64,000 bases of DNA from Candidatus Nitrosotalea bavarica (GTDB taxonomy: Archaea > Thermoproteota > Nitrososphaeria > Nitrososphaerales > Nitrosopumilaceae): positions 1 to 64,000 of the forward strand of contig NZ_FUYK01000009.1 in assembly GCF_900167955.1 (NCBI RefSeq), read 5' to 3'. The position numbers and the translations under genes were made by a program. This document shows, piece after piece, positions 1 through 64,000 of the stretch (the first letter of the stretch is position 1; each line of letters starts with the position of its first letter). A model generated the notes under the pieces. That model ran no database searches, was not told the origin of the DNA, and saw nothing but the letters and a program-made list of their open reading frames with translations.

Positions 1-130
1 GTGTGATTCAGAGCTACTATAAAAATCTCTCAGCTAATTCCCTGAATTGAACTTGCTTGATACTAGAAAATTGCTTATGATAATTTCCTATAATATAAGA
101 TCACATTTTGAAATAAAAAGAAAGTTGATT

Positions 131-736
131 TTAGAATCTAGGAATTACTCTAGTCTTTGCAGCAAACACTACAACGCTCAATACAGCAATTGCAAGAATT
201 ATTGATGCTACTGGACCAAATTCTGGTATGGTTGTATTGGTTAATGCAACTTGAGAAAAACTAAGTACTTCACCTTTAACACCTGTCCAGGTGGATGGAT
301 CTGTTGTCGGAAGACCAACACCTAGAAGTGTCATCTGGATATTGATTTGATCAGTAGATAAAAGATTCTGAGTAACCTGAATATCCATTCCAGTATGAGT
401 ATGAGCATGTTGATTTGATAATATAGTATCATTATCTTGTATGATAGTAATTGCATAATTCTGATGCTTTACAAAATTTCCATTACTGTCATTGAATTCA
501 ATTCCTAATACTAATGGTTGTCCACTTGTAAAAGCTGTTGTAGTTATTACAACGGTTGTACTATCAGAAGCTTTTGCAGTATATTCCATATTAGCATTTA
601 CAATATTACCTGATGAATCAATTTGCCCAAATGCTGGTGCTACACCTGCAACAGTAATTATAGATAATAGACCAAATAGTATACCTAATGTTTTTGGCTT
701 CATTGTTTTGTATGCCCTAGACTTTGATAAAAACAT
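131..736 (-). CDS. Secreted protein with PEFG-type C-terminal sorting signal
   Basis: The 201-residue product has a hydrophobic signal segment at about residues 15-38, ending near APAFGQ. It ends in the tripartite signal IPEFGP, a hydrophobic helix and a short basic tail (residues 169-201). This PEFG-CTERM arrangement is known from Thaumarchaeota and is thought to be processed by an archaeosortase, so the protein is probably exported and anchored to the envelope. The middle is a Thr/Asn-rich beta-type region that I do not recognise. The start at 736 has an AT-rich TATA-like element about 20-26 bp upstream; an ATG at 703 is the alternative. No archaeosortase gene is in the window. Confidence 0.8.
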   Translation of the reverse strand: MFLSKSRAYKTMKPKTLGILFGLLSIITVAGVAPAFGQIDSSGNIVNANMEYTAKASDSTTVVITTTAFTSGQPLVLGIEFNDSNGNFVKHQNYAITIIQDNDTILSNQHAHTHTGMDIQVTQNLLSTDQINIQMTLLGVGLPTTDPSTWTGVKGEVLSFSQVALTNTTIPEFGPVASIILAIAVLSVVVFAAKTRVIPRF

Positions 737-953
737 GATTCTATCTCAATTGTTTTAATATCAAATTATTACTCATAGAATATACTATAAAGATCAAAAT
801 TTGATTTTGTAATTAAATTTTAGAATATTCAATAGTTTTTAGTACAAATTTGTTTCTTAATCTCAATGACTTTATTCTAAAATACTTGAAGATTTTCTTT
901 CTAATAAGGAATAAAAAAATTAAACGATATCACTTTCTTGTATTAACATACAA
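737..953. other. Intergenic region, no gene seen
   Basis: This is 217 bp of very AT-rich DNA between the PEFG-CTERM gene start and the 3' end of the metal ABC permease. The side near 750-765 probably holds the leftward promoter. No open frame, tRNA or clear hairpin was seen. Confidence 0.5.
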
Positions 954-1829
954 TCACTGAAAATTAGTCTGATAAATTTTCTTTGGTTTAATTCTTTGAT
1001 AAACGAACCGAACAAACAAGTAGAAAACAAACACTATGCTTGTTATGAAAAAACTTACCGGATACGGCTCATAAAATGAAATAAAGAGTCCCAACCATGT
1101 TGCCATTAGAGCAATAACTACAGAGATTATGATAACTCGCTGTGGTCGTTTTGCTAATCGTTGAGCGGTTGCCGCTGGTGTAACCATTAGTGAGAAAATA
1201 AGAAGAACACCTACTACTTGAACAGCAATCGATGCCGCAACTGCAACTAAAAGCATGAAAATAATACCAAGCAAAAGCACCGGCATTCCCTTTGCTTCTG
1301 CTACTTCTTCATCAAGTGATGAGAATAAAAGCGGTCTATATACAACCGCTACTGCAGCTAAAATTATTGAACCGGCAACAAGTGTCAAAAGAGCATCGTT
1401 GCTACTAATGCCCAGTATTTCTCCAAACAAGATAGAGTATGCTTCAGTTGCATAACCAGTATAGAGACTGATGAATAATACGCCCATACCTAGCATGAAT
1501 GCAAGAACTATACCGATCTGAGTATCACGATGGGCTGCGCGAGAACCAAGTATAGCCATCACAAAGCCACTGACACTTGTAGACAACAAGAGTCCAAAAA
1601 CAGGTCTGATTCCAAATAATACTGCTCCTGCTGCACCAGCAAAACCAATGTGAGCAAGTGCATGCGCTGCAAACGACGAACGACGCAACACAACAAAATA
1701 TCCAACAATACCTGCTATGATTGCGACTATTGTTCCTGCCTCAAATGCATGTTGCATAAACTCAAACTGAAACATCTTTTGCAAGTCAGCAAGTAAATTG
1801 ATGCTGAAGGGAATACTATTCATGGCCAT
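954..1829 (-). CDS. Metal ABC transporter permease (ZnuB/MntB family)
   Basis: This polytopic protein of about 291 residues has roughly eight hydrophobic helices. It carries family signatures such as SFAAHALAHIGFAGAAGA and the late VQVVGVLLIFSLMVTPAATA segment typical of ABC-3 permeases for Zn, Mn or Fe. It would be the membrane channel for the ATPase and binding protein encoded just upstream. The ATG at 1829 (MAMNSIP) overlaps the ATPase stop by 14 nt, so translation is probably coupled; 1823 is equally possible. Metal specificity cannot be read from the permease itself. Confidence 0.9.
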   Translation of the reverse strand: MAMNSIPFSINLLADLQKMFQFEFMQHAFEAGTIVAIIAGIVGYFVVLRRSSFAAHALAHIGFAGAAGAVLFGIRPVFGLLLSTSVSGFVMAILGSRAAHRDTQIGIVLAFMLGMGVLFISLYTGYATEAYSILFGEILGISSNDALLTLVAGSIILAAVAVVYRPLLFSSLDEEVAEAKGMPVLLLGIIFMLLVAVAASIAVQVVGVLLIFSLMVTPAATAQRLAKRPQRVIIISVVIALMATWLGLFISFYEPYPVSFFITSIVFVFYLFVRFVYQRIKPKKIYQTNFQ

Positions 1830-2610
1830 GGCTGTCCTCAATACCTATAATTGCAATATTACCCTTGGAATCTTTTAGTACTTCAATAGGAACCCCGTAC
1901 AAAGCAGTGAGAGACTCGGATGTCAGGACTTCTTTTGGCTTCCCGGTTGCCAGCTTGCCATTGGCGATGTAAACCACTTTATCAAGAAACGGTAAAAGAG
2001 GATTAATGTTATGAGCAATCAGTAATGCTGTTACGTTACGCGATCGAACCACGTTATTGACAAGTTGCAACAATTCTTTCTCGCGCCTCATGTCAAGATT
2101 TGACAATGGCTCATCGAGTAATAATATATCTGGATTACTTACCAATGCTTCGGCTAGAAATATCCTCTGTAGTTCTCCACCTGACAATACACTGAGGGGA
2201 TGATGTGCTAGATCTTTCGCTCCAACAGCTTCCAATGCATCAAAAGCGACTTTACGATCCTTTTGTGAAAACAAATTAAAACCCCACTGTTTGCCTGAAA
2301 AACCTAATCGTACTAATTCAAGTGATTCAATATTAGTTTCGCTGTCAATTGTATGACGCTGTGGCACATAACCAATCTGCGGATTTCCACGCTTAGGCAG
2401 GGCATTAAATATCTCAATAGTGCCGCTAATTGGTTGCTGCAAGCCAAGAAGCAAACGAAATAGAGTTGTCTTGCCTGCTCCGTTAGGACCAATAATGGCC
2501 ACAAACTCACCACGATCAATGTCAAAACTGGCGTCACTCCAGACGGTCTTGTCCTGATAGCCGGCTACCACGTGCTCAGCTGTAATAATCTTGGAATGTA
2601 ATGTGCTCAT
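1816..2610 (-). CDS. Metal ABC transporter ATP-binding protein (ZnuC/MntA-type)
   Basis: This 264-residue ABC ATPase has Walker A (GPNGAGKTT, about residues 41-49), the signature LSGGELQR and Walker B (ILLLDEPLSNLD). It energises uptake by the adjoining permease and binding protein. The ATG at 2610 lies 3 nt after the binding-protein stop, and its end overlaps the permease start, so the three genes form one leftward operon. Length and motifs are normal for the family. Confidence 0.92.
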   Translation of the reverse strand: MSTLHSKIITAEHVVAGYQDKTVWSDASFDIDRGEFVAIIGPNGAGKTTLFRLLLGLQQPISGTIEIFNALPKRGNPQIGYVPQRHTIDSETNIESLELVRLGFSGKQWGFNLFSQKDRKVAFDALEAVGAKDLAHHPLSVLSGGELQRIFLAEALVSNPDILLLDEPLSNLDMRREKELLQLVNNVVRSRNVTALLIAHNINPLLPFLDKVVYIANGKLATGKPKEVLTSESLTALYGVPIEVLKDSKGNIAIIGIEDSHGHE

Positions 2611-2613
2611 TTA

Positions 2614-3582
2614 TCATTTTCCGAGGGCTTGGGCATTAAGTGCGTTTTGGAGAGTAAGTAATTCTCCATTCATCCAATCTTGGAACGAAACATCTGGTGG
2701 TTGTATGGTTTCCGTTACACCAACAGTTGGAATGCCTTCTTTAGCAGCAAGTGCCTTGATACTTTGCGTGAGTGGTGTTACTGTTTGTTCGTTGTAGACC
2801 AATACTGTCAAATTTCCGCCCTGGCCCTGAAGCTGCTGCTGAAATTGTACAACGCTCTGTGCCGACGGATCGTTTCCTTCAGCAACAGATTCCATAAATT
2901 CAGGAGGAGATACAAGGTCAAGACCTGTAGCGTTTGCAATATATACAAAGATGCTCTCTGTAGATGCTACTCGTGTTCCATGGAACTGCTGCTTGATCTC
3001 GTTGATTCTACTGTTATATTGTCCAAGTGATGCATTCAGGTTAGTATACTGTTGTGTATAATATGCAGTATTAGTGGGATCAATAGAAACAAGATCTGAA
3101 TACATCTTATTCACAGTTTCATTCACATAAGTAGGGTCATACCAAAAATGAGGATTGTCACCACTTTTTTTTCCTAGAAGATCTGCCACATTCAAAACTT
3201 TTTGATTTGAATTATTGCTTGCTGCAATAATTTTTAGAGCCCAATCGTCATACCCAGCTCCATTAACAATTACAAAATTAGCAGTTGCAATTGCTTGAGC
3301 ATCTGCACTGTTGCTTTCATATTCATGTGGATCTGCATTAGGATCTGAAACAACACTCAACACTTGGACATGCGTTCCTCCAAGCTGAGATATTAAACTA
3401 CCCCAAAAATTTTCAGCGGCAACTATTTGTATTTTTGATGTTGAACTCGAACTGGCAGACGATATTGCACTTTGTGTGTTTTGCTGTTGGGAAATATTAG
3501 TACTTGTTAAAACAACAACAGCTATGATGATTGCAGCTGTAATCCCACCAATGATTTCTACTTGTGTGAGTTTTTTCAACAC
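2614..3582 (-). CDS. Metal ABC transporter substrate-binding protein (ZnuA/TroA/PsaA family)
   Basis: This 322-residue cluster 9 solute-binding protein has an N-terminal membrane anchor (about residues 8-28) and a Ser/Thr/Gln linker. Likely metal ligands are H86 (DPHEYE), H145 (NPHFWYDP), E209 (STESIFVY) and perhaps E265. The third ligand is Glu, as in Mn-type PsaA/MntC proteins, not the His usual in ZnuA, and no His-rich loop is present. It heads the transporter operon. Starts are GTG 3582 or TTG 3579. A palindromic TTTATAAA (3610-3617) sits about 28 bp upstream. Mn, Zn or Ni could be the substrate. Confidence 0.87.
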   Translation of the reverse strand: MLKKLTQVEIIGGITAAIIIAVVVLTSTNISQQQNTQSAISSASSSSTSKIQIVAAENFWGSLISQLGGTHVQVLSVVSDPNADPHEYESNSADAQAIATANFVIVNGAGYDDWALKIIAASNNSNQKVLNVADLLGKKSGDNPHFWYDPTYVNETVNKMYSDLVSIDPTNTAYYTQQYTNLNASLGQYNSRINEIKQQFHGTRVASTESIFVYIANATGLDLVSPPEFMESVAEGNDPSAQSVVQFQQQLQGQGGNLTVLVYNEQTVTPLTQSIKALAAKEGIPTVGVTETIQPPDVSFQDWMNGELLTLQNALNAQALGK

Positions 3583-3670
3583 TAATTTTGTTCTTAAGTT
3601 ATTAATAAATTTATAAAATGTTAATAATTTTTACTATTAAACTTATAAGATACTTAATAACACAAATTTC
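3583..3670. promoter_or_regulatory. Divergent promoter/operator between metal transporter and nikR
   Basis: TTTATAAA at 3610-3617 fits a TATA box for the leftward operon. CTTATAAG at 3642-3649 lies about 25 bp before the nikR ATG, fitting a leaderless start. Inverted repeats surround them: GTTATTAA (3598-3605) with TTAATAAC (3654-3661), and TTAATA (3621-3626) with TATTAA (3635-3640). These could be NikR operators, but the DNA is so AT-rich that chance repeats are possible. Confidence 0.5.
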
Positions 3671-4054
3671 ATGCCAATAGTCTCTATATCTCTCAATGAC
3701 GAGATACTTTCCGAATTAGACAGGATACAAAAAACAATGGGGTTTTCTGGCAGGTCTGAAATTATTCGAGCAGGCATACGAAACCTAGTGGCAGAAGAAA
3801 AACAGCATGGCACACTGTCTGGATCAATTCATGCTATTCTCATGGTTGTTCATGATGAAGAATCAGAACAAGTTGTAACTGGAATCAAACACAATCATGA
3901 AGATTTGATTGGTACTCATCTACATAGTAAAGTAGATGGTAACAAATGCATGGAACTTTTCTTGCTACATGGAGATGCCTCAAAGATTAGTATAATGACA
4001 CGAGACTTTCAGACAAACAAAAAGATGGACAATGTCAAACTAGTTGCAATGTAA
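3671..4054 (+). CDS. nikR: NikR-family nickel-responsive transcriptional regulator
   Basis: The 127-residue product has an N-terminal ribbon-helix-helix domain (residues 1-42) and a C-terminal ACT-like metal domain. The nickel-ligand set of NikR appears conserved: His in KHNH (74/76), the HLH pair (83 and 85) and C93. It is divergent from the metal ABC operon and probably represses it when metal is sufficient. The ATG at 3671 is supported by a TATA box 25 bp upstream. It is slightly shorter than E. coli NikR but has both domains. Co-regulation suggests the transporter may carry nickel or be controlled by it. Confidence 0.87.
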   Translation: MPIVSISLNDEILSELDRIQKTMGFSGRSEIIRAGIRNLVAEEKQHGTLSGSIHAILMVVHDEESEQVVTGIKHNHEDLIGTHLHSKVDGNKCMELFLLHGDASKISIMTRDFQTNKKMDNVKLVAM

Positions 4055-4056
4055 AA

Positions 4057-4079
4057 AATTTTATTTCTTTAATAAAATT
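4057..4079. terminator. Bidirectional terminator-like hairpin between nikR and pyrB
   Basis: A perfect 9-bp inverted repeat, AATTTTATT (4057-4065) and AATAAAATT (4071-4079), has a 5-nt loop and sits between the convergent stops of nikR and pyrB. Its arms contain T-runs on both strands. All pairs are A-T, so the hairpin is weak; the T-runs may act on their own. Confidence 0.4.
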
Positions 4080-5010
4080 ATATTCCGTTTTCATTTAGAA
4101 TTAATGCAAGAAGTGCGGCACGTGTATCTTTTCCATATTGTGCTTGTTTAAAATACTTGGCCTGCTTTGTAGAATCAATCTCTGGAGATATCTCATCAAG
4201 ACGCGGTAGCGGATGCATTATGATGGCATCATCTTTTATTTTCTTTACAAGTTCTGTACCAATTTTGTAGCTTCCTCTTACTTTGACATATTCTTCAATG
4301 TCAGCAAATCTTTCCTTTTGTATTCTTGTTACATATATTACATCTAGATCTTCAATATTTTCTTCCAGATCACTAGTCTCAGTATACTGAAGTTTTTTTC
4401 TTATTTCATAAGTTGAATCAGATCGGATTTTAAGTGAAGGAGGAGATATCAGTTTTACATTGACATTGTAATTGCTCAGAGCATACAAAAGAGAGTAGAC
4501 GGTTCTTCCATATTTTAGGTCACCAACAATTCCTATTTTGAGACCGTCAATTTTCTTTTTTTCTTTTCTAATTGTATAAAGATCAAGTATTGCCTGTGTT
4601 GGATGCTCTTCTGTGCCACTTCCTGCATTAATCAGGGGTTTTTCTGAAATTTCTGCTGCAAATCTGCTAGAACCATCAAGTTGGTGCCTAAGAATCAAGA
4701 CATCGGAATACAAAGACATGATTTTTACTGTATCTGCAAGACTTTCACCCTTTTTTGCAGAAGATGATGAGGCATCAGATATTCCAAGGGAAGTGCCCCC
4801 GATTGAGGCCATTGCTGCCTCAAAGCTTAATCTGGTTCTAGTACTAGGTTCAAAGAATAGATATCCAAGTGTCTTTCCACGTACAAGTTCCCTTCTCTCA
4901 TTTGGGTTCATCTCAATTATTTTGTCAGTTGCTTGGAAAACAGTTTCAAACTTTTGTTTATCAAAATCTCTCACTGAGACAATATCTTTTTGGAAAAAAG
5001 AATTGCTCAT
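4078..5010 (-). CDS. pyrB: Aspartate carbamoyltransferase catalytic subunit
   Basis: This enzyme makes carbamoyl-aspartate from carbamoyl phosphate and aspartate, the first committed step of pyrimidine synthesis. The carbamoyl-phosphate loop FFEPSTRTRLSFE is intact, as are the later HPTQAILDLYT and HPLPR motifs. I chose ATG 5010 (MSNSFFQKD), giving 310 residues, the usual length. The longer frame to 5088 would run back into the divergent pyrI. It pairs with the regulatory subunit gene across a very short divergent promoter. Confidence 0.94.
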   Translation of the reverse strand: MSNSFFQKDIVSVRDFDKQKFETVFQATDKIIEMNPNERRELVRGKTLGYLFFEPSTRTRLSFEAAMASIGGTSLGISDASSSSAKKGESLADTVKIMSLYSDVLILRHQLDGSSRFAAEISEKPLINAGSGTEEHPTQAILDLYTIRKEKKKIDGLKIGIVGDLKYGRTVYSLLYALSNYNVNVKLISPPSLKIRSDSTYEIRKKLQYTETSDLEENIEDLDVIYVTRIQKERFADIEEYVKVRGSYKIGTELVKKIKDDAIIMHPLPRLDEISPEIDSTKQAKYFKQAQYGKDTRAALLALILNENGI

Positions 5011-5053
5011 TAGCAATTCACTATTATATATGAGTAGTATACAAACTATTCCA
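5011..5053. promoter_or_regulatory. Overlapping divergent pyrB/pyrI promoter
   Basis: Only 43 bp separate the preferred starts. TATATA at about 5026-5031 lies about 25 bp before the pyrI ATG at 5054. GTATAC at 5037-5042 lies about 27-32 bp before the pyrB ATG at 5010, on the other strand. Each TATA element thus lies within the other gene's initial transcribed region, so firing of the two promoters may be mutually exclusive. Confidence 0.45.
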
Positions 5054-5515
5054 ATGTCAGAGTCTGATCTTATCGTAAGGAGAATCAAAAATGGAACTGT
5101 AATTGATCATATTGAATCTGGAAAAGGATTGAAAGTATTGAGTGCATTGGGAATAGACGGGAGAGATGGTAATGTAATTACAATTGCACTAAATGTTCCA
5201 AGCTCCAAAGTTGCAAAAAAAGACATCATAAAAGTTGAGAATAAATTTCTACAAGATACAGATACAAATAAACTTGCACTTATTGCACCAAAGGCTACAG
5301 TAAACATAATTCGAGATTACAAATTAGTTGAGAAGAGACGTGTTGCCTTGCCAAATCAAATAGAGAGAATTTTTCGATGTTCAAATCCAGATTGTATAAC
5401 AAATAGTGATGAGGATATTCAACCCATCATGGACGTTGTTGACAAAACAGGACTTGTTCTAAGATGCAGATATTGTACAAGAACTTTGGACGTTAATGAA
5501 TTAAAATATTATTAA
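5054..5515 (+). CDS. pyrI: Aspartate carbamoyltransferase regulatory subunit
   Basis: The 153-residue product has an N-terminal allosteric domain (VRRIKNGTVIDHI) and a C-terminal zinc domain with the four expected cysteines, CSNPDC and CRYC. It binds nucleotide effectors and links catalytic trimers. Starts are ATG 5054 (MSESD) or ATG 5030 (MSSIQ). The first is preferred because a TATATA element lies about 25 bp upstream and because it gives the family length. Longer upstream reading is antisense to pyrB. Confidence 0.93.
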   Translation: MSESDLIVRRIKNGTVIDHIESGKGLKVLSALGIDGRDGNVITIALNVPSSKVAKKDIIKVENKFLQDTDTNKLALIAPKATVNIIRDYKLVEKRRVALPNQIERIFRCSNPDCITNSDEDIQPIMDVVDKTGLVLRCRYCTRTLDVNELKYY

Positions 5516-5520
5516 AATTT

Positions 5521-7536
5521 CTATTTCTTTTCTATTTGCATTTCGTATTGGTCAAAGGTAAACTTTCTTGCAGTTCCAAATGGTTTGAATGCTCTTCCAT
5601 TACCATGATAGAACTTTGAGAAGAATTCAACGTAGATTAACCTAGCTCCCTGAATACCTGGTTCAAAGACACCAATTACAATATTGAATATGTGACCTAT
5701 GAAGAGTATTATTGTTCCAAGAATAATGAAAGGAATTGAATGATGTAATGTTTTCATAAAGATAAAGTCAATTACATCAGCCAAGATAACAGATGCCAAA
5801 AGAATACCAACAAGTCTGGTGTATGAGAGTATGTGACTTACAATGGATGGCAATTCCATGATTGCTCTTGGACCTTCTCCTACAAACATTAGTCCAATTC
5901 CACCTATCATCAAGCCTATGTAGGCTGCACCTTGTGCACTATGTACGGGGTTAACATGTTGATGATGCATTAGTGCAAGTCCAAAGAGTACTACACCCCA
6001 ACCAAAGAGTAACCAGCCTACTTTACCAATCGCATGTTTTTTGAGACCTTCACGCAAACTGTTCAAAATACCAAGAATTAGACCAAATGTGACCATTCCA
6101 AGACCAATGTATCCACTAATTAGCAATAGTTTTCTTAGGCTAGTAATTGGACTGAATATTGTTCCATCTGCTGGAAGATGCAAACCTAAATGGCTATTGA
6201 GAAAACCAAATAGGTAACCGTTAAGATGGAATCCAAAGTAGAGGTTAAACACAAATCCTAATCCTATTGCAATGATAGCACCCGGTGTCATTGCTTTTGC
6301 AAGTTTTACCATCTGTCGTCTTTTCAATATATTCAGTGCAAACTTTCGCAACATACCCGGCATAATGTTAATGTCTCTCTTTCCACCTTCGATTCTTCGA
6401 ATAACCCACCGACAAACTAGAAGTATAAAAAGTCCATATCCTGCATCTCCTACCATCATACCATAGAATATCGGGAAGAGTATACCAAAGATGAGTGTAG
6501 GATCAAATTCTTTGCCTTGTGGTAAAGAATAGAATCGGATAAAAGCCTCAAACAGTTTGAATCTTTTTGGATTATCAAATTGTGTCGGAGGATGCTCGTC
6601 TGTTTCAAGTTCAAACAGCATTGTACCTTTGGTATGTTTTTCAAATACTGCTCTTAGTTGATTTACCTTTGATTTTGGTATCCAGCCTTCAAGTGCAAAC
6701 GAGTCGGATGTAACTCCCAAGTTATCAATGACTTCAAGTTTTCTATTCTCAATTTCGAGTTGCTCCTCTATGCATACGATATTAACATAATGAGTCTTTG
6801 AGATTTCATCTAGCTGTATCTCAACTTCTTTTAGTTTTTGTGAGATCTCGGACTGTTTTGTTTTGAGTTTTTGAATTAGATGATCTGCCTTTCCATCTAG
6901 TTTTGGAACTGCCTCTAACTTTACATCATATTCTTGAACTATAGTGGCAAGTGCATGTGGTGGAAAGTTTGGAAATGTGACAAGAACCATACTTGTGGTA
7001 TCTTTTCCTTCTTTAGTATTGATAAAAACATCTTGACTGTTAACATCAAGTGCCTTTTTAAAAGCAGAATAGTTCTTTGAATTCATTCTACCAAAGTAAG
7101 AGTGGGCCATCTTTAATTGAAGAACACTAAAGTCTTCTGGGAAAAATGAGAACTCTTCAACTAGTTTTATATTATTTTCTGTCTCGTTATGTTGTGTCAG
7201 AAGACTTTCCTTTTCTTTTTCCAAGGTTGCAACTTTGTCATCTATATTGATAGATTTTGTAGCCTGCATAATTTGGTCTACAGAGATAAATCTTTGGCAC
7301 TGTGTTGCCTCTATTGGAGGAAGTACAGTTTTCAGAGCCTTCATTCGTAAAAGTTGATCTGAAACTTGTCTGAATTGGTCATTATCACGCTCATTTCTTA
7401 GCAAGGGAATTACTTCTTTTGAGAGCGGTTCTAACTGTACAACATTAAGATCGTGTAAAATAGACACTACAGTTTGATTTTCTTTTCGCAGTCCAAGCAC
7501 TGCAATTTTTTCCATGGGTACTGGTTTTAGAACCAA
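5521..7536 (-). CDS. atpI: A/V-type ATP synthase subunit I (a-subunit)
   Basis: This 671-residue subunit forms the membrane half-channel and the peripheral stalk attachment. The N-terminal half is cytoplasmic with coiled coils (about residues 85-110 and 215-265). The C-terminal half has seven or more helices, beginning near ILFPIFYGMMVGDAGYG, a family signature. It is the last gene of the ATP synthase operon, next to H. TTG 7536 has a GAGG element about 8 nt upstream; ATG 7515 (MEKIAVLG) is the alternative. Confidence 0.93.
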   Translation of the reverse strand: MVLKPVPMEKIAVLGLRKENQTVVSILHDLNVVQLEPLSKEVIPLLRNERDNDQFRQVSDQLLRMKALKTVLPPIEATQCQRFISVDQIMQATKSINIDDKVATLEKEKESLLTQHNETENNIKLVEEFSFFPEDFSVLQLKMAHSYFGRMNSKNYSAFKKALDVNSQDVFINTKEGKDTTSMVLVTFPNFPPHALATIVQEYDVKLEAVPKLDGKADHLIQKLKTKQSEISQKLKEVEIQLDEISKTHYVNIVCIEEQLEIENRKLEVIDNLGVTSDSFALEGWIPKSKVNQLRAVFEKHTKGTMLFELETDEHPPTQFDNPKRFKLFEAFIRFYSLPQGKEFDPTLIFGILFPIFYGMMVGDAGYGLFILLVCRWVIRRIEGGKRDINIMPGMLRKFALNILKRRQMVKLAKAMTPGAIIAIGLGFVFNLYFGFHLNGYLFGFLNSHLGLHLPADGTIFSPITSLRKLLLISGYIGLGMVTFGLILGILNSLREGLKKHAIGKVGWLLFGWGVVLFGLALMHHQHVNPVHSAQGAAYIGLMIGGIGLMFVGEGPRAIMELPSIVSHILSYTRLVGILLASVILADVIDFIFMKTLHHSIPFIILGTIILFIGHIFNIVIGVFEPGIQGARLIYVEFFSKFYHGNGRAFKPFGTARKFTFDQYEMQIEKK

Positions 7537-7539
7537 GAT

Positions 7540-7863
7540 CTATACCTCTTTTAGTAAAATATCAATTATTTCTTTAACTATATGAGAATCAATTTTTGAA
7601 GAAATTGTTTTTGCCTTATTTTTTGCCTCTTCTACAATTTTTTCTGTTTCAGCATTTGCTTTCTTTCTTGCCTGTTCCATAGATGATTCAACTAATTTTT
7701 CTCCATCTGATTTTGCAGTTGTAATTGATTGAGTAACATGAATTTCTAAATTTCTTAATTCCTCTACTACTTTCTTCTTTTGCTCATCAATTTCTTTTTG
7801 AATCTTATCTTCTGCTTCTTTTATTTTTGCAAGTGAATGTACATATTTTTCTGATGTAGACAT
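7540..7863 (-). CDS. atpH: A/V-type ATP synthase subunit H (peripheral stalk)
   Basis: The 107-residue product is highly charged and almost wholly coiled coil, as expected for the subunit H partner of E in the peripheral stalk (AhaH family). ATG 7863 (MSTSEKY) is preferred: a GGGGAG element lies about 6 nt upstream, and the longer frame to 7917 adds sequence that overlaps the 41-aa small ORF. The start is 1 nt after the small ORF stop and the end is 3 nt before subunit I. Assignment rests on composition, length and position. Confidence 0.82.
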   Translation of the reverse strand: MSTSEKYVHSLAKIKEAEDKIQKEIDEQKKKVVEELRNLEIHVTQSITTAKSDGEKLVESSMEQARKKANAETEKIVEEAKNKAKTISSKIDSHIVKEIIDILLKEV

Positions 7864-7864
7864 T

Positions 7865-7990
7865 TTAAACTCCCCAAAAGTGCTTGCTTGCATACAGTGC
7901 CAAGCCGATTGTAGCAAGAATATTTCCTAGCTTAAATGCTCTGATTATCATAAAGAACTTTCTCTGTTGGGCATTTACAAATCTAGGCAA
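7865..7990 (-). CDS. Candidate 41-aa small protein in the ATP synthase operon
   Basis: This frame fills the gap between D and H. It begins with TTG at 7990, overlapping the D stop, with a GGAG element about 10 nt upstream, and stops 1 nt before the H ATG. A shorter form would start at ATG 7951 (28 residues). The product is basic at the N-terminus (PRFVNAQQRKFF), then hydrophobic (NILATIGLALYAS), and ends KHFWGV, so one short membrane helix is plausible. Its place after D matches the small subunit G gene (ahaG) of Methanosarcina operons, but I cannot show homology. Confidence 0.5.
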   Translation of the reverse strand: MPRFVNAQQRKFFMIIRAFKLGNILATIGLALYASKHFWGV

Positions 7991-8651
7991 GAATTTCTTT
8001 CTCCTTTTTCAGTAAAGCTTCTTGTTCTCTTTCTCCCATCTTTCGTTTTACAGTCTTTAGCATCATGAAAGTATCTCGTTCCATCTCATCTAGTCGGAAT
8101 ATGATGAATTTGATTGCAGCGAGCAATCTGGGGATGAATACGTTTTCAATAGCATTAGATTTTCTTTTTGTTTTTTCAATCTCAAGTAATAGTTTACGAA
8201 GTGTTGTTTCCTTTTCTGCTACATCAAGAACCATCTTGTGTACATTCTGAAATGCTTTGATTGCTTCATTAATTGATGGAGGCAATTCCAAGAGGTGTTC
8301 TGTGAGTGCTTGATTGCTTTTTCCACCCTCAATCTTTGGAATTCGAACACCCATAACGTTCTTTGGAGTAATATGTAATTTATTTAATTGTGGGATCTTC
8401 ATGGCTTCGTTTTCTAGTCTCATAGCGCCAGCAAGCATCTCAGCCATTCGAATGGCTTGATATCCTTTTACTAGTTCTGCTTGAAGACCGCTTCTAAGTG
8501 AGGCCACACTCTTGCTGGTGTTAAAGAACTCCAAAATTAGCGCTTGTCTTTTTAGCTTGAGTAATTTTAGACCTTTTTTTGCAACAATGATTCTTCGTTT
8601 TGTACGGATGTATTCAAGACGGGTTGGTCTAATGTTAATTACTGATGGCAA
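7983..8651 (-). CDS. atpD: A/V-type ATP synthase subunit D (central stalk)
   Basis: This 222-residue rotor shaft subunit has long N- and C-terminal helices and the typical opening INIRPTRLEYIRTKRRIIVAKK. It connects the A3B3 head to the rotor with F and C. ATG 8651 lies 2 nt after the B stop. Length and placement directly after B are normal for archaeal operons. Confidence 0.92.
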   Translation of the reverse strand: MPSVINIRPTRLEYIRTKRRIIVAKKGLKLLKLKRQALILEFFNTSKSVASLRSGLQAELVKGYQAIRMAEMLAGAMRLENEAMKIPQLNKLHITPKNVMGVRIPKIEGGKSNQALTEHLLELPPSINEAIKAFQNVHKMVLDVAEKETTLRKLLLEIEKTKRKSNAIENVFIPRLLAAIKFIIFRLDEMERDTFMMLKTVKRKMGEREQEALLKKEKEILA

Positions 8652-8653
8652 TT

Positions 8654-10042
8654 TTATGCACCTGCACCAGATTTCTTTCTGTACTTTTCGATTAATTCTG
8701 GCTTGATACGATTAAGTTCAGAGTCTGATAATTCACTTAGTAGTTCCCAGCCAATATCCAAAGTTTGTTCAATTGAACGGTTCTCGTCCATTCCTTGGTT
8801 GACAAATTTTCTTTCAAAGTCATTAGCAACTTTCATGAATTTCCTATCAAGGTCACTAAGAGCTTCTTCACCTACGATTGCAGCCAATGATCTTGCATCT
8901 TTACCCTGTGCATAAGATGAATAAAGTTGGTCTGCAAGGCTTCGGTGATCTTCTCTTGTACTTCCCTTCCCAATACCTTGGTTCATCAAACGTGAAAGAC
9001 TTGTCAAGACATCCACGGGAGGGTGAATATCTCCTCTGTGTAGATCTCGACTCATGACAATCTGTCCTTCTGTAATGTAACCAGTAAGATCTGGAATTGG
9101 GTGAGTGATATCGTCTGCAGGCATTGTAAGAATTGGAATCTGAGTAACAGAACCGTTTCTTCCCTTGATTTTTCCCGCTCTTTCGTATAATGATGACAAG
9201 TCAGTGTACATGTAACCAGGATATCCTCTTCTTCCTGGAACTTCTTCTCTTGCAGCAGAAATTTCTCTTAATGCTTCACAATAGTTTGTCATATCAGTCA
9301 TAATTACAAGAACATGCATGTCTCTTTCATAAGCAAGATATTCTGCAGTAGTTAATGCAAGTCTTGGAGTAAGTAGACGCTCCATTGATGGGTCAGATGA
9401 GAGATTTAGAAATAGTGCAGTTCTTCCAAGTGCTCCACTTTCTTCAAATTGTTTTACGAAAAAGTTTGCTTCTTCACTTGTAATTCCCATTGCTGCAAAG
9501 ACTACTGAAAAGTTCTCTGAGCCTCCGAGAACTTTGGCTTGTCTTGCAATCTGTGCTGCAAGTAAGTTATGAGGAAGACCTGCACCTGAAAATATTGGAA
9601 GTTTCTGACCTCTGACTAGAGTATTCATTCCATCAATGTTAGACATTCCAGTTTGGATGAATTCAGATGGTTCTTCTCTTGAATATGGGTTAATACCAGA
9701 ACCTACCAAGTCAACTTTGGTTTTAGAAACAATTTTTGGACCATTATCTTTTGGATTTCCAAGACCGTCAAATACACGACCCAACATTTCGTCAGATACT
9801 GCCAACTGTGCAGTCTCTCCAAGGAATCTTACTGATGTATCACCAATGTTAAGACCTAGTGTTGCACCAAAGACCTGAACAACTGCAAGACCTTGTCTTG
9901 TATCAAGAACTTGACCTTGTCTTCTTTCACCATTTGGTAGTTTTATTTCTACCATTTCACCATAAGCTGCATTTTCTACACCCTCTACAAACATTAGAGG
10001 ACCTGCAATCTTTGAAATTGTTTTGTATGAAATATCAGTCAT
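8654..10042 (-). CDS. atpB: A/V-type ATP synthase subunit B
   Basis: This 462-residue non-catalytic nucleotide-binding subunit of the A3B3 head has the typical opening [18 protein letters not shown]. The P-loop region is replaced by [13 protein letters not shown], as expected for B. It contains the [18 protein letters not shown] segment and has the normal length. ATG 10042 directly follows the A stop with no spacer. Confidence 0.95.
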
Positions 10043-11806
10043 TTATCGTGTTGCCTCCGTTAATAATGTTAAAAATTCTTGTTGCATTTTGCTTTTTGTG
10101 TCCTTTACTAGTTGTTCAACTTGATCTTCCTTTGTCCATTTAATTTTCGATATCATTTTTCTTGATTCTAACTGGCCAATCTTTACAGATGTAATTCCTT
10201 TCTTGATTGCATCTGCTTCCATCTTACCAAATTCTAAGATTGTAGATAGCATTAAGAATTGTTTTCCAATTGATGTGTATGTATCCACATCATCGTATGC
10301 ACTCTGCTGAAGATAGTCTTCTCTAATTGATCTTGCAGTATCTAGTACACCTTTTTCTGGTTCTGGAAGTGCGTCGTAACCTACAAGCTGAACAATTTCT
10401 TGCAACTCAGATTCTTTTTGTAAAATTTCAAGTGCTTCTTTTCTTGATGAAATCCATGTTGCTGATACATTATTCTTGTACCAATCTCCCATGCCGTCTG
10501 CATAAAGTGAATAGCTGGTTAGCCAGTTAATTGACGGAAAGTGTCTTCTTGATGCCAAGCTTGCGTCAAGTGCCCAGAAAACTCTTGTTACTCTAAGTGT
10601 GTTTTGAGATACTGGTTCTGAAAAGTCACCACCTGGTGGAGATACTGCACCGACAAGTGTAAGAGAACCTACACGCTCTTCAGGTGAAATTACAACTGCT
10701 TTTCCACCTCTCTCATAAAATTCTGCCAGTCTTCTACCTAGATAAGCTGGATATCCTTCTTCACCTGGCATTTCTTCTAGTCTACCAGAAATTTCTCTGA
10801 GTGCTTCTGCCCATCTTGAAGTACTGTCTGCCATTAATGCAACACCGTATCCCATATCACGATAATATTCTCCCATTGTAATACCAGTGTAGATACTTGC
10901 TTCACGTGCAGCTACTGGCATGTTAGAAGTATTAGCAACAAGAATTGTACGCTCCATCAAAGGTCTCTTTGATTTGGGGTCTTCAAGTTTTGGAAATGTT
11001 GTAAGAACCTCAGTCATTTCATTTCCTCTTTCTCCACAACCTACATAGACAATCACATTACTGTCAGCCCATTTTGCAAGCTGCTGCTGAGTTACTGTCT
11101 TTCCACTTCCAAATGGACCTGGAATTGCAGCTGTGCCACCTTTTGCAACTGGGAAGAAAGTATCAAGTACTCTTTGTCCAGTAAGCAATGGTTCCTCCGG
11201 AGGTAACTTGCGTAGAACTGGTCTTGGAGTTCTTACAGTCCACCAGCTGGACAGACCAATTTCTGTCTTGGTTCCATTTTGTACGGTTGCAACAATATCA
11301 TTAACAGTATACTTGCCTTCAGAAATATCAGTCAGTATTCCTTTAACATTGTAAGGAACCATTATTTTATGCATGATAAGTGGAGTTTCTTGAACTTCAC
11401 CAATTATTTCTCCAGGCGAAACATGATCTCCTTTTTTCTTTAATGGAACAAAGTCCCATTTTATTTTCTGGTCTAGTGCAGGAATGACTTTTCCTCTACT
11501 GATAAAATCACCACTTTGTTCTCTTAGAATATCTAATGGTCTTTGGATTCCGTCATAAATTGATTTTAGTAAACCTGGTCCAAGCTGCATTGAGAGTGGT
11601 CTTTTTGTATTGATTACCTTCTCTCCTGGGCGAAGACCAGTTGTATCTTCATAAACTTGAACTGTTGCCTTGATTCCGTCGATTTTAATTATTTCTCCTA
11701 CTAGTCCCATATCACCAATGCGAACAACGTCAAACATTTGTGCGCCTTCAAGGCCACTTGCGATTACTACAGGACCTGAGATTCTTGTGATTATTCCTTC
11801 AGCCAT
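10043..11806 (-). CDS. atpA: A/V-type ATP synthase catalytic subunit A
   Basis: This 587-residue catalytic subunit has Walker A GPFGSGKT at residues 230-237. The non-homologous bulge domain (about 110-180) separates A from the F-type beta subunit. The GERGNEMTEVL catalytic region is present. It works with B as the hexameric head. ATG 11806 lies 9 nt after the F stop. Length is normal and no intein is present. Confidence 0.96.
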   Translation of the reverse strand: MAEGIITRISGPVVIASGLEGAQMFDVVRIGDMGLVGEIIKIDGIKATVQVYEDTTGLRPGEKVINTKRPLSMQLGPGLLKSIYDGIQRPLDILREQSGDFISRGKVIPALDQKIKWDFVPLKKKGDHVSPGEIIGEVQETPLIMHKIMVPYNVKGILTDISEGKYTVNDIVATVQNGTKTEIGLSSWWTVRTPRPVLRKLPPEEPLLTGQRVLDTFFPVAKGGTAAIPGPFGSGKTVTQQQLAKWADSNVIVYVGCGERGNEMTEVLTTFPKLEDPKSKRPLMERTILVANTSNMPVAAREASIYTGITMGEYYRDMGYGVALMADSTSRWAEALREISGRLEEMPGEEGYPAYLGRRLAEFYERGGKAVVISPEERVGSLTLVGAVSPPGGDFSEPVSQNTLRVTRVFWALDASLASRRHFPSINWLTSYSLYADGMGDWYKNNVSATWISSRKEALEILQKESELQEIVQLVGYDALPEPEKGVLDTARSIREDYLQQSAYDDVDTYTSIGKQFLMLSTILEFGKMEADAIKKGITSVKIGQLESRKMISKIKWTKEDQVEQLVKDTKSKMQQEFLTLLTEATR

Positions 11807-11815
11807 TTATCATCA

Positions 11816-12154
11816 TCAACTCGAGGGTATACTTATTCCTAACACTCTCTTTGCTAGTACAGCAATAGATTCTTCTTGAATATTACCTTCTAAAGCAGGC
11901 ATGAATATTACCAAAGGTTCGATCGAACCTTCGATCTTTTTCCTAAAGATCGCAGGAAGGCTACTTCGAACAACATCACTTACAATAATTAGACTATAGT
12001 TACCGGATGCAAAGAGATCTTGAATTATCTTGCTTGCCTCTTCGCCACTTGTAATGAAGGTGTCTTCTATTCCTAGAAGATTATATCCTATAACAAGTTC
12101 TCGCTCTCCTACTACTGCTATTTTTCCACTGGTTTCAGATTGTTGTTTTGACAT
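11816..12154 (-). CDS. atpF: A/V-type ATP synthase subunit F
   Basis: The 112-residue product has a Rossmann-like fold and opens with IAVVGERELVIGYNLLGIE, typical of the small central-stalk subunit F. It also carries the SLIIVSDVV strand region. It sits between C and A as in most archaeal operons, 4 nt after the C stop. Confidence 0.9.
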   Translation of the reverse strand: MSKQQSETSGKIAVVGERELVIGYNLLGIEDTFITSGEEASKIIQDLFASGNYSLIIVSDVVRSSLPAIFRKKIEGSIEPLVIFMPALEGNIQEESIAVLAKRVLGISIPSS

Positions 12155-12158
12155 TTTC

Positions 12159-13226
12159 TCACTCTATTAGTAATAATGAATTAATGTATTCGGGGGATAG
12201 GTTATAGCGTTTACCATAAGCGATCCTTTTGATATTTTCACGCTCGTGTTCTGTGTTGATGATAAAGTAGAATATAGTACCAATTGAAAGTGCAATATTT
12301 TTCAATTTTTTGACATATTCAGAATTTATGAATTTATCCAATGCAATTTCAAAGTCAATCAGACTCTTTGATTGCTTGTATTGTGCTAGTGCGTTGACTA
12401 GCATGAATCTATTTTCGACTCTACCTACAATTTCTGCCACATCTTTTGCTCCATATACATCTAACAATTCATTTTTGGTAATTTTTCCACCTTCGACTAG
12501 ATGTTTGCTTACTATATCCTTGTCAAGATCAGATTCTTTAGCTTTGAGGATACTGAGAATATTCTTTTTATCTATTTCTGTTCTTATCAGATCACGAATT
12601 ATTCCCTCATCACCTTGGAAGAATTTGAGTGACTCTAGCAAATTATGATAATAGAAAGACTGGAGTGCAGACATCATAGGTCCGAGATCGCCTGTCTTTT
12701 GATATATTTCTAGATGTTGCATCAAAACTGTTCCATAATTGTATTTTACAAGCTGATGTACAACACCATCAACTCCAGTTTGAGATAAAATTATTTTCAT
12801 CTCATCATGTGAGATATTTCCAGCAGATATTCCTGCAGGAACATTTCTGCTTGAGACAAGAAATGATTCTGTCTCTGAGATTGGTCTTCCCATACTCTTT
12901 GCAGAGAGTATAAGTTCAATATTGTAAATATCCCATTTTGAAAGATATGCCCTGACAGCAGACTTGCCACTAAATGGAGTTGCTTCCAATGCAGTTTTGT
13001 TGATATATACAAGATGTCTGTTAAGTGCAACTTCTAATAATTCGGATTGTTTGAAAATTGTTGCAGCCTTTTCAATTTCTGTTTTATACCAAGTAGACTC
13101 AAGCGTCTTTACCATCTCAGTCTCGTCTTTTGCCTTCATTAGATTTTGTATTGTTTCTTTTGAAAGAAGATTAAGTGAAATTGCTTGTAGTCTACCAAAT
13201 GATGATGCGTATTGTGATGTTGGCAT
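12159..13226 (-). CDS. atpC: A/V-type ATP synthase subunit C
   Basis: This 355-residue, all-helical subunit is the funnel that couples the central stalk to the K ring. It shows the typical YLSKWDIYNIELILSAKSMG segment and the repeat-like three-part helical organisation of the family. Its ATG at 13226 overlaps the E stop by 1 nt, indicating coupled translation. Confidence 0.9.
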   Translation of the reverse strand: MPTSQYASSFGRLQAISLNLLSKETIQNLMKAKDETEMVKTLESTWYKTEIEKAATIFKQSELLEVALNRHLVYINKTALEATPFSGKSAVRAYLSKWDIYNIELILSAKSMGRPISETESFLVSSRNVPAGISAGNISHDEMKIILSQTGVDGVVHQLVKYNYGTVLMQHLEIYQKTGDLGPMMSALQSFYYHNLLESLKFFQGDEGIIRDLIRTEIDKKNILSILKAKESDLDKDIVSKHLVEGGKITKNELLDVYGAKDVAEIVGRVENRFMLVNALAQYKQSKSLIDFEIALDKFINSEYVKKLKNIALSIGTIFYFIINTEHERENIKRIAYGKRYNLSPEYINSLLLIE

Positions 13227-13780
13227 TACATTTTCTCCGAGAGGAAGCTCTTGACTTGGTCTTCATTGGTTCTAAGTAATTCTTCAAAAGTAAGGTCCAA
13301 TTCTCTTGTTCCTTCTTTGTTTTCTGCAATGATTCCACCAAGGGTCTTGATTGACTTGCTTGTGGTTACTCCAAGTTCTTTGAGAATTGATTTGTCTTCT
13401 TCTCGGCAATGAACGATAATATTTTGACCAAGTTTCTTTTTTGAATTGCTAACCATAGTTTCAAGAGCTTTCTTGTACTGTGGACTCTTTGAATAATTTT
13501 CAATCTCTTGTTGTATTACGGTAAAAGCAGATTGCATATTGGCATTTATAGCATCAAACATTATTTTCTTTGCTTGGAGTTTTGAAGCTTCGATTATTCT
13601 TGCTTGTTCTCTTTCTGATTTTATTTTGGCCTCAGTTGAAAAACGTTCTTGAATCTCTTTGATAGTGTGATTCATCTCTGATTGGAGCTTTGATTTTTTT
13701 TCAGCCAGATCTTTTTCAAGACCATCAAGCTCTTTTCGCTTTCTACTCTCTATCTCTTGAATGAACGTTTCAATGCTCAT
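13226..13780 (-). CDS. atpE: A/V-type ATP synthase subunit E (peripheral stalk)
   Basis: The 184-residue product has a long charged N-terminal coiled coil (residues 1-90) and a globular C-terminal domain with the GGIIAENKEGTRELDLTFEELL motif characteristic of subunit E. It pairs with H to form the stator stalks. It begins 12 nt after K. Confidence 0.92.
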   Translation of the reverse strand: MSIETFIQEIESRKRKELDGLEKDLAEKKSKLQSEMNHTIKEIQERFSTEAKIKSEREQARIIEASKLQAKKIMFDAINANMQSAFTVIQQEIENYSKSPQYKKALETMVSNSKKKLGQNIIVHCREEDKSILKELGVTTSKSIKTLGGIIAENKEGTRELDLTFEELLRTNEDQVKSFLSEKM

Positions 13781-13792
13781 TACTGAAAACCA

Positions 13793-14137
13793 CTATAGTA
13801 TGCCAAGTAACAATATGATTCCTAATACGAAACCAATAATCCAAAGAGTTTCTGGAATGACAAAGAAGAACAATACCTGACCAAACTTCTCTGGTTTCTC
13901 AGCAATAATACCCATACCGGCTGCACCAATACCCTGTTGTGCATTACCAGTACCAATAAGACCACCTGCGATTGCAATTGCGGCTGCAATTGCCAAAAGT
14001 GGTTTTGTTAATCCGCTACTAGTAGTAGAAGTGTCGGCTGCAAATGCTGGAGTTGTTGACACAAATGTTGATAGTGCAATTGTCAATCCCGCAGCTATAA
14101 CTAAAAGCGACAATTTTGAACGCTTGTTAAGCACCAT
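13793..14137 (-). CDS. atpK: A/V-type ATP synthase proteolipid subunit K
   Basis: This ring subunit of about 114 residues has two conserved membrane helices after a cleavable-looking signal peptide (basic start, hydrophobic core, TPAFA-AD site). The ion-carrying Glu lies in helix two (FFVIPETLWIIGF), and the glycine-rich first helix is present (AIAGGLIGTGNAQQGIGAAG). It is the first gene of the operon. ATG 14137 is preferred over TTG 14143 because a TATA element (about 14161-14170) lies about 26 bp upstream. Confidence 0.9.
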   Translation of the reverse strand: MVLNKRSKLSLLVIAAGLTIALSTFVSTTPAFAADTSTTSSGLTKPLLAIAAAIAIAGGLIGTGNAQQGIGAAGMGIIAEKPEKFGQVLFFFVIPETLWIIGFVLGIILLLGIL

Positions 14138-14248
14138 CACCAAAGGCTCATTGAAAGAGGCTATATTAATCTAATTCTTGCAAAGTAAATTTTATGTTTT
14201 TGAAATTAACAAATGTGCGCTCATCGTACATTTTTTATAATAATTAGA
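14138..14248. promoter_or_regulatory. Promoter region of the ATP synthase operon
   Basis: On the minus strand ATTAATATAG at 14161-14170 is a good TATA box, about 26 bp before ATG 14137. The rest of the 111-bp gap to the rhodanese stop is AT-rich with no further feature. Confidence 0.5.
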
Positions 14249-15034
14249 TTAAGTTTTTGAAAGTTCTATTGGCAAGTCAAGTTTGTTTCCCCACTCACCC
14301 CAAGAACCAAGATAGACCTTGACATTTTTGAAACCAAGTAATTTTAATGCTACAAAAGAATTCGCTGCACGATATCCTCCCTGACAATATGTTATAATTT
14401 CATCATCTTTTGAAAAATTATACGTCTTGGCAAGATCCTCATTTGATTTCATAGTACCGTCATCATTTACATTTAGCATCCAATCAATATTGATAGCAGT
14501 TGGGATGTGTCCCTTTCTTGCAGCCCTGATTGTGACTCCATTGTATTCATCTTTGCCTCTTGCATCAAGAAGCTTGATTTTGCCAATCTTTTTGTTGATG
14601 TATTCATAACCTGCAATTACATCTTTGTTAATCTTGCCTGAAAATTTTTCTGGTTTGAATCCATTTGTCTTGGTTTCTGTAACAAGACCAAGACTCTTCC
14701 ATTTCTTAAATCCCCCATCTAACATGAATGTATTAGGGTGTGAAAAATACATCAGAGTCCAGACACCCCTTGCTGCACTCATTCCAGAAATTTCATCATA
14801 AAATACAACTGTCTTGTTATTTGTCACACCCAAAAAAGAGAGAAGATTTTCCATCTGTTTTTCAAATGCATTTATTCCATCTTTTGAGGTATCAGACCAA
14901 TGATAATAGAAAAAATCAAGATTTACAGCACCTGGAATGTGTCCTTCCAAATAATCCTTGTATGATCTTGAATCAACAAGAATTAAATCTGGTTTTTCAA
15001 TCTTCTTTAGCAATTCATTAGGTGAGATTAGCAT
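14249..15034 (-). CDS. Sulfurtransferase, tandem rhodanese domains (SseA type)
   Basis: The 261-residue product has two rhodanese domains: an inactive N-terminal one (residues 1-120, with DSRSYKDYLEGHIPGAVNLD) and a C-terminal one carrying the active-site Cys217 in YCQGGYRA. It would transfer sulfane sulfur from thiosulfate or mercaptopyruvate to cyanide or a thiol acceptor. The loop CQGGYR differs from the common CRYGVR or CGSGVTA types, so the acceptor cannot be named. It is monocistronic. Confidence 0.85.
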   Translation of the reverse strand: MLISPNELLKKIEKPDLILVDSRSYKDYLEGHIPGAVNLDFFYYHWSDTSKDGINAFEKQMENLLSFLGVTNNKTVVFYDEISGMSAARGVWTLMYFSHPNTFMLDGGFKKWKSLGLVTETKTNGFKPEKFSGKINKDVIAGYEYINKKIGKIKLLDARGKDEYNGVTIRAARKGHIPTAINIDWMLNVNDDGTMKSNEDLAKTYNFSKDDEIITYCQGGYRAANSFVALKLLGFKNVKVYLGSWGEWGNKLDLPIELSKT

Positions 15035-15301
15035 ATTTCATATCTAAGATGAGGGTAACCTAAATCCCTTTTCACATTTGTCAAGTAAACCATATGACAA
15101 AATAAAAAACACATGAAATTTTTTACAAATACACATAGAACATATTTGAAGAAAAAGAAAATTGTTATAATTTTCACATGCCACAAATTCTTATATCTTG
15201 GTAAAATAGGATAATATCACAAAATGAAAATTCTAGATTATCAAACCATGAAAAATTATTGGCTTGTAATACAAGAGTCATTTTAAAAATAGTGAGTAAT
15301 A
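15035..15301. other. Intergenic region with no assigned gene
   Basis: This is 267 bp of AT-rich DNA between divergent genes. It contains a 20-codon frame (15224-15286) that I do not trust. Promoters for both flanking genes must lie here, but no single TATA box stands out. Confidence 0.4.
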
Positions 15302-15982
15302 ATGACAAAGATAAAAAAACAAAGTCCAAGTCTATCAGTTTTTCGGACTTTTAAGACAAAGGATAAAGAGTTTACAGGTGAAGCGATGCGACAGCGAGGA
15401 ATAATTATTCATCTTGCAGCCGAGACTTTACCAACAAGAAAGACACGTACTGCAATTGCACACAAGCTTGCTGAACTAAACGGAACTACATGGCAGAATA
15501 TCTACTCTGGAATTTTTAGAGATTTAGACGAAATTCTCCTTCCTCTGGAATTAGTAGAAGAAGCTGGGAGGCTGCCAATAAAGCGCGGCCCAAAAGCGCT
15601 CCAAGAGCAGGGAGTTCCATATTATCAACTAACTGACAGTGGGTTGCTTGTTGCAGCTTCTGTATCAGAGACAGACAAGGAAAGAACTCAGATCATGAAT
15701 AAATTTCTTGAAAAAGATTCTAACACAAGGGAGAAGGATTTGAAGAATGCAATTATTACATTACTTGACATTGCGCCAAATTTTGTTTTGCTAGTATTAA
15801 GAAGATATGTAGAGTCATACAGTGATGGAAAGATTGACAATCTTGTTCCATTCAACACGGAGCACATCAAAAAGGCCTTTGATGATACATTAAATGCTCA
15901 AAGGGAGCTCTTGGAAGGATTTGCGTCTTTATCCAACCATGACAGAGAGCCAATCATAGACTTCCTCAAGAAAGTAGGCTAG
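15302..15982 (+). CDS. Conserved archaeal protein of unknown function, probably soluble
   Basis: The 226-residue product is soluble, basic at the N-terminus and mostly helical. The stretch RTAIAHKLAELNGTTWQNIYSG, followed by LPIKRGPKALQ and YYQLTDSGLLVA, reads like a winged-helix core, so DNA binding is possible. No enzyme motif is visible. It stands alone. I do not recognise the family by name. Confidence 0.6.
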   Translation: MTKIKKQSPSLSVFRTFKTKDKEFTGEAMRQRGIIIHLAAETLPTRKTRTAIAHKLAELNGTTWQNIYSGIFRDLDEILLPLELVEEAGRLPIKRGPKALQEQGVPYYQLTDSGLLVAASVSETDKERTQIMNKFLEKDSNTREKDLKNAIITLLDIAPNFVLLVLRRYVESYSDGKIDNLVPFNTEHIKKAFDDTLNAQRELLEGFASLSNHDREPIIDFLKKVG

Positions 15983-16088
15983 TCTCAAAAATAATTAAAA
16001 TCCCTTTCCAAAAGAGCTTGATAATATTGATAATGTCATCTAAAGCCGCTTCTGGCAAATTATGTCATATTGAAAAAAAGTGATTAAT

Positions 16089-16655
16089 ATGACAGATGAG
16101 CTAATTGAAAATATAACGTACTTGATAGATTCTAAGAAGGGAGATATTGGAAGACTAGGCTATATTCTAAGTGCATTACAGGATGGTAAATCACTTTACA
16201 ATTCTGATAAAAAATATCTTGATTCACTGATTGTAACATACATGGGTTCCTCGAAGAAAAAATTTGGAGAGCAAAAATCTGTTGAAGAACTCAAAGCTGA
16301 GCTTGTAAGAGTAAAAGATAGACTAGAAAAATTCGAGAAACGCGGATACAAGAAACCTGTTGGAAGAAAAGCAGGATTTTTCTTTGTTACATGTTTCTTT
16401 GGATGGCATGCCATTATTACACTACTTGGTAGGGGATCTCTGATCAACATACAGGATATCAATCCATATCTCTTACCACTGTATTATCTAGAAAAGGTAA
16501 TCCCAGGACAATATCTAAACTATGTGTATCAATTCAATCTAACCATACCAAAGATTGTAGAACTTGCATGGATAGTAATGATGTTTACTTGGATAATACT
16601 TGGTTTTGCTTATTTAGGAAAATTCATTCGTTCAAGATACAACCCTAATCGTTAG
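16089..16655 (+). CDS. Membrane protein with cytoplasmic helical domain, unknown function
   Basis: The 188-residue product has a soluble N-terminal part (residues 1-95) with a short coiled coil (EELKAELVRVKDRLEKFEKR) and then two hydrophobic helices (about 98-118 and 155-178). ATG 16089 is preferred to GTG 16080. No family is recognised. The ligand or partner is unknown. Confidence 0.55.
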   Translation: MTDELIENITYLIDSKKGDIGRLGYILSALQDGKSLYNSDKKYLDSLIVTYMGSSKKKFGEQKSVEELKAELVRVKDRLEKFEKRGYKKPVGRKAGFFFVTCFFGWHAIITLLGRGSLINIQDINPYLLPLYYLEKVIPGQYLNYVYQFNLTIPKIVELAWIVMMFTWIILGFAYLGKFIRSRYNPNR

Positions 16656-16665
16656 GAACTAATTT

Positions 16666-17220
16666 TTATTTAAAATCAAAATCTTTAGAGTAGTCCTGTC
16701 CAGCAAGGGGCGAATGTGTTGAGTAATATGTAGTTCCATTAATTCTAATCTGTGCAGTACCACTTTGAAGTGCTGACCAAATCTGTGGATTATTTCCATC
16801 ATTGATTAGTTGTGCCTGACTTGTAATTATCTCAGAGTTGTGCTGTGTAAGAGGCAAGTATGTTGAACTATCTGATGCTCCTTCATATTTTTCTCCATAT
16901 TGGCCGTGTCCAATCGAAACACCGTTTACATAAATATCATAGCTTAGCATTTCAATAATCAAAGTATTGTCATTTGGATTTGTCAAATTAAATTTAGTCT
17001 CTATTGTTGCAGCCCTATTTGTTACAGACAATACAGATGAGCCATTGTATTTCATATCAAGTGGTTTTACTTCAGTTAATACTGATGTTAATGCAGATGG
17101 GGTATTATCATTATTAGATATCATGTTCTTAAGAAGACCTGAGCTTGGAAGAACGGCAACTATACCAAGTATTGCAACTATAACTCCTATAGCAACATAA
17201 ACTAAAATTTTCTTCTCCAT
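16666..17220 (-). CDS. Membrane-anchored LEA14-like beta-sandwich protein (paralogue 1)
   Basis: The 184-residue product has an N-terminal membrane anchor (residues 4-28) and an extracytoplasmic LEA_2/WHy-type domain. The pattern FNLTNPNDNTLIIEMLSYDIYVNGVSIG is the LEA14 strand pattern of a hydrophobic residue, NP and an S-YD-Y core. Two further genes at 42956 and 48905 have the same layout. The role is unknown; stress or envelope functions are proposed for LEA14-like proteins generally. Confidence 0.7.
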   Translation of the reverse strand: MEKKILVYVAIGVIVAILGIVAVLPSSGLLKNMISNNDNTPSALTSVLTEVKPLDMKYNGSSVLSVTNRAATIETKFNLTNPNDNTLIIEMLSYDIYVNGVSIGHGQYGEKYEGASDSSTYLPLTQHNSEIITSQAQLINDGNNPQIWSALQSGTAQIRINGTTYYSTHSPLAGQDYSKDFDFK

Positions 17221-17295
17221 GAATATTTTACTAATTGTTCAATTCTTAAATGTTGAGTTGAAAACGCTTATAGTAAAAGTTTCAAAAGAAAATCT

Positions 17296-17613
17296 ATGCA
17301 ATATTATCAAGCAATCAGAATAGGTCAGGAAAGATCAAGAAAATCACAGATGATTTTGTTCTCACATGCAGGATTTGCCATGCTTACACTTACTGTAAAA
17401 AAATCTCAAGGAACATTTGTTCCTGTAGGAGAAAAAGAACTTGTGGCCATTATTGAAAAACCAGGAGAAGGCTGGCTTGTGGTAATAGTTGATGAAGAAG
17501 GATATGCCAAGTCACAATCCAAAGTTCTCAAAGAGGATGAAGCAAAAGAAATTTTAAAAAAAGCTACTTCTGCAGGAATTCCACAATATGATGGACAGAT
17601 CAGACTAGTGTAA
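17296..17613 (+). CDS. Small conserved protein of unknown function
   Basis: The 105-residue soluble protein is rich in beta strands ([18 protein letters not shown] and [20 protein letters not shown]) with a C-terminal helix. A CTTATAG element lies about 26 bp before ATG 17296. It converges with, and overlaps by 14 nt, the UMP kinase gene. No family motif is recognised. Confidence 0.55.
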
Positions 17614-18277
17614 TTTCAGTACCCTCTGGGCTTCCTTTGAATGCCTTTTCCAATGTCTTGATGTCTGCCTTGAGGATCCTTGTTTTTAGCTTCGAACGCT
17701 CAATCACTTTTAATGCTACAATGTCCATCAGGTCATATCCTCCTGCTATAGAATCCTGGTGAACAAGCATAGAACGTAGTTTCTTTATTGGTATTTTTTT
17801 AAATTTAGTTGCATTCTTATTTTTATTTGGATCAGAATCATATACACCATCAACGTCTGTTGCATTCAAAAATATGCCCGCTCTTACCTTTTCTGCAATA
17901 AGTGCAGCAGTAGCATTTGTGCTCTGTCCTGGATGAAGACCTCCTGTGACAACAATCAATCCAGAATCTGCAGCATTTGCAACTTCTTTTAGATTAACTG
18001 GAGGATGAGGGTAAGCTTTTTCCTGTAATGCATAGATCAAAAGTTTTGCGTTAAGTCTTGAAACTTCGATTCCAAGCTCATCAAGTGTTGATTCATCTGC
18101 CCCAGAGGATCTAGCGTGTGAGATATAGTGTCTTGCAATTTTTCCTCCACCTGCAATTATGATTGGCTGACAGATTTTACTTATCTTCACAAAAAACTCG
18201 GCATATTGCTTTAATGTTTTTGTATCCTCAAGACCAAACAAACTTCCAGATAATTTTATTACAATTCTTTTTTTCAT
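17600..18277 (-). CDS. pyrH: UMP kinase (archaeal hexameric type)
   Basis: This 225-residue amino-acid-kinase-fold enzyme phosphorylates UMP to UDP. It opens with KLSGSLFG and has the [13 protein letters not shown] phosphate loop, [14 protein letters not shown], and the [17 protein letters not shown] segment diagnostic of UMPK. Its ATG overlaps the HD gene stop by 4 nt, so it is the last gene of a tmk-HD-pyrH operon. Confidence 0.93.
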
Positions 18278-19521
18278 TGCCTGTTTTCACCAAGAATGAC
18301 GTGTGCTGCAATTTCAACCTTTTTTCTAAATTGTTGTCTTGTATAGACCCTAAGTGTATCCATAAAGCCAGAAATTGCAGAAACTAGTGGAATCTCAGAT
18401 ATTGGAAGCTCATAGGATTCCTTTGGACCTTCTCCTTTCTTGGTAGTAAGAATAATCGAATGTGATTCTTTTTTTGATGGAGAGAGTGGAATAGAGGGTG
18501 TTTTTGATATATCTATAAAGACTTCACATTCGTCTACCTTTGATTTTTTGGCAATCTCTTTTTGAAGTTCTTGAACGTTAACTTTGCCCATTCGTGGACG
18601 TGTAAATATTTTTTCATATACACACTTGAGCAACTTTCGTTCTTGATATTCTATAGCAAGTTGTCTTGCTCTTCGCAGATCCGCATTTCGGGGTGTAAGT
18701 GAGATAAGCTTTGAAATTACAAATTCGTCGGTAAGTTGGACATATTTTTCTAGATTATCAGTTGTGAGATCAAGTTCATTGTCTGCAAGAAGCATTGACT
18801 CAAGCAACATTACTTCTGCAGATCTTACTGTCTTGTGAAAATAGACTGCCTTGAACATTTGATATCTTGAGATCATCATTGATTCAAAAGAGTGAAGGGC
18901 TGATTTATCAAGTGAAAGTTTTTTGTTATGAACTTCAAGTGAATGGATTATTCGCATAAAATCTACTTTGGCATGTTCTGAACCTGTAAAATATCCATCA
19001 CGGAGTAAATAGTCCATCATATCAGCACTCAGTCCACCAGAGATTATCTCATTCATAAATTGGTGTTTAGAATTTCCAAATGCCAGTTTACCAAGAAATG
19101 TTTTATCAAATCCTGATTTTGTTATAATATCCCCAATTTCAGATTCTAGTATGAGTCTTTGACCCATATCTTCATGAGAAATTTTCTTCTTTTTTTGTAG
19201 AACTTCTTCGAAGAGGTGTGAGAATGGGCCATGACCAATATCATGTAACAAGGCAGCCATTCGAATATTTTCAGAATCTTTGGAATCAAGATATCCTTTC
19301 TCTTTGAGAACGTTAGCTGTCTGACTTGCAATGTGCATAGTTCCAAGTGAGTGTTCAAATCTAGAGTGCTGGGCACCTGGATATACAAGATGAGCTCCTG
19401 CAAGTTGTCTTATTCTTCGTAGTCTTTGAAATACTGGCGAGTCTACCAGTTCAAGTTCATGTGGATATACCGTGATAAAATCATGAATGGGGTCTACAAT
19501 TTGAAGATATTTTCTAGTCAT
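18274..19521 (-). CDS. HD-domain phosphohydrolase (SAMHD1/dGTPase-like)
   Basis: This 415-residue enzyme opens with the family motif IHDFITVYP and HSRFEHSLG, followed by the metal-binding HD pair in [12 protein letters not shown] (H93, D94, with H97). Relatives hydrolyse dNTPs to deoxynucleosides and triphosphate. Its position between thymidylate kinase and UMP kinase supports a role in nucleotide pools. The start is 4 nt after the tmk stop. The exact substrate is inferred. Confidence 0.85.
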
Positions 19522-19525
19522 GTTC

Positions 19526-20107
19526 TCATTTCATGCGTTTTAGTACAGTATTTCTCACTTGTTGATGAACTTGATCTTTGCTTTGTGATGCATTTACAAT
19601 GTACCAGCCATATTTTTTTGCAAGTTTTCTGTAGGTGTTAGCAATTTTGAGTGCAAATGTTTTATCTTTCTCAAATTTATCACGTCTTTGTTTTTTTCTA
19701 GAAAATGAATCTGAAACCTTGACATCAAGTAAGATGACCATGTCTTCTTTTGGAAGACCCATGTCTAGATTTTCAAGCCACTTCAAGTCAAGTCCGTTTA
19801 CTGTTCCATATACAAGATTTGATTGATAATAACGATTCATGATAACAACATAATTTTTTGAAAGAGCGTCTTGGATATCTTTTGATTTTTCCCATCTGTT
19901 TGCAGCAAGAAGACAGTGAATCACTTGTGGAAGAAATTTTCGCTTACCACTAAGAAAATTTTTGATCTCTTTTCCAACTGGAGTGGTATAGTCCGGAAAA
20001 CTAAATGTTACTGATTTCTTGTGTTTAGTTTTTAAAAAATCTCTTAATAGTTTTGATTGGGTTTTTTTTCCAGCCTGGTCAAAGCCTTCGATAACTATAA
20101 TCATCAA
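19526..20107 (-). CDS. tmk: Thymidylate kinase
   Basis: This 193-residue P-loop kinase (GFDQAGKKT, residues 8-16) has the thymidylate kinase DRY-like region (MNRYYQSNLVYG) and a lysine/arginine-rich lid (SRKKQRRDKFEKD). It converts dTMP to dTDP. The P-loop has a Gln where Gly or Ser is common, and a lysine follows the conserved lysine. It is the first gene of the nucleotide operon. Confidence 0.9.
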   Translation of the reverse strand: MMIIVIEGFDQAGKKTQSKLLRDFLKTKHKKSVTFSFPDYTTPVGKEIKNFLSGKRKFLPQVIHCLLAANRWEKSKDIQDALSKNYVVIMNRYYQSNLVYGTVNGLDLKWLENLDMGLPKEDMVILLDVKVSDSFSRKKQRRDKFEKDKTFALKIANTYRKLAKKYGWYIVNASQSKDQVHQQVRNTVLKRMK

Positions 20108-20184
20108 ATCCTATTGAATTGGGCAGTAGATAAATTGTGAATTGAACTAAGGTTTAATAATAAAAAAGCACTAAATGTTACTAA

Positions 20185-20568
20185 ATGGGCTTTGGTAATT
20201 ACATGGTAAAAGAGGTCATGAAAGAAATAGGCAACAAGTCACGCGAGTTCTACGAATTCATTCTTCCTCCTGTAGACATGATTCTACAAAATGACAGTCT
20301 CATAGTAACAATAGACATGCCAGGCTTTGACAAAAAAGAGATTAAGCTTAGGCTAAATGGTAACATTCTCTCAATCAATGCAAAAAGAGAAGACGATACA
20401 GAAGGTACAGTTATCTGGAGACAGAGACCTAGCTTAATTGACAAAAAAGTAAGACTACCAATCGAGGTAAAAGATGATGAAGATCCAGGTGCATCTGCAA
20501 AATATCATAATGGCGTACTCACCTTTACTATTCCAACAAAGACTGGAAAAAATATTACAGTAGAATAA
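20185..20568 (+). CDS. Small heat-shock protein, Hsp20 family
   Basis: The 127-residue product has an alpha-crystallin domain (residues 30-125): LIVTIDMPGFDKKEIKLRLNGNILSINAKRE and the GVLTFTIP beta-9 motif. The N-terminal arm is short, and the C-terminal IXI motif is weak (NITVE). It acts as a holdase chaperone. It converges with the UbiB-like gene with no gap between stops. Confidence 0.9.
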   Translation: MGFGNYMVKEVMKEIGNKSREFYEFILPPVDMILQNDSLIVTIDMPGFDKKEIKLRLNGNILSINAKREDDTEGTVIWRQRPSLIDKKVRLPIEVKDDEDPGASAKYHNGVLTFTIPTKTGKNITVE

Positions 20569-22119
20569 TTAATGTTCTTTTAGCATAACAGAGATTCCCA
20601 TAATTACAATAGATCCAATCATTCCAATTTCTCCAGCTAGATAATTTGTTGAATATAAAATCGTAGAGCCAACAAAGACTGCTGCAGAGAGAATACTGCC
20701 AGAAAGTAAAATGGTTCTAGATTTTGGTCTGTTTGCTTGTATGTTTTTATTTTGTTCCAAGAATTGTTGGATTTCTGGAACTATAGCAATTGCAGAATCT
20801 ATTGATTTTACAAATTTATTAAATGAGATCTTGAGTTCTTCAACATATGCATCTCTTATGATATTTTCTTCTTCTAGAATATTTTGTAGTACATTGATGA
20901 ATCTAAAGTTGACCTTATGTGTCAAGTATATTCCTTCAAGTATTGATGTCATCCTCATGTAAAGTGCAAGATGTTTTGGAAGCTTGAAAGGAAATCTACT
21001 CATTGTCTTGTTTGCAAGATCCATCAGTGCCCTGACTTCCATTCTATCTACTTTTGTTCCATGAAAAGCTTGAATTGAAAGTGCGATTCCTTTTTCTATA
21101 ATATTTCTGTCAAATCCCGGCATGAGCATGCCAAGATCATCCATTGCAGCAACTGTTCTTGCAGGTTCTTTTTCAATTAGTGCAAGATAAAGTCTGATCA
21201 ATTTCAGACGAGTTTTGCTATCCAGTCTTCCAACCATGCCAAAATCATAAAGTATCAGCGAACCATCATTTGCAACAGCAATGTTTCCAGGATGAGGGTC
21301 TGCATGAAACAAGTCATGTCTTAATAGCATCGTAAAAAACACCTTGTGTGCCCTCACAACAAGCTGTTCCCTATCAATTCCTGCCTCATCAAGTGCCTTA
21401 ACATTTGTTATCTTGATACCAGGAAGGTATTCCATGGTGAGGATGTTCTGGCTTGATCTGTCATCTATTACAGACGGAATTCTTAGTTTAGGATAGCCTT
21501 CCATGTTTTTCTTTATTGCTTTAAGATTTTTAGATTCAATTCTATAGTCCATTTCTTCATGGATTGTTTCAATAAACTGTGAAAGCATTGCTTCTGCAGA
21601 ATATCTAAGATTTGGATCAACAAACTTCATTGCAAACGGGATAATTTTTTTAAGAACCTGAATATCTTCTTCAACTACTTTTTCAATTCCTGGCCTTTTG
21701 ACTTTGATTATAACATCTTTGCCTTGTAGCTTTGCTTTGTATACTTGTCCAAGTGATGCACCAGAAATTACGTTAGTGTCAACAAAATCAAAATTCTGAT
21801 CCAATGGTCCCAGATCTTTTTCTATGATTGGTTTTACTTTGTCAAAGGATTCGGCAGGAACTTCATCTTGGAGCTTTGCAAGCTCTTCAAGATATGGTTG
21901 CGGCAAAATATCCGCTCTTGATGATAACCATTGGCCTAGTTTTATGTAAACAGGACCAAGTGATATGAATGTCTTGAGGGCTCTTCTTGCATTTTTTTTA
22001 TATCTATTAAGATCAACATTTTTTCCTTGTTTTCTTACCCATTCTCTTCTATCTTTTCTTAAGGCAAATACAACAGGCATTAATTTGAGAAAGGTTCGAA
22101 TTGTATGAAATTTTGAAAT
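20569..22119 (-). CDS. ABC1/UbiB/AarF-family atypical kinase, possibly starting at ATT
   Basis: From ATG 22080 the product has 503 residues: kinase-like ABC1 domain (AxGxxG-like SGASLGQVYKA, HADPHPGNI and YDFGM motifs) and two C-terminal membrane helices. The family hydrophobic lead-in just before LMPVVFALRKDRREW lies upstream of this ATG, in frame, with no ATG, GTG or TTG. An AGGAGGG site (22127-22133) sits 8 nt before an ATT at 22119, so I extend the gene there (516 residues), with 22080 as the conservative start. UbiB proteins support isoprenoid quinone or lipid metabolism. Confidence 0.75.
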   Translation of the reverse strand: MSKFHTIRTFLKLMPVVFALRKDRREWVRKQGKNVDLNRYKKNARRALKTFISLGPVYIKLGQWLSSRADILPQPYLEELAKLQDEVPAESFDKVKPIIEKDLGPLDQNFDFVDTNVISGASLGQVYKAKLQGKDVIIKVKRPGIEKVVEEDIQVLKKIIPFAMKFVDPNLRYSAEAMLSQFIETIHEEMDYRIESKNLKAIKKNMEGYPKLRIPSVIDDRSSQNILTMEYLPGIKITNVKALDEAGIDREQLVVRAHKVFFTMLLRHDLFHADPHPGNIAVANDGSLILYDFGMVGRLDSKTRLKLIRLYLALIEKEPARTVAAMDDLGMLMPGFDRNIIEKGIALSIQAFHGTKVDRMEVRALMDLANKTMSRFPFKLPKHLALYMRMTSILEGIYLTHKVNFRFINVLQNILEEENIIRDAYVEELKISFNKFVKSIDSAIAIVPEIQQFLEQNKNIQANRPKSRTILLSGSILSAAVFVGSTILYSTNYLAGEIGMIGSIVIMGISVMLKEH

Positions 22120-22126
22120 TGTAATT

Positions 22127-22133
22127 CCCTCCT
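22127..22133 (-). promoter_or_regulatory. Strong Shine-Dalgarno site before the UbiB-like gene
   Basis: AGGAGGG on the minus strand overlaps the stop of the upstream gene. It is 8 nt from ATT 22119 and 46 nt from ATG 22080, so it fits the ATT start and not the ATG. Confidence 0.45.
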
Positions 22134-22524
22134 AGAATTCTTTCAGCTTTTTTATAAAAGAATAACTTGCATATCCTGTTATTGCAGATACAGCAAGTCC
22201 TGCTAAAATGGATGTACTTTTTGACAGAGGTATATTTTTTTGTAATTTGTAAATACTTGACGCAACTTTTTTTCCAGTAATTATTCCACTTGCAATACCA
22301 ATTAGAATTTCAGGGGCATCATGTATGAGATGACCTAATGGATCTTGTCTTGGATCAACTTTGTCCATATGAACAAGATACTTGTCGTCATATTCTCGAA
22401 TGTGTAGATTTCCATAGCGATATTGTTTTGTTGCACCATTTTTTTGACCCAAGACTGTTTCTTCGGATTCATCAGGCATAAAATGGCGAACTTCTTTTGG
22501 GATTTCAATTTCATCCCATATCAT
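22132..22524 (-). CDS. Small membrane protein of unknown function
   Basis: The 130-residue product has a soluble N-terminal half (IPKEVRHFMPDESEE, YGNLHIREYDDKYLVHMD) and two C-terminal hydrophobic segments (about residues 71-90 and 104-123) ending in a basic tail. It lies between the secreted exporter partner and the UbiB-like gene, reading the same way, and may be co-transcribed with UbiB. No family is recognised. Confidence 0.6.
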   Translation of the reverse strand: MIWDEIEIPKEVRHFMPDESEETVLGQKNGATKQYRYGNLHIREYDDKYLVHMDKVDPRQDPLGHLIHDAPEILIGIASGIITGKKVASSIYKLQKNIPLSKSTSILAGLAVSAITGYASYSFIKKLKEF

Positions 22525-22557
22525 GTATAAAAAAATGTCTTTCGAGTAAATATACCC

Positions 22558-24192
22558 TTAGCTTGATTCCTGTATTTTCTTTTCCAATGGAATTTTTTTC
22601 TTTTTTACCTTGAATACAATTCCACCAACTCCTGCTGCAATGGCAACAAGAATTACTAGCTGTAGTTGTGAGCTTACAACATTAGATTGTAGTATTACTG
22701 GTGTTCCAAACGATACAGTATCTATTTGGGTAATTGTGTGAGGTTGTAGAAGTGAATCTTTGTATGTTAACGTAACCAGAATCTTTTGATCTCCTAATAT
22801 GGCTCCTGTTGTTGAGGTTGCTGGTACGTTAAATGGAGTTGGGGCGTCAATATCAAGGTCACCCATATACTGAGAAGACTCTTTTATGGTTGAACTTTCC
22901 AGTGGATCTATTGTCACTTGTCCAAATTGAGCCTTAATGTTTCCTTGGTTGAGTACATTTCCTATTATCATTTTCTGGCCGGCAATCTCTTGTACTTGTA
23001 CGCCATAAATTGAGATATCAATCACAGGTCTAATATATGTGGAAAAACTCTGTTTTTCAATTATTGTTGCACCATCTTTTGTATATTGTAAATTAACATC
23101 ATAGCTTACTGCTTGGTCTTGAATACTACTATCTGCAAAAACTGGAATGTATAGATTAGTACTATCCAAGGGATCAATTTCTTGTATAAACCATTTATTA
23201 TCTTTGAGAATTTGCAGACCATTGGAGTTTGGTGTAATTGTGATTCCTATGTTATTCATCTTTGATGGTGTTAGGTTTTCAATTTTAAGAGTCATATTTT
23301 GCATTACTCCCATCATGATATAAGATGGAGAAGATATTTCAATAGATGACATGGTTGATGGTCCTACAATAAAGTCAACTGTTCTTGATGTTGTAATTTG
23401 GTTTCCTTGTCCATCAAAGTATGTTATTGAAAATTGCGGATGAAGTGTTTGACCTGCCATGCTTTGCGGAATAAATGCATTTAACGAAAAAGTATTAGCT
23501 GAGTTAGGTTGTACATTTCCTACATCCCAGCGATTTTGATCTATCACTATACCAGATGACGAACTAGCGTTTTGTTGTAGAAGAGTAACTACAACACTAT
23601 TTAGTGGAGCAGTACCTGGATCTGAAACTTTTATTGCTACTGCATTATTTGATGCTGGTTGTAAGAATGGATTATCTGCTTTAACATTAAGCGTACTTTT
23701 TCCTGTTAGTTTGAAATCAAAGTCAAAGAAGATTTGACGCTGTCCATTTTCTCTGACTATTGTATATGTCAGTTTTACTGTTCCAGAATAGTCGTGTATC
23801 GGTAGTGACTTGTCCACATTTAGGTAGAATGTGAGCGCAAATGAACTACCAGCAGGTGCAGTTTGAGCATTCTCAGCCTCAATTACTCCTCCTGCTGATG
23901 TACCAGATGAAAATTGTGCAGGTAGATCTAGGAATCCATTAATTCCAGTAATGTCTTCAGTACCTATATTTGAGAATATCATTGTAAATGGAACATTTTG
24001 ATCCCCTGGTTGGACCTCAATCTTTTGGTTTTGATATCCAAAGTATGAATCAAGAAGCTTGACGTCGACAAAATCGTGCTCAAATGGTGATGCGCCGGGT
24101 GGAAGTGGCCCTGGCATATTTTGGGCATAAATTGGCATTATCAATTGTCCTCCAAGTAATACTGCAATCAGCAAAATTGTTTTGTAGATCAT
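22558..24192 (-). CDS. Secreted CARDB/NEW3-like protein with C-terminal membrane anchor, exporter partner
   Basis: The 544-residue protein has a signal peptide (residues 1-23, ending PIYAQ), several repeated Ig-like domains of the COG1361/CARDB kind (residues 40-500), and a C-terminal helix followed by KVKKKKIPLEKK. Its ATG overlaps the ATPase stop by 4 nt, so it belongs to the MacB-like exporter operon. It may act as the outer partner or capture protein of the exporter. Function is inferred from context. Confidence 0.75.
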   Translation of the reverse strand: MIYKTILLIAVLLGGQLIMPIYAQNMPGPLPPGASPFEHDFVDVKLLDSYFGYQNQKIEVQPGDQNVPFTMIFSNIGTEDITGINGFLDLPAQFSSGTSAGGVIEAENAQTAPAGSSFALTFYLNVDKSLPIHDYSGTVKLTYTIVRENGQRQIFFDFDFKLTGKSTLNVKADNPFLQPASNNAVAIKVSDPGTAPLNSVVVTLLQQNASSSSGIVIDQNRWDVGNVQPNSANTFSLNAFIPQSMAGQTLHPQFSITYFDGQGNQITTSRTVDFIVGPSTMSSIEISSPSYIMMGVMQNMTLKIENLTPSKMNNIGITITPNSNGLQILKDNKWFIQEIDPLDSTNLYIPVFADSSIQDQAVSYDVNLQYTKDGATIIEKQSFSTYIRPVIDISIYGVQVQEIAGQKMIIGNVLNQGNIKAQFGQVTIDPLESSTIKESSQYMGDLDIDAPTPFNVPATSTTGAILGDQKILVTLTYKDSLLQPHTITQIDTVSFGTPVILQSNVVSSQLQLVILVAIAAGVGGIVFKVKKKKIPLEKKIQESS

Positions 24193-24890
24193 ATCGAACT
24201 TGTCTCCAGCTCTTCTTCCTCTAGAATTCTGCCATCTTTTATTGTTACTACTTTGTCAACCTCACCAAATTGTGGCCTCTCATGTGTAATAATGATAAAA
24301 GTCTGCTTAAGCTTCCTGTTCAATGATTTTAGAAGATGTACTGTAGTCTCTGCAGATATTGAATCCAAGCTTCCAGTTGGTTCGTCAGCTAAAACAATGG
24401 CTGGCTTGTTTATCAAAGCTCGTGTAATGGCAACTCGTTGAGCTTGACCTCCAGATACTTTATTTGCAAATTTATTAAGTTGTGATTCAAGTCCGACGGT
24501 TTTAAGAAGCATCTTTGCTTCTTCCTCTGATCCTTCGAGGGAGCCATGAATCTTTCTTGGTAAAATGACATTCTCTAAAACTGTCAAGTCAGTTAATAGA
24601 TTTGAGAATTGGAATATGAATCCAAGCTTTGAATTTCTAAACGATGCAAGTTGATCATCATTAAGAGTTGAAGTATCTACTCCATCAATTAGTACAGTAC
24701 CGCTTGTTGGCCTATCAAGTAGACCTATCATGTTCAGTAGTGTTGTTTTACCACTACCGGAGCTGCCTACTATCAACATAAACTCGCCTCTCTTAACAGT
24801 GAGATTGATATTTTGTAATGCCCTAACTGTGGTTTCACCTTCACCGTATACCTTCTCCAGATTGCGAATTTCCAGTACGTTATCAGGCAG
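24189..24890 (-). CDS. ABC transporter ATPase (LolD/MacB type), probable CTG start
   Basis: The first ATG (24779) opens right at Walker A (MLIVGSSGSGKTT), cutting off the first strand of the ABC fold. In the same frame upstream the expected N-terminus is present (PDNVLEIRNLEKVYGEGE), but without ATG, GTG or TTG. A GGAGG site (24900-24904) lies 9 nt before CTG 24890, giving 233 residues, the normal family length. SGGQAQRVAITRAL and VLADEPTGSLD are intact. It powers the permease encoded just upstream, whose stop it overlaps. Confidence 0.82.
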   Translation of the reverse strand: MPDNVLEIRNLEKVYGEGETTVRALQNINLTVKRGEFMLIVGSSGSGKTTLLNMIGLLDRPTSGTVLIDGVDTSTLNDDQLASFRNSKLGFIFQFSNLLTDLTVLENVILPRKIHGSLEGSEEEAKMLLKTVGLESQLNKFANKVSGGQAQRVAITRALINKPAIVLADEPTGSLDSISAETTVHLLKSLNRKLKQTFIIITHERPQFGEVDKVVTIKDGRILEEEELETSSI

Positions 24891-26082
24891 TTCGCATAGC
24901 CTCCACTGGTTGTAGTTGTGTAGCTTTGAATGCCGGGTATATCGATGCTATAATAGTAAGCGAAAATGCCAAGATATCGGTTTGAATTAAGCCTGGCCAG
25001 TTATATGAGACCTCCAAAGCTAGACTTCCATTAAATGTCATATGAGTCTCTTTTGCATAAGTGGTAAAACCTAGTGCCATAGCTGTTCCTACAATGACTC
25101 CTAAAGTGCCTATCACTATTCCCTGAAAGATAAATATCATAAGAATATCTTTCCTTTTCGCACCGATTGCCCTCAGTACACCAATATCACGTGTCTTGTT
25201 TGCTACTTGCATCATCTGGATTGTTACAACACCAAAGGCAGATGATACCATTCCAAAAAGTCCTACTAGGTTAATTAATGCAATACCTGACTTAAAACCA
25301 CTGAGTTGTGTTTCTGCTGCTTGTTGTATTGTCTGAGCTTTGAAATTATCAGCACTTGATGGAAATGCGTCAAGAAAAAGTGCCCTAGTGAAATTTGCCT
25401 TTGTTGGATCATTTAATCTGACAAGAATTTCTGAGGTTTGGCCCGGCCTTTGTATCATCTCTCGCATTGTATCAATATTGATTATTGCACCGTTATCATA
25501 GCCGTTATTGCCGGCTGTCTGAGATGTTCCAACAATCACAAATCTTTTGAGTACATCGTTACCAAATTGATCACGAACTTTTAGTTTTACAGTATCTCCA
25601 ATTTTTGGATATCCAAGATCTCGGTCAACAAGTATTCCTAAAACTATCGAGTCTCTTGTTGAGACATACTGACCTTTTACAGCTTGAAATAAGGTAGATG
25701 CTTCTATATCCCATTGCGGCTTTACTCCGACCAGTTGAAATGGAACATTATTGTCCTGAATTAGTTGGCCATTTACTGTTGCATTTATGGAATATACGTT
25801 TGTGAATAGTCTTGGTGCTGCTGCTTGAACCCACGGAATTCTATCAAGCCAGTTTACCAACATAAAATCATTTCTTGAAATAAAATCTCCTCTTTTTGTA
25901 ATGTACACGTGTCCATACCTATAGTTGACCAAATCTCTCACAATGGCATCATACAGACCTTGGAAGATTACGGAATTTACTGAAACTACCAGTATAGCAA
26001 TAGCAATTGCCAGACAAGCTGCAATCAAGCTGCCTTTTTTTCTTGTGATAAATCTAATGCCTATCTGGGCTCTATAATCCAT
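24883..26082 (-). CDS. ABC transporter permease, MacB/LolC/FtsX family
   Basis: The 399-residue protein has one N-terminal helix (about 17-40), a large extracytoplasmic MacB-like core domain (45-270) and three C-terminal helices of the FtsX domain, with the hallmark DIGVLRAIGAKRKDIL and a final PAFKATQLQPVEAMR. Such permeases drive mechanotransmission or lipoprotein/peptide export. First gene of the permease-ATPase-secreted protein operon. A TATA-like TTAAATAT (minus strand, about 26104-26111) lies 22-29 bp upstream. Confidence 0.9.
   Translation of the reverse strand: MDYRAQIGIRFITRKKGSLIAACLAIAIAILVVSVNSVIFQGLYDAIVRDLVNYRYGHVYITKRGDFISRNDFMLVNWLDRIPWVQAAAPRLFTNVYSINATVNGQLIQDNNVPFQLVGVKPQWDIEASTLFQAVKGQYVSTRDSIVLGILVDRDLGYPKIGDTVKLKVRDQFGNDVLKRFVIVGTSQTAGNNGYDNGAIINIDTMREMIQRPGQTSEILVRLNDPTKANFTRALFLDAFPSSADNFKAQTIQQAAETQLSGFKSGIALINLVGLFGMVSSAFGVVTIQMMQVANKTRDIGVLRAIGAKRKDILMIFIFQGIVIGTLGVIVGTAMALGFTTYAKETHMTFNGSLALEVSYNWPGLIQTDILAFSLTIIASIYPAFKATQLQPVEAMRTA
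24900..24904 (-). promoter_or_regulatory. Shine-Dalgarno site for the ABC ATPase gene
   Basis: GGAGG lies on the minus strand inside the last codons of the permease, 9 nt before CTG 24890. No ATG, GTG or TTG in the ATPase frame follows at a usual distance, so this site decides the proposed start. Confidence 0.5.
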
Positions 26083-26199
26083 AAATGATCAAGGAATAGT
26101 CTGATATTTAACGTTATATCATAGTAATTCCACTATATCAGACATTAATATATACAAGATGTTTGTTTTGATATAATTAAGGAGACATTACTATAAGAA
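26083..26199. promoter_or_regulatory. Divergent regulatory region with TGATAT repeats
   Basis: A perfect 9-bp inverted repeat, GTCTGATAT (26099-26107) and ATATCAGAC (26135-26143), brackets a further TATATCA (26115-26121). TGATATA recurs at 26170-26176 inside the probable TATA box of the rightward gene, about 26 bp before its ATG. The first copy overlaps the TATA box of the leftward exporter operon. The arrangement suits Lrp-type multimeric binding controlling both genes. Confidence 0.5.
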
Positions 26200-27105
26200 A
26201 TGGACAAATTAGATATACAAATTCTTTCACATTTGCTCAATAATTGTAGAAAACCAGATCGTCAGATAGGCAGTGAGATTAGCATCTCAGGTGTTGCTGT
26301 CAAATCAAGAATACAAAAAATGATTCAAAATAAAATAATTGAAGAGTTTGCCTTGAAAATTGAACCACCTGTTTTGGGGTTTAGTGTTTTGTATTTTGTA
26401 GTAATTGGAAAAGAGATGGACCACATTTTAGATCAAATAAGATTGGTTGGAGAACCGTTTTATGTTGTTCCATGTGTTGGCGGAGTTACTGTTTGCAGTA
26501 TTGTGGTAAAAGAAGATCCTGCTAAAAAGATGGAGCTTGCTCAAAACTTGTTACGTGATGTTAGAGTGCTTAGCATATTTGAAGCAAAAAATCCAGATAT
26601 AAGATCAGATCTGACAAAAACAGATATTGAGATAATTGATATTTTACTAAAAGATCCAAGATTAAAGATAGAAATGATTGCAAAAAAATCCGGTTTTTCA
26701 ACAAAGACTATAGCCAGATCGCTTGAAAAATTACAAAATGATGAAGCGATACAATTTACGTTGATATACAATCCAAAAAACATGGGAGAGTTTATTCCAT
26801 TTGCAGTTTTGGTTGGAGTAAAAGGAGACATTAAAAAAACACTTGTAAAACTTGACAACGTATTTTCAGAATCATTTTTACAAAAGCCATTTGTGCACAT
26901 GAACCAGATTGTTCTATTCATGTATACAAATAATGTGTACAAGATGGATGATCTTGCTCAAAAGGTACATGAAATTGATGGTATACAGTCAGTTGATCTT
27001 TTCATGCCAAAGACTATAACATTTCCACAAAAATGGGCAAGAGATGCAATTGTACAAGCAAAGAAATCAAAGAGACTTCATCTTATGTCTGAGATACATT
27101 CATAA
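26200..27105 (+). CDS. Lrp/AsnC-like transcriptional regulator with two HTH domains
   Basis: The 301-residue protein begins with an AsnC-type winged helix (residues 1-45: MDKLDIQILSHLLNNCRKPD, then an HTH with VAVKSRIQKMI). It has a second similar one at about 142-190 (KTDIEIIDILLKDPRLKIEM, FSTKTIARSLEKL). Each is followed by a ligand-domain-like region. It may bind DNA at paired sites and regulate itself and the divergent MacB-like exporter. The effector is unknown. ATG 26200 is supported by a TATA box about 26 bp upstream. Confidence 0.8.
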   Translation: MDKLDIQILSHLLNNCRKPDRQIGSEISISGVAVKSRIQKMIQNKIIEEFALKIEPPVLGFSVLYFVVIGKEMDHILDQIRLVGEPFYVVPCVGGVTVCSIVVKEDPAKKMELAQNLLRDVRVLSIFEAKNPDIRSDLTKTDIEIIDILLKDPRLKIEMIAKKSGFSTKTIARSLEKLQNDEAIQFTLIYNPKNMGEFIPFAVLVGVKGDIKKTLVKLDNVFSESFLQKPFVHMNQIVLFMYTNNVYKMDDLAQKVHEIDGIQSVDLFMPKTITFPQKWARDAIVQAKKSKRLHLMSEIHS

Positions 27106-27129
27106 CATATTATTTTGTAATTTTATAAA

Positions 27130-27642
27130 ATGAGAAAAAATGTCTTCAAAGGAAGAGTTCTCTCACTGAGTCTTTACACTTTATCCATCAATAAACGTAA
27201 AGTTACAAGAGAGGTAATAGAGCATCCAGGTGCAGCTGCAATACTTGCCATCGAGGATGGTAAATTACTACTTGTAAGACAGCATAGATTTCCGCATGGA
27301 TATGTACTTGAAATTCCCGCAGGAACACTGGAAAAGGGAGAAAAACCCCTAAAGTGTGCCTATAGAGAACTTCGTGAGGAGACAGGATATACGGCAAAGA
27401 AGATGACCCCTTTGATCAAGTACTATCCTTCAATTGGTTACAATACAGAAATCATCCATTGTTACGTTGCATCAGGAATCAAAAAAGTTGGCAGTCTGCA
27501 GCTTGATCATGATGAAATAATGTCTATGGTTAAGATTGATTTCAAAAAAGTAATCAGGATGATAATGTCTGGAAAAATTACCGACTCAAAGACAATATGT
27601 GCTGTCTTGACATATGCAATAAAGAAAAAATATCAAGTATAA
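27130..27642 (+). CDS. Nudix hydrolase, ADP-ribose pyrophosphatase-like
   Basis: The 170-residue enzyme has a complete Nudix box at residues 65-87 (G-x5-E-x7-REL-x-EE-x-GY). The AILAIEDGKLLLVRQHRFPHG and ITDSKTICAVL features resemble NudF ADP-ribose pyrophosphatases. It would cleave ADP-ribose or a similar nucleoside diphosphate derivative. It overlaps the convergent PhoU-like gene by 10 nt. Confidence 0.88.
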   Translation: MRKNVFKGRVLSLSLYTLSINKRKVTREVIEHPGAAAILAIEDGKLLLVRQHRFPHGYVLEIPAGTLEKGEKPLKCAYRELREETGYTAKKMTPLIKYYPSIGYNTEIIHCYVASGIKKVGSLQLDHDEIMSMVKIDFKKVIRMIMSGKITDSKTICAVLTYAIKKKYQV

Positions 27643-28610
27643 ACTGGCTTTACTAAGTCTGCAACATCTGCCCAACATCTTGACAATTTTTCAAATGTAA
27701 ATACAAGATTTATCAATTGCATTGATCCTTGCTTTTTTGGATCAAGTACTGATCTAACACTTGAGATCTTTTTTTGATAATTTCTATAAAGTGTTATTGC
27801 CTCAATTGCAAGCTTTCTATTGTTTTCAATAAATGATGTAATTGATTTTTCGTGGACATCTTCTATCTCAGTTGCAACATTATAGAGTTTCTTCATATCA
27901 GTTTTTGGTATTGCCAACTCTGAGATAGAATGTGCTAGTTCAATAATTGTATCACCAGCAGTCTCTAACAAGTTTGCAGCTACTCTATAGTCTAGAATAT
28001 CTATATTTCCCAAATTTAGTGCAGTGGCAAGTTTCTTATCAACCATTGCACTTCGAATTAATCTTACAAGCAAAAAATATTGTCTGTCAATTTCATCATC
28101 TCTGCTTGACATTGTTTGTAATACTGACTTGTCATCTGATATAAGACAGGATATTGTATCACGAAACATTCCAAGAACAATTGAGCTCATTCTCTTTAGG
28201 ATTTTATCTGGACTCAGTGTTGTTGCATCTAATAGAAATTGTACATTTACATTTGATGCGTCCTCTTCAACTATCTCCATTCCAACAAGTCTGCGCATTA
28301 ATCTTCGAATCTTTTCTCTGTCTTCGACTGAGATTGATGATTTTCCTTTTATCTTGATTATATCGTAACCGATTAGATACGCACCTGTAACATATGCACT
28401 GATATTTTCTTGTTTTGAAACGGGGTATTCTATTACAACTTCATTTGGGGGTCTGCTACCACCAGTTGGAGTAATTGAGACACTGTTGGTTCCGGTTTCA
28501 ATCTCGACCTCATCACTTTTTTCAAGTTTGTTTGCTTGAACCCACTCTATTGGGAGAGATACTAGTATGCTACTTCCTATCCTTTGCAGGCGTCGAATGA
28601 ATTTAGTCAA
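27633..28610 (-). CDS. AbrB/PhoU-domain phosphate regulator-like protein
   Basis: The 325-residue product has an N-terminal AbrB/SpoVT swapped-hairpin DNA-binding domain (residues 1-48: RRLQRIGSSILVSLPIEWV) and a helical PhoU-type domain (about 110-320). Archaeal proteins of this build are thought to control phosphate uptake genes, but none are seen nearby. The start is TTG 28610, with an AT-rich TATA element at about 28621-28634. Confidence 0.83.
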   Translation of the reverse strand: MTKFIRRLQRIGSSILVSLPIEWVQANKLEKSDEVEIETGTNSVSITPTGGSRPPNEVVIEYPVSKQENISAYVTGAYLIGYDIIKIKGKSSISVEDREKIRRLMRRLVGMEIVEEDASNVNVQFLLDATTLSPDKILKRMSSIVLGMFRDTISCLISDDKSVLQTMSSRDDEIDRQYFLLVRLIRSAMVDKKLATALNLGNIDILDYRVAANLLETAGDTIIELAHSISELAIPKTDMKKLYNVATEIEDVHEKSITSFIENNRKLAIEAITLYRNYQKKISSVRSVLDPKKQGSMQLINLVFTFEKLSRCWADVADLVKPVYT

Positions 28611-28672
28611 TTTATACTAATTTATATTATTTAATGATCATTTTTATATTTTTTCACTAGTTTAAGCTAGCT

Positions 28673-29557
28673 ATGCAAGCAGTAGCTTTTGCACCAGGCC
28701 ATATCACAGGATTTTTCAAGGCAGAAGTAGAACCAAGAGAGCCTGAGCAAAAAGGCTCAATCGGTGCAGGATTTTGTATCAAAGAAGGTGTAACTACAAA
28801 GGTAAAGGTGACAAGCTCTGACAAACCAGGATTTAAGATTACAGTTATTGGTTACAAGTCAGATAACACTCAAGTTTCAGAATTTGTTGTAAAGGAATTT
28901 TTTAAAATTATAAAAGGAAAGTATTTTTTAGATATTGAGCATTACACCACAATTCCAGTGGGTTATGGTCTTGGCTCAAGTGGTGCTGTTGCACTAAGTT
29001 TGGCATTTGCATTAAACAAGGCACTTGGAACAAATCTATCCAGAACAAAGATAGGTCAGATTGCACATAATGCAGAAATTTACTGTAAGACAGGTCTTGG
29101 AACAGTATTATCGTCATATCATGGAGGATTTGAAATTAGAACAAAACATGGAGCTCCAGGAATTGGAAGCCTACAAAAAATTCACACAGATCATTCTGCA
29201 ATTGTAATTTGCTTTTCTCCAATATCAACAAAACAATTTATCAAGACTGAACTCTCCAAGATAAATGGTCTAGGGGGGAAAATGGTTACAAAATTATTAA
29301 AATCAAGAGATCAAATGGAATTTTTGGACATGTCACTTGAATTTGCAAAGTATGTTGATGTCATTACACCACAAATGCAGCAAGTAATTGATGACTTATC
29401 ACGAAACGGATTCAAGTCCGGAGTTGCAATGTTTGGAGAGACTATCTTTACATTAGTCCCAAAAACAAAAGAATCTCAAGTAATAAAAATTTTAGAAAAA
29501 TATGATGGAATGATAATCAAGACAGAGATAGACAAGAGTGGAGCTAGAGTCTCCTAG
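28673..29557 (+). CDS. Pantoate kinase (GHMP family)
   Basis: This 294-residue GHMP-kinase protein phosphorylates pantoate in the archaeal route to CoA. It shows GHITGFF near the start and the ATP-binding PVGYGLGSSGAVALSLA motif. The next gene encodes its pathway partner phosphopantothenate synthetase and the two overlap by 1 nt (TAGTG), which strongly supports the assignment. A TATA element (about 28641-28650) lies about 26 bp before ATG 28673. Confidence 0.9.
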   Translation: MQAVAFAPGHITGFFKAEVEPREPEQKGSIGAGFCIKEGVTTKVKVTSSDKPGFKITVIGYKSDNTQVSEFVVKEFFKIIKGKYFLDIEHYTTIPVGYGLGSSGAVALSLAFALNKALGTNLSRTKIGQIAHNAEIYCKTGLGTVLSSYHGGFEIRTKHGAPGIGSLQKIHTDHSAIVICFSPISTKQFIKTELSKINGLGGKMVTKLLKSRDQMEFLDMSLEFAKYVDVITPQMQQVIDDLSRNGFKSGVAMFGETIFTLVPKTKESQVIKILEKYDGMIIKTEIDKSGARVS

Positions 29558-30303
29558 TGTTAATTCCAAAAACACATCCTAGGGCTGCATCCTTGCATAT
29601 CAGAGAAAAGCTTGTCCAAGGGTTTAGAGACGGTCTGGTTGTAGAAGAAGGCCTTTTGGCTCATGGAAGGGGTGAGATGTTTGATTATCTCATTGGAGAA
29701 AAGACTACAAAGACTTCTCACAAGGCAATCAAGGCTGCAGCAATAGCACTTGTCATGGCTAAATTGCCTGTAATATCAGTAAATGGTAACCTTGCTGCAC
29801 TCTGTACAAAGGAGATAGTAGAACTATCAAAAGTTACAGGCGCAAAAATTGAGATAAATCTGTTTTATGCAAGTGAGAAACGAAAAAAGATCATAGCCCA
29901 GTACTTGAAAAAAAATGGCGCTAAAGAAATATTGGGAATTGATACTAAATTTTCAAAGAGTATTACTAAACTTGACAGTGCAAGAAGAATTGTAGATAAA
30001 TGCGGAATATTTTCTGCAGATGTAGTACTTGTACCATTGGAAGATGGCGATAGAACAATTGCATTAAAGAAATTTGGAAAAAAAGTAATTACATTTGATC
30101 TGAATCCAATGTCACGAACTGCACAGACTGCAGATATCACAATTGTAGATAATGTCATACGAGGGATGAAAATACTAATTGATACTTGTAAAAAATTATC
30201 AAAAGAAGATCTGGAAAAGAAGCCAAAGTTTGACAATAAAAAGAACTTGAAAAAATCAATTCTCATCATAAGAAAAAACTTGAGGAAAATGGCCAATGCC
30301 TAA
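29557..30303 (+). CDS. 4-phosphopantoate-beta-alanine ligase (phosphopantothenate synthetase)
   Basis: This 248-residue member of the COG1701 family joins phosphopantoate to beta-alanine with ATP in archaea. It contains the typical REKLVQGFRDGLVVEEGLLAHGRGE and FDLNPMSRTAQTADITIVDN segments. The GTG start at 29557 overlaps the pantoate kinase stop, and its own end overlaps panB. Beta-alanine must come from elsewhere; no source gene is in the window. Confidence 0.9.
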   Translation: MLIPKTHPRAASLHIREKLVQGFRDGLVVEEGLLAHGRGEMFDYLIGEKTTKTSHKAIKAAAIALVMAKLPVISVNGNLAALCTKEIVELSKVTGAKIEINLFYASEKRKKIIAQYLKKNGAKEILGIDTKFSKSITKLDSARRIVDKCGIFSADVVLVPLEDGDRTIALKKFGKKVITFDLNPMSRTAQTADITIVDNVIRGMKILIDTCKKLSKEDLEKKPKFDNKKNLKKSILIIRKNLRKMANA

Positions 30304-31129
30304 ATCTGTAAGAGATATTTTATTGATGAAAAATTCTAAAAAGATCACTGTTATCACCGCATATGATTATACCATGTCCCAACTTTGTGACAAAGCTGGA
30401 GTTGACATGTTACTTGTAGGTGATAGTGCCGGAATGGTGATGTTAGGATATGACAATACAATTCCTGTTACAATGGATCAGATGTGTCTTTTTACAGAAG
30501 CAGTTGCAAGAGGAAGACAGAATGCTCTTGTTATTGCAGACATGCCTTTCATGTCATACCAATCCAGTAAATCACAGGCAATTGAAAATGCTGGTAAATT
30601 AATCAAGTCAGGGGCAGATGCAGTAAAGCTTGAGGGCGGAGTTGAGATTAAAGATACAATACATGCAATTGTTGAGATTGGAATTCCTGTAATGGGACAT
30701 ATTGGATTTCAGCCTCAAACTACAACATTGCAAGAAGGCTATAGGATTCAGGCAAAGACAAAAGATGCTGCAGTTAGACTAATTGAATCTGCCAAAGCCC
30801 TTGAAGAGGCAGGCGTATTCAGTATAGCACTTGAGATGGTAACAAAGGAGGTCTCAAAGATTATTTCAAGTTCTATTAGAATTCCAACAATTGGTATTGG
30901 TTCTGGACCTGATTGTGATGGACAAGTGCTTGTAGTTCATGATGTTTTGGGCTTGTATGAAAAAATAAAACCAAAGTTTGCAAAAAGATATCTCGAGTTA
31001 TCTTTAGACATTGTAAAAGCTGTCGAGTCTTACAAAAATGATGTAGTGTCAGGCAAGTTTCCTGGTATAGAACACTCTTTTTTCATGGATAAATCTGAAC
31101 TGGAGAGGCTGAAAAAAGAACTTGTCTAA
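30296..31129 (+). CDS. panB: 3-methyl-2-oxobutanoate hydroxymethyltransferase
   Basis: The 277-residue enzyme makes ketopantoate from oxoisovalerate and methylene-tetrahydropterin. Metal-site motifs VGDSAGMVMLG and IADMPFMSYQ are intact, as is KLEGG and the HIGFQPQ segment. It lies in the CoA operon, overlapping both neighbours (8 nt on each side). Ketopantoate reductase, needed to give pantoate, is not in the window. Confidence 0.95.
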   Translation: MPKSVRDILLMKNSKKITVITAYDYTMSQLCDKAGVDMLLVGDSAGMVMLGYDNTIPVTMDQMCLFTEAVARGRQNALVIADMPFMSYQSSKSQAIENAGKLIKSGADAVKLEGGVEIKDTIHAIVEIGIPVMGHIGFQPQTTTLQEGYRIQAKTKDAAVRLIESAKALEEAGVFSIALEMVTKEVSKIISSSIRIPTIGIGSGPDCDGQVLVVHDVLGLYEKIKPKFAKRYLELSLDIVKAVESYKNDVVSGKFPGIEHSFFMDKSELERLKKELV

Positions 31130-32357
31130 AAAACATCCTTCTTTAGATATAGTAGGATCTGATGGTACTGAGCTTGTAGGAAAGAAAATTATTTTGTGCA
31201 TATCAGGAAGTGTTGCAGCATACAAGTCAATTGAACTAGCTAGATTGCTGATGCGACATGGAGCAGATGTTACTTGTGTTGCAAGTAAAGCTGCAACTGA
31301 CTTGATAAAACCAAGCTACTTCAAATGGGCAACAGGAAATGAAGTAATTACAAAATTAACTGGAGATTTGGAGCACATCAAGGTTGCAGATTACAAACAG
31401 TCTGATTGTATAGTAGTATACCCATGTACTGCAAATACACTTGGCAAATTAGCAAATGGAATTGATGATACTCCAATCTCTACCGTGTTAAGTGTTGGAT
31501 TGGGTTCCAAGATTCCAATTGTCATAGGACTTGCAATGCATCAGGCAATGTATGAAAATCCTGCAGTTGTAAAAAATATTGAATTTCTAAAAAATAAAGT
31601 TGATTTTATTTCTCCAAACTTTGTTGAGGGAAAAGCAAAAGTTGCAGAACCTGAAGAGATACTTGATTATACGTTACAAAAGTTTGGTTCCTCATCTGTT
31701 CTCAAGGGGAAAAAAGTGCTCATCACTGCAGGTCCTACCATAGAGTATATCGATCCTGTGAGAGTTATAACAAATCAAAGTACTGGTAAGACCGGAGTAT
31801 TACTTGCATCAGAATTTGTCTCAGCTGGCTCCAAGGTCACTATAATTTATGGCCCTGGAATAGAGATTCCACCAAAAGGTGCCAAGGTAATACGAGTAGA
31901 GACCAGTTCTGAAATGAGTAATGCGTTAAAAAAAGAGCTACGACAGAAATTTGATATTGTGATACTTGCAGCAGCTGCATCTGACTATACACCAGAAAAT
32001 CCAAGCAAAACTAAACTTGACAGTGATCTTCTTAGAATTTCTTTGAAACTAAAAAGAGTACCCAAGATGATTAATGATATAAAAAAAATTCAGAATAATG
32101 TTTTTCTTGTAGGATTTAAGGCAGAAGCTAATGTTTCAAAAAGAGATCTGATAGAAAAATCAAGAGAGAAAATTACACAATCAGGTTGTGATCTTGTTAT
32201 TGCAAATGACATTGGTACAAGACGATACAAGAAAAATCCTGATTACAATAATGTGATAGCTGTTAATTCAAAAACTGCTACTGAATCAGGATGGAAGAGT
32301 AAATCAAAAATTGTGAAATTCATAAGAAATAAAATAGAAAAACAAATTTCATACTAA
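31122..32357 (+). CDS. coaBC: Bifunctional phosphopantothenoylcysteine decarboxylase/ligase
   Basis: The 411-residue fusion has an N-terminal flavoprotein CoaC domain (residues 20-195; SGSVAAYKSIELARLL and the ANT motif in PCTANTLGKLANG) and a C-terminal CoaB ligase domain (200-405; TAGPTIEYIDPVRVITNQSTG and AAAASDYTP). It converts phosphopantothenate to phosphopantetheine. It starts at TTG 31122, overlapping panB, and closes the operon. Confidence 0.94.
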   Translation: MSKKHPSLDIVGSDGTELVGKKIILCISGSVAAYKSIELARLLMRHGADVTCVASKAATDLIKPSYFKWATGNEVITKLTGDLEHIKVADYKQSDCIVVYPCTANTLGKLANGIDDTPISTVLSVGLGSKIPIVIGLAMHQAMYENPAVVKNIEFLKNKVDFISPNFVEGKAKVAEPEEILDYTLQKFGSSSVLKGKKVLITAGPTIEYIDPVRVITNQSTGKTGVLLASEFVSAGSKVTIIYGPGIEIPPKGAKVIRVETSSEMSNALKKELRQKFDIVILAAAASDYTPENPSKTKLDSDLLRISLKLKRVPKMINDIKKIQNNVFLVGFKAEANVSKRDLIEKSREKITQSGCDLVIANDIGTRRYKKNPDYNNVIAVNSKTATESGWKSKSKIVKFIRNKIEKQISY

Positions 32358-32587
32358 AGATCATATTGTAAAGGCCTAATTAGTTTAAACTTTCCATCTG
32401 GATCCATTTCAAATAATTGAGAAGTTTCACTTGGATTATCTTGTCTATGCTTTGACAAAAATACCATACAGGTATATTTATTCAAATATGGACATGCCTT
32501 GATGAGATCATTTAAAGAAAAAGGTTCCATTAACTTGTCTGCCTTTATTGCCCTAACAATTGTTCTATAAATAACATGTACTGCCAT
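32354..32587 (-). CDS. Small conserved protein of unknown function
   Basis: The 77-residue soluble protein (from ATG 32587, MAVHVIYRTIV) is rich in helix with a possible winged-helix-like end (FSLNDLIKACPYL, NKYTCMVFLSKHR, MDPDGKFKLIRPL). It overlaps the end of coaBC on the other strand by 4 nt. A start at 32602 is possible. No family is recognised. Confidence 0.55.
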   Translation of the reverse strand: MAVHVIYRTIVRAIKADKLMEPFSLNDLIKACPYLNKYTCMVFLSKHRQDNPSETSQLFEMDPDGKFKLIRPLQYDL

Positions 32588-32628
32588 AGTATTCAGATAC
32601 ACTAAGTACTGTTTGAATATTGTCCTAG

Positions 32629-33690
32629 TTAGATTACAATCAATTCTTTTGTAAACTTGTGCATAACTTCGACCTTGTTTCCAACTATAACAGAATCTTC
32701 GATTCTTACACCAAACTTTCGTGGAATGTATATTCCAGGTTCTACAGTTACTGTCATGTTTTTCAATAATACAGCTTTGCTTGATGGACCAAGATTTGGA
32801 AGTTCATGTACCTCAAGTCCGATACCATGACCTGTGGAGTGGATAAAATATTTTCCATACTTTTTCTTTTCAATTACTTGTCTACAAGCATCATCTACAG
32901 ATTTGCAGGACATATTTGGTCTGACAGCTTTTAGTCCGGCTTCTTGTGATCGTCGTACAATCTCATAGACTTTTTTTGCTTCTGCTGATACTGAGCCAAG
33001 ACCAAATGTTCTAGTTGCATCAGAGACATATCCTTTGTATCGTAAAGTAAGATCAACTACAATCATGTCACCGCTTTTGAATTTTCGATCAGTTACTTGT
33101 GCATGCGGTAAAGAACCATTTGGACCACCTGCAATAATCAACGGATGTAGTGTTGATTTGTAACCAGTAGAAAACATTCCTCTCTCCATTGCATATTGCA
33201 TCAATATGGTTTGAAGTTGAGCCTCTGACTGGCCTATCATCAATTCATCTACACACATCTCGTACATTTCATCTAGTATCGAAGATGCCTTTAGTAATAG
33301 AGCAATCTCTTGCAAGTCTTTTACTTGTCTTGCACGATAAAATGGATCAGTTGAAGAACGCACCGAAGTAAGGGATCTCTTTAGGCTCTCTACTATGTTG
33401 TAACTGTCGCTGTCTGTACACACCTTTCTATCCCTTAGCATTTTGACAAGTGTAGCAAGAGAGCCCTTTCCACGCTCAGACTTGACTACATCACAACTGG
33501 TAGATTCGTCCTTTGCACGTCCCATCTCAAGCTCTGGGGAGACAATAGTACAGCCAGTTTTATCCAATATTCCAATTGCTTCGCCCCAAAATCCAGTCAT
33601 GTAAAATAGATTTTCAGGCTCAAAGGCAACTAACGTATCACATCCCATATCATTACAATATTTTAGCAGATTCTTTCTGCGTTGATTCAA
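32629..33690 (-). CDS. pepQ: Xaa-Pro aminopeptidase/dipeptidase (M24 family)
   Basis: The 353-residue metallopeptidase has an N-terminal creatinase-type domain (1-120) and the pita-bread catalytic domain with all five metal ligands: Asp in VVDLTLRYKGYVSDATR, His in HSTGHGIGLEVHE, and Glu in VTVEPGIYIP and GVRIEDSVIV. It cleaves peptides before proline. The start is TTG 33690, with an AT-rich element about 26 bp upstream. Confidence 0.9.
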   Translation of the reverse strand: MNQRRKNLLKYCNDMGCDTLVAFEPENLFYMTGFWGEAIGILDKTGCTIVSPELEMGRAKDESTSCDVVKSERGKGSLATLVKMLRDRKVCTDSDSYNIVESLKRSLTSVRSSTDPFYRARQVKDLQEIALLLKASSILDEMYEMCVDELMIGQSEAQLQTILMQYAMERGMFSTGYKSTLHPLIIAGGPNGSLPHAQVTDRKFKSGDMIVVDLTLRYKGYVSDATRTFGLGSVSAEAKKVYEIVRRSQEAGLKAVRPNMSCKSVDDACRQVIEKKKYGKYFIHSTGHGIGLEVHELPNLGPSSKAVLLKNMTVTVEPGIYIPRKFGVRIEDSVIVGNKVEVMHKFTKELIVI

Positions 33691-33722
33691 TACAACAATT
33701 CAAACCCTTTACTATTTTACAT

Positions 33723-34769
33723 TTGCTGGAAGGTTTAGATATTGGAAAAAGGCTTTCTGGATTTGTGGAAGAGAGAAAGAAAGTTGTAGCATTACTATCA
33801 GGAGGACTTGACAGTAGACTAGCGGTAAAAATGATGCAAAATCAAGGATTTGATGTTACTGCTGTTGCAATAAAAACTCCGTTTTGCGATTTTGATTGTG
33901 GAAGAGGTTGTGGATTTGAAATTAGAGAGACTGCAGACTCACTAGGTGTTGATCTAAAAACTGTATATCTTGGCGATGACTATATCGAGATGTTAAAAAA
34001 TCCAAAGCATGGTTTTGGTTCCGGCATGAATCCATGCATTGATTGTAGATCAATGATGTTCAAGGCTGGTAAAAAAGTAATGGATGACATTGGTGCAGAA
34101 TTTATCATATCAGGTGAAGTTCTTGGTCAAAGACCAATGAGTCAATTTGCTCCAGCACTGAAAACAATAGAAAAAGAATCTGGACTAGAAGGAATCATAG
34201 TAAGACCGCTTTCTGCCGCATTGTTACCACCAACACAGCCTGAAATTGATGGAATAATAAAAAGAGAAAATCTTGGAATGATCCGTGGACGTTCAAGAAA
34301 GGAACAATTGAAGATGGCAAAAGAATTTGGTTTTGACAATCCACCAAATGCAGGTGGTGGATGTTTGTTAACTGATCCAGCATTTGCAATTAGAGCAAAA
34401 GATCTTTTCTATCATATTGAGACACCAACAACAAATGATATTGATCTTCTAAAGATTGGAAGACATTTTAGATTTGATGAAAAAACAAAATTAATTGTTG
34501 GAAGACACAAGGATGAAAATGAAATGCTAAAAGCTCTTGCATTACATGGTGATGTTTTGTTTGATACAAAGGATCATGTTGGTCCAATCTCAATGCTGCG
34601 TGGCGAGGATTCCCAGAAAAATCTCAAATTAGCTGCAGCTATCACATTACGATATTCTGATGCACCAAAGGACTTGGCATGCATAGTACTAACAGAAAAG
34701 AATGATACAAAATCAGAGATTTCTACTACCTCAGTTGCAGAATCAGAATACCTCCAGTATAGAATTTAG
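33723..34769 (+). CDS. PP-loop ATPase with NFACT-R-like C-terminus, probable tRNA sulfur modification
   Basis: The protein has a PP-loop near its N-terminus (ALLSGGLDSRLAVKMM), Cys pairs CDFDCGRGC and CIDC, and RPLSAALLPPT, like ThiI/MnmA-type tRNA thiolases. The C-terminal part (GRHFRF, GRHKDENEML, DHVGPISMLRG) resembles the NFACT-R/DUF814 domain. It probably thiolates tRNA. The start is uncertain: TTG 33723 or GTG 33765; anything longer is antisense to pepQ. Confidence 0.78.
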   Translation: MLEGLDIGKRLSGFVEERKKVVALLSGGLDSRLAVKMMQNQGFDVTAVAIKTPFCDFDCGRGCGFEIRETADSLGVDLKTVYLGDDYIEMLKNPKHGFGSGMNPCIDCRSMMFKAGKKVMDDIGAEFIISGEVLGQRPMSQFAPALKTIEKESGLEGIIVRPLSAALLPPTQPEIDGIIKRENLGMIRGRSRKEQLKMAKEFGFDNPPNAGGGCLLTDPAFAIRAKDLFYHIETPTTNDIDLLKIGRHFRFDEKTKLIVGRHKDENEMLKALALHGDVLFDTKDHVGPISMLRGEDSQKNLKLAAAITLRYSDAPKDLACIVLTEKNDTKSEISTTSVAESEYLQYRI

Positions 34770-34841
34770 TCATGCAACGTAATCTGTGAATTGCATTTGA
34801 CTGCAAAGACTTTTTGAGGGAGTTGATCGCTTACAAATGGT

Positions 34842-35120
34842 ATGCAGACACAAAAGGCTCCCACTTACCTCAAGGCAATAACTTTGAGGGATTATAGTGA
34901 TGTTCACAGTGTAAAAGAGGATATCAAAAAGGGAATGATTTTAGTTCTTAGGGTAACCCCACTTGCACAAAAAAATGTGGATGAGCTTAGAAAGGCAGTA
35001 GAAGAGATCTACAATATTGCAAAAAATGCAGATGCAGATATTGCAAGACTTGGCGAAGAAAGGATCATTGTTACTCCATCTGGAGTAAAGATCTGGAGAG
35101 CCGAGTACGATCTAAAGTAG
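34842..35120 (+). CDS. sepF: Archaeal SepF-like cell division protein
   Basis: The 92-residue protein covers the SepF core: YLKAITLRDYSDVHSVKEDI, ILVLRVTPLAQKNVDELRKAVEEI and the final RIIVTPSGVKIWR. SepF anchors FtsZ in archaea that have FtsZ. An in-frame TGA lies six codons upstream of ATG 34842, so the N-terminal membrane-targeting tail must be very short. It converges with aCPSF1 with a 9-nt overlap. Confidence 0.82.
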   Translation: MQTQKAPTYLKAITLRDYSDVHSVKEDIKKGMILVLRVTPLAQKNVDELRKAVEEIYNIAKNADADIARLGEERIIVTPSGVKIWRAEYDLK

Positions 35121-37043
35121 TCTAATTCCTTCTTGTACTTGTGGACAAGTTGTTGCAATTCTAAACATTCTGTGTACTGAGCTTGCCAAGTTTTCACACT
35201 TGCGTCGCTCACCGTGATTTACAATTACTCTTCTAAGTTTTGGTCTGAGTCGGTGGATATATGACATTAATTGGTTGTAATCACTATGACCACTAAATCC
35301 ATCAAGTTTTTCAGTTGAACAGTTAATATTGATTACTTCAATTTTTCCGTCTTTTCCAACAACAGAGACTTGTCTTGAGCCATCAAGAACTCTTCTTCCT
35401 AGAGTTCCATTTACTTGGTATGATACAAACAAGATCTTGTTTTTCTGAATTGGTGCAATATTTTTAAAATATTCAAGCACTGGTCCACCTTCTAACATAC
35501 CAGATGTTGCCAAGATTATAGATGGTCCTTCACGCAACGGTTCTTCTCTTGCATCAGAATGTTCAATGTTTGTAAAATATTCAGAATCAAATGGATTATC
35601 ATCTGTCTCAAGGATCTTTTGTCGAAGTTCTCGTGCAAGATATTCTGGATACGATTCATGAATTGCAGTTGCCTCTGAGATCATTCCTTCTGTAAATACA
35701 GGAGCTTCCACTAGTTGTCCTTGTTTCATGTATTGATCGATTACCATCAGTAGTTCCTGTGCACGACCTACTGCTGGAATTGGAATGAGTACCTTTCCAC
35801 CATTTCGTAATGTCTCATTTACGGATTTGATAAATGCGGCTTCTACTTCTTCTCTTGTTGACTGGATGTCTTCTTTTGCACCATAAGTACTCTCAATTAG
35901 CAAGGTTTCAACTCTTGGAAAGTTCCAAGAGGCACTCTCAAATAGCATAGATTTTCCATATTTTAGATCTCCCGTATAGACAAAGTTGTGGTTACCGTTT
36001 CCTATATGAAAGTGGCAGCTTGCAGAACCCAAAATGTGTCCTGCATTTGAGAATACTAGTTTGATATCAGGTGAGATGTCAGTTACAGTTCCATATGATA
36101 ATGGTATGGTCTGCTTCATGACCTGCTTTACATCACGCTCAGAATATAGCGGAACTCTACCTTGTGCTGCTGCAACTTTAATCGCATCAAGCTGAATTAG
36201 GTTCATCATAGGCAGGGTTGGCTCCGTACAATAGACAGGACCCTTGTAGCCATACTTGAACAAAACTGGCAGAAATCCCGTGTGGTCCAGATGAGCATGG
36301 CTGATTACTACGGCATCAAGTTCATCAAGTGTTATGTTTGGCCAGTCAAGTCTAGGATATGCATCTATTGGATTTCTTGCACCTGGATTTATTCCACAGT
36401 CAATTAGGATCTTGCTTTCATGAGTGGTAAGCAACATACAGGATCTTCCTACTTGACTAAACCCTCCCAATGTCATTAGTGATACTTCGGCATCCTCAGA
36501 GAGTTTTGGTCTGAATATTTGCTCACCTACCTGTCTGAGGTGTTTGCTTCTCTCAGTTGAGGAAATTTTTAGATTATAATTGATAGTTTGAATTGTAGAA
36601 GATTGACTTGCAGTTGCCTTTCTAATTCGTACTCTCCAGCCAGTCTTTGAGACAATTTCTGGCATGTTAAAGGCTTCAGGATTGTTAAGAAGCCATGGAC
36701 GCTTTACGTCAACTGTCATTTCACCTGTTGCAGTATCAAAGAAAGTTCCTCCAAGTTCTGCTTCTTTTGGAAGCATTTGAGTTAGGATCTGTCTTGATTC
36801 TTCCTCATTTTTTCGGATTGATTCTTCTGTTCTAACTACAATTCTTTTTTTGATGATATTTACCATGTTAGAGATTACTTCATTGTGTTCCATCAGATAT
36901 TTTGGATTCTTTGTATAGATTGCAATCCTAGGTCCTTCATAATCTATCTTGGTTACATCAGCTTCTTTTGGTATACTTTGCAGTATTGTTGCCATTATGT
37001 TTTGGGCTGGAGATAGTTCACGTTGTGCTAATTTTCTTTGCAT
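35112..37043 (-). CDS. Archaeal CPSF1 beta-CASP ribonuclease (FttA, transcription termination)
   Basis: The 643-residue protein has N-terminal KH-like domains (about 1-150), a metallo-beta-lactamase core with HAHLDH and DCGINPG, and a beta-CASP region ending in the GHSDYNQL and NHGE motifs. aCPSF1 cleaves transcripts 3' ends and terminates archaeal transcription. It lies 7 nt downstream of the proteasome beta gene and is probably co-transcribed with it. Confidence 0.94.
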   Translation of the reverse strand: MQRKLAQRELSPAQNIMATILQSIPKEADVTKIDYEGPRIAIYTKNPKYLMEHNEVISNMVNIIKKRIVVRTEESIRKNEEESRQILTQMLPKEAELGGTFFDTATGEMTVDVKRPWLLNNPEAFNMPEIVSKTGWRVRIRKATASQSSTIQTINYNLKISSTERSKHLRQVGEQIFRPKLSEDAEVSLMTLGGFSQVGRSCMLLTTHESKILIDCGINPGARNPIDAYPRLDWPNITLDELDAVVISHAHLDHTGFLPVLFKYGYKGPVYCTEPTLPMMNLIQLDAIKVAAAQGRVPLYSERDVKQVMKQTIPLSYGTVTDISPDIKLVFSNAGHILGSASCHFHIGNGNHNFVYTGDLKYGKSMLFESASWNFPRVETLLIESTYGAKEDIQSTREEVEAAFIKSVNETLRNGGKVLIPIPAVGRAQELLMVIDQYMKQGQLVEAPVFTEGMISEATAIHESYPEYLARELRQKILETDDNPFDSEYFTNIEHSDAREEPLREGPSIILATSGMLEGGPVLEYFKNIAPIQKNKILFVSYQVNGTLGRRVLDGSRQVSVVGKDGKIEVININCSTEKLDGFSGHSDYNQLMSYIHRLRPKLRRVIVNHGERRKCENLASSVHRMFRIATTCPQVQEGIRLL

Positions 37044-37050
37044 TAAATCA

Positions 37051-37683
37051 CTAAAGCGTAATTATGGCCTTTTTCTGGTCTTTTGTTAAGAGTCGGTATC
37101 CTTGCTTGTCGATTACTGCGACATTAATTCCGTCACCGGTTCCAATGTTTCTTGTGATTGCAGCTTTTACTGCTCTTAGGGCAATTATTTTTCCCTCCTC
37201 TACTGTTAGGCCATCACGATACTCATTTTCCAAGAGACCATATGCTACTGGAGAACCACTTCCAGTTGTTACGAATGTTTTTTTATCAAGTGATCCAAAC
37301 ATATCAATGTTGTAAAGTGCTGGACCCTGTTTGTCGTATCCTCCAACGAGGATATCAGCAATAAATGGATAGTATCTATTTTGGAAGAAGATCAATGATG
37401 CAAGTCTTGCAATTGATTTGATTGGTAGAACTTCTTGTTTTTCTATTCTATGAATGTTTGAGTGATACCGCAACATATCTGTAACATTTTGTGCATCTGC
37501 AACACCACCTGCAATCGTCATTCCTGCATGATTATCGATCTTTTGGATCTTCATAGTATTGTTATTTGCTATAAAATATCCTGCGCTTGCTCTCATATCT
37601 GCGCATAAAACTACTCCGTCGGTACAGTGTATTCCAACTGTAGTTGTTCCGTGGTATGTGTGTTGTTCGATATAGTCTGACAA
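37051..37683 (-). CDS. psmB: Proteasome beta subunit
   Basis: The 210-residue Ntn hydrolase has a propeptide of 12 residues before the catalytic Thr13 (HG-TTTVGIHC). It contains ADMRAS with the base-acting residues and GSGSPVAYGLLE. It forms the inner rings of the 20S core. Its size matches archaeal beta subunits. The alpha subunit is not in the window. Confidence 0.94.
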   Translation of the reverse strand: MSDYIEQHTYHGTTTVGIHCTDGVVLCADMRASAGYFIANNNTMKIQKIDNHAGMTIAGGVADAQNVTDMLRYHSNIHRIEKQEVLPIKSIARLASLIFFQNRYYPFIADILVGGYDKQGPALYNIDMFGSLDKKTFVTTGSGSPVAYGLLENEYRDGLTVEEGKIIALRAVKAAITRNIGTGDGINVAVIDKQGYRLLTKDQKKAIITL

Positions 37684-37788
37684 ATAACTTACTCCTAACT
37701 TGAGATACTGTCAGTTTAGAATTCTCCCGCTTAAATAACTTTGGATCATCTAGGATATCGATAAATAACCAAGTTTCAAGTGAAAACC

Positions 37789-38829
37789 ATGGCTTCTCAT
37801 ATAATGGAGCTACCAAGAAAGATACTCATAGGTGAGAACAACATTTCAGATGTAGGGAATTTTCTCGTAGGCCTATCAGATCCAAAGAAGGTTTCTCTAG
37901 TTTCAGGCGACCGAGTAAGAAAAATTACAGACAAGAAGATTTCAACTTCACTTTCAGATTCAAAAATCAAGTTCGTGTGGCATCGTAGTACAAGTAATGA
38001 TGTAGAATCTGCAAATAAAACACTTTTTGATATAAAGAAAGACAAAAGCGACTTGATTATTGGAATTGGTGGAGGCAGGTCTGTTGACATTGCAAAAATG
38101 ATTGCGTTTACACTAAAGAAACCATTTGTGAGCATTCCAACCTCTGCTTCACATGATGGTATTGCAAGTCCTTTTGTTTCCTTGCGTGGGGACAAGCCAT
38201 ATTCTATTATTGCAACAGCACCACTTGGAGTCTTTGTAGATATTGCAATTCTAAAGAAAGCTCCAAGAAGACTTTTAGCTAGCGGTTGTGGTGATCTTAT
38301 GGCTAAAGTTACTGCAGTACGAGATTGGGAACTTGCAAGAGATGAAGTGGGAGAATATTTTGGAACTTATGCAGCAAATTTAGCATCCATGAGTGCAAAG
38401 ATAGTTATAGATAATTCAAAAAATTTCAAGAAAAATCCAGATGTTAGAATGATTGTTGAAGCTTTGATAAGTTCGGGTGTGGCTGCATGTATTGCAGGAA
38501 GTAGTAGGCCATGCTCTGGAGCAGAACATTTGTTTTCTCATGCAGTTGATCATTTAAAACCAGGAATTGGTCTACATGGAGAAAAGTGTGGTATTGGTGC
38601 AATATTGATTGCAAAGATTCAGGGACAAGATTGGAAAAAAATAATTCAAATGCTAAAAAATGTCGGAGCACCAACTAAAGCAAAAGAGATTGGACTTGAG
38701 CCAGAGATTCTTGCAAAAGCATTGACAATTGCTCAATCATTAAGACCTGAAAGATATACAATTCTAAGTAAGGTAAAGATGAATGAAGAAAAAGCTATAG
38801 AGATTGCAAAAAGTACTGGTGTACTATAG
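37789..38829 (+). CDS. egsA: Glycerol-1-phosphate dehydrogenase
   Basis: This NAD(P)-dependent enzyme makes sn-glycerol-1-phosphate, the backbone of archaeal lipids. It shows GIGGGRSVDIAKM (nucleotide loop), SIPTSASHDGIASPF, and metal-site HSGA-like SRPCSGAEHLFSHAVD and LHGEKCGIG. I chose ATG 37789, as a TAAATAA element lies about 25 bp upstream; GTG 37780 and ATG 37804 are alternatives. The length of about 346 residues is normal. Confidence 0.93.
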   Translation: MASHIMELPRKILIGENNISDVGNFLVGLSDPKKVSLVSGDRVRKITDKKISTSLSDSKIKFVWHRSTSNDVESANKTLFDIKKDKSDLIIGIGGGRSVDIAKMIAFTLKKPFVSIPTSASHDGIASPFVSLRGDKPYSIIATAPLGVFVDIAILKKAPRRLLASGCGDLMAKVTAVRDWELARDEVGEYFGTYAANLASMSAKIVIDNSKNFKKNPDVRMIVEALISSGVAACIAGSSRPCSGAEHLFSHAVDHLKPGIGLHGEKCGIGAILIAKIQGQDWKKIIQMLKNVGAPTKAKEIGLEPEILAKALTIAQSLRPERYTILSKVKMNEEKAIEIAKSTGVL

Positions 38830-38831
38830 TT

Positions 38832-39563
38832 CTAAGCTGCTTTCGGCTCAGCTGGCTTTACTTCTGCTGGTTTTTCTTGTTTTGGCTTGTTGTACGTATC
38901 AATAAAGTTAACTTTCTCTAGTTTTATTACAAATTTGAAAATTTCATTTGCGATTGCTCGTTTGACAATCTGGAGACCTTCCATCATCATTGCTTCTTCA
39001 GGGATATTTACATCAAGTTCTGTTCCTTTAATCTCAAACTTGATCTTTGATTCTTCAATTGGGAATCTTCTTTTGAGTAATCCCAAGACCTTGTCTTGGT
39101 CTGTATCTAGTGACTTGATAACATTAAGATCATAAACGATTGTTTTTCCTGCAAATCTGTGATTAAAATCTACTTGTACTCTTCCTGAACCGATAAATCT
39201 TACAATTCCAGTTCTTTCATCAAGTTCTATGGTGTCTCCTACTGTAACCTTTTCCGCATCTTCTCCAAGTTTTCTAAGTGGAACCATACGAACTTTTGCT
39301 GGATCTCTTGTTCCAAATCCTTTCTCTGGTGGAACTTCGATTGAAAGTTTGTCGCCTACTTTGGTATTAGCAAGTGCATCATCAAGACCTTTTAGAACCC
39401 ACGACTCTCCTACTGAAATTAGTCTTGGTTGATATTTGACATTTGCATCATAAGTTGAATTTGATTTAGCATCATCTTCTCGTGTTGTCTCAAAGATCTC
39501 GTTTGAATCTTTAACCTTTGCAGTATAATCGACCAGAACTAAGGTGCCTTTTTGGAAAGTCAA
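38832..39563 (-). CDS. FKBP-type peptidyl-prolyl isomerase (SlyD-like, long archaeal form)
   Basis: The 243-residue protein has an FKBP domain with an IF insert (residues 1-150; LVDYTAKVKDSNEIFETT, VGDKLSIEVPPEKGFG, VDFNHRFAGKTIVYDL). An additional C-terminal domain (about 155-220) and a Pro/Glu/Lys/Ala-rich tail follow. It is a folding helper. The C-terminal extension is typical of the long archaeal class. Confidence 0.9.
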   Translation of the reverse strand: MTFQKGTLVLVDYTAKVKDSNEIFETTREDDAKSNSTYDANVKYQPRLISVGESWVLKGLDDALANTKVGDKLSIEVPPEKGFGTRDPAKVRMVPLRKLGEDAEKVTVGDTIELDERTGIVRFIGSGRVQVDFNHRFAGKTIVYDLNVIKSLDTDQDKVLGLLKRRFPIEESKIKFEIKGTELDVNIPEEAMMMEGLQIVKRAIANEIFKFVIKLEKVNFIDTYNKPKQEKPAEVKPAEPKAA

Positions 39564-39606
39564 CGTGATCGATTCTTTAACTTCCTTATATTAAGTTAAC
39601 ACGAAA

Positions 39607-40749
39607 TTATAATGACTTTAGTTTATCTTCAGCAACTTTGAGTGCTTCTGGATTTGTCTTGTGTCCCATCATGTCAAGTGTGGATGCTATTGAAGAGATT
39701 GTTCTCATGACATGGTATTTGTGGACTTCGCCCATGCATCCAACTCTGAATACTTTGCCTTTCAATTCGCCAAATCCACCAGCAACAAGAACTCTGAATT
39801 TTTCAGAGAGTGTTCCTCTGAATGTTTTGTCATCAAGACCTTGGAGATAGTTTAATGCAATTACAACTGTAGAACGTGCATCTTCTTTAGCAAATGGAGA
39901 CAATCCCATTGCACTTAGTCCACTGTAAAGAGCATCAGAGCAAACTCTGTGTCTTCTAATTCTGTTTTCAATTCCTTCTTCTAGGATAATGTCAAGTGCT
40001 TCTCTGTATGCATACAGTAATGGAATAGCTGGAGTGAACGGTGTTTCTTTTGAATCATCATAATACTTGAAGTATCTTGCCATGTTAAAGTAGAATGTAG
40101 GTGGCGGATTTGCAATCATGTGTTTCTTTGCTTTTTGGCTAACAGCAATTGGTGAAATTCCTGGAGGAGCAGCAAGTGCTTTTTGTGCACCTGTTACACA
40201 AACATCTACTCCCCATTTGTCCATATGGAATTCTTCTCCGCCAAGTATTGAGACTCCATCTACTACATAGAAAGAATCATTTCTTGCAGTAAGATCTTTT
40301 ACTTTATCAAGATACTTTACCATTGTACCAGTAGAAGTTTCATTCCAAACAACATAGAATGCTTTTACATCCTTATTGTTGTCAAATGCTTCTTTTACTT
40401 GGTCAAAACTTGCATTTTGTCCAAATGGAGTTGTAAGACGAATAACATTTGCACCGGACCATTCCAACATTGTTGAAAGTCTGCTACTAAATTCACCGTT
40501 AACTGGAATTATCACCTTATCACCTTTCTTTATCATGTTTACAACGGATGCTTCCACTGCTCCAGTACCAGATGCACTAAGAGCTACTACATCACTTGTT
40601 GTATCAAAGATTTTCTGACTTTTTTCAATTGTATCTACATATAATTTTACAAAATCTTTACTTCTGTGATTTATCATGTGAGTAAACATTGCGCGTGTTA
40701 CTCTTTCTGGAACATTTGTTGGTCCAGGTAGCATTACTAAATATTCCAA
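39607..40749 (-). CDS. Class V aminotransferase, serine/alanine-glyoxylate type
   Basis: The 380-residue PLP enzyme opens with MLPGPTNVPERV and has the PLP lysine in VTGAQKALAAPPG. It resembles serine-pyruvate/alanine-glyoxylate aminotransferases. Substrates such as serine, alanine or glyoxylate are inferred from the family. It stands alone, upstream of and next to nadM on the same strand. Confidence 0.87.
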   Translation of the reverse strand: MEYLVMLPGPTNVPERVTRAMFTHMINHRSKDFVKLYVDTIEKSQKIFDTTSDVVALSASGTGAVEASVVNMIKKGDKVIIPVNGEFSSRLSTMLEWSGANVIRLTTPFGQNASFDQVKEAFDNNKDVKAFYVVWNETSTGTMVKYLDKVKDLTARNDSFYVVDGVSILGGEEFHMDKWGVDVCVTGAQKALAAPPGISPIAVSQKAKKHMIANPPPTFYFNMARYFKYYDDSKETPFTPAIPLLYAYREALDIILEEGIENRIRRHRVCSDALYSGLSAMGLSPFAKEDARSTVVIALNYLQGLDDKTFRGTLSEKFRVLVAGGFGELKGKVFRVGCMGEVHKYHVMRTISSIASTLDMMGHKTNPEALKVAEDKLKSL

Positions 40750-40791
40750 ATAAATTCTCCAACTTTTGAGAAAGTTAACCGCTATTTATAA

Positions 40792-41289
40792 TTAAAGAAT
40801 CTTGGAAAGCCTACTTTTTGCGTCTATTTTTAAGAGTACTTTTTTAGTTCCTTCAGGAACAAGGTCTAACCAGTCTTTGTCACTGACGATCATTTCCCGA
40901 ATATTTGTTCCTGAAATCATATCTCTCTTCAATAGAGGAACCTCTATGATATTTTTTCCTCTTTTTTTGTATAATGTAATAGTAAAGTCATCATTCGAAA
41001 AGACTACATCATATTCTGGTACAATAGAATCAACATGATAAGTCCATTTTTCGTGATCGCCAGTATCAGGTACAAAAAAAATCTTGACACGTTCTAGTAT
41101 TTTAGAATCAAGAGAAGAAAGAATCATTTCCTTTCGCTCATCAGCTGTAAATGGATTTCTTTTTTCATAGCTCTTGTTTGAGCTCCCAATTCCAATCCAC
41201 AGATTTTCAACCTTTGATAATCCAAAATTTATAGCTTCGAGATGTCCTTTATGAAATGGTTGGAATCTACCAATTAGAAGTCCATTCAT
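40792..41289 (-). CDS. nadM: Nicotinamide-nucleotide adenylyltransferase (archaeal NadM)
   Basis: The 165-residue nucleotidyltransferase has GRFQPFHKGH (HxGH-type) at residues 7-16 and ISGTNIREMI. The size and the SSNKSYEKRNPFTADERKEMI segment match archaeal NadM, which makes NAD from NMN and ATP. CoA adenylyltransferase is less likely because archaeal CoaD lacks this GRFQPFH form. Confidence 0.9.
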   Translation of the reverse strand: MNGLLIGRFQPFHKGHLEAINFGLSKVENLWIGIGSSNKSYEKRNPFTADERKEMILSSLDSKILERVKIFFVPDTGDHEKWTYHVDSIVPEYDVVFSNDDFTITLYKKRGKNIIEVPLLKRDMISGTNIREMIVSDKDWLDLVPEGTKKVLLKIDAKSRLSKIL

Positions 41290-41358
41290 TGTCGAGATCT
41301 TGTTTCACTTGTTTAAAAAACCATCATTAATTAGATTCTAAAATTAAATAATTTAGTC

Positions 41359-42381
41359 ATGGAACCAATAAAAATAGACGGTGAACAAGGTGAGGGTGGG
41401 GGACAGATAATTCGAAGTGCAGTTACCTTGTCTGCTATAACAGGCAAACCAGTTGATATAGAAAACATTCGAAAGAACCGAAAAATTCCAGGTCTAAGAC
41501 CGCAGCATTTGTTAGGAGTAAAAATTTTAGCAAAGATTTGTCAAGCTAGAGTAGAAGGTCTTTATGTAAATTCTACTTCTCTAAAATTTTTTCCTTCCCA
41601 AGGTTTGAACTTGGATCTTCAAGAAGATATTGGAACTGCAGGAAGTATTCCATTAATTTTACAAGTATTGATTCCCGCGGTTTCACTTATGAAAAATAGT
41701 TTAAAATTATCAATCATTGGTGGCACAGATGTTCCTTGGAGTCCTACATTTGATTATACAAAATATGTTTTGACTGAAGCATTATCTAGAATTGGAATCA
41801 ATTTTACTTCTGAGATCAAAAGAAGAGGATATTATCCAAAAGGAGGAGGACTTGTTGAGACTCAAATACAACCTTGTAATTGTCTAAATCCCATATCACT
41901 TGTTGAAAGAAAAACAATTTCTGCAAAGATCTTTTGCTCTTATTCTCACATTCCAAAAGAAATAGCAGAAAAAGAGATACAAAATGCGAAAATTATTCTT
42001 GGTAAAAATGGATTTAATTGTGAGATTTCAATAAAAGAAGAAAATGCGCTAGATAAAGGATGTTCAATTCTAATATTTTCACATGATAAAAGCTCAGTTA
42101 TTGGCTCTGATGGCATATATCAAAAGAGTTTAAGCGGTCTTGGCGAATCAGTAGCAAAAAAATTCATTGAATCAAATCTTGGTGTTGATCTTTATCTTTC
42201 TGATATGTTAGTAGTTCCACTTTCACTCATTAAAGAGACTTCAGTATATCGGGTAAAACAAATTACAAAACATTTAGAGACAAATCTTTTTGTTGCATCA
42301 AAAATAACTGGTTGTAAGTATGGAATAGGTAAACTAGATGATGGTTTTGAAGTAAGAATATCTGGAGTCTCAGACACCTGA
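41359..42381 (+). CDS. rtcA: RNA 3'-terminal phosphate cyclase
   Basis: The 340-residue enzyme converts RNA 3'-phosphate ends to 2',3'-cyclic phosphates. It opens with IDGEQGEGGGQIIRSAVTLS, has the RPQHL segment, and keeps the putative nucleotidyl histidine H305 in TKHLETNL. RtcB ligase is not in the window. It overlaps the convergent CopD-like gene by 12 nt. Confidence 0.92.
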   Translation: MEPIKIDGEQGEGGGQIIRSAVTLSAITGKPVDIENIRKNRKIPGLRPQHLLGVKILAKICQARVEGLYVNSTSLKFFPSQGLNLDLQEDIGTAGSIPLILQVLIPAVSLMKNSLKLSIIGGTDVPWSPTFDYTKYVLTEALSRIGINFTSEIKRRGYYPKGGGLVETQIQPCNCLNPISLVERKTISAKIFCSYSHIPKEIAEKEIQNAKIILGKNGFNCEISIKEENALDKGCSILIFSHDKSSVIGSDGIYQKSLSGLGESVAKKFIESNLGVDLYLSDMLVVPLSLIKETSVYRVKQITKHLETNLFVASKITGCKYGIGKLDDGFEVRISGVSDT

Positions 42382-42864
42382 ATGAAGTAATGCAGCCATT
42401 AGGAGTATAGCTAAGGAGAGTATTACTGTTAGTCTACCTAACATAATAATTTTTGAACGTAGTTTTTGTAAAAATTCTCCAGAAAGTTGTTTTGATTCTA
42501 TTTTTCTTTCTATCTCAGATCTGATTAATCTTACATGTATAGCAAATGTAATTATCAAAATAATTACAAGTATTATTTTGACGAGAAGAACTATTCCATA
42601 GTTTGTAGAAAGTATCAATGACGGTTTTACAATAAAACCAGTAGAGTTGTAAATTCCAGTTAGAATCAATACAATAAGAGATGGGACTCCAATTTTGTTG
42701 AATTTCCGTCCTACGCGTATCATTATTGATAATCTTCCCTCTATAGAATCTGAGATTGTCTTAAGAAGAGGAGCAAGAACTATTCCAATAAATATTGAAC
42801 CACCGACCCAAATTGATGCTGCAATTAGATGTCCCCACATTATGAGCGCGTCAACAAGTGTCAT
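42370..42864 (-). CDS. CopD-like four-helix membrane protein
   Basis: The 164-residue protein has four hydrophobic helices and the opening LIMWGHLIAASIWVGGSIFIG, typical of CopD/PcoD-type and related haem or copper membrane proteins. Helix histidines such as H12 could bind metal. It may move copper, which is important in ammonia oxidisers, but the neighbours do not confirm this. Confidence 0.65.
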   Translation of the reverse strand: MTLVDALIMWGHLIAASIWVGGSIFIGIVLAPLLKTISDSIEGRLSIMIRVGRKFNKIGVPSLIVLILTGIYNSTGFIVKPSLILSTNYGIVLLVKIILVIILIITFAIHVRLIRSEIERKIESKQLSGEFLQKLRSKIIMLGRLTVILSLAILLMAALLHSGV

Positions 42865-42955
42865 GACTTTATTTGCAGAGACAACGAATAATATCTATTA
42901 TCATCTGAACTTCTGAGAAGGTTTTTTAATTGAACAAACCTCGTAGATTCTAGAT

Positions 42956-43453
42956 TTGCTAAGCAAAGGAAGAATAGTCATTTTGGCGTGTTTTGCCGGT
43001 CTTGGTGCTATGATGTTATTTTTCTATCTTTATGCAAATTCTTTTCAAAGTGATCTTGAAAAGGTAACGATTCAAGTTGATAGTGTAAATGTTCTTGATG
43101 AGAATAAATTAAATAAACGTGCACAGCTTGATGTAAGATTTAATCTTCAAAATCCCAGTTCCCTTACATTGACTGTTTCAGACATTAATTATGAATTGTT
43201 TACAAATGGAAAGAGTCTTGGGGATGGACATTTATCGACAGAAGATGTTCCAGAAGCTGGTAGACCTATACTTTTTGCAAATAACAATGCAACTTTACCT
43301 GATACATTTGATCTTGTATATAGCGACAATATTGCCAATGAATATTCTGCCATAACTAATCATCAACCAGTAAAATATGAAATAAAAGGCCAAGTAACTA
43401 TACAATCATTTTTGACAGAAATTACCAAAGATTTTGATGTAAGCGTTGGTTAG
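42956..43453 (+). CDS. Membrane-anchored LEA14-like beta-sandwich protein (paralogue 2)
   Basis: The 165-residue protein has an N-terminal anchor (residues 6-26) and a LEA_2-type domain with the pattern RFNLQNPSSLTLTVSDINYELFTNG and GDGHLS. It starts at TTG 42956. It shares layout with the genes at 16666 and 48905. Its function is unknown. Confidence 0.68.
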   Translation: MLSKGRIVILACFAGLGAMMLFFYLYANSFQSDLEKVTIQVDSVNVLDENKLNKRAQLDVRFNLQNPSSLTLTVSDINYELFTNGKSLGDGHLSTEDVPEAGRPILFANNNATLPDTFDLVYSDNIANEYSAITNHQPVKYEIKGQVTIQSFLTEITKDFDVSVG

Positions 43454-43848
43454 CCTAATCCCCAACTAATTTTGGTCTTTGGTGTAATTTTTACAAAAGG
43501 TGCTTCATTTTCTTTCCAAGGATCTTCTCTAACCCACGCAAATTTTTTATAAAATATTTCATAGAGTTTTTTGAATTGTAGGCCTTTCTCGATAAAAGTG
43601 GTAGAACCCTGAACAACAACAGCTTTGTGTTTTCCTGGTAAGTAAAGATCTACAGAAATTGCAACTTTATCATTCTTTTTGAGATTTGCATACTTTTTGG
43701 TATCATAGTCTGTTGCAAAGTAAAAGAAACCATCTTCAAAATAATATGATACTGGAGCAATATGTGGCACATCTTTTGCGCATGTAGCTATTCTACACCC
43801 TTCATTTTCCTTGAGAAATTTTGATTCTTTTATGGTAAATTTTAACAC
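43450..43848 (-). CDS. Pyridoxamine 5'-phosphate oxidase-like FMN-binding protein
   Basis: The 132-residue split-barrel protein has GCRIATCAKDVPHIAPVSYYFEDGFFYFATDYDTKKYANLKKND, read as the usual flavin-binding strands, and a C-terminal VKITPKTKISWG. It might bind FMN, F420 or haem; the family is diverse. It overlaps the LEA-like gene stop by 4 nt. Confidence 0.75.
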   Translation of the reverse strand: MLKFTIKESKFLKENEGCRIATCAKDVPHIAPVSYYFEDGFFYFATDYDTKKYANLKKNDKVAISVDLYLPGKHKAVVVQGSTTFIEKGLQFKKLYEIFYKKFAWVREDPWKENEAPFVKITPKTKISWGLG

Positions 43849-43881
43849 ATATTGTAACTATTTACATGAAATAAAAAGAAA

Positions 43882-43955
43882 TGGGCCGAGAGAGATTTGA
43901 ACTCTCGACCACCCCCGTGTCAGGGGGGTATCCTACCAGGCTAGACCATCGGCCC
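43882..43955 (-). tRNA. tRNA-Val (anticodon GAC)
   Basis: A 74-nt cloverleaf reads on the minus strand. It has a 7-bp acceptor stem GGGCCGA/TCGGCCC, discriminator A, and a 5-bp anticodon stem CCCCC/GGGGG around loop CTGACAC. The T-arm has GAGAG/CTCTC with TTCAAAT. No intron and no encoded CCA were seen. Confidence 0.95.
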
Positions 43956-44035
43956 AATAGAATTCGACCTTACTCTAGACGTTATTAACGTTTAAGAAAA
44001 CAAGAATAATATGCAATGTATCAAGTGACTATTGT

Positions 44036-44746
44036 ATGATTGGTGATTTTTCACCAGAGGAAAAAGATGGCTTTTACAAAGCAGTCTTTTCTAGACGTGA
44101 TGTTAGGTCTCACTTTACTTCAGAATCAATCGATGAAGGAATACTTACACGAATACTAAATGCTGCACATCATGCACCATCTGTTGGATTCTCTCAGCCT
44201 TGGAATTTTATCCTCATTAAAAATGAGGAAACAAGAAAACAAGTAAGAGATTCATTTGATAAAGAACGAATCCGTGCTTCGACTCTTATTGAGGATCCAA
44301 AAAGGTCAAAGTATTTGTCACTTAGACTCCAAGGAATTTTAGATTGTGCAGTAAATGTATGCATAACGTATGATCCCACAAAGTTTGGTCCCTTTGTTAT
44401 AGGAAGATCAAGTATTCCAGAAACAGGCATCTATAGTGTTTGTTGTGCTATACAAAATCTCTGGCTTGCAGCAAGAGCAGAAGGGATTGGTGTTGGCTGG
44501 GTCAGTATACTTTCAAATGATGATCTTAAGAGAATTCTTGAAATTCCAGATCATGTAGTTCCTGTTGCTTATCTGTGTCTTGGTCATGTATCAAATTTTG
44601 CAGAAAAGCCGGATCTAGAGAGTGCAGGATGGTTACCTCGTCTTGGTTTGAAGGATGTTATCTTTTATGAAAAATGGAACCATGAAAATGATCCTAACTG
44701 GCAACAAATTCACGAGATGATTGTTTCAAACCTTGATTACGCTTAA
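44036..44746 (+). CDS. bluB: BluB-like nitroreductase (5,6-dimethylbenzimidazole synthase)
   Basis: The 236-residue flavoprotein begins FYKAVFSRRDVRSHFT and carries GFSQPWNFI, RASTLIEDP and EGIGVGWVSIL, close to BluB, which splits reduced FMN to make the lower ligand of cobalamin. A cobJ gene is also in this window, and cobalamin synthesis is known in Thaumarchaeota. ATG 44036 has an ATAATATG element about 26 bp upstream. Confidence 0.82.
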   Translation: MIGDFSPEEKDGFYKAVFSRRDVRSHFTSESIDEGILTRILNAAHHAPSVGFSQPWNFILIKNEETRKQVRDSFDKERIRASTLIEDPKRSKYLSLRLQGILDCAVNVCITYDPTKFGPFVIGRSSIPETGIYSVCCAIQNLWLAARAEGIGVGWVSILSNDDLKRILEIPDHVVPVAYLCLGHVSNFAEKPDLESAGWLPRLGLKDVIFYEKWNHENDPNWQQIHEMIVSNLDYA

Positions 44747-44771
44747 ATGCTTACTAGATCTGATTTTTTCT

Positions 44772-44864
44772 GGGCTCGTAGCGCAGAGTCATATTGACGC
44801 GAAACATGGATAGCGCGGTAGCCTCCTAAGTTACAGGTCGAGGGATCGAAGCCCTCCGAGCCCG
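44772..44864 (+). tRNA. tRNA-Arg (anticodon CCT) with enlarged D-loop, probable intron
   Basis: The cloverleaf has a perfect 7-bp acceptor GGGCTCG/CGAGCCC, D-stem GCGC/GCGC, anticodon stem GTAGC/GTTAC around loop CTCCTAA and T-stem GAGGG/CCCTC. The D-loop is about 27 nt instead of about 10, which suggests a small intron at 44788-44804. The T-loop reads ATCGAAG, lacking the usual T54. Confidence 0.88.
44788..44804 (+). other. Putative 17-nt D-loop intron of tRNA-Arg(CCT)
   Basis: Intron-side TCAT (44789-44792) can pair with exon-side ATGG (44806-44809), flanked by 3-nt bulges GAG and AAC, forming a relaxed bulge-helix-bulge for the archaeal splicing endonuclease. Removal leaves an 11-nt D-loop. 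Exact borders may shift by one or two bases. Confidence 0.5.
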
Positions 44865-44884
44865 TCTTATTTTAAATTAAAAAG

Positions 44885-45304
44885 TTAGGTTGAAGTTGTT
44901 CCAGATGGAGCACTATTCACTAGAACAGATTTGTAGATTTCAACTGTGTAATCTCCCTCAAAGATGTGAATTACTTTGTTACCATCAACAGATGTTACTC
45001 TGAAATGTTGGTCATAGGAGCCATCGCTTGCTACATTGGTTTGTGCAAAGTAAACTGGTTTGTCATTTTGGTATATCTGAATTATAACAGGATATCCTGG
45101 CGCTGCATTTTGTACTGTTCCCCAAACACCACCAAATGGCAAAGGACTATCTGCCGGAATATGCATGTAAATTATACTTTTTTGCAAGACAACATTTTGT
45201 TGAGATAAGGTTTGAACCCATTCCGTACCTTGTGAAGTTTGTAATGCCATACTTGGAAATAAAAGTATGAAGAATCCAAAAATAGCTCCTAAAAGTAATT
45301 TCAT
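44885..45304 (-). CDS. Secreted beta-type protein of unknown function
   Basis: The product of about 139 residues has a signal peptide (MKLLLGAIFGFFILLFPSMA) and an Ig/FN3-like strand pattern (IIYMHIPADSPLPFGGVWGTV, YPVIIQIYQNDKPVYFAQTNVASDG). ATG 45304 fits a TATA element about 25 bp upstream (45323-45333); ATG 45313 is the other option. The gene is divergent from the small Cys-rich gene. Confidence 0.6.
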   Translation of the reverse strand: MKLLLGAIFGFFILLFPSMALQTSQGTEWVQTLSQQNVVLQKSIIYMHIPADSPLPFGGVWGTVQNAAPGYPVIIQIYQNDKPVYFAQTNVASDGSYDQHFRVTSVDGNKVIHIFEGDYTVEIYKSVLVNSAPSGTTST

Positions 45305-45360
45305 ACCAGTCATTATGTATTGTTAAATATTAAGATGACGTATTAGATATCTACATCACT

Positions 45361-45480
45361 TTGATATCAGAAGAAAAACTAAACGATGGGTGCAAGTGTG
45401 ACTGCCATTATGGAGGGGCAATAAGCTGTCCTTCATGTAAAGAAAATCACGGTAAACATTTCTGCGCACATTGTAAGTAG
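45361..45480 (+). CDS. 39-aa Cys-rich, probable zinc-binding micro-protein
   Basis: A 39-codon frame begins at TTG 45361 and encodes GCKCDCHYGG, then CPSC and FCAHC: seven Cys and four His, enough for two zinc sites. A TTAAATATTAA element lies about 30 bp upstream. The TAG stop directly abuts the stop of the convergent coiled-coil gene. Too short for usual gene finders; the cysteine pairing is the main support. Confidence 0.6.
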   Translation: MISEEKLNDGCKCDCHYGGAISCPSCKENHGKHFCAHCK

Positions 45481-45939
45481 CTATTTCTTTCTTTTTGCGC
45501 TTTCCTTTGCTGCTAAAGCTTTCAAATTGGCAAGATCCACTTTTAGTTTCTCAATCTCAACAAGTGTTCGAAGACTTGAGATCTCTGATTTTAAATTTCC
45601 AATTTCCTCATCTTTATTTCTAAGTGAGCTTCTAAGTGAATCCAACTCAGCATTTAATTCAGATTTTGCCTGACTTATCTGACTGGATGTCATCTCCAAA
45701 GTTTGTTGACTACTGCTATAGTTAGTTAGCTTTTTTTTTTCTTCGTATACATGTTCATGATCTTCAGCTGTATGCATGTAGTCAGCGCTTTTTTGAGCCA
45801 ACCAGCATATAGCTACTAGGAACCATGCAGCCGATATGAAAACTAGTACAGTAAAATGAACTGCAGCTGGAAGTATGAAATATAAGATTGTTAAGGCTGA
45901 AGCGAGACAACCAACTACGATTGTAGGAATATGCCCCAT
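45481..45939 (-). CDS. Membrane protein with long cytoplasmic coiled coil
   Basis: The 152-residue protein has two N-terminal membrane helices (residues 3-25 and 29-49) and a charged heptad-rich region (about 75-148; ELNAELDSLRSSLRNKDEEIGNLKSEISSLR). It may be a scaffold or spacer protein. No family is recognised. Confidence 0.6.
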   Translation of the reverse strand: MGHIPTIVVGCLASALTILYFILPAAVHFTVLVFISAAWFLVAICWLAQKSADYMHTAEDHEHVYEEKKKLTNYSSSQQTLEMTSSQISQAKSELNAELDSLRSSLRNKDEEIGNLKSEISSLRTLVEIEKLKVDLANLKALAAKESAKRKK

Positions 45940-46026
45940 GAATTTATCTCTAGAGTAGTAGAATATAAATAGTAATGGAGATTGTCAGAAGAAAAAATGA
46001 CTTGTAAAAATGAAAAAGGGGTTATG

Positions 46027-46269
46027 CTAGTCACTGCTTTGAGTAGTTTTTCCTTGTGCGATCTCTATTTCAGGAACTTCAGACTGTAAAATCTTTATTT
46101 TTTGTAGAAGTTCATTTCTAAGATCTCTAGCTACGCGTCTAACGGTTGGTCTTGGAACCCCAAGTTCTTCTACTACTTTTGAGTAGATATCTTGTTTATC
46201 TGTAAAGCCTTTGTCAAGCAGTTCGTTAATTGCTTGTTTGATGCTTGTGCTTTGAGTAGTACGATTCAC
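46027..46269 (-). CDS. Small HTH DNA-binding protein
   Basis: The 80-residue product from GTG 46269 (NRTTQSTSIKQAINELL) has a helix-turn-helix (DIYSKVVEELGVPRPTVRRVARDLRNEL). I prefer this start over TTG 46284 because TATATA (about 46293-46298) is 24-29 bp upstream. It probably acts as a general chromatin or transcription factor; its targets are unknown. Confidence 0.7.
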   Translation of the reverse strand: MNRTTQSTSIKQAINELLDKGFTDKQDIYSKVVEELGVPRPTVRRVARDLRNELLQKIKILQSEVPEIEIAQGKTTQSSD

Positions 46270-46545
46270 GAATTTTATTTTCAAGATGTTCTATATAAGA
46301 CTGTTACTATGATTTTTGCAATAATTTTTTTATGCATGAAAGTTTGACTTTAACACAAAAACAAAATTGGGTGTTTGTATCATAGGATTATAGTGTTTGA
46401 AGAAATTTTACAAACATGATTTTACCTAAAATGTTTTTATCTTACTAATTCATTGTAATCATACAGAATTAGTTAATTGATCTAGAACCTTACTGCATAG
46501 TAAAGTGGAGAAAAGTTCTTATGATTAAAAAGTAAACGTCAAGTG
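46270..46545. other. Intergenic promoter region
   Basis: Within 276 bp, CTATATAAG (46291-46299) is the TATA box of the leftward HTH gene. The rightward cyclophilin promoter is not obvious. No gene or RNA was seen in the remaining AT-rich sequence. Confidence 0.45.
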
Positions 46546-47025
46546 ATGTCTAAGGCTACTGTTGAAACAAATTTTGGTAACATAGTCTTTGAATTATTTC
46601 CAAATATTGCTCCAGAAACTGTTAGAAATTTTACCAAATTGGCAAAAAGTAACTTTTATGATGGCACATTATTTCATCGTGTAATTCCAGGCTTTATGAT
46701 TCAGGGAGGAGACCCTAATACAAAAAAGTCAGACAAGGGTCAGTGGGGCATGGGTGGACCAGGGTATACAATAAAGGCAGAATTTAGCTCCAGATCTCAT
46801 CTTAGAGGCATAGTATCCATGGCAAGAGCTATGGATCCTAATAGTGCAGGTTCTCAGTTTTTTATAGTAACGACAGATAGCACTTTTCTCGATAAACAAT
46901 ACACTGTCTTTGGACAGGTCCAGCAGGGAATGGATGTAGCAGACAAGATTGTCAAGCTTCCAAAAGATAAAAACGACTGTCCACAGCAGGAAGCAAAGAT
47001 TATTCGCATAAGCATATCAGAGTAG
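46546..47025 (+). CDS. Cyclophilin-type peptidyl-prolyl isomerase
   Basis: The 159-residue enzyme has FHRVIPGFMIQGGDP, SMARAMDPNSAGSQFFIVT and VFGQVQQGMDVADKI, the cyclophilin core with catalytic Arg. It has no signal peptide, so it acts in the cytoplasm. ATG 46546 (MSKATVET) is preferred over GTG 46543. The next secreted-protein gene begins 9 nt later. Confidence 0.93.
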   Translation: MSKATVETNFGNIVFELFPNIAPETVRNFTKLAKSNFYDGTLFHRVIPGFMIQGGDPNTKKSDKGQWGMGGPGYTIKAEFSSRSHLRGIVSMARAMDPNSAGSQFFIVTTDSTFLDKQYTVFGQVQQGMDVADKIVKLPKDKNDCPQQEAKIIRISISE

Positions 47026-47034
47026 GAATTAGAG

Positions 47035-48048
47035 TTGAAAATTCTTCTTAGTCTTCTTGTCATACCAATACTGATTCTTTCAGGCTCCCAAGCATTTGCT
47101 CAACAGTTATCCATGGGTGAGGCCCCTCAGGAAGTTGTCAAGGTTACCATTGATGAAACAGGTACTGCACATGTAACACATGAAATCAACTCAACTGCTG
47201 CAAATTTTAAACCAATTCAAGTGGATTTGATAAGTGGTAACATGAACAATCTTAATGTCACAGACAGTAATGGTAATCCTGTTGAATATGCCAAGATCCA
47301 AAAGACACCACTATCCATAATCATTAATGCTTCACAGCGAAATGCGACTTTGATAAAGTATGATCTAGTAAATGTTGTAACAAATACTGATGGCGTGTGG
47401 AAATGGAATTATTATGAACCACAGGATACTGACTATACTGCATTTCATTTTCCACAAGGAGTTGACATGGTCTGGGCAAATGGAAGACCAGTGTATCTTG
47501 GAAATCTTGGTCTGGGTCAGCATGGAAATGGGTTTACATTAGAATATATCATAAATGAACCTGTAAATATTCAGACGGTTCAATTAGCAGGTAAGAACGT
47601 TGCAGTAGGAGTAAGGACTGTTTCAGGACTTGGAGATTATGCTTTTGATCAATCTCTATTATCATACTCATTCAACGTAACCAAGGCAAATGTACCAGTC
47701 ACTGTTATAATGCCACAGGATCTTTTATCAGGTCCATATTCTGTGACAGTAAATGGACATCCAACCTTGCATCAAGTATTTCATTATAATACAACACATG
47801 CATGGATAGGATTCGAATCAGCTAATGGTGGTACAGTTCAGATAACTGGAGCAGTAGGTGGCCAAGGGCAACAAACTGGTACTTTACCATCCAGTTCATC
47901 AAATAGTGCCACAATAGGGGAACCTATACCGACTAGTTCATCTGACAATACGTCAATCTATCTTTTAATTGGAGGTATTATTGTAGCAGGAATAGCTGGA
48001 ATCATAATAGTGAAGAAAACAAGATCAAAGCCAGCTATCAAGTCCTAA
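47035..48048 (+). CDS. Secreted, C-terminally membrane-anchored protein of unknown function
   Basis: The 337-residue protein begins at TTG with a signal peptide (residues 1-22, ending SQAFA). Beta-rich extracellular domains (about 25-275), a Ser/Gly/Thr linker and one helix (about 307-326) before KKTRSK follow. The layout implies envelope attachment. The proximity to cyclophilin suggests co-transcription. The family is not recognised. Confidence 0.65.
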   Translation: MKILLSLLVIPILILSGSQAFAQQLSMGEAPQEVVKVTIDETGTAHVTHEINSTAANFKPIQVDLISGNMNNLNVTDSNGNPVEYAKIQKTPLSIIINASQRNATLIKYDLVNVVTNTDGVWKWNYYEPQDTDYTAFHFPQGVDMVWANGRPVYLGNLGLGQHGNGFTLEYIINEPVNIQTVQLAGKNVAVGVRTVSGLGDYAFDQSLLSYSFNVTKANVPVTVIMPQDLLSGPYSVTVNGHPTLHQVFHYNTTHAWIGFESANGGTVQITGAVGGQGQQTGTLPSSSSNSATIGEPIPTSSSDNTSIYLLIGGIIVAGIAGIIIVKKTRSKPAIKS

Positions 48049-48101
48049 ATCTTTAAGGAATACCAAAATTTCACCTTTAGATTATTAATAGCAAAAGTTC
48101 A

Positions 48102-48293
48102 ATGGACTGCATGCAATGTGGGTGTCATTGTATAAAATGTGGCAGTATGGAACTGTCATCAAAACGAGTTGGAGAGATTGAAAAAGATGGATACTATGAT
48201 ATGCATCACACCTGCCTTAAATGCAAAGCACATTTTGACCATCTAGAGGGTGATGTCTTCGAGTCGTGTGAAAAGTGTGGATTTAATCTCTAA
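48102..48293 (+). CDS. Cys-rich zinc-ribbon protein
   Basis: The 63-residue protein has CMQCGCHCIKCG near the start, CLKC in the middle and CEKC close to the C-terminus: ten cysteines in all, sufficient for two zinc sites. It may bind nucleic acid or protein. It converges with the next gene, overlapping by 4 nt. Confidence 0.65.
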   Translation: MDCMQCGCHCIKCGSMELSSKRVGEIEKDGYYDMHHTCLKCKAHFDHLEGDVFESCEKCGFNL

Positions 48294-48766
48294 TTGACTT
48301 GAAGTAACTTTACTCTGGAATAATAACTGCGTTTATCTCTCAGATCTTTTTGAAGCTCATGAGTAAAGGCCATGTTTGTAAGTACTTTTGATACGTCTAA
48401 TGGAACTGCAGACCAACCATATTCTCTTAGCTGTGATACCACCTCAGAGACTGTTCTTGCCTTATCAAAGAAAGCATCTTCAATTAGCGTCTGCATTTTA
48501 CTTCTAATCTGATCTTTATCGACAAATGTAGGTGTGACAAATTCAGGTTCATGAACCTCTGCATCGTCAAGTGAATGTAGTAATCCAGTTGTTTGTGGTG
48601 GTGACTGGTCATAGGAATATTCGTATTGAACATTGTTATTGGCAGAGTCTTTGACAAATGATGCCAGATTACAGATGACTTGATCTATGCTTTCATTGTC
48701 TATATAGAAGTCCTTGGATTCAATCTCAATTTCATTTTGACCGTATTTTATCTTGATTCTTGCCAT
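48290..48766 (-). CDS. Conserved protein of unknown function with helical C-terminus
   Basis: The product of about 158 residues (ATG 48766, MARIKIKYG) has a beta-type N-terminal domain (ARIKIKYGQNEIEIESKDFYID), an acidic linker and a helical C-terminal domain (about 95-155; TVSEVVSQLREYGWSAVPLDVSKVLTNMA) that resembles a winged helix. A longer start at 48784 is possible. No named family. Confidence 0.58.
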   Translation of the reverse strand: MARIKIKYGQNEIEIESKDFYIDNESIDQVICNLASFVKDSANNNVQYEYSYDQSPPQTTGLLHSLDDAEVHEPEFVTPTFVDKDQIRSKMQTLIEDAFFDKARTVSEVVSQLREYGWSAVPLDVSKVLTNMAFTHELQKDLRDKRSYYSRVKLLQVN

Positions 48767-48904
48767 TTTGTAACTTTCAATCATGATTGATTTGATTTAT
48801 TTTATTAGCTCTAAGTAGCTTAGAAAACTGATCAAAATATTTACACAACTTATTGGGATTTTTTTTCTACATAGTACTAAAAGGGAATATTCTGACTTAT
48901 CATC

Positions 48905-49378
48905 GTGGAAAGACGTTCAAAAGTAATAATCATAGCAGTGTGTGTTGTTGCAGCAGTAGGAGTATTTGCTTATTCTCAATATTTATCTGCCACTCATACG
49001 AGCATCTCAATACTTGAGAGTAAAATAATACAGAGAAATGCCAATAATTCACTATACAATATGACACTTCAATTCCAGAATCCTTCATTGTTTCCTATTA
49101 ACGTAGGACAGACAGACTTTGTCATATCAGCCAATAATGAAAATCTTGGAACAGGTACGCTACAACCACTTGTAATACCGCCCATGGGAAAGATTTTCTC
49201 ACAAGCATCATTTACTGCAGATAATACAATTCTTGATAAATACGACAAAAGTAACAGCGTTCCAAATGTCAAGTTAACTGGAACAAGCAAGTATGGAATA
49301 TCAATAATATCAGTTAATGTTCCATTCACATACTATCCAACAGAACAAGAAGCCAGCGAATTTATACATGGTTCTTAA
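48905..49378 (+). CDS. Membrane-anchored LEA14-like beta-sandwich protein (paralogue 3)
   Basis: The 157-residue protein has an N-terminal anchor (residues 5-25) and a LEA_2-type domain (LQFQNPSLFPINVGQTDFVISANNENLGTG). It begins at GTG 48905. It is the third LEA-like gene in the window and lies 12 nt before the sugar kinase. Its function is unknown. Confidence 0.66.
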   Translation: MERRSKVIIIAVCVVAAVGVFAYSQYLSATHTSISILESKIIQRNANNSLYNMTLQFQNPSLFPINVGQTDFVISANNENLGTGTLQPLVIPPMGKIFSQASFTADNTILDKYDKSNSVPNVKLTGTSKYGISIISVNVPFTYYPTEQEASEFIHGS

Positions 49379-49390
49379 AACCAGAAAAAT

Positions 49391-50284
49391 ATGCTTACTG
49401 TATTTGGATCAATAGCTTATGATACGATAAGGACTCCGACAAAAATTGTTAAAAATGCATTAGGGGGAGCAGCAACATATGCTGCAATTTCTGCAAGTTT
49501 CTTTGTCAAGCCTGGCTTGATTGGAGTTGTGGGTAAGGATTTTCCAAAAAGTTATCAAAATATACTAGAGAGATTTGTTGACACGCGTGGAGTAGTTCAT
49601 GCAAAAGGTAAGACGTTCAGATATGATGGTAGTTATGATTCAACTTTAAGTCTACGAACAACTAACAAGACTGAACTAAATGTATTAAAGGATTTCAAAC
49701 CTGTTGTACCAGAAGAGTATCGTAAATCAGAATTTGTATACCTTGCAAACAATGATCCTACCCAGAATACTAGAATCATAAAGGAATTTGACAATGTCAA
49801 GTTTTCAATGTGTGATACCATAGAATTTTGGATATCAAGTAAAAAAGATGATGTGATCAAGATGATGGGTTCAGTTGATTCAGTTGTAATCAATGATGAA
49901 GAAGCAAAATTGCTTACAAAGACACACAACTTGATCAAGGCTGCAAAAAAGATCATGGAGTGGGGAACAAAGTATGTCATAATAAAAAAAGGTGAACATG
50001 GTTCTTTGTTGTTTTATGATGATGTCATATTTTCATCACCTGCCTTTTCAATGGAAGATATAGTAGATCCCACAGGTGCAGGTGACTCTTTTGCAGGAGG
50101 AATGATAGGATATCTCTCAAGTAAAAACAGTACAAAAATGGCAACTATTAGAGAGGCTGCAGTATATGGAAATATCATGGGTTCGTTTGCCGTAGAGAAA
50201 TATGGAGTCTATGGAATAACAGGATTGAAGAAACCTGACATTAAGAAAAGATTTGACAGATACAAAAAAATGGTCCACTTCTAA
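49391..50284 (+). CDS. PfkB-family carbohydrate or nucleoside kinase
   Basis: The 297-residue kinase has the N-terminal GGAATYAAISASFF segment and the C-terminal signature DPTGAGDSFAGGMIGYL, with the catalytic Asp. The substrate may be a sugar or nucleoside; sequence alone does not decide. It precedes a dUTPase-like gene by 35 nt. Confidence 0.85.
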   Translation: MLTVFGSIAYDTIRTPTKIVKNALGGAATYAAISASFFVKPGLIGVVGKDFPKSYQNILERFVDTRGVVHAKGKTFRYDGSYDSTLSLRTTNKTELNVLKDFKPVVPEEYRKSEFVYLANNDPTQNTRIIKEFDNVKFSMCDTIEFWISSKKDDVIKMMGSVDSVVINDEEAKLLTKTHNLIKAAKKIMEWGTKYVIIKKGEHGSLLFYDDVIFSSPAFSMEDIVDPTGAGDSFAGGMIGYLSSKNSTKMATIREAAVYGNIMGSFAVEKYGVYGITGLKKPDIKKRFDRYKKMVHF

Positions 50285-50319
50285 CAAAGGTTATAGATAT
50301 CAAATTAAAAAATAAAGCG

Positions 50320-50652
50320 ATGGATGACAAGCTAGATACAATTTTCAAGCTTCAAAAAAATCTAGAGAAAATGATGAATCTTGAACGTTATCCAAAAGAC
50401 ACTCAGGGAAAGATTTCTGTACTTTGTACAGCAATAATTCATGAGGCAGTTGAGCTTCAGAGAAATACAGATTGGAAGTGGTGGAAAAAACCCACACCTT
50501 TTGATGAAGCAGCAGCTCGTGAAGAGTTGATAGATATTTGGCATTTTGTCATCCAGGCATCACTTGAGCTTAACATGACTCCAGATGATATTCTAAAAGA
50601 ATATCAAAAAAAGAATCAGATAAACAGGCAAAGACAGATAGACGGTTACTAA
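50320..50652 (+). CDS. All-alpha NTP pyrophosphatase, dUTPase/MazG-like
   Basis: The 110-residue helical protein has the metal motifs of the all-alpha NTP-PPase superfamily: EAVELQ (E-x2-E-like) and EELIDIWHFVI (EExxD). The KWWKKP segment resembles dimeric dUTPases. It probably removes dUTP or a damaged nucleotide. It overlaps the MtrA-like gene end by 4 nt. Confidence 0.8.
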   Translation: MDDKLDTIFKLQKNLEKMMNLERYPKDTQGKISVLCTAIIHEAVELQRNTDWKWWKKPTPFDEAAAREELIDIWHFVIQASLELNMTPDDILKEYQKKNQINRQRQIDGY

Positions 50653-51134
50653 ATTTTCTTAAAAGTCTTAACTATGCCTTCTAGTCTTGGAATATTTGCT
50701 TCGCCTATTTTATTTATGATTTTTACTTGTCTTTGAAATTTTAATACTTCTTTTTTTGTAACTGTTAGTATTGGATGTGGACTATGTGAACCAATAATTT
50801 TGTGATTCTCATCAATTCCATTTTTGTACAAACAAAGAAGAGAATCTCCTGGTTTGTGTCCCGTTGTATCTTTTCCACAAAGTATTATCATATCAATTTT
50901 TTCATTTGATAATACAGATCTTATCAGAGAATCAATTCCCTTGTTTTCAGAAAGTAGTCTACCAGCTATTGCAATCTCTTTGATAATATCTGAATGTGTA
51001 ATATCTTTTAGAAGACTAATACTTGATAGAGTACAAATTGTAATGTTTGATGTAGGATTTCCAAAGAATACTTCCTCCTCAATTGGAAGAAGAATTCTAC
51101 ACAATTCTCCTGCAATATCCTCAATTAAATTCAT
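50649..51134 (-). CDS. MtrA-like corrinoid-protein homologue (soluble)
   Basis: The 161-residue protein aligns by eye with subunit A of methanogen methyltransferase Mtr: VFFGNPTSNITICTL, IILCGKDTTGH, LYKNGIDENHKIIGS and a final FQRQVKIINKIG. H93 matches the cobamide-ligand histidine of MtrA. The C-terminal membrane helix of methanogen MtrA is absent. Its ATG overlaps the DegT aminotransferase stop by 4 nt. Methanogenesis is not expected here, so the role is unknown. Confidence 0.75.
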   Translation of the reverse strand: MNLIEDIAGELCRILLPIEEEVFFGNPTSNITICTLSSISLLKDITHSDIIKEIAIAGRLLSENKGIDSLIRSVLSNEKIDMIILCGKDTTGHKPGDSLLCLYKNGIDENHKIIGSHSPHPILTVTKKEVLKFQRQVKIINKIGEANIPRLEGIVKTFKKI

Positions 51135-52219
51135 TTTTTAGTTAACTTGTGTAATACTTTGGAAATATGATGTAGATCACTTTCTGTAACCAAAGGATTC
51201 ACTGGCAGACTTAGGACAGAGTTAGCAGCCCAATCAGTAAGAGGAAGTTTGAGGTCTTTTTTGTAAAATGGAGTCTTGTGTACTGGAATAGGATAGTATG
51301 CAGTTGCTCCTATACCTTGTGAGTTTAGTTGTTTCATTATTTTATTTCGATTTGCAGTAGCAATTGTGTAAAGATACCAATTTACATTTACACTATCTCT
51401 TTCTTCGGGTAAGATAACATTCAGATCAGATAATAATTCATTGAGTATTATTGCATTCTTTTTTCTTTTTTCCAGGAATTTTGGAAGTTTTTTCATCTGG
51501 ATTTTAGCTATTGCGGCACAAATTTCTGGAAGTCTTAGATTTAGTCCAAGTATTCTGGTATCATACCCATGAAGCATTCCATGATTTCGAATCTTGCGCA
51601 GTTTTTCAAAGAGGTTTTTATCATCTGTAACTATAGCTCCACCTTCTCCTGAGGTCATAACCTTAGCAGCGTACATGCTAAAGCAACCCATTTTTGAAAA
51701 TGTTCCAGATTGTTTTTTCTTGTATGTAGTTCCTAATGATTGACATGCATCTTCTATTATCTCAAGATTATTCTTATTTGAAATTTCAGAAATTTCATCC
51801 ATGTATGAAAAATTTCCATATAGATGAACTGGCATAATTACTTTGGATTTTTTTGTAATTTTCTTTTTGAGATCACTCGGATCCATAGTATAATTTTCTG
51901 GACGAATATCAACAAATACGGGCTTTGCTCCAACTGATACGATAGCGTTGGCAGTTGCTACAAATGTAAATGAGGGTATCAAAACTTCATCTCCTTGTTT
52001 TATGTCAAGGGCATAAAGTGTAGCTTGTAAAGCGGCTGTTCCTGAATTTACGGCTATTGCATATTTTGATTTTACAAAAGAAGCCAAAAGTTGTTCAAAT
52101 TCTCGTACTCTCTTTCCACCAGCATTTGCAGCAGATGTAAGAGATTTCTCTGTTAACACAGAGTGTACTTCATTTATTTCGTCTTTTTCTATAATTGGTA
52201 CATTTATTGGAATTTTCAA
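51131..52219 (-). CDS. DegT/DnrJ/EryC1-family aminotransferase
   Basis: The 362-residue PLP enzyme has IPSFTFVATANAI, EDACQSLG and the PLP lysine in FSMYAAKVMTSGEGG, followed by RNHGM. This family usually aminates nucleotide sugars, or makes amino-containing secondary products. It begins at TTG 52219 and is coupled to the MtrA-like gene, an unusual pairing. Confidence 0.87.
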   Translation of the reverse strand: MKIPINVPIIEKDEINEVHSVLTEKSLTSAANAGGKRVREFEQLLASFVKSKYAIAVNSGTAALQATLYALDIKQGDEVLIPSFTFVATANAIVSVGAKPVFVDIRPENYTMDPSDLKKKITKKSKVIMPVHLYGNFSYMDEISEISNKNNLEIIEDACQSLGTTYKKKQSGTFSKMGCFSMYAAKVMTSGEGGAIVTDDKNLFEKLRKIRNHGMLHGYDTRILGLNLRLPEICAAIAKIQMKKLPKFLEKRKKNAIILNELLSDLNVILPEERDSVNVNWYLYTIATANRNKIMKQLNSQGIGATAYYPIPVHKTPFYKKDLKLPLTDWAANSVLSLPVNPLVTESDLHHISKVLHKLTKK

Positions 52220-52304
52220 TGATACAGTAGAAAATTTTACACCATAATTAAACTTCCTAAATTAAAACCAATTCTTATATTTTAGAGACATACATCGAGA
52301 TCAA

Positions 52305-52868
52305 ATGAAAGTACATCTGCAAGAAAATGATCCTAGTTACAAGATATTTTTGTATGTTTTCTATGTTAGTGCATTCATAATGTGTTCTATCACCATATTT
52401 GGATTCTATGCTATGATTCAGGAATGGTCTGCCAAGGGTACCTATGTGATGGGGGAAGTACTTGTTAAGACAGAATTTCCAACTCCTCACTTTGCTAAGT
52501 TAATAACATGGTTATTTTTCTCATCAATTGTTAGTTGGTATTGTGTTTCCCGAATCGGTTGGAAAAGAACAGTTACTGTTTCAAAATGGAAGCTTACAAT
52601 GGTACAGCTAATGCTCTTGGGATTAGCAGTAATTACACTTTATGAAACAATTTACAATTTTATTCTCCTGAGTTCTCAAATTACTGCAGGAATGATAAAT
52701 GGAGTAACTCCAGATATTGATTCACTTACAGTAGCATACCCAGATCATAACCGGCCGTGGAATCTTATCTTTGCAACAAAGATGTTTCTTGCTGCATTTT
52801 TGATAAGTTCACATGCATTCTATCTTAGTACACGTCCAAGAAAGTCGGTTCAAGAACTAGATGTTTAA
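52305..52868 (+). CDS. Four-helix membrane protein of unknown function
   Basis: The 187-residue protein has four hydrophobic helices (about 14-36, 65-84, 98-120 and 155-176). A segment between helices 3 and 4 (TAGMINGVTPDIDSLTVAYPDHNRPWN) is outside or inside the membrane. Precedes tyrS by 33 nt. No family recognised. Confidence 0.6.
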   Translation: MKVHLQENDPSYKIFLYVFYVSAFIMCSITIFGFYAMIQEWSAKGTYVMGEVLVKTEFPTPHFAKLITWLFFSSIVSWYCVSRIGWKRTVTVSKWKLTMVQLMLLGLAVITLYETIYNFILLSSQITAGMINGVTPDIDSLTVAYPDHNRPWNLIFATKMFLAAFLISSHAFYLSTRPRKSVQELDV

Positions 52869-52901
52869 ATTTATAGGAATACATGTTGGAATCTGACTGA
52901 A

Positions 52902-53957
52902 ATGGATGTTACAGAAAAAATTAGATTAGTAACTAGAGAACCTACGGAAGAAGTAGTAACTCAAGAAGAGTTATTGAACCTGTTTAACACCAATATACAT
53001 CCCAAACACTACATTGGCCTTGAGATATCTGGCTTCATGCATTTGGGAAGTTTGATACTTACTGGATTTAAAATAAATGATTTTATCAAAGCTGGAGTCA
53101 AGTGTACAGTATTTTTGGCAGACTGGCATACTTACCTAAATAACAAACTTGGAGGAGATTGGGAAAAAATACGAATGGTATCAAAATACTATGCTGATGC
53201 ATTCAAGATGTTTTGTCCCGGAGTTGAGATTGTTGAAGGTTCACAACTTTATGAATCAAGAAGAGGTTATTGGTTGGATCTTGTTAAATTTTCAAAGAAT
53301 ATGTCACTTGAGCGTACTATGCGTTCACTTACAATTATGGGAAGAAGTACCGAGAAAGATAAGATCGATCTTGGTCAACTTTTCTACCCTCCAATGCAAG
53401 CTGTTGATATTCATACAATGGATTTGGATATAGTACATGCAGGAATGGATCAAAGAAAGATCCATATGCTTGTCAGAGAGATCTTTCCAAAAATGAAGTG
53501 GAAGGTACCAGTTGCAGTTCATCATCATATTCTTGCAGGACTTGGCGAGCCAGAAACTGCGCAAGATTCGGATTCGGACTTTGTAGCAAGTAAGATGAGT
53601 AAATCAAAATCAGCATCAGGAATATTTGTTCATGACATAGATGAAGAGATTAATTCAAAATTTAAGAAAGCTTGGTGTCCAGAAGGAATTATAGATAAAA
53701 ATCCTGTACTTGAAATATCAAAATATATTATCTTTCATGAATTCAACGAAGTTATTGTAGAACGTCCAGCTAAATTTGGCGGAAATGTTACCTATACATC
53801 TTATCAAGATTTAGAAGGAGATTTTGCTCAGAAAAAATTGCATCCATCAGATCTAAAAACTACAGTCTCCAAATATGTCACCGACATAATTAGACCAATA
53901 AGAGAAAAAATTGTCTTAACAGATGAACTTTCTGAGGCAATAAAGAAAACTACTTGA
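52902..53957 (+). CDS. tyrS: Tyrosyl-tRNA synthetase (archaeal type)
   Basis: The 351-residue class I synthetase has HLGSL as its HIGH motif, a tyrosine pocket (LADWHTYLNNKLGG, QVxD-like MDLDIVHAGMDQRKIHML) and KMSKS intact (ASKMSKSKSASG). It loads tyrosine on tRNA. It converges with the oxidoreductase gene, overlapping by 8 nt. Confidence 0.94.
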   Translation: MDVTEKIRLVTREPTEEVVTQEELLNLFNTNIHPKHYIGLEISGFMHLGSLILTGFKINDFIKAGVKCTVFLADWHTYLNNKLGGDWEKIRMVSKYYADAFKMFCPGVEIVEGSQLYESRRGYWLDLVKFSKNMSLERTMRSLTIMGRSTEKDKIDLGQLFYPPMQAVDIHTMDLDIVHAGMDQRKIHMLVREIFPKMKWKVPVAVHHHILAGLGEPETAQDSDSDFVASKMSKSKSASGIFVHDIDEEINSKFKKAWCPEGIIDKNPVLEISKYIIFHEFNEVIVERPAKFGGNVTYTSYQDLEGDFAQKKLHPSDLKTTVSKYVTDIIRPIREKIVLTDELSEAIKKTT

Positions 53958-54930
53958 GACTTGGTCTTACTTTCTTTGAAAATAGTGATAACATCTCAAG
54001 TGATTTTGATAATCCTATAAAGTTGACAATAAAGTAATTTATTCCAATTTTTAGATATTGTTGTAGATGATCGCTTACTTGATCAGGGGTACCTAATGCG
54101 ATACTATCCTTTGAACGAATGATAAATTCTGCGATAGATTCATTTTTCTTTTTTAGTTTAGATATAATATCTTTAACATCATCATTATCTTTTCCAACCA
54201 AGACTCGTAACAATACAGAGTTTTCTATTTCTTCATGATTTCTTTTAATTAATTTACAATTCTCTTTTAGAAGTTTTATTTTTTCTTCTAAAATATCGGG
54301 TGTACCAAAAGGATGATTATATCTCGTAGCATGTCTTGCAGCAACCTTCATGAGTTTTTTTCCTGCCCCACCTACCATAATCGTAGGATAAGGTTTCTGT
54401 ATTGGTTTTGGATTACAGATGGCATTTTTGATAGAATAGTGTTTTCCTTTGAAGCTTGATTTTTGATTTTGCCACATTTTTTTTATTATGATAAGAGATT
54501 CATCAAGCTGTTCAATTCGTGTTACTGGATCATCAAATTTGTATCCATAGGAATTGTATTCGTATTCAAACCAACCAGCCCCTATACCAAACTCTAGTCT
54601 TCCATTACTGATTGCATCAAGTGTAGATGTCATTTTTGCCAAAAGAGATGGATGTCTATAGGAATTGCATGTAACTACCTGTCCTATTCTGAGTTTTGAT
54701 GTTATTGAGCAAATAGCAGAAAGAAGTGTATAGGCTTCAAAAAAAGTTTCAGTACGATTATCTGAAGGATGTGGAATAAAGTGATCATAAACATATCCTG
54801 CATCAAATCCAAGTTTTTCTGCAGTTAATGCAACATTTTTTGAAAATAGAAATTGTTCATATGGATTATTTGTAGGAAATTCATCTAGCCATCCTTGTGG
54901 CAAGGTAAGTCCCATCTGGACTGATGTCAT
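53950..54930 (-). CDS. LLM-class F420-dependent oxidoreductase
   Basis: The 326-residue TIM-barrel protein of the luciferase-like family has LSAICSITSKLRIGQVVTCNSYRHP and GRLEFGIGAGWFEYEY, typical of F420-dependent reductases. It may use F420H2 on an unknown substrate; Mer-like methylene-tetrahydromethanopterin reductases share the fold. It starts 1 nt after cobJ, implying co-transcription. Confidence 0.82.
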   Translation of the reverse strand: MTSVQMGLTLPQGWLDEFPTNNPYEQFLFSKNVALTAEKLGFDAGYVYDHFIPHPSDNRTETFFEAYTLLSAICSITSKLRIGQVVTCNSYRHPSLLAKMTSTLDAISNGRLEFGIGAGWFEYEYNSYGYKFDDPVTRIEQLDESLIIIKKMWQNQKSSFKGKHYSIKNAICNPKPIQKPYPTIMVGGAGKKLMKVAARHATRYNHPFGTPDILEEKIKLLKENCKLIKRNHEEIENSVLLRVLVGKDNDDVKDIISKLKKKNESIAEFIIRSKDSIALGTPDQVSDHLQQYLKIGINYFIVNFIGLSKSLEMLSLFSKKVRPSLK

Positions 54931-54931
54931 A

Positions 54932-55720
54932 CTATTTTCTAGTCTGTTGCGGTTCTACAATATTATATTTGGACGTATAACCACGGGGGTTTATCATCAA
55001 GCCTTTATACATGTAAGTCGAGGAGTTTCCAATTATTACAGTAGTAATCATACCAAGCTTGTCATTGTGTTCTTCCATGTTTTCCAAGTCTGTTAAAACA
55101 ACTTCTTCAGATTCTCTAAATGCCCCTTTTACAATTGCTACTGGTGTATTGGGTAATCTATATTTTAAAAGAATTTTCCTTGTATCTTGTAATTGATGAA
55201 TTCTTTTTTTGCTTGCAGGATTGTATATTACAATAACAAAATCACCCTGAGCTGCTGCTTCAACTCTTTTTGTTATAATTTCCCAAGGAACAAGCAGATC
55301 ACTCATGCTTACCACAGCAAAATCTGTCATGAGAGGAGAGCCAACTAGCGCTGCACAAGAATTAAGTGATGAAACACCTGGAACTATTTCAACATTAAGA
55401 CCAGCCTTTCTGTCCCAACCCTCTTCTGCTAGAATCTCATAGATTAAACCAGCCATTCCGTATATTCCAGGATCTCCACTGGATACAAGTGAAACTATTT
55501 TTCCAGATTTTGCAAGATCAATGCATTGATGCGCTCTTTCTACTTCTTGTGTCATTGCATATCTATGAACTTCTTTGCCTTCTATTAGATCTGCAACCAA
55601 GTTAACATATGTCTCATATCCAACAATTGTATCACTTTCTTCAATTGCTTGCTTTGCTCGAAAAGTCATATGATCATGATGACCTGGTCCTACACCTACG
55701 ATAAACAGTTTACCGGTCAT
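54932..55720 (-). CDS. cobJ: Precorrin-3B (cobalt-factor III) C17-methyltransferase
   Basis: The 262-residue SAM methyltransferase has FIVGVGPGHHDHMT, the SSGDPGIYGMAGLIYE site and EIVPGVSSLN, diagnostic of CobJ/CbiH. It contracts the corrin ring in cobalamin synthesis. The other cob genes are not in the window. It is upstream of the F420-type oxidoreductase. Confidence 0.92.
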   Translation of the reverse strand: MTGKLFIVGVGPGHHDHMTFRAKQAIEESDTIVGYETYVNLVADLIEGKEVHRYAMTQEVERAHQCIDLAKSGKIVSLVSSGDPGIYGMAGLIYEILAEEGWDRKAGLNVEIVPGVSSLNSCAALVGSPLMTDFAVVSMSDLLVPWEIITKRVEAAAQGDFVIVIYNPASKKRIHQLQDTRKILLKYRLPNTPVAIVKGAFRESEEVVLTDLENMEEHNDKLGMITTVIIGNSSTYMYKGLMINPRGYTSKYNIVEPQQTRK

Positions 55721-55766
55721 TCAAACTTATGATATTTTCAAAGTAAATTTATCCCTTTTCATGATT

Positions 55767-57215
55767 TTATGGATTGTCTATGATTGGACAATCAAGGATG
55801 TAATTCTTGTCAAGAACTGATGCCTCTTGCACTGTTATTTCTCCAGATGATATTTCATAGTCAATGTCATTTTTATTTTCTAGAATTTTTGCATTATGAG
55901 GATCATTCCAAGTTATTATTGAGACTTTACAAATAGGACTGTAAGTAGAATCACCTGGTTGTGCACTAGATATTCCTTCTTGGTAACCAAATGGTCCAGC
56001 ACCTTGTAAACCATTAGCAAAGTGATAGAGATCTCTTGAAGATGATTCAAGAATTGAAAGTGAAGGTACATTTTGAATTTTCATAGTCTGGGTAGGTCCT
56101 TCAGGAGTTCCTGAAGTTATGATATAGTATATTGTTTTTCCATCAGGACCCCATCCCCTGTGTCCTACAAAGGTAGCTGTCATGTTATCCATATTGATGT
56201 CAAGTACTTGTCCACCAAGATATGATGTCTGATCTGACAAGACTTTGTTGGTTCTTACATTCAATGCGCCATTATCCCATATTATCTCCGGAGTATTCAT
56301 AATTGTATCAGTCACAACCAATCTTATTTTTCCTGTCATGTTTGCATCAAGAATTGCTTGTGTAGAATTAAGAATGAATGGTCCCCGTCCTATATTCCAA
56401 GATACTTCAACCACTTTGCTTAATGGACTATATTGTTTGTCAGAGGGTGTAAATGATAACACATCATCTTGATAGCCATCTGTTCCATTACCAGTAATTC
56501 CATTTGTAAAGACAAACATGTTACCAAATGATATTAGCGGAGCATGGGCCAAGACGGGAGAAAGATGAACTTTCCAGTTTTGTTTGTCTGAAATAGTATT
56601 AGCAACAAGTTCGTTGCTTGAATCTGTTATTATATAGTAAACAGTTTTTCCGTTTACTATTCCTTCATGCATGGGTATCTGTACCGGAATAGTACTTTTT
56701 ACAAGTTTTATGGTATAATTCTCAGTTGGTAGTGGTGTAGTCTGACCTACTTCAGGGGTTATTACTCTTATCCAACCGTCTACACTTACAGTTGCAGTAA
56801 ATTGACTAGAATTTGTAGAATGAAGACCGATAGCAGAACCTGTGAAATCTAAACTGCCGCTATTTGAATTTGAATCAATTGTTGTTAGAGCATAAAATGT
56901 ATTGTTATCTACTGTCCAAATTGGTTGACCTTTTGAATCACTCTTATCGATTTGATGTAAAACAACAATTTGAACTGGTTGACTTGAGCTATATGTAATT
57001 GAACCATGATAAATAGAACCGCTGTTTGGCGGCAAGATTATTGCCATCTGTTCTGTATTATGACCAAGTCCAGGATCTTGTGATGATGTAATTGTTTGAG
57101 TAAACTGAATTTTTTTTGTTGAACCTGCATTGGCAAGTTGATTGTTAAGTAATGGAATAGAAATTATCAGAACTCCAACTATTGCCATAATTGATAAAAG
57201 CAGGAGTCTATTCAT
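55767..57215 (-). CDS. Secreted protein with duplicated domain
   Basis: The 482-residue product has a signal segment (residues 3-30). It carries two repeats (about 188-320 and 358-475) that both start with NGKTVYYIITDSS- or DGKTIYYIITSGT-like text and share GYQxxxxSxxPxDxxYSPLxKVxxxxW. It is probably extracellular or attached. The repeat family is not known to me by name. No C-terminal anchor was seen. Confidence 0.65.
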   Translation of the reverse strand: MNRLLLLSIMAIVGVLIISIPLLNNQLANAGSTKKIQFTQTITSSQDPGLGHNTEQMAIILPPNSGSIYHGSITYSSSQPVQIVVLHQIDKSDSKGQPIWTVDNNTFYALTTIDSNSNSGSLDFTGSAIGLHSTNSSQFTATVSVDGWIRVITPEVGQTTPLPTENYTIKLVKSTIPVQIPMHEGIVNGKTVYYIITDSSNELVANTISDKQNWKVHLSPVLAHAPLISFGNMFVFTNGITGNGTDGYQDDVLSFTPSDKQYSPLSKVVEVSWNIGRGPFILNSTQAILDANMTGKIRLVVTDTIMNTPEIIWDNGALNVRTNKVLSDQTSYLGGQVLDINMDNMTATFVGHRGWGPDGKTIYYIITSGTPEGPTQTMKIQNVPSLSILESSSRDLYHFANGLQGAGPFGYQEGISSAQPGDSTYSPICKVSIITWNDPHNAKILENKNDIDYEISSGEITVQEASVLDKNYILDCPIIDNP

Positions 57216-57265
57216 ACGCTCTCAATATTCAATTTACATAAATATGCTTTTAGAAATAACTTTGC

Positions 57266-58663
57266 CTATTTTCCAAGTTCAAACTCATCATGTAATGCCT
57301 GTACTGCTACATTACAGTCAGAATCTTTGACTACAAAAGCAAGATTAAGCTCAGAAGAACCTTGTGCTATCATTATTACATTTATGCCTTTTTTTGCTAC
57401 AGCTGTAAATACTTTGGAAGCAACTCCTGCCATTCCCCTCATTCCAGAACCTATGAGGGCAATTATGGATACATCCACTGTAACATCCACTTTTTTTATG
57501 ATCTTTCCAAGCAGGTTCATTTCAAGTGCATTTACTGCTTTATCCAAATCATTCTTTTTTACAATTATCGATATAGATGATTCTGATGGACTTTGAGATA
57601 TCATCATTATGTTAATTCCTTCTTTTGCAAGAATAGAAAATATTGTTGCTGCAGTACCCGGAGCACCAACCATACTTCCACCTCGAACATCAATGAGTCC
57701 AGTATGTCTAATTGTACTTACACACTTTACCATCTTTTGAGTATCAGCTTGTGGAGTAGCAGTAACTAGTGTACCAGAATTATCTACATTAAACGTATTT
57801 CGTATACGTAAAGGAATTTTTTTTGTAACAAGTGGTTCAAGTGCTCTTGGATGAATATATTTTGCACCAAATAGTGCCATTTCCATTGCTTCAATATATG
57901 ATACTTCTTTGATTAGTTTAGCATTTTTTACAATTTTTGGATCAGTTGTCATCAAACCATCTACATCACTCATCAACCAAACTTCATCAGCCTTGATACT
58001 AGATGCGATAATTGTTGCCGTGTAATCAGAACCCCCTCTACCAAATGTAGTTATGTTACCATGTTGATCTGCACCAGCAAATCCTCCAATTACTGGCATG
58101 ATCTTTTTTTGCAAGAGATTTTCTACGGTATGAGAAACATGTAGTCGTGTAGTGTCCATAAGGGGTTTTGCTCCTCCAAAATTAGAATCTGTAACTATTC
58201 CTACATCTTTCCCTGTCATAGGTACCGCTTTCACACCTATTTCATTTAATGTAAAAGTAATCAAATTGATGGATAATCTCTCACCAAATGAGATCAAGTA
58301 ATCAGAAGATCGTGGTGTGACTTCTCCAAGTAGTAGCATTCCATGTAATAGATCTTGAAGTTCATCAAGATCTGTTTTCATCTTATCTAGTAATTCTTTT
58401 TTTATCTTTGAATTCTTTACACATTGATTTGCAATATCAATATGCATTTTGATAATTTTTTTTACAAGTGAGTTTGCAGCTTCTTTATTTCTGTTTTGAA
58501 TTAAATTTGTTATTCGGATTAAATCGTCGGTAACTCCACTTATGGCAGAAAACACTGGAATTATTTTATGTTCCTTTGTTAGTTTTTTTATTAGACTTGC
58601 AACGTTTCGTATATTTTGTGGAGAGGAAACAGAGGTTCCTCCAAATTTTAGAACAAGTTTCAA
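57266..58663 (-). CDS. lysC: Aspartate kinase
   Basis: The 465-residue enzyme has KFGGTSVSSP at the start, FGERLS, and GRGGSDYTATIIA, with two ACT domains (about 320-465) that allow amino-acid feedback. It starts the aspartate family of amino acids. It lies 36 nt after the PCNA gene, read the same way. Confidence 0.94.
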   Translation of the reverse strand: MKLVLKFGGTSVSSPQNIRNVASLIKKLTKEHKIIPVFSAISGVTDDLIRITNLIQNRNKEAANSLVKKIIKMHIDIANQCVKNSKIKKELLDKMKTDLDELQDLLHGMLLLGEVTPRSSDYLISFGERLSINLITFTLNEIGVKAVPMTGKDVGIVTDSNFGGAKPLMDTTRLHVSHTVENLLQKKIMPVIGGFAGADQHGNITTFGRGGSDYTATIIASSIKADEVWLMSDVDGLMTTDPKIVKNAKLIKEVSYIEAMEMALFGAKYIHPRALEPLVTKKIPLRIRNTFNVDNSGTLVTATPQADTQKMVKCVSTIRHTGLIDVRGGSMVGAPGTAATIFSILAKEGINIMMISQSPSESSISIIVKKNDLDKAVNALEMNLLGKIIKKVDVTVDVSIIALIGSGMRGMAGVASKVFTAVAKKGINVIMIAQGSSELNLAFVVKDSDCNVAVQALHDEFELGK

Positions 58664-58699
58664 ATCAGTATAACCTCGCCCTATTATCCTTAAAATCTT

Positions 58700-59446
58700 T
58701 TAACTTTCAACTCTAGGAGCAAGGTAAAAGTGAATTCTTCCAATGTTTGCAACCTTAAATTCTAATCTGAGTGGCATTTTACTTGAAAATTCACAAACTA
58801 CGGTGCCTGCAACCGTACCTACCGCTTTTACTATACTATTGAGATATTCCAAGCTATAGGTTGCGTTGCTATCTTCCTTGACTTCAATCTCTGGTATTTC
58901 AGGCATCCCTTTTTCAAGTGTTATAATTGCCTCACCAGAATCACCGCGTCCTGAAAATTCTGCTTTTGTAGGAGTAGCATTAATTGAGAGATATTCTGAT
59001 ACTACTTGGATATCACCAAGTATTTTATCAAATTCTCCAGATGTAACTCCCACTTTTGCATTGTAAGTAATTTTTGGGAGTGGTGTATCGGTTGCTGAAC
59101 TTTCAATTAATCTCATCTTGTATTTTTTATTTTTACCTATTGTAACAAGTAAAAGATTATCTTCAGAAATGCTAATTTCTATATTGTCTTTTTTATCAGC
59201 TCTTTTGATCAATTTTGAAAACTCGTCTATTCTGACTCCAAACTTAACATCCTGATCACAAACATATTTTTCAAATGCAGAATTAGGCCAAGCAATATCG
59301 ATTAGTGCTACATGTGATGGATCCATACCCCTAAAAGCAATTCCTTCACCTGTTGCTTCAAATGTAGCTTCCTCAACTAGAGTTGATATGGCTGATATGA
59401 CAGCTTTCCATTCTTCAGAACCTCCAGTCTTTGCAGAAAATACCAA
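58700..59446 (-). CDS. pcn: Proliferating cell nuclear antigen (sliding clamp)
   Basis: The 248-residue clamp has AISTLVEEATFEATGEGIAFRGMDPSHVALI and the C-terminal FYLAPRVES segment. It rings DNA and holds polymerase and other replication enzymes. The start is TTG 59446. It follows TFS by 35 nt in the RpoL-TFS-PCNA cluster. Confidence 0.94.
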   Translation of the reverse strand: MVFSAKTGGSEEWKAVISAISTLVEEATFEATGEGIAFRGMDPSHVALIDIAWPNSAFEKYVCDQDVKFGVRIDEFSKLIKRADKKDNIEISISEDNLLLVTIGKNKKYKMRLIESSATDTPLPKITYNAKVGVTSGEFDKILGDIQVVSEYLSINATPTKAEFSGRGDSGEAIITLEKGMPEIPEIEVKEDSNATYSLEYLNSIVKAVGTVAGTVVCEFSSKMPLRLEFKVANIGRIHFYLAPRVES

Positions 59447-59481
59447 ACTTACTCAGATCTCCAGAATGTTCAAGTTAAACC

Positions 59482-59796
59482 TTATGCGTAGTTGCGCCAA
59501 GTATAGCTACATTTAACACATCGATAAAACTGGGTGGTAGGTTCATCTGCACTTCTTGTCTGAAGCATCCACCAAACAGCTTCATTATGTCCGCACTTTT
59601 CACATTCGATCTTAATTGTTGGTAATGCCTCTTTCATTTCTTTTTCATCCAAAGAGATGATTGAGGGAGCAATTTCATTTTTTACTTCTTTTGTTATCTT
59701 GTTTCCTTTTTCACTATATCCGCATTTTGGACATACAAATTCAGAGTCAGAGCTATCTATCTTTAATCGAGCCTGACACTTGGGGCAGAATTTCAT
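59482..59796 (-). CDS. tfs: Transcription factor S (TFIIS-like)
   Basis: The 104-residue protein has two zinc ribbons: CPKCQARL to CPKCGY (residues 4-26) and CEKCGHNEA to CVKCSYTW, with the catalytic acidic pair in RSADEPTT. It restarts backtracked RNA polymerase by transcript cleavage. It directly follows rpoL. Confidence 0.94.
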   Translation of the reverse strand: MKFCPKCQARLKIDSSDSEFVCPKCGYSEKGNKITKEVKNEIAPSIISLDEKEMKEALPTIKIECEKCGHNEAVWWMLQTRSADEPTTQFYRCVKCSYTWRNYA

Positions 59797-60078
59797 TTAA
59801 ACACCCTTAATTTTAGAAAAAATTGCTTTTTTTAATTCATCAGTGTACTCTATAGCAGTCTTTGTTGCTTTCTCAATTTCCTTCACCGGATTTCCTTTTG
59901 AAGTATTTACTCGCATTGAGAGTTGTTTGGTCAATGGATGTTTCAAGACTACACCTGCAAACTCTACAGTCGGATCTTTGAGCATCTCATATTGGACTAT
60001 GTAAAGAGTGCTAATGTCTGATTTTCTTATGTCCAATTGAACCTCTTTTGGCGAAGATTTCTTCAGTTGAACATCCAT
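59797..60078 (-). CDS. rpoL: DNA-directed RNA polymerase subunit L
   Basis: The 93-residue protein has the RPB11-like fold: MLKDPTVEFAGVVLKHPLTKQLSMRVNT. ATG 60078 (MDVQLKK) is preferred to TTG 60087 because a TTTATATC element (60104-60111, minus strand) lies about 26-33 bp upstream. First gene of the cluster. Confidence 0.9.
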   Translation of the reverse strand: MDVQLKKSSPKEVQLDIRKSDISTLYIVQYEMLKDPTVEFAGVVLKHPLTKQLSMRVNTSKGNPVKEIEKATKTAIEYTDELKKAIFSKIKGV

Positions 60079-60121
60079 GTAAGTCAAAAAAATACTTATT
60101 GAGGATATAAACCATTACCAA

Positions 60122-60667
60122 TTGTTGACTAGCGATAAAAATGCAATAAGTGAAGTTTCTCTTGAGAAATCTCCTGATAAACCAAAAATAGATGATAACG
60201 TTGCTATAGACGTAAAATTCTCTATAACAGGAGCCTTCCGGGAAGCATTCAATGAGAAAAATTGGGAAAAAGCTTACAATAATCACGACAATGCCTTCAA
60301 GTTGCGATATGGGGTAAAGCTCCATACTAGTGGGCTTAGAAAGAAAGAGATTGGTAAGCCCATAGAGACGTACAAGAAAGTTGCCCTTTTTTGGACACGT
60401 AATCCAAAGCTGACTCAGATGGGAGAGAAGAAAGTTTGGGTACAGATATCCAAGAATTTCGAACCGTTCATTCCAAAAAATCAAGTGGATGCACAACAGT
60501 TGCTTCTTGATTTTGATGAAAAAATACAGTTCAATGCATCTGATCTTGGAGTTGGTAAACATAAGATAGGAGCTGAGATTCATGTGTCTTGGTTCAAACA
60601 TGATTATGCAGAACCATTTGATGAAACTGTAAACTCTAAGGAAATCGAGATCGAAGTTACCAAATAG
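60122..60667 (+). CDS. Conserved protein of unknown function
   Basis: The 181-residue protein starts at TTG 60122 or 60125. It is a soluble, Lys-rich, beta-type domain (VAIDVKFSITGAF, KKVWVQISKNFEPF, HKIGAEIHVSWF) with alternating strands. No membrane or enzyme motif. It is divergent from rpoL. Confidence 0.6.
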   Translation: MLTSDKNAISEVSLEKSPDKPKIDDNVAIDVKFSITGAFREAFNEKNWEKAYNNHDNAFKLRYGVKLHTSGLRKKEIGKPIETYKKVALFWTRNPKLTQMGEKKVWVQISKNFEPFIPKNQVDAQQLLLDFDEKIQFNASDLGVGKHKIGAEIHVSWFKHDYAEPFDETVNSKEIEIEVTK

Positions 60668-60696
60668 GATATAAATGGAATTATTGATGTATCGAT

Positions 60697-60852
60697 ATGG
60701 CAAAATTCGATGGAATTAGAGGACAAGAATTACTAGAAGTTGAAGACAAGTCAGAAAAAGAAGATCAGATAACCTTGATCTTCAAAGACAATAGGTTTCT
60801 CTTCATCAAACTAGAAAATGGCAAGATGGTAGCTAAATCAATACCAGAATAA
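60697..60852 (+). CDS. 51-aa acidic small protein
   Basis: A 51-codon frame from ATG 60697 encodes a charged, beta-type protein (KFDGIRGQELLEVED, ITLIFKDNRFLFIKLENGKMV). TATAAAT at 60670-60676 is about 25 bp upstream, supporting leaderless expression. It stops 1 nt before the convergent phosphatase stop. No family recognised. Confidence 0.6.
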   Translation: MAKFDGIRGQELLEVEDKSEKEDQITLIFKDNRFLFIKLENGKMVAKSIPE

Positions 60853-60853
60853 A

Positions 60854-61348
60854 CTACTTGTTAAGGAACTTGTAGTATAGACTGATTGCTATTTCTTGAG
60901 ATTCAGACTGGATAGAACCAGGTCTTTCTTTTCGTACTTTTTGTATAGCATCTTTTGCTGAAAGTTTATGATATTTTACAAGATAACAGGCAAGAATTGT
61001 ACCAGTTCTTCCAATGCCTGCAGCACAATGAACCATTACAGGTTCATTATTTTCAAGTCTATTTTGTATAAACTCAATTGCTTCATCAATTTGTTCCATA
61101 TCAGGTGCTGAGAAATCTTCTGTTGGAACATGAAGATATTTTACATTTTTTACCCATGATTCAGGAAGTGAGTTCTCAGTCATTGTAATAATAGATCTTA
61201 CTCCTTGTTTTTGTATCCAATCTATTTCAGAAAGAGAAGTAGGCATTCCACTTCCGGCTAACTTGTCATTAATCAACCAACTAAAATTAGTAGGTTTCTT
61301 TGCAATTTTGCCATGTACTTTTCTCCAAATATTTCCAGGTTTACTCAC
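60854..61348 (-). CDS. Dual-specificity-type protein phosphatase
   Basis: The 164-residue Cys-based phosphatase has the active loop HCAAGIGRTG with C108 and R114. D77 or D83 in PTEDFSAPD may be the general acid. It dephosphorylates Ser/Thr/Tyr or small phosphorylated substrates; RNA capping is not indicated. Confidence 0.87.
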   Translation of the reverse strand: MSKPGNIWRKVHGKIAKKPTNFSWLINDKLAGSGMPTSLSEIDWIQKQGVRSIITMTENSLPESWVKNVKYLHVPTEDFSAPDMEQIDEAIEFIQNRLENNEPVMVHCAAGIGRTGTILACYLVKYHKLSAKDAIQKVRKERPGSIQSESQEIAISLYYKFLNK

Positions 61349-61433
61349 AATATATCATAAGCAGAGGATCCATATATGTAGAAAACTAAGTAGAGAAATT
61401 AAAAATAATAAAAAGAGATTTTGATGTTAGGAC

Positions 61434-61733
61434 TTAATCGATTAGTTCGGTCCAACCCTTGACGAATATAGAGTTTCTGTAGAGTGGTACTGGTTGACCT
61501 ACAGTAAAGTCCATTGGTCTCATCCAAAAGATTGCTTTTGTTGGGCATACACCTATGCATGCACCATCTGAAATGCATCTCTCTGGATAAAATACAAATG
61601 CTTTACCTCTCTTCCAACCTTCTACTGGTTTTACTCTTAATACGTCTGGGCCTAGTGTTGTACAGATCTCTACGCAGAGTGCACAACCTATGCACATTTG
61701 TTCGCCTATATCTGGAATAATTCCGACTGGCAT
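61434..61733 (-). CDS. Seven-iron-type ferredoxin
   Basis: The 99-residue protein has CIGCALCVEIC (C14, C17, C20, C24) and CISDGACIGVCP (C53, C59, C63). The second motif has D56 where a Cys is usual, as in archaeal [3Fe-4S] sites such as Sulfolobus ferredoxin. It is thus likely an electron carrier with one [4Fe-4S] and one [3Fe-4S] cluster. TTATATTAA (about 61757-61765) is its TATA box. Confidence 0.85.
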   Translation of the reverse strand: MPVGIIPDIGEQMCIGCALCVEICTTLGPDVLRVKPVEGWKRGKAFVFYPERCISDGACIGVCPTKAIFWMRPMDFTVGQPVPLYRNSIFVKGWTELID

Positions 61734-61904
61734 GTTGTGTACTTCGAGAAAAGATCTTAATATAACTTGCTGAAAAATGCCATGTTATAACGGCGTTTGG
61801 AAATTTTATAACACCGTTAATTTGCGATCAGCTTATTCCAAATCTTTAGAATGAGAATTATCTGAACCGATGTTTTTTATAATTTATTATTAATCTAAAA
61901 TATC

Positions 61905-62180
61905 ATGGGAAGTAAAATTCATTGTGCGCATATTTTAGTTGAAAAACTAAGTATTGCACAAGATCTTAAGACAAGAATTGCAAAAGGTGAGAGTTTTGCA
62001 AATCTTGCCAAAGAATATTCAATAGATGTCTCAAAAAAGAGGGGTGGAGATCTTGGATTTTTTTCTAGAGGAGCTATGATATCAGAATTTGAAAAAGCGG
62101 CATTTGCACTGGAAAAAGGAAAAGTCTCAGATATTATAAAAACTCAGTTTGGATATCACATAATAAAAAGACTAGACTAG
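61905..62180 (+). CDS. Parvulin-type peptidyl-prolyl isomerase
   Basis: The 91-residue single-domain parvulin has AHILVE, GESFANLAKEYSID and GGDLGFFSRG, and GYHIIKRL at the end. It has no signal peptide, so it is cytoplasmic, as known for thaumarchaeal parvulins. TTTTTTATAATTT about 26 bp upstream supports the start. It overlaps the convergent RecA-like gene by 9 nt. Confidence 0.92.
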   Translation: MGSKIHCAHILVEKLSIAQDLKTRIAKGESFANLAKEYSIDVSKKRGGDLGFFSRGAMISEFEKAAFALEKGKVSDIIKTQFGYHIIKRLD

Positions 62181-62789
62181 TGGAATCAAATTTGAAGAGA
62201 TAACAAGTTTGCTTGAATCGCTAGGCATGCTCATTACAATACCATCTACTCCATATTCAAGAAGAATTTTCTTGCTGTTTTTTGTTTCAATCAGACGCTT
62301 ACCTGTAGGTGACAAGATCCATCCCTCTTCCTTTTTGAATCTAACCATGCTTGCAACAACAAGGTAAGATTTAGTGATCTTTGCTATACTTGTAAGTAAC
62401 ATAATGATAGACATGATAGCTTTTCCAATGTTCTTTTTCCGATTTAAGATATTAAAAAGTCCGTTAAGTGAATCTATAATGATTATAGTCTGTGATAGAC
62501 TTGCTTTGACTAGGATCTCTTTGAGTATTTGATGTAAAGTTTCAGTAGTAGGTTGAAACAAAGTTACATTTTTTTGTGTAGGGAGTATTCCAGAGACTAC
62601 GTATCCGCTATATAGTAGATCAAGATCCAAGTACAAGACTTCAAGTTTTGTATTTTGAACTAACTTGGAGATAAATCCTGCCTTCAAAAATGGATCAGCG
62701 TAAAATACAGAATTAATAAGGTCCTGTTCTAGTATTGTTTGCAAATTTAATTTAGATGAGTCCAAGTCACCATTAGGATTTTTAAACAA
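62172..62789 (-). CDS. RecA-superfamily-like protein without a P-loop
   Basis: The 205-residue product has a Walker B-like strand (TIIIIDSLNGLF) and RecA/KaiC-type core (KSYLVVASMVR). The expected Walker A position reads SVFYADPFLKAGF with no GK[ST]. It may bind partners rather than hydrolyse ATP. TTG 62789 is preferred because TTATATTA (62811-62818) lies 22-29 bp upstream; ATG 62849 overlaps the divergent gene. Confidence 0.6.
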   Translation of the reverse strand: MFKNPNGDLDSSKLNLQTILEQDLINSVFYADPFLKAGFISKLVQNTKLEVLYLDLDLLYSGYVVSGILPTQKNVTLFQPTTETLHQILKEILVKASLSQTIIIIDSLNGLFNILNRKKNIGKAIMSIIMLLTSIAKITKSYLVVASMVRFKKEEGWILSPTGKRLIETKNSKKILLEYGVDGIVMSMPSDSSKLVISSNLIPLV

Positions 62790-62818
62790 TACAAAGACTA
62801 GTAGATTGTAATATAATA

Positions 62819-63961
62819 ATGAATTTAGATTATTCCCAAGATTTTCCATACAAAGAGAAAATCTATCTCAATAATGCTTCTACTTCTAGAATGCCAAGAT
62901 CAAGCATATCAGCAATGAGTGATTTTCTAGTAAAGTATAATGAACTTGGTCCTGACTCAGCGGCTTCTGATAATTATGTAAGAGAAAGACTGACTAATTT
63001 GCGTAAGGAAATTTCAGAATTAATCAAATGTAGGCCAGAGGAAGTAATACTTACCCAGAGTGTAACTGATGGAATAAACTTTGTAGCAAATGGATTGAAA
63101 ATGAATTCAAACTCCAATATTGTGATACGTGGATCGACTCATGAACACCCAGCTAATCATTATCCATGGGTAAGAGTAGGCCAGAGAGTTGAGTTAAGAA
63201 ATCTTCACGCAGATGAAACAGGTTACTTTGAACTTGATTCATTTAAGAATACAATAGATGAAAGAACAGGACTTGTTGCATTAAGTCATGCATTGTTTAA
63301 CACTGGTGCAATACTTCCAGTTGAAGAGATTGGTAAGATCCTTTCAGAGAAGAACATACCATATTTTGTCGATGCAGCACAAACTGTAGGATGTATTAGT
63401 GATGTAGATGTAAATAAAATAAAATGTAATTTCATGTCCTTTAATGGATCCAAGTGGTTATGTGGTCCAATGGGAATGGGAGTCTTCTTTTGTAGAAGAG
63501 ATTCAGGTGAACTTATAGAACCACTTCAGGTAGGTGGAGAATCTGCAATCTTTCATGAAAATAAGATCGTGTATAAAGAAATGCCTGCTAGATTTCAGGC
63601 AGGTTTTCGTAACTGGTCAGGTGTTGCATGTCTTGAAGCATCACTAAGTTATTTGAAAAAAATAGGAATGAAAACCATTAGAGAAAGAAACATCATGCTT
63701 GCTAATCTATTACGTGAGGAGATTTCCAAAATTAATGGTATAACTCTGTATGGACCAGAGAAGGAGGAAAAACGGACAAGCATAGTCTCATTTTCTATTC
63801 AAGATAAAGATTCCAAGACTTTGGTTGCTAGACTCGAAAAAGAGAACATGATACTTGCGGTAAGAGATATTTTTACTAAAAAGATTGTAAGGGCTTCTCC
63901 CCATTTCTTCAATACAGAATCAGAAATTCAGACCGTAGCTGATGCAATAAAAAGAGGCTAA
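62819..63961 (+). CDS. Class V aminotransferase, cysteine desulfurase-like
   Basis: The 380-residue PLP enzyme opens with IYLNNASTSRMPRSSI and has the Schiff-base lysine in NGSKWLCGPMG, with DAAQTVG. It resembles SufS/isopenicillin-N-epimerase-like enzymes. Whether it releases sulfur from cysteine is not certain; no clear catalytic-loop Cys stands out. It is divergent from the RecA-like gene. Confidence 0.83.
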   Translation: MNLDYSQDFPYKEKIYLNNASTSRMPRSSISAMSDFLVKYNELGPDSAASDNYVRERLTNLRKEISELIKCRPEEVILTQSVTDGINFVANGLKMNSNSNIVIRGSTHEHPANHYPWVRVGQRVELRNLHADETGYFELDSFKNTIDERTGLVALSHALFNTGAILPVEEIGKILSEKNIPYFVDAAQTVGCISDVDVNKIKCNFMSFNGSKWLCGPMGMGVFFCRRDSGELIEPLQVGGESAIFHENKIVYKEMPARFQAGFRNWSGVACLEASLSYLKKIGMKTIRERNIMLANLLREEISKINGITLYGPEKEEKRTSIVSFSIQDKDSKTLVARLEKENMILAVRDIFTKKIVRASPHFFNTESEIQTVADAIKRG

Positions 63962-63962
63962 G

Positions 63963-64000
63963 TTATCTTTCTTGCTCTTCAATTACCATCATAGTCAAAG
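63963..64000 (-). CDS. Partial 3' end of a gene running off the window
   Basis: An open minus-strand frame ending in TMMVIEEQER and TAA lies immediately after the desulfurase-like stop. Only 12 codons are visible, so the identity cannot be judged. Confidence 0.25.
   Translation of the reverse strand, partial: LTMMVIEEQER

Follow-up and report, generated by a model that had tools for sequence, protein, structure and literature searches.

A conserved stand-alone MtrA-domain protein in ammonia-oxidising archaea without Mtr partners, and its PPOX-class neighbour

In methanogens, MtrA is considered the motor of the sodium pump, and the presence of a relative in an aerobic ammonia-oxidising archaeon (AOA) raises the question of what such a protein does there and with which partner. 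The gene in question lies in the 64,000-nucleotide stretch of Ca. Nitrosotalea bavarica DNA analysed here (the window), where a sequence-only reading had described it as an MtrA homologue coupled to a DegT aminotransferase and had raised the prospect of a corrinoid methyl carrier tied to an amino-sugar or secondary-product enzyme. We found no open-access paper on an AOA MtrA homologue and no biochemistry of any AOA member of the family. MtrA homologues in non-methanogenic archaea are mentioned only in general (PMC4915002), and MtrAH in other archaea and in bacteria has been discussed as a possible feeder of the Wood-Ljungdahl pathway (PMC9635834). The following features of the window are considered.

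43450–43848, minus strand: PPOX-class split-barrel (flavin/F420-type) protein, 132 aa, GTG start (PF01243; orthology)
44036–44746, plus strand: BluB, 5,6-dimethylbenzimidazole synthase, for the lower ligand of cobalamin (TIGR02476, 238 bits against a cut-off of 150)
50320–50652, plus strand: dUTPase_2/MazG-like protein, convergent with the MtrA gene (PF08761, 65.6 bits)
50649–51134, minus strand: soluble MtrA-domain protein, 161 aa (PF04208; PDB 5laa; Foldseek; invariant residues)
51131–52219, minus strand: DegT/DnrJ/EryC1 family PLP aminotransferase, TTG start (PF01041, 375 bits)
54932–55720, minus strand: CobJ/CbiH precorrin-3B C17-methyltransferase, for corrin ring synthesis (TIGR01466, 315 bits against a cut-off of 246)

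The match of the 161-aa protein to the Pfam MtrA profile PF04208 was significant (4.2e-22; 79 bits against a cut-off of 25; residues 20–155), and a sequence search of the PDB matched MtrA crystal structures at approximately 1e-18 (5laa at 1e-18, 5l8x, and 8q3v). The AlphaFold model, based on an alignment of 24 AOA sequences, showed a Rossmann-like MtrA fold (pLDDT 86.6), and when this model was used as the Foldseek query, the only PDB entries below 1e-3 were the MtrA structures 5l8x, 5laa, 9qtr, and 9qts. The resemblance to MtrA had been said to extend along the whole length of the protein; profile, structure, and fold matches upheld the resemblance itself, but the first 19 or so residues fell outside the Pfam match. 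The maximum 19-residue hydropathy was 0.95, and the protein therefore has no membrane helix, as had been read from the sequence. It did not reach the NCBIfam cut-offs for MtrA (NF002126, 123.3 versus 161; TIGR01111, 74.8 versus 249). The protein is thus a member of the MtrA domain family, yet is not the MtrA subunit of the pump. With the MtrA subunit of the Na+-translocating methyl-H4MPT:CoM methyltransferase (MtrA-H) it shares the PF04208 domain and the cobalt-site residues; unlike that subunit, it has no C-terminal membrane helix, scores far under TIGR01111, and is encoded in a genome in which neither MtrE nor MtrH was found. The gene is under purifying selection, as indicated by dN/dS values of approximately 0.16–0.31 against congeners, and Candidatus Nitrosotalea records, at 92% identity, are among its closest named relatives.

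Soluble single-domain MtrA proteins also occur in methanogens. The cytoplasmic homologues (170–180 aa; Methanothermus fervidus, 5laa) likewise have the same fold, a histidine ligand with a glutamate behind it, and no membrane helix (PMC4915002). These homologues are 60–97% identical to full MtrA and are encoded beside the Mtr complex, whereas the AOA protein shares approximately 32% identity in the structural alignment, comes from aerobes that lack Mtr, falls in a clade of its own, and differs in the tail pocket. The M. fervidus structure with bound cobalamin has His84 as the cobalt ligand and Glu54 holding this histidine; Asn55 holds the corrin ring, and the nucleotide tail is held or contacted by Thr53, Gly57, Val61, and Asn64 (PMC4915002). 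In our alignment, the equivalents of the first three residues were H93, E63, and N64, and those of the four tail residues were S62, G66, L70, and S73. E63, N64, G66, G92, and H93 were invariant in all 33 AOA sequences placed on the tree, and the GH and [ST]EN motifs were retained in 130 of 130 distinct AOA sequences; the ligand histidine recognised from the single sequence is therefore conserved among its orthologues. At the position of M. fervidus Val61, the AOA sequences carry a conservative replacement, and at that of Asn64, they carry Y, F, H, or S. These comparisons indicate that the cobalt site is intact and the tail pocket altered, so that a cobamide may be held weakly or differently, which counts against the reading that we favour below.

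One explanation of these differences is that cobamide binding has been lost and that the fold has been kept for another role, such as regulation or the binding of a different tetrapyrrole. The changes in the tail pocket (N64 to Y/F/H and T53 to S in M. fervidus numbering), the clade-specific motif GRL[LF]SENKGI, and the relatively fast evolution of the MtrA protein compared with DegT are consistent with such a loss. However, the residues that hold the cobalt and the ring (H93, E63, N64, and G66) have stayed fixed while the AOA proteins have diverged elsewhere to 36–40% identity, a pattern that is hard to explain without a corrin, and we consider the loss of binding distinctly unlikely. The MtrA fold and the binding residues are well supported, and the invariant residues together with the modelled fold suggest that the AOA protein binds a cobamide.

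To describe the distribution of the gene, we refer to families by the numeric labels f1–f17, of which f1 is Nitrosopumilaceae-like by its named members, while f2 and f8 are probably Nitrosocaldaceae-like and Nitrososphaeraceae-like, respectively. The MtrA gene was present in 58 of 63 f1 genomes, 4 of 4 f2 genomes, and both f3 genomes, as well as in all six f8 genomes of the phylum sample. A search dedicated to f8, incomplete assemblies included, found it in 53 of 70 genomes. In the maximum-likelihood tree, the AOA proteins formed a single clade (support 98/96) whose main parts were f8, f2 with f3, and f1, and the gene is thus most simply ancestral to the AOA and has been inherited vertically; f12 and f13 have longer MtrA proteins, which were placed elsewhere on the tree. 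The stand-alone MtrA relative is a strongly conserved, near-core gene of ammonia-oxidising archaea.

The sequence-only reading had stated that an ammonia oxidiser has no Mtr complex, and the searches for MtrH and MtrE agreed. MtrH was not found in f1, f2, f3, or f8 and was present in 8 of 101 relatives, all of other families; MtrE was found in none of the 101; and the genome of the window contained neither. On our best reading, the AOA MtrA protein neither pumps sodium nor belongs to an Mtr complex. MtrH, being absent from AOA, was rejected as a hidden partner. In other Thermoproteota, MtrA domains occur in fusion proteins, with thymidylate synthase (L213:265-1578), with the pterin-binding DUF4346 (L216:395-1627), or with both (L219:913-2412), an unexpected one-carbon architecture. 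These fusions also place the MtrA domain outside methanogenesis, but they carry pterin-binding or thymidylate-synthase-like domains that AOA lack, and the L219 fusion alone is placed close to the AOA clade, where its branch is very long. DUF4346 and ThyA were rejected as separated halves of such fusions: no DUF4346 was found in AOA, and ThyA was found in none of the AOA searched, with one exception.

The methionine synthase of the window's genome, MetH, is split (L201:3274-6776) into an 838-aa protein, which combines the pterin, B12, and activation domains, and a separate homocysteine methyltransferase of 322 aa; a divergent weak match to MTHFR follows these genes. With all these domains already present in the split MetH, MtrA is not needed to supply it with a corrinoid domain. 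A PF01717 (MetE-type) domain was not found in the window's genome, and across the relatives its presence does not track that of MtrA. MtrA was accordingly rejected as the methyl donor of a core methionine synthase. A Pfam search for B12-binding domains found such proteins in nearly all genomes, none of them specific to MtrA carriers.

These results bear on the possibility that the AOA protein is a catalytic methyl carrier, in which a His-on cobamide would pass a methyl group from a donor enzyme to an acceptor and the PPOX protein would serve only as the reductive activator from cob(II) to cob(I). Every characterised MtrA carries methyl groups (PMC4915002), the His-Glu dyad of methyl-cobalt chemistry is intact in the AOA proteins, and the fusions to DUF4346 or ThyA in other archaea of the phylum point to one-carbon chemistry. 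Nevertheless, AOA lack MtrH and DUF4346, the methyl-pterin modules that are known as partners or occur in fusions, methionine synthesis in the window's genome is already covered by a complete split MetH, and a MetE-type domain is missing from that genome. Furthermore, the MesA-type synthases, which are predicted users of MtrA, are confined to methanogens (PMC7857596). A catalytic methyl carrier of this kind is therefore rather unlikely.

Both open reading frames lie at the positions given in the sequence-only reading, and the overlap between the MtrA start and the DegT stop was found as described: on the minus strand, the junction reads ...CTAAAAAATGAATTTA, with the DegT stop codon TGA at 51131–51133 and the MtrA ATG at 51132–51134 (an ATGA overlap). 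If this coupling reflected function, the MtrA protein would be a corrinoid methyl carrier working with DegT in amino-sugar or secondary-product synthesis. In addition to the overlap, DegT precedes MtrA in 69 of the 73 f1 loci with enough upstream sequence, and in one f3 genome DegT, an ArsA ATPase, PPOX, and MtrA stand in a row on one strand (L035:4619-8162). However, the f1 block CobJ-(LLM)-TyrS-hypothetical-DegT-MtrA-dUTPase-PfkB-BluB is fixed throughout, opposite-strand genes included, and the unrelated divergent TyrS, dUTPase, and PfkB are as fixed as DegT, so that the adjacency carries little specific information. Either gene has also been lost alone: DegT is deleted and MtrA kept in at least four f1 loci (L107, L121, L122, and L144), and MtrA is deleted and DegT kept in two genomes, G264 (108 bp from DegT to dUTPase) and G042 (DegT overlapping dUTPase). 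The pair is frozen only in f1; f2 has MtrA and no DegT orthologue, and in f8 the two genes are far apart; in G067, 0.8 Mb separates them. The order of the f3 row suggests that the f1 pair may have arisen by the loss or movement of the intervening genes. With losses on both sides and synteny restricted to one family, DegT is unlikely to be a functional partner, and the proposed link to an amino-sugar or secondary-product enzyme is improbable. On our best reading, the ATGA coupling is a gene-order feature of the Nitrosopumilaceae and not the sign of a shared pathway.

Other arrangements were seen around these genes. In f8, DegT adjoins ArsA (L185) or the hypothetical 187-aa gene (L188). As in f1, the dUTPase_2/MazG-like gene and MtrA converge in part of f8 (L036, L037, and L152–L179); ThyA, by comparison, was found in only one of the AOA searched. 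In several genera of f8, the immediate neighbour of MtrA, either upstream or downstream, encodes a 322-aa protein of a family without a Pfam match (L037:6830-7798; L152–L179).

The gene order outside f1 pointed to a different and older neighbour. In f2, in f3, and in several genera of f8, the gene immediately preceding MtrA encodes the PPOX protein, with a gap of 1–37 bp in the loci read closely, and the PPOX orthologue in the window is located 7 kb from MtrA, divergent from BluB across a 187-bp gap. CobJ, BluB, and an F420-type reductase had been noted near MtrA in the sequence-only reading; CobJ and BluB scored above their cut-offs, whereas the LLM oxidoreductase fell just short of its own (230.4 versus 231.4, TIGR03560). 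In some f8 genomes, a BtuR/CobO corrinoid adenosyltransferase gene lies divergently upstream, and in one f8 locus (L034), CbiD, CbiG, and CbiX lie within 7 kb; here, PPOX-MtrA is found between the divergent BtuR/CobO and a MetK-CbiD-CbiG-CbiX stretch (L034:6548-15021). Among f1 genera with genomes at least 90% complete, nine had both MtrA and PPOX, five had MtrA only, none had PPOX only, and six had neither (one-sided Fisher p = 0.012, for genera that are not independent). Some observations count against a partnership: five f1 genera have MtrA without a recognisable PPOX orthologue, one genome has PPOX without MtrA, and MtrA is solitary or has unrelated neighbours in several genera of f8. The joint absence of both genes from small, possibly streamlined genomes may also be general gene loss. 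PPOX is nonetheless the likeliest candidate partner of MtrA, ahead of DegT, and gene order and co-occurrence suggest that the two proteins act together.

The AlphaFold model of the PPOX protein had a split-barrel fold (pLDDT 95.9). Its Foldseek matches were split barrels that bind F420, FAD, FMN, or heme (2hq9, 5jv4, 4qvb, 5jab, and others; E-values of approximately 1e-7 to 1e-8) and included the F420-dependent biliverdin reductase Rv2074. Against the NCBIfam profiles, the sequence scored under every F420-family cut-off (34.4 versus 85.6 for TIGR04023, and lower for the others). A functional analogue of the proposed partner is CobR, the corrin reductase of Brucella, a small flavin protein of the FAD flavin-reductase family whose reduction of Co(II) to Co(I) precedes adenosylation (PMC4083273). 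CobR is of the flavin-reductase type, whereas the AOA PPOX protein belongs to another family, and no likeness between them was detected by sequence; the analogy is one of proposed role.

The reading that we tentatively favour, at a probability a little short of even, is that the AOA MtrA protein is a soluble, cytoplasmic carrier of a His-on cobamide and that the PPOX protein, not an amino-sugar enzyme, handles its cobalt. With H93 on the cobalt and E63 behind the histidine, the cobamide would be held in the base-off/His-on state. The PPOX protein, a putative FMN or F420 binder, would keep the bound cobalt in a reduced state or return it to that state, and the reduced cobamide could then be adenosylated, methylated, or delivered in the aerobic cell. 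A further proposal, which we regard as unlikely, is that PPOX-MtrA constitutes a corrinoid redox module of aerobic archaea that has so far gone unrecognised. In this module, MtrA would present a base-off cobamide, Co(II) would be reduced to Co(I) by the PPOX protein (with FMN or F420), and the cobamide would then be acted on by BtuR or a methyl donor.

What is new is the conservation, in aerobic AOA, of an MtrA protein without Mtr partners and with a PPOX neighbour. The conservation of an MtrA relative where neither the pump nor a known methyl-pterin partner accompanies it suggests a different function for the fold in aerobes. Such organisms must constantly contend with the oxidation of cob(I) and cob(II), and the occurrence of a corrinoid carrier and a flavin-type partner beside B12 genes provides a testable hypothesis for how AOA keep cobalt reduced despite oxygen. 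AOA rely on the B12 enzymes methionine synthase, methylmalonyl-CoA mutase, and ribonucleotide reductase and have been proposed as major vitamin B12 producers (PMC4303638). If the redox-module proposal is correct, PPOX-MtrA would fill the role of a CobR-like corrin reductase in these proposed producers.
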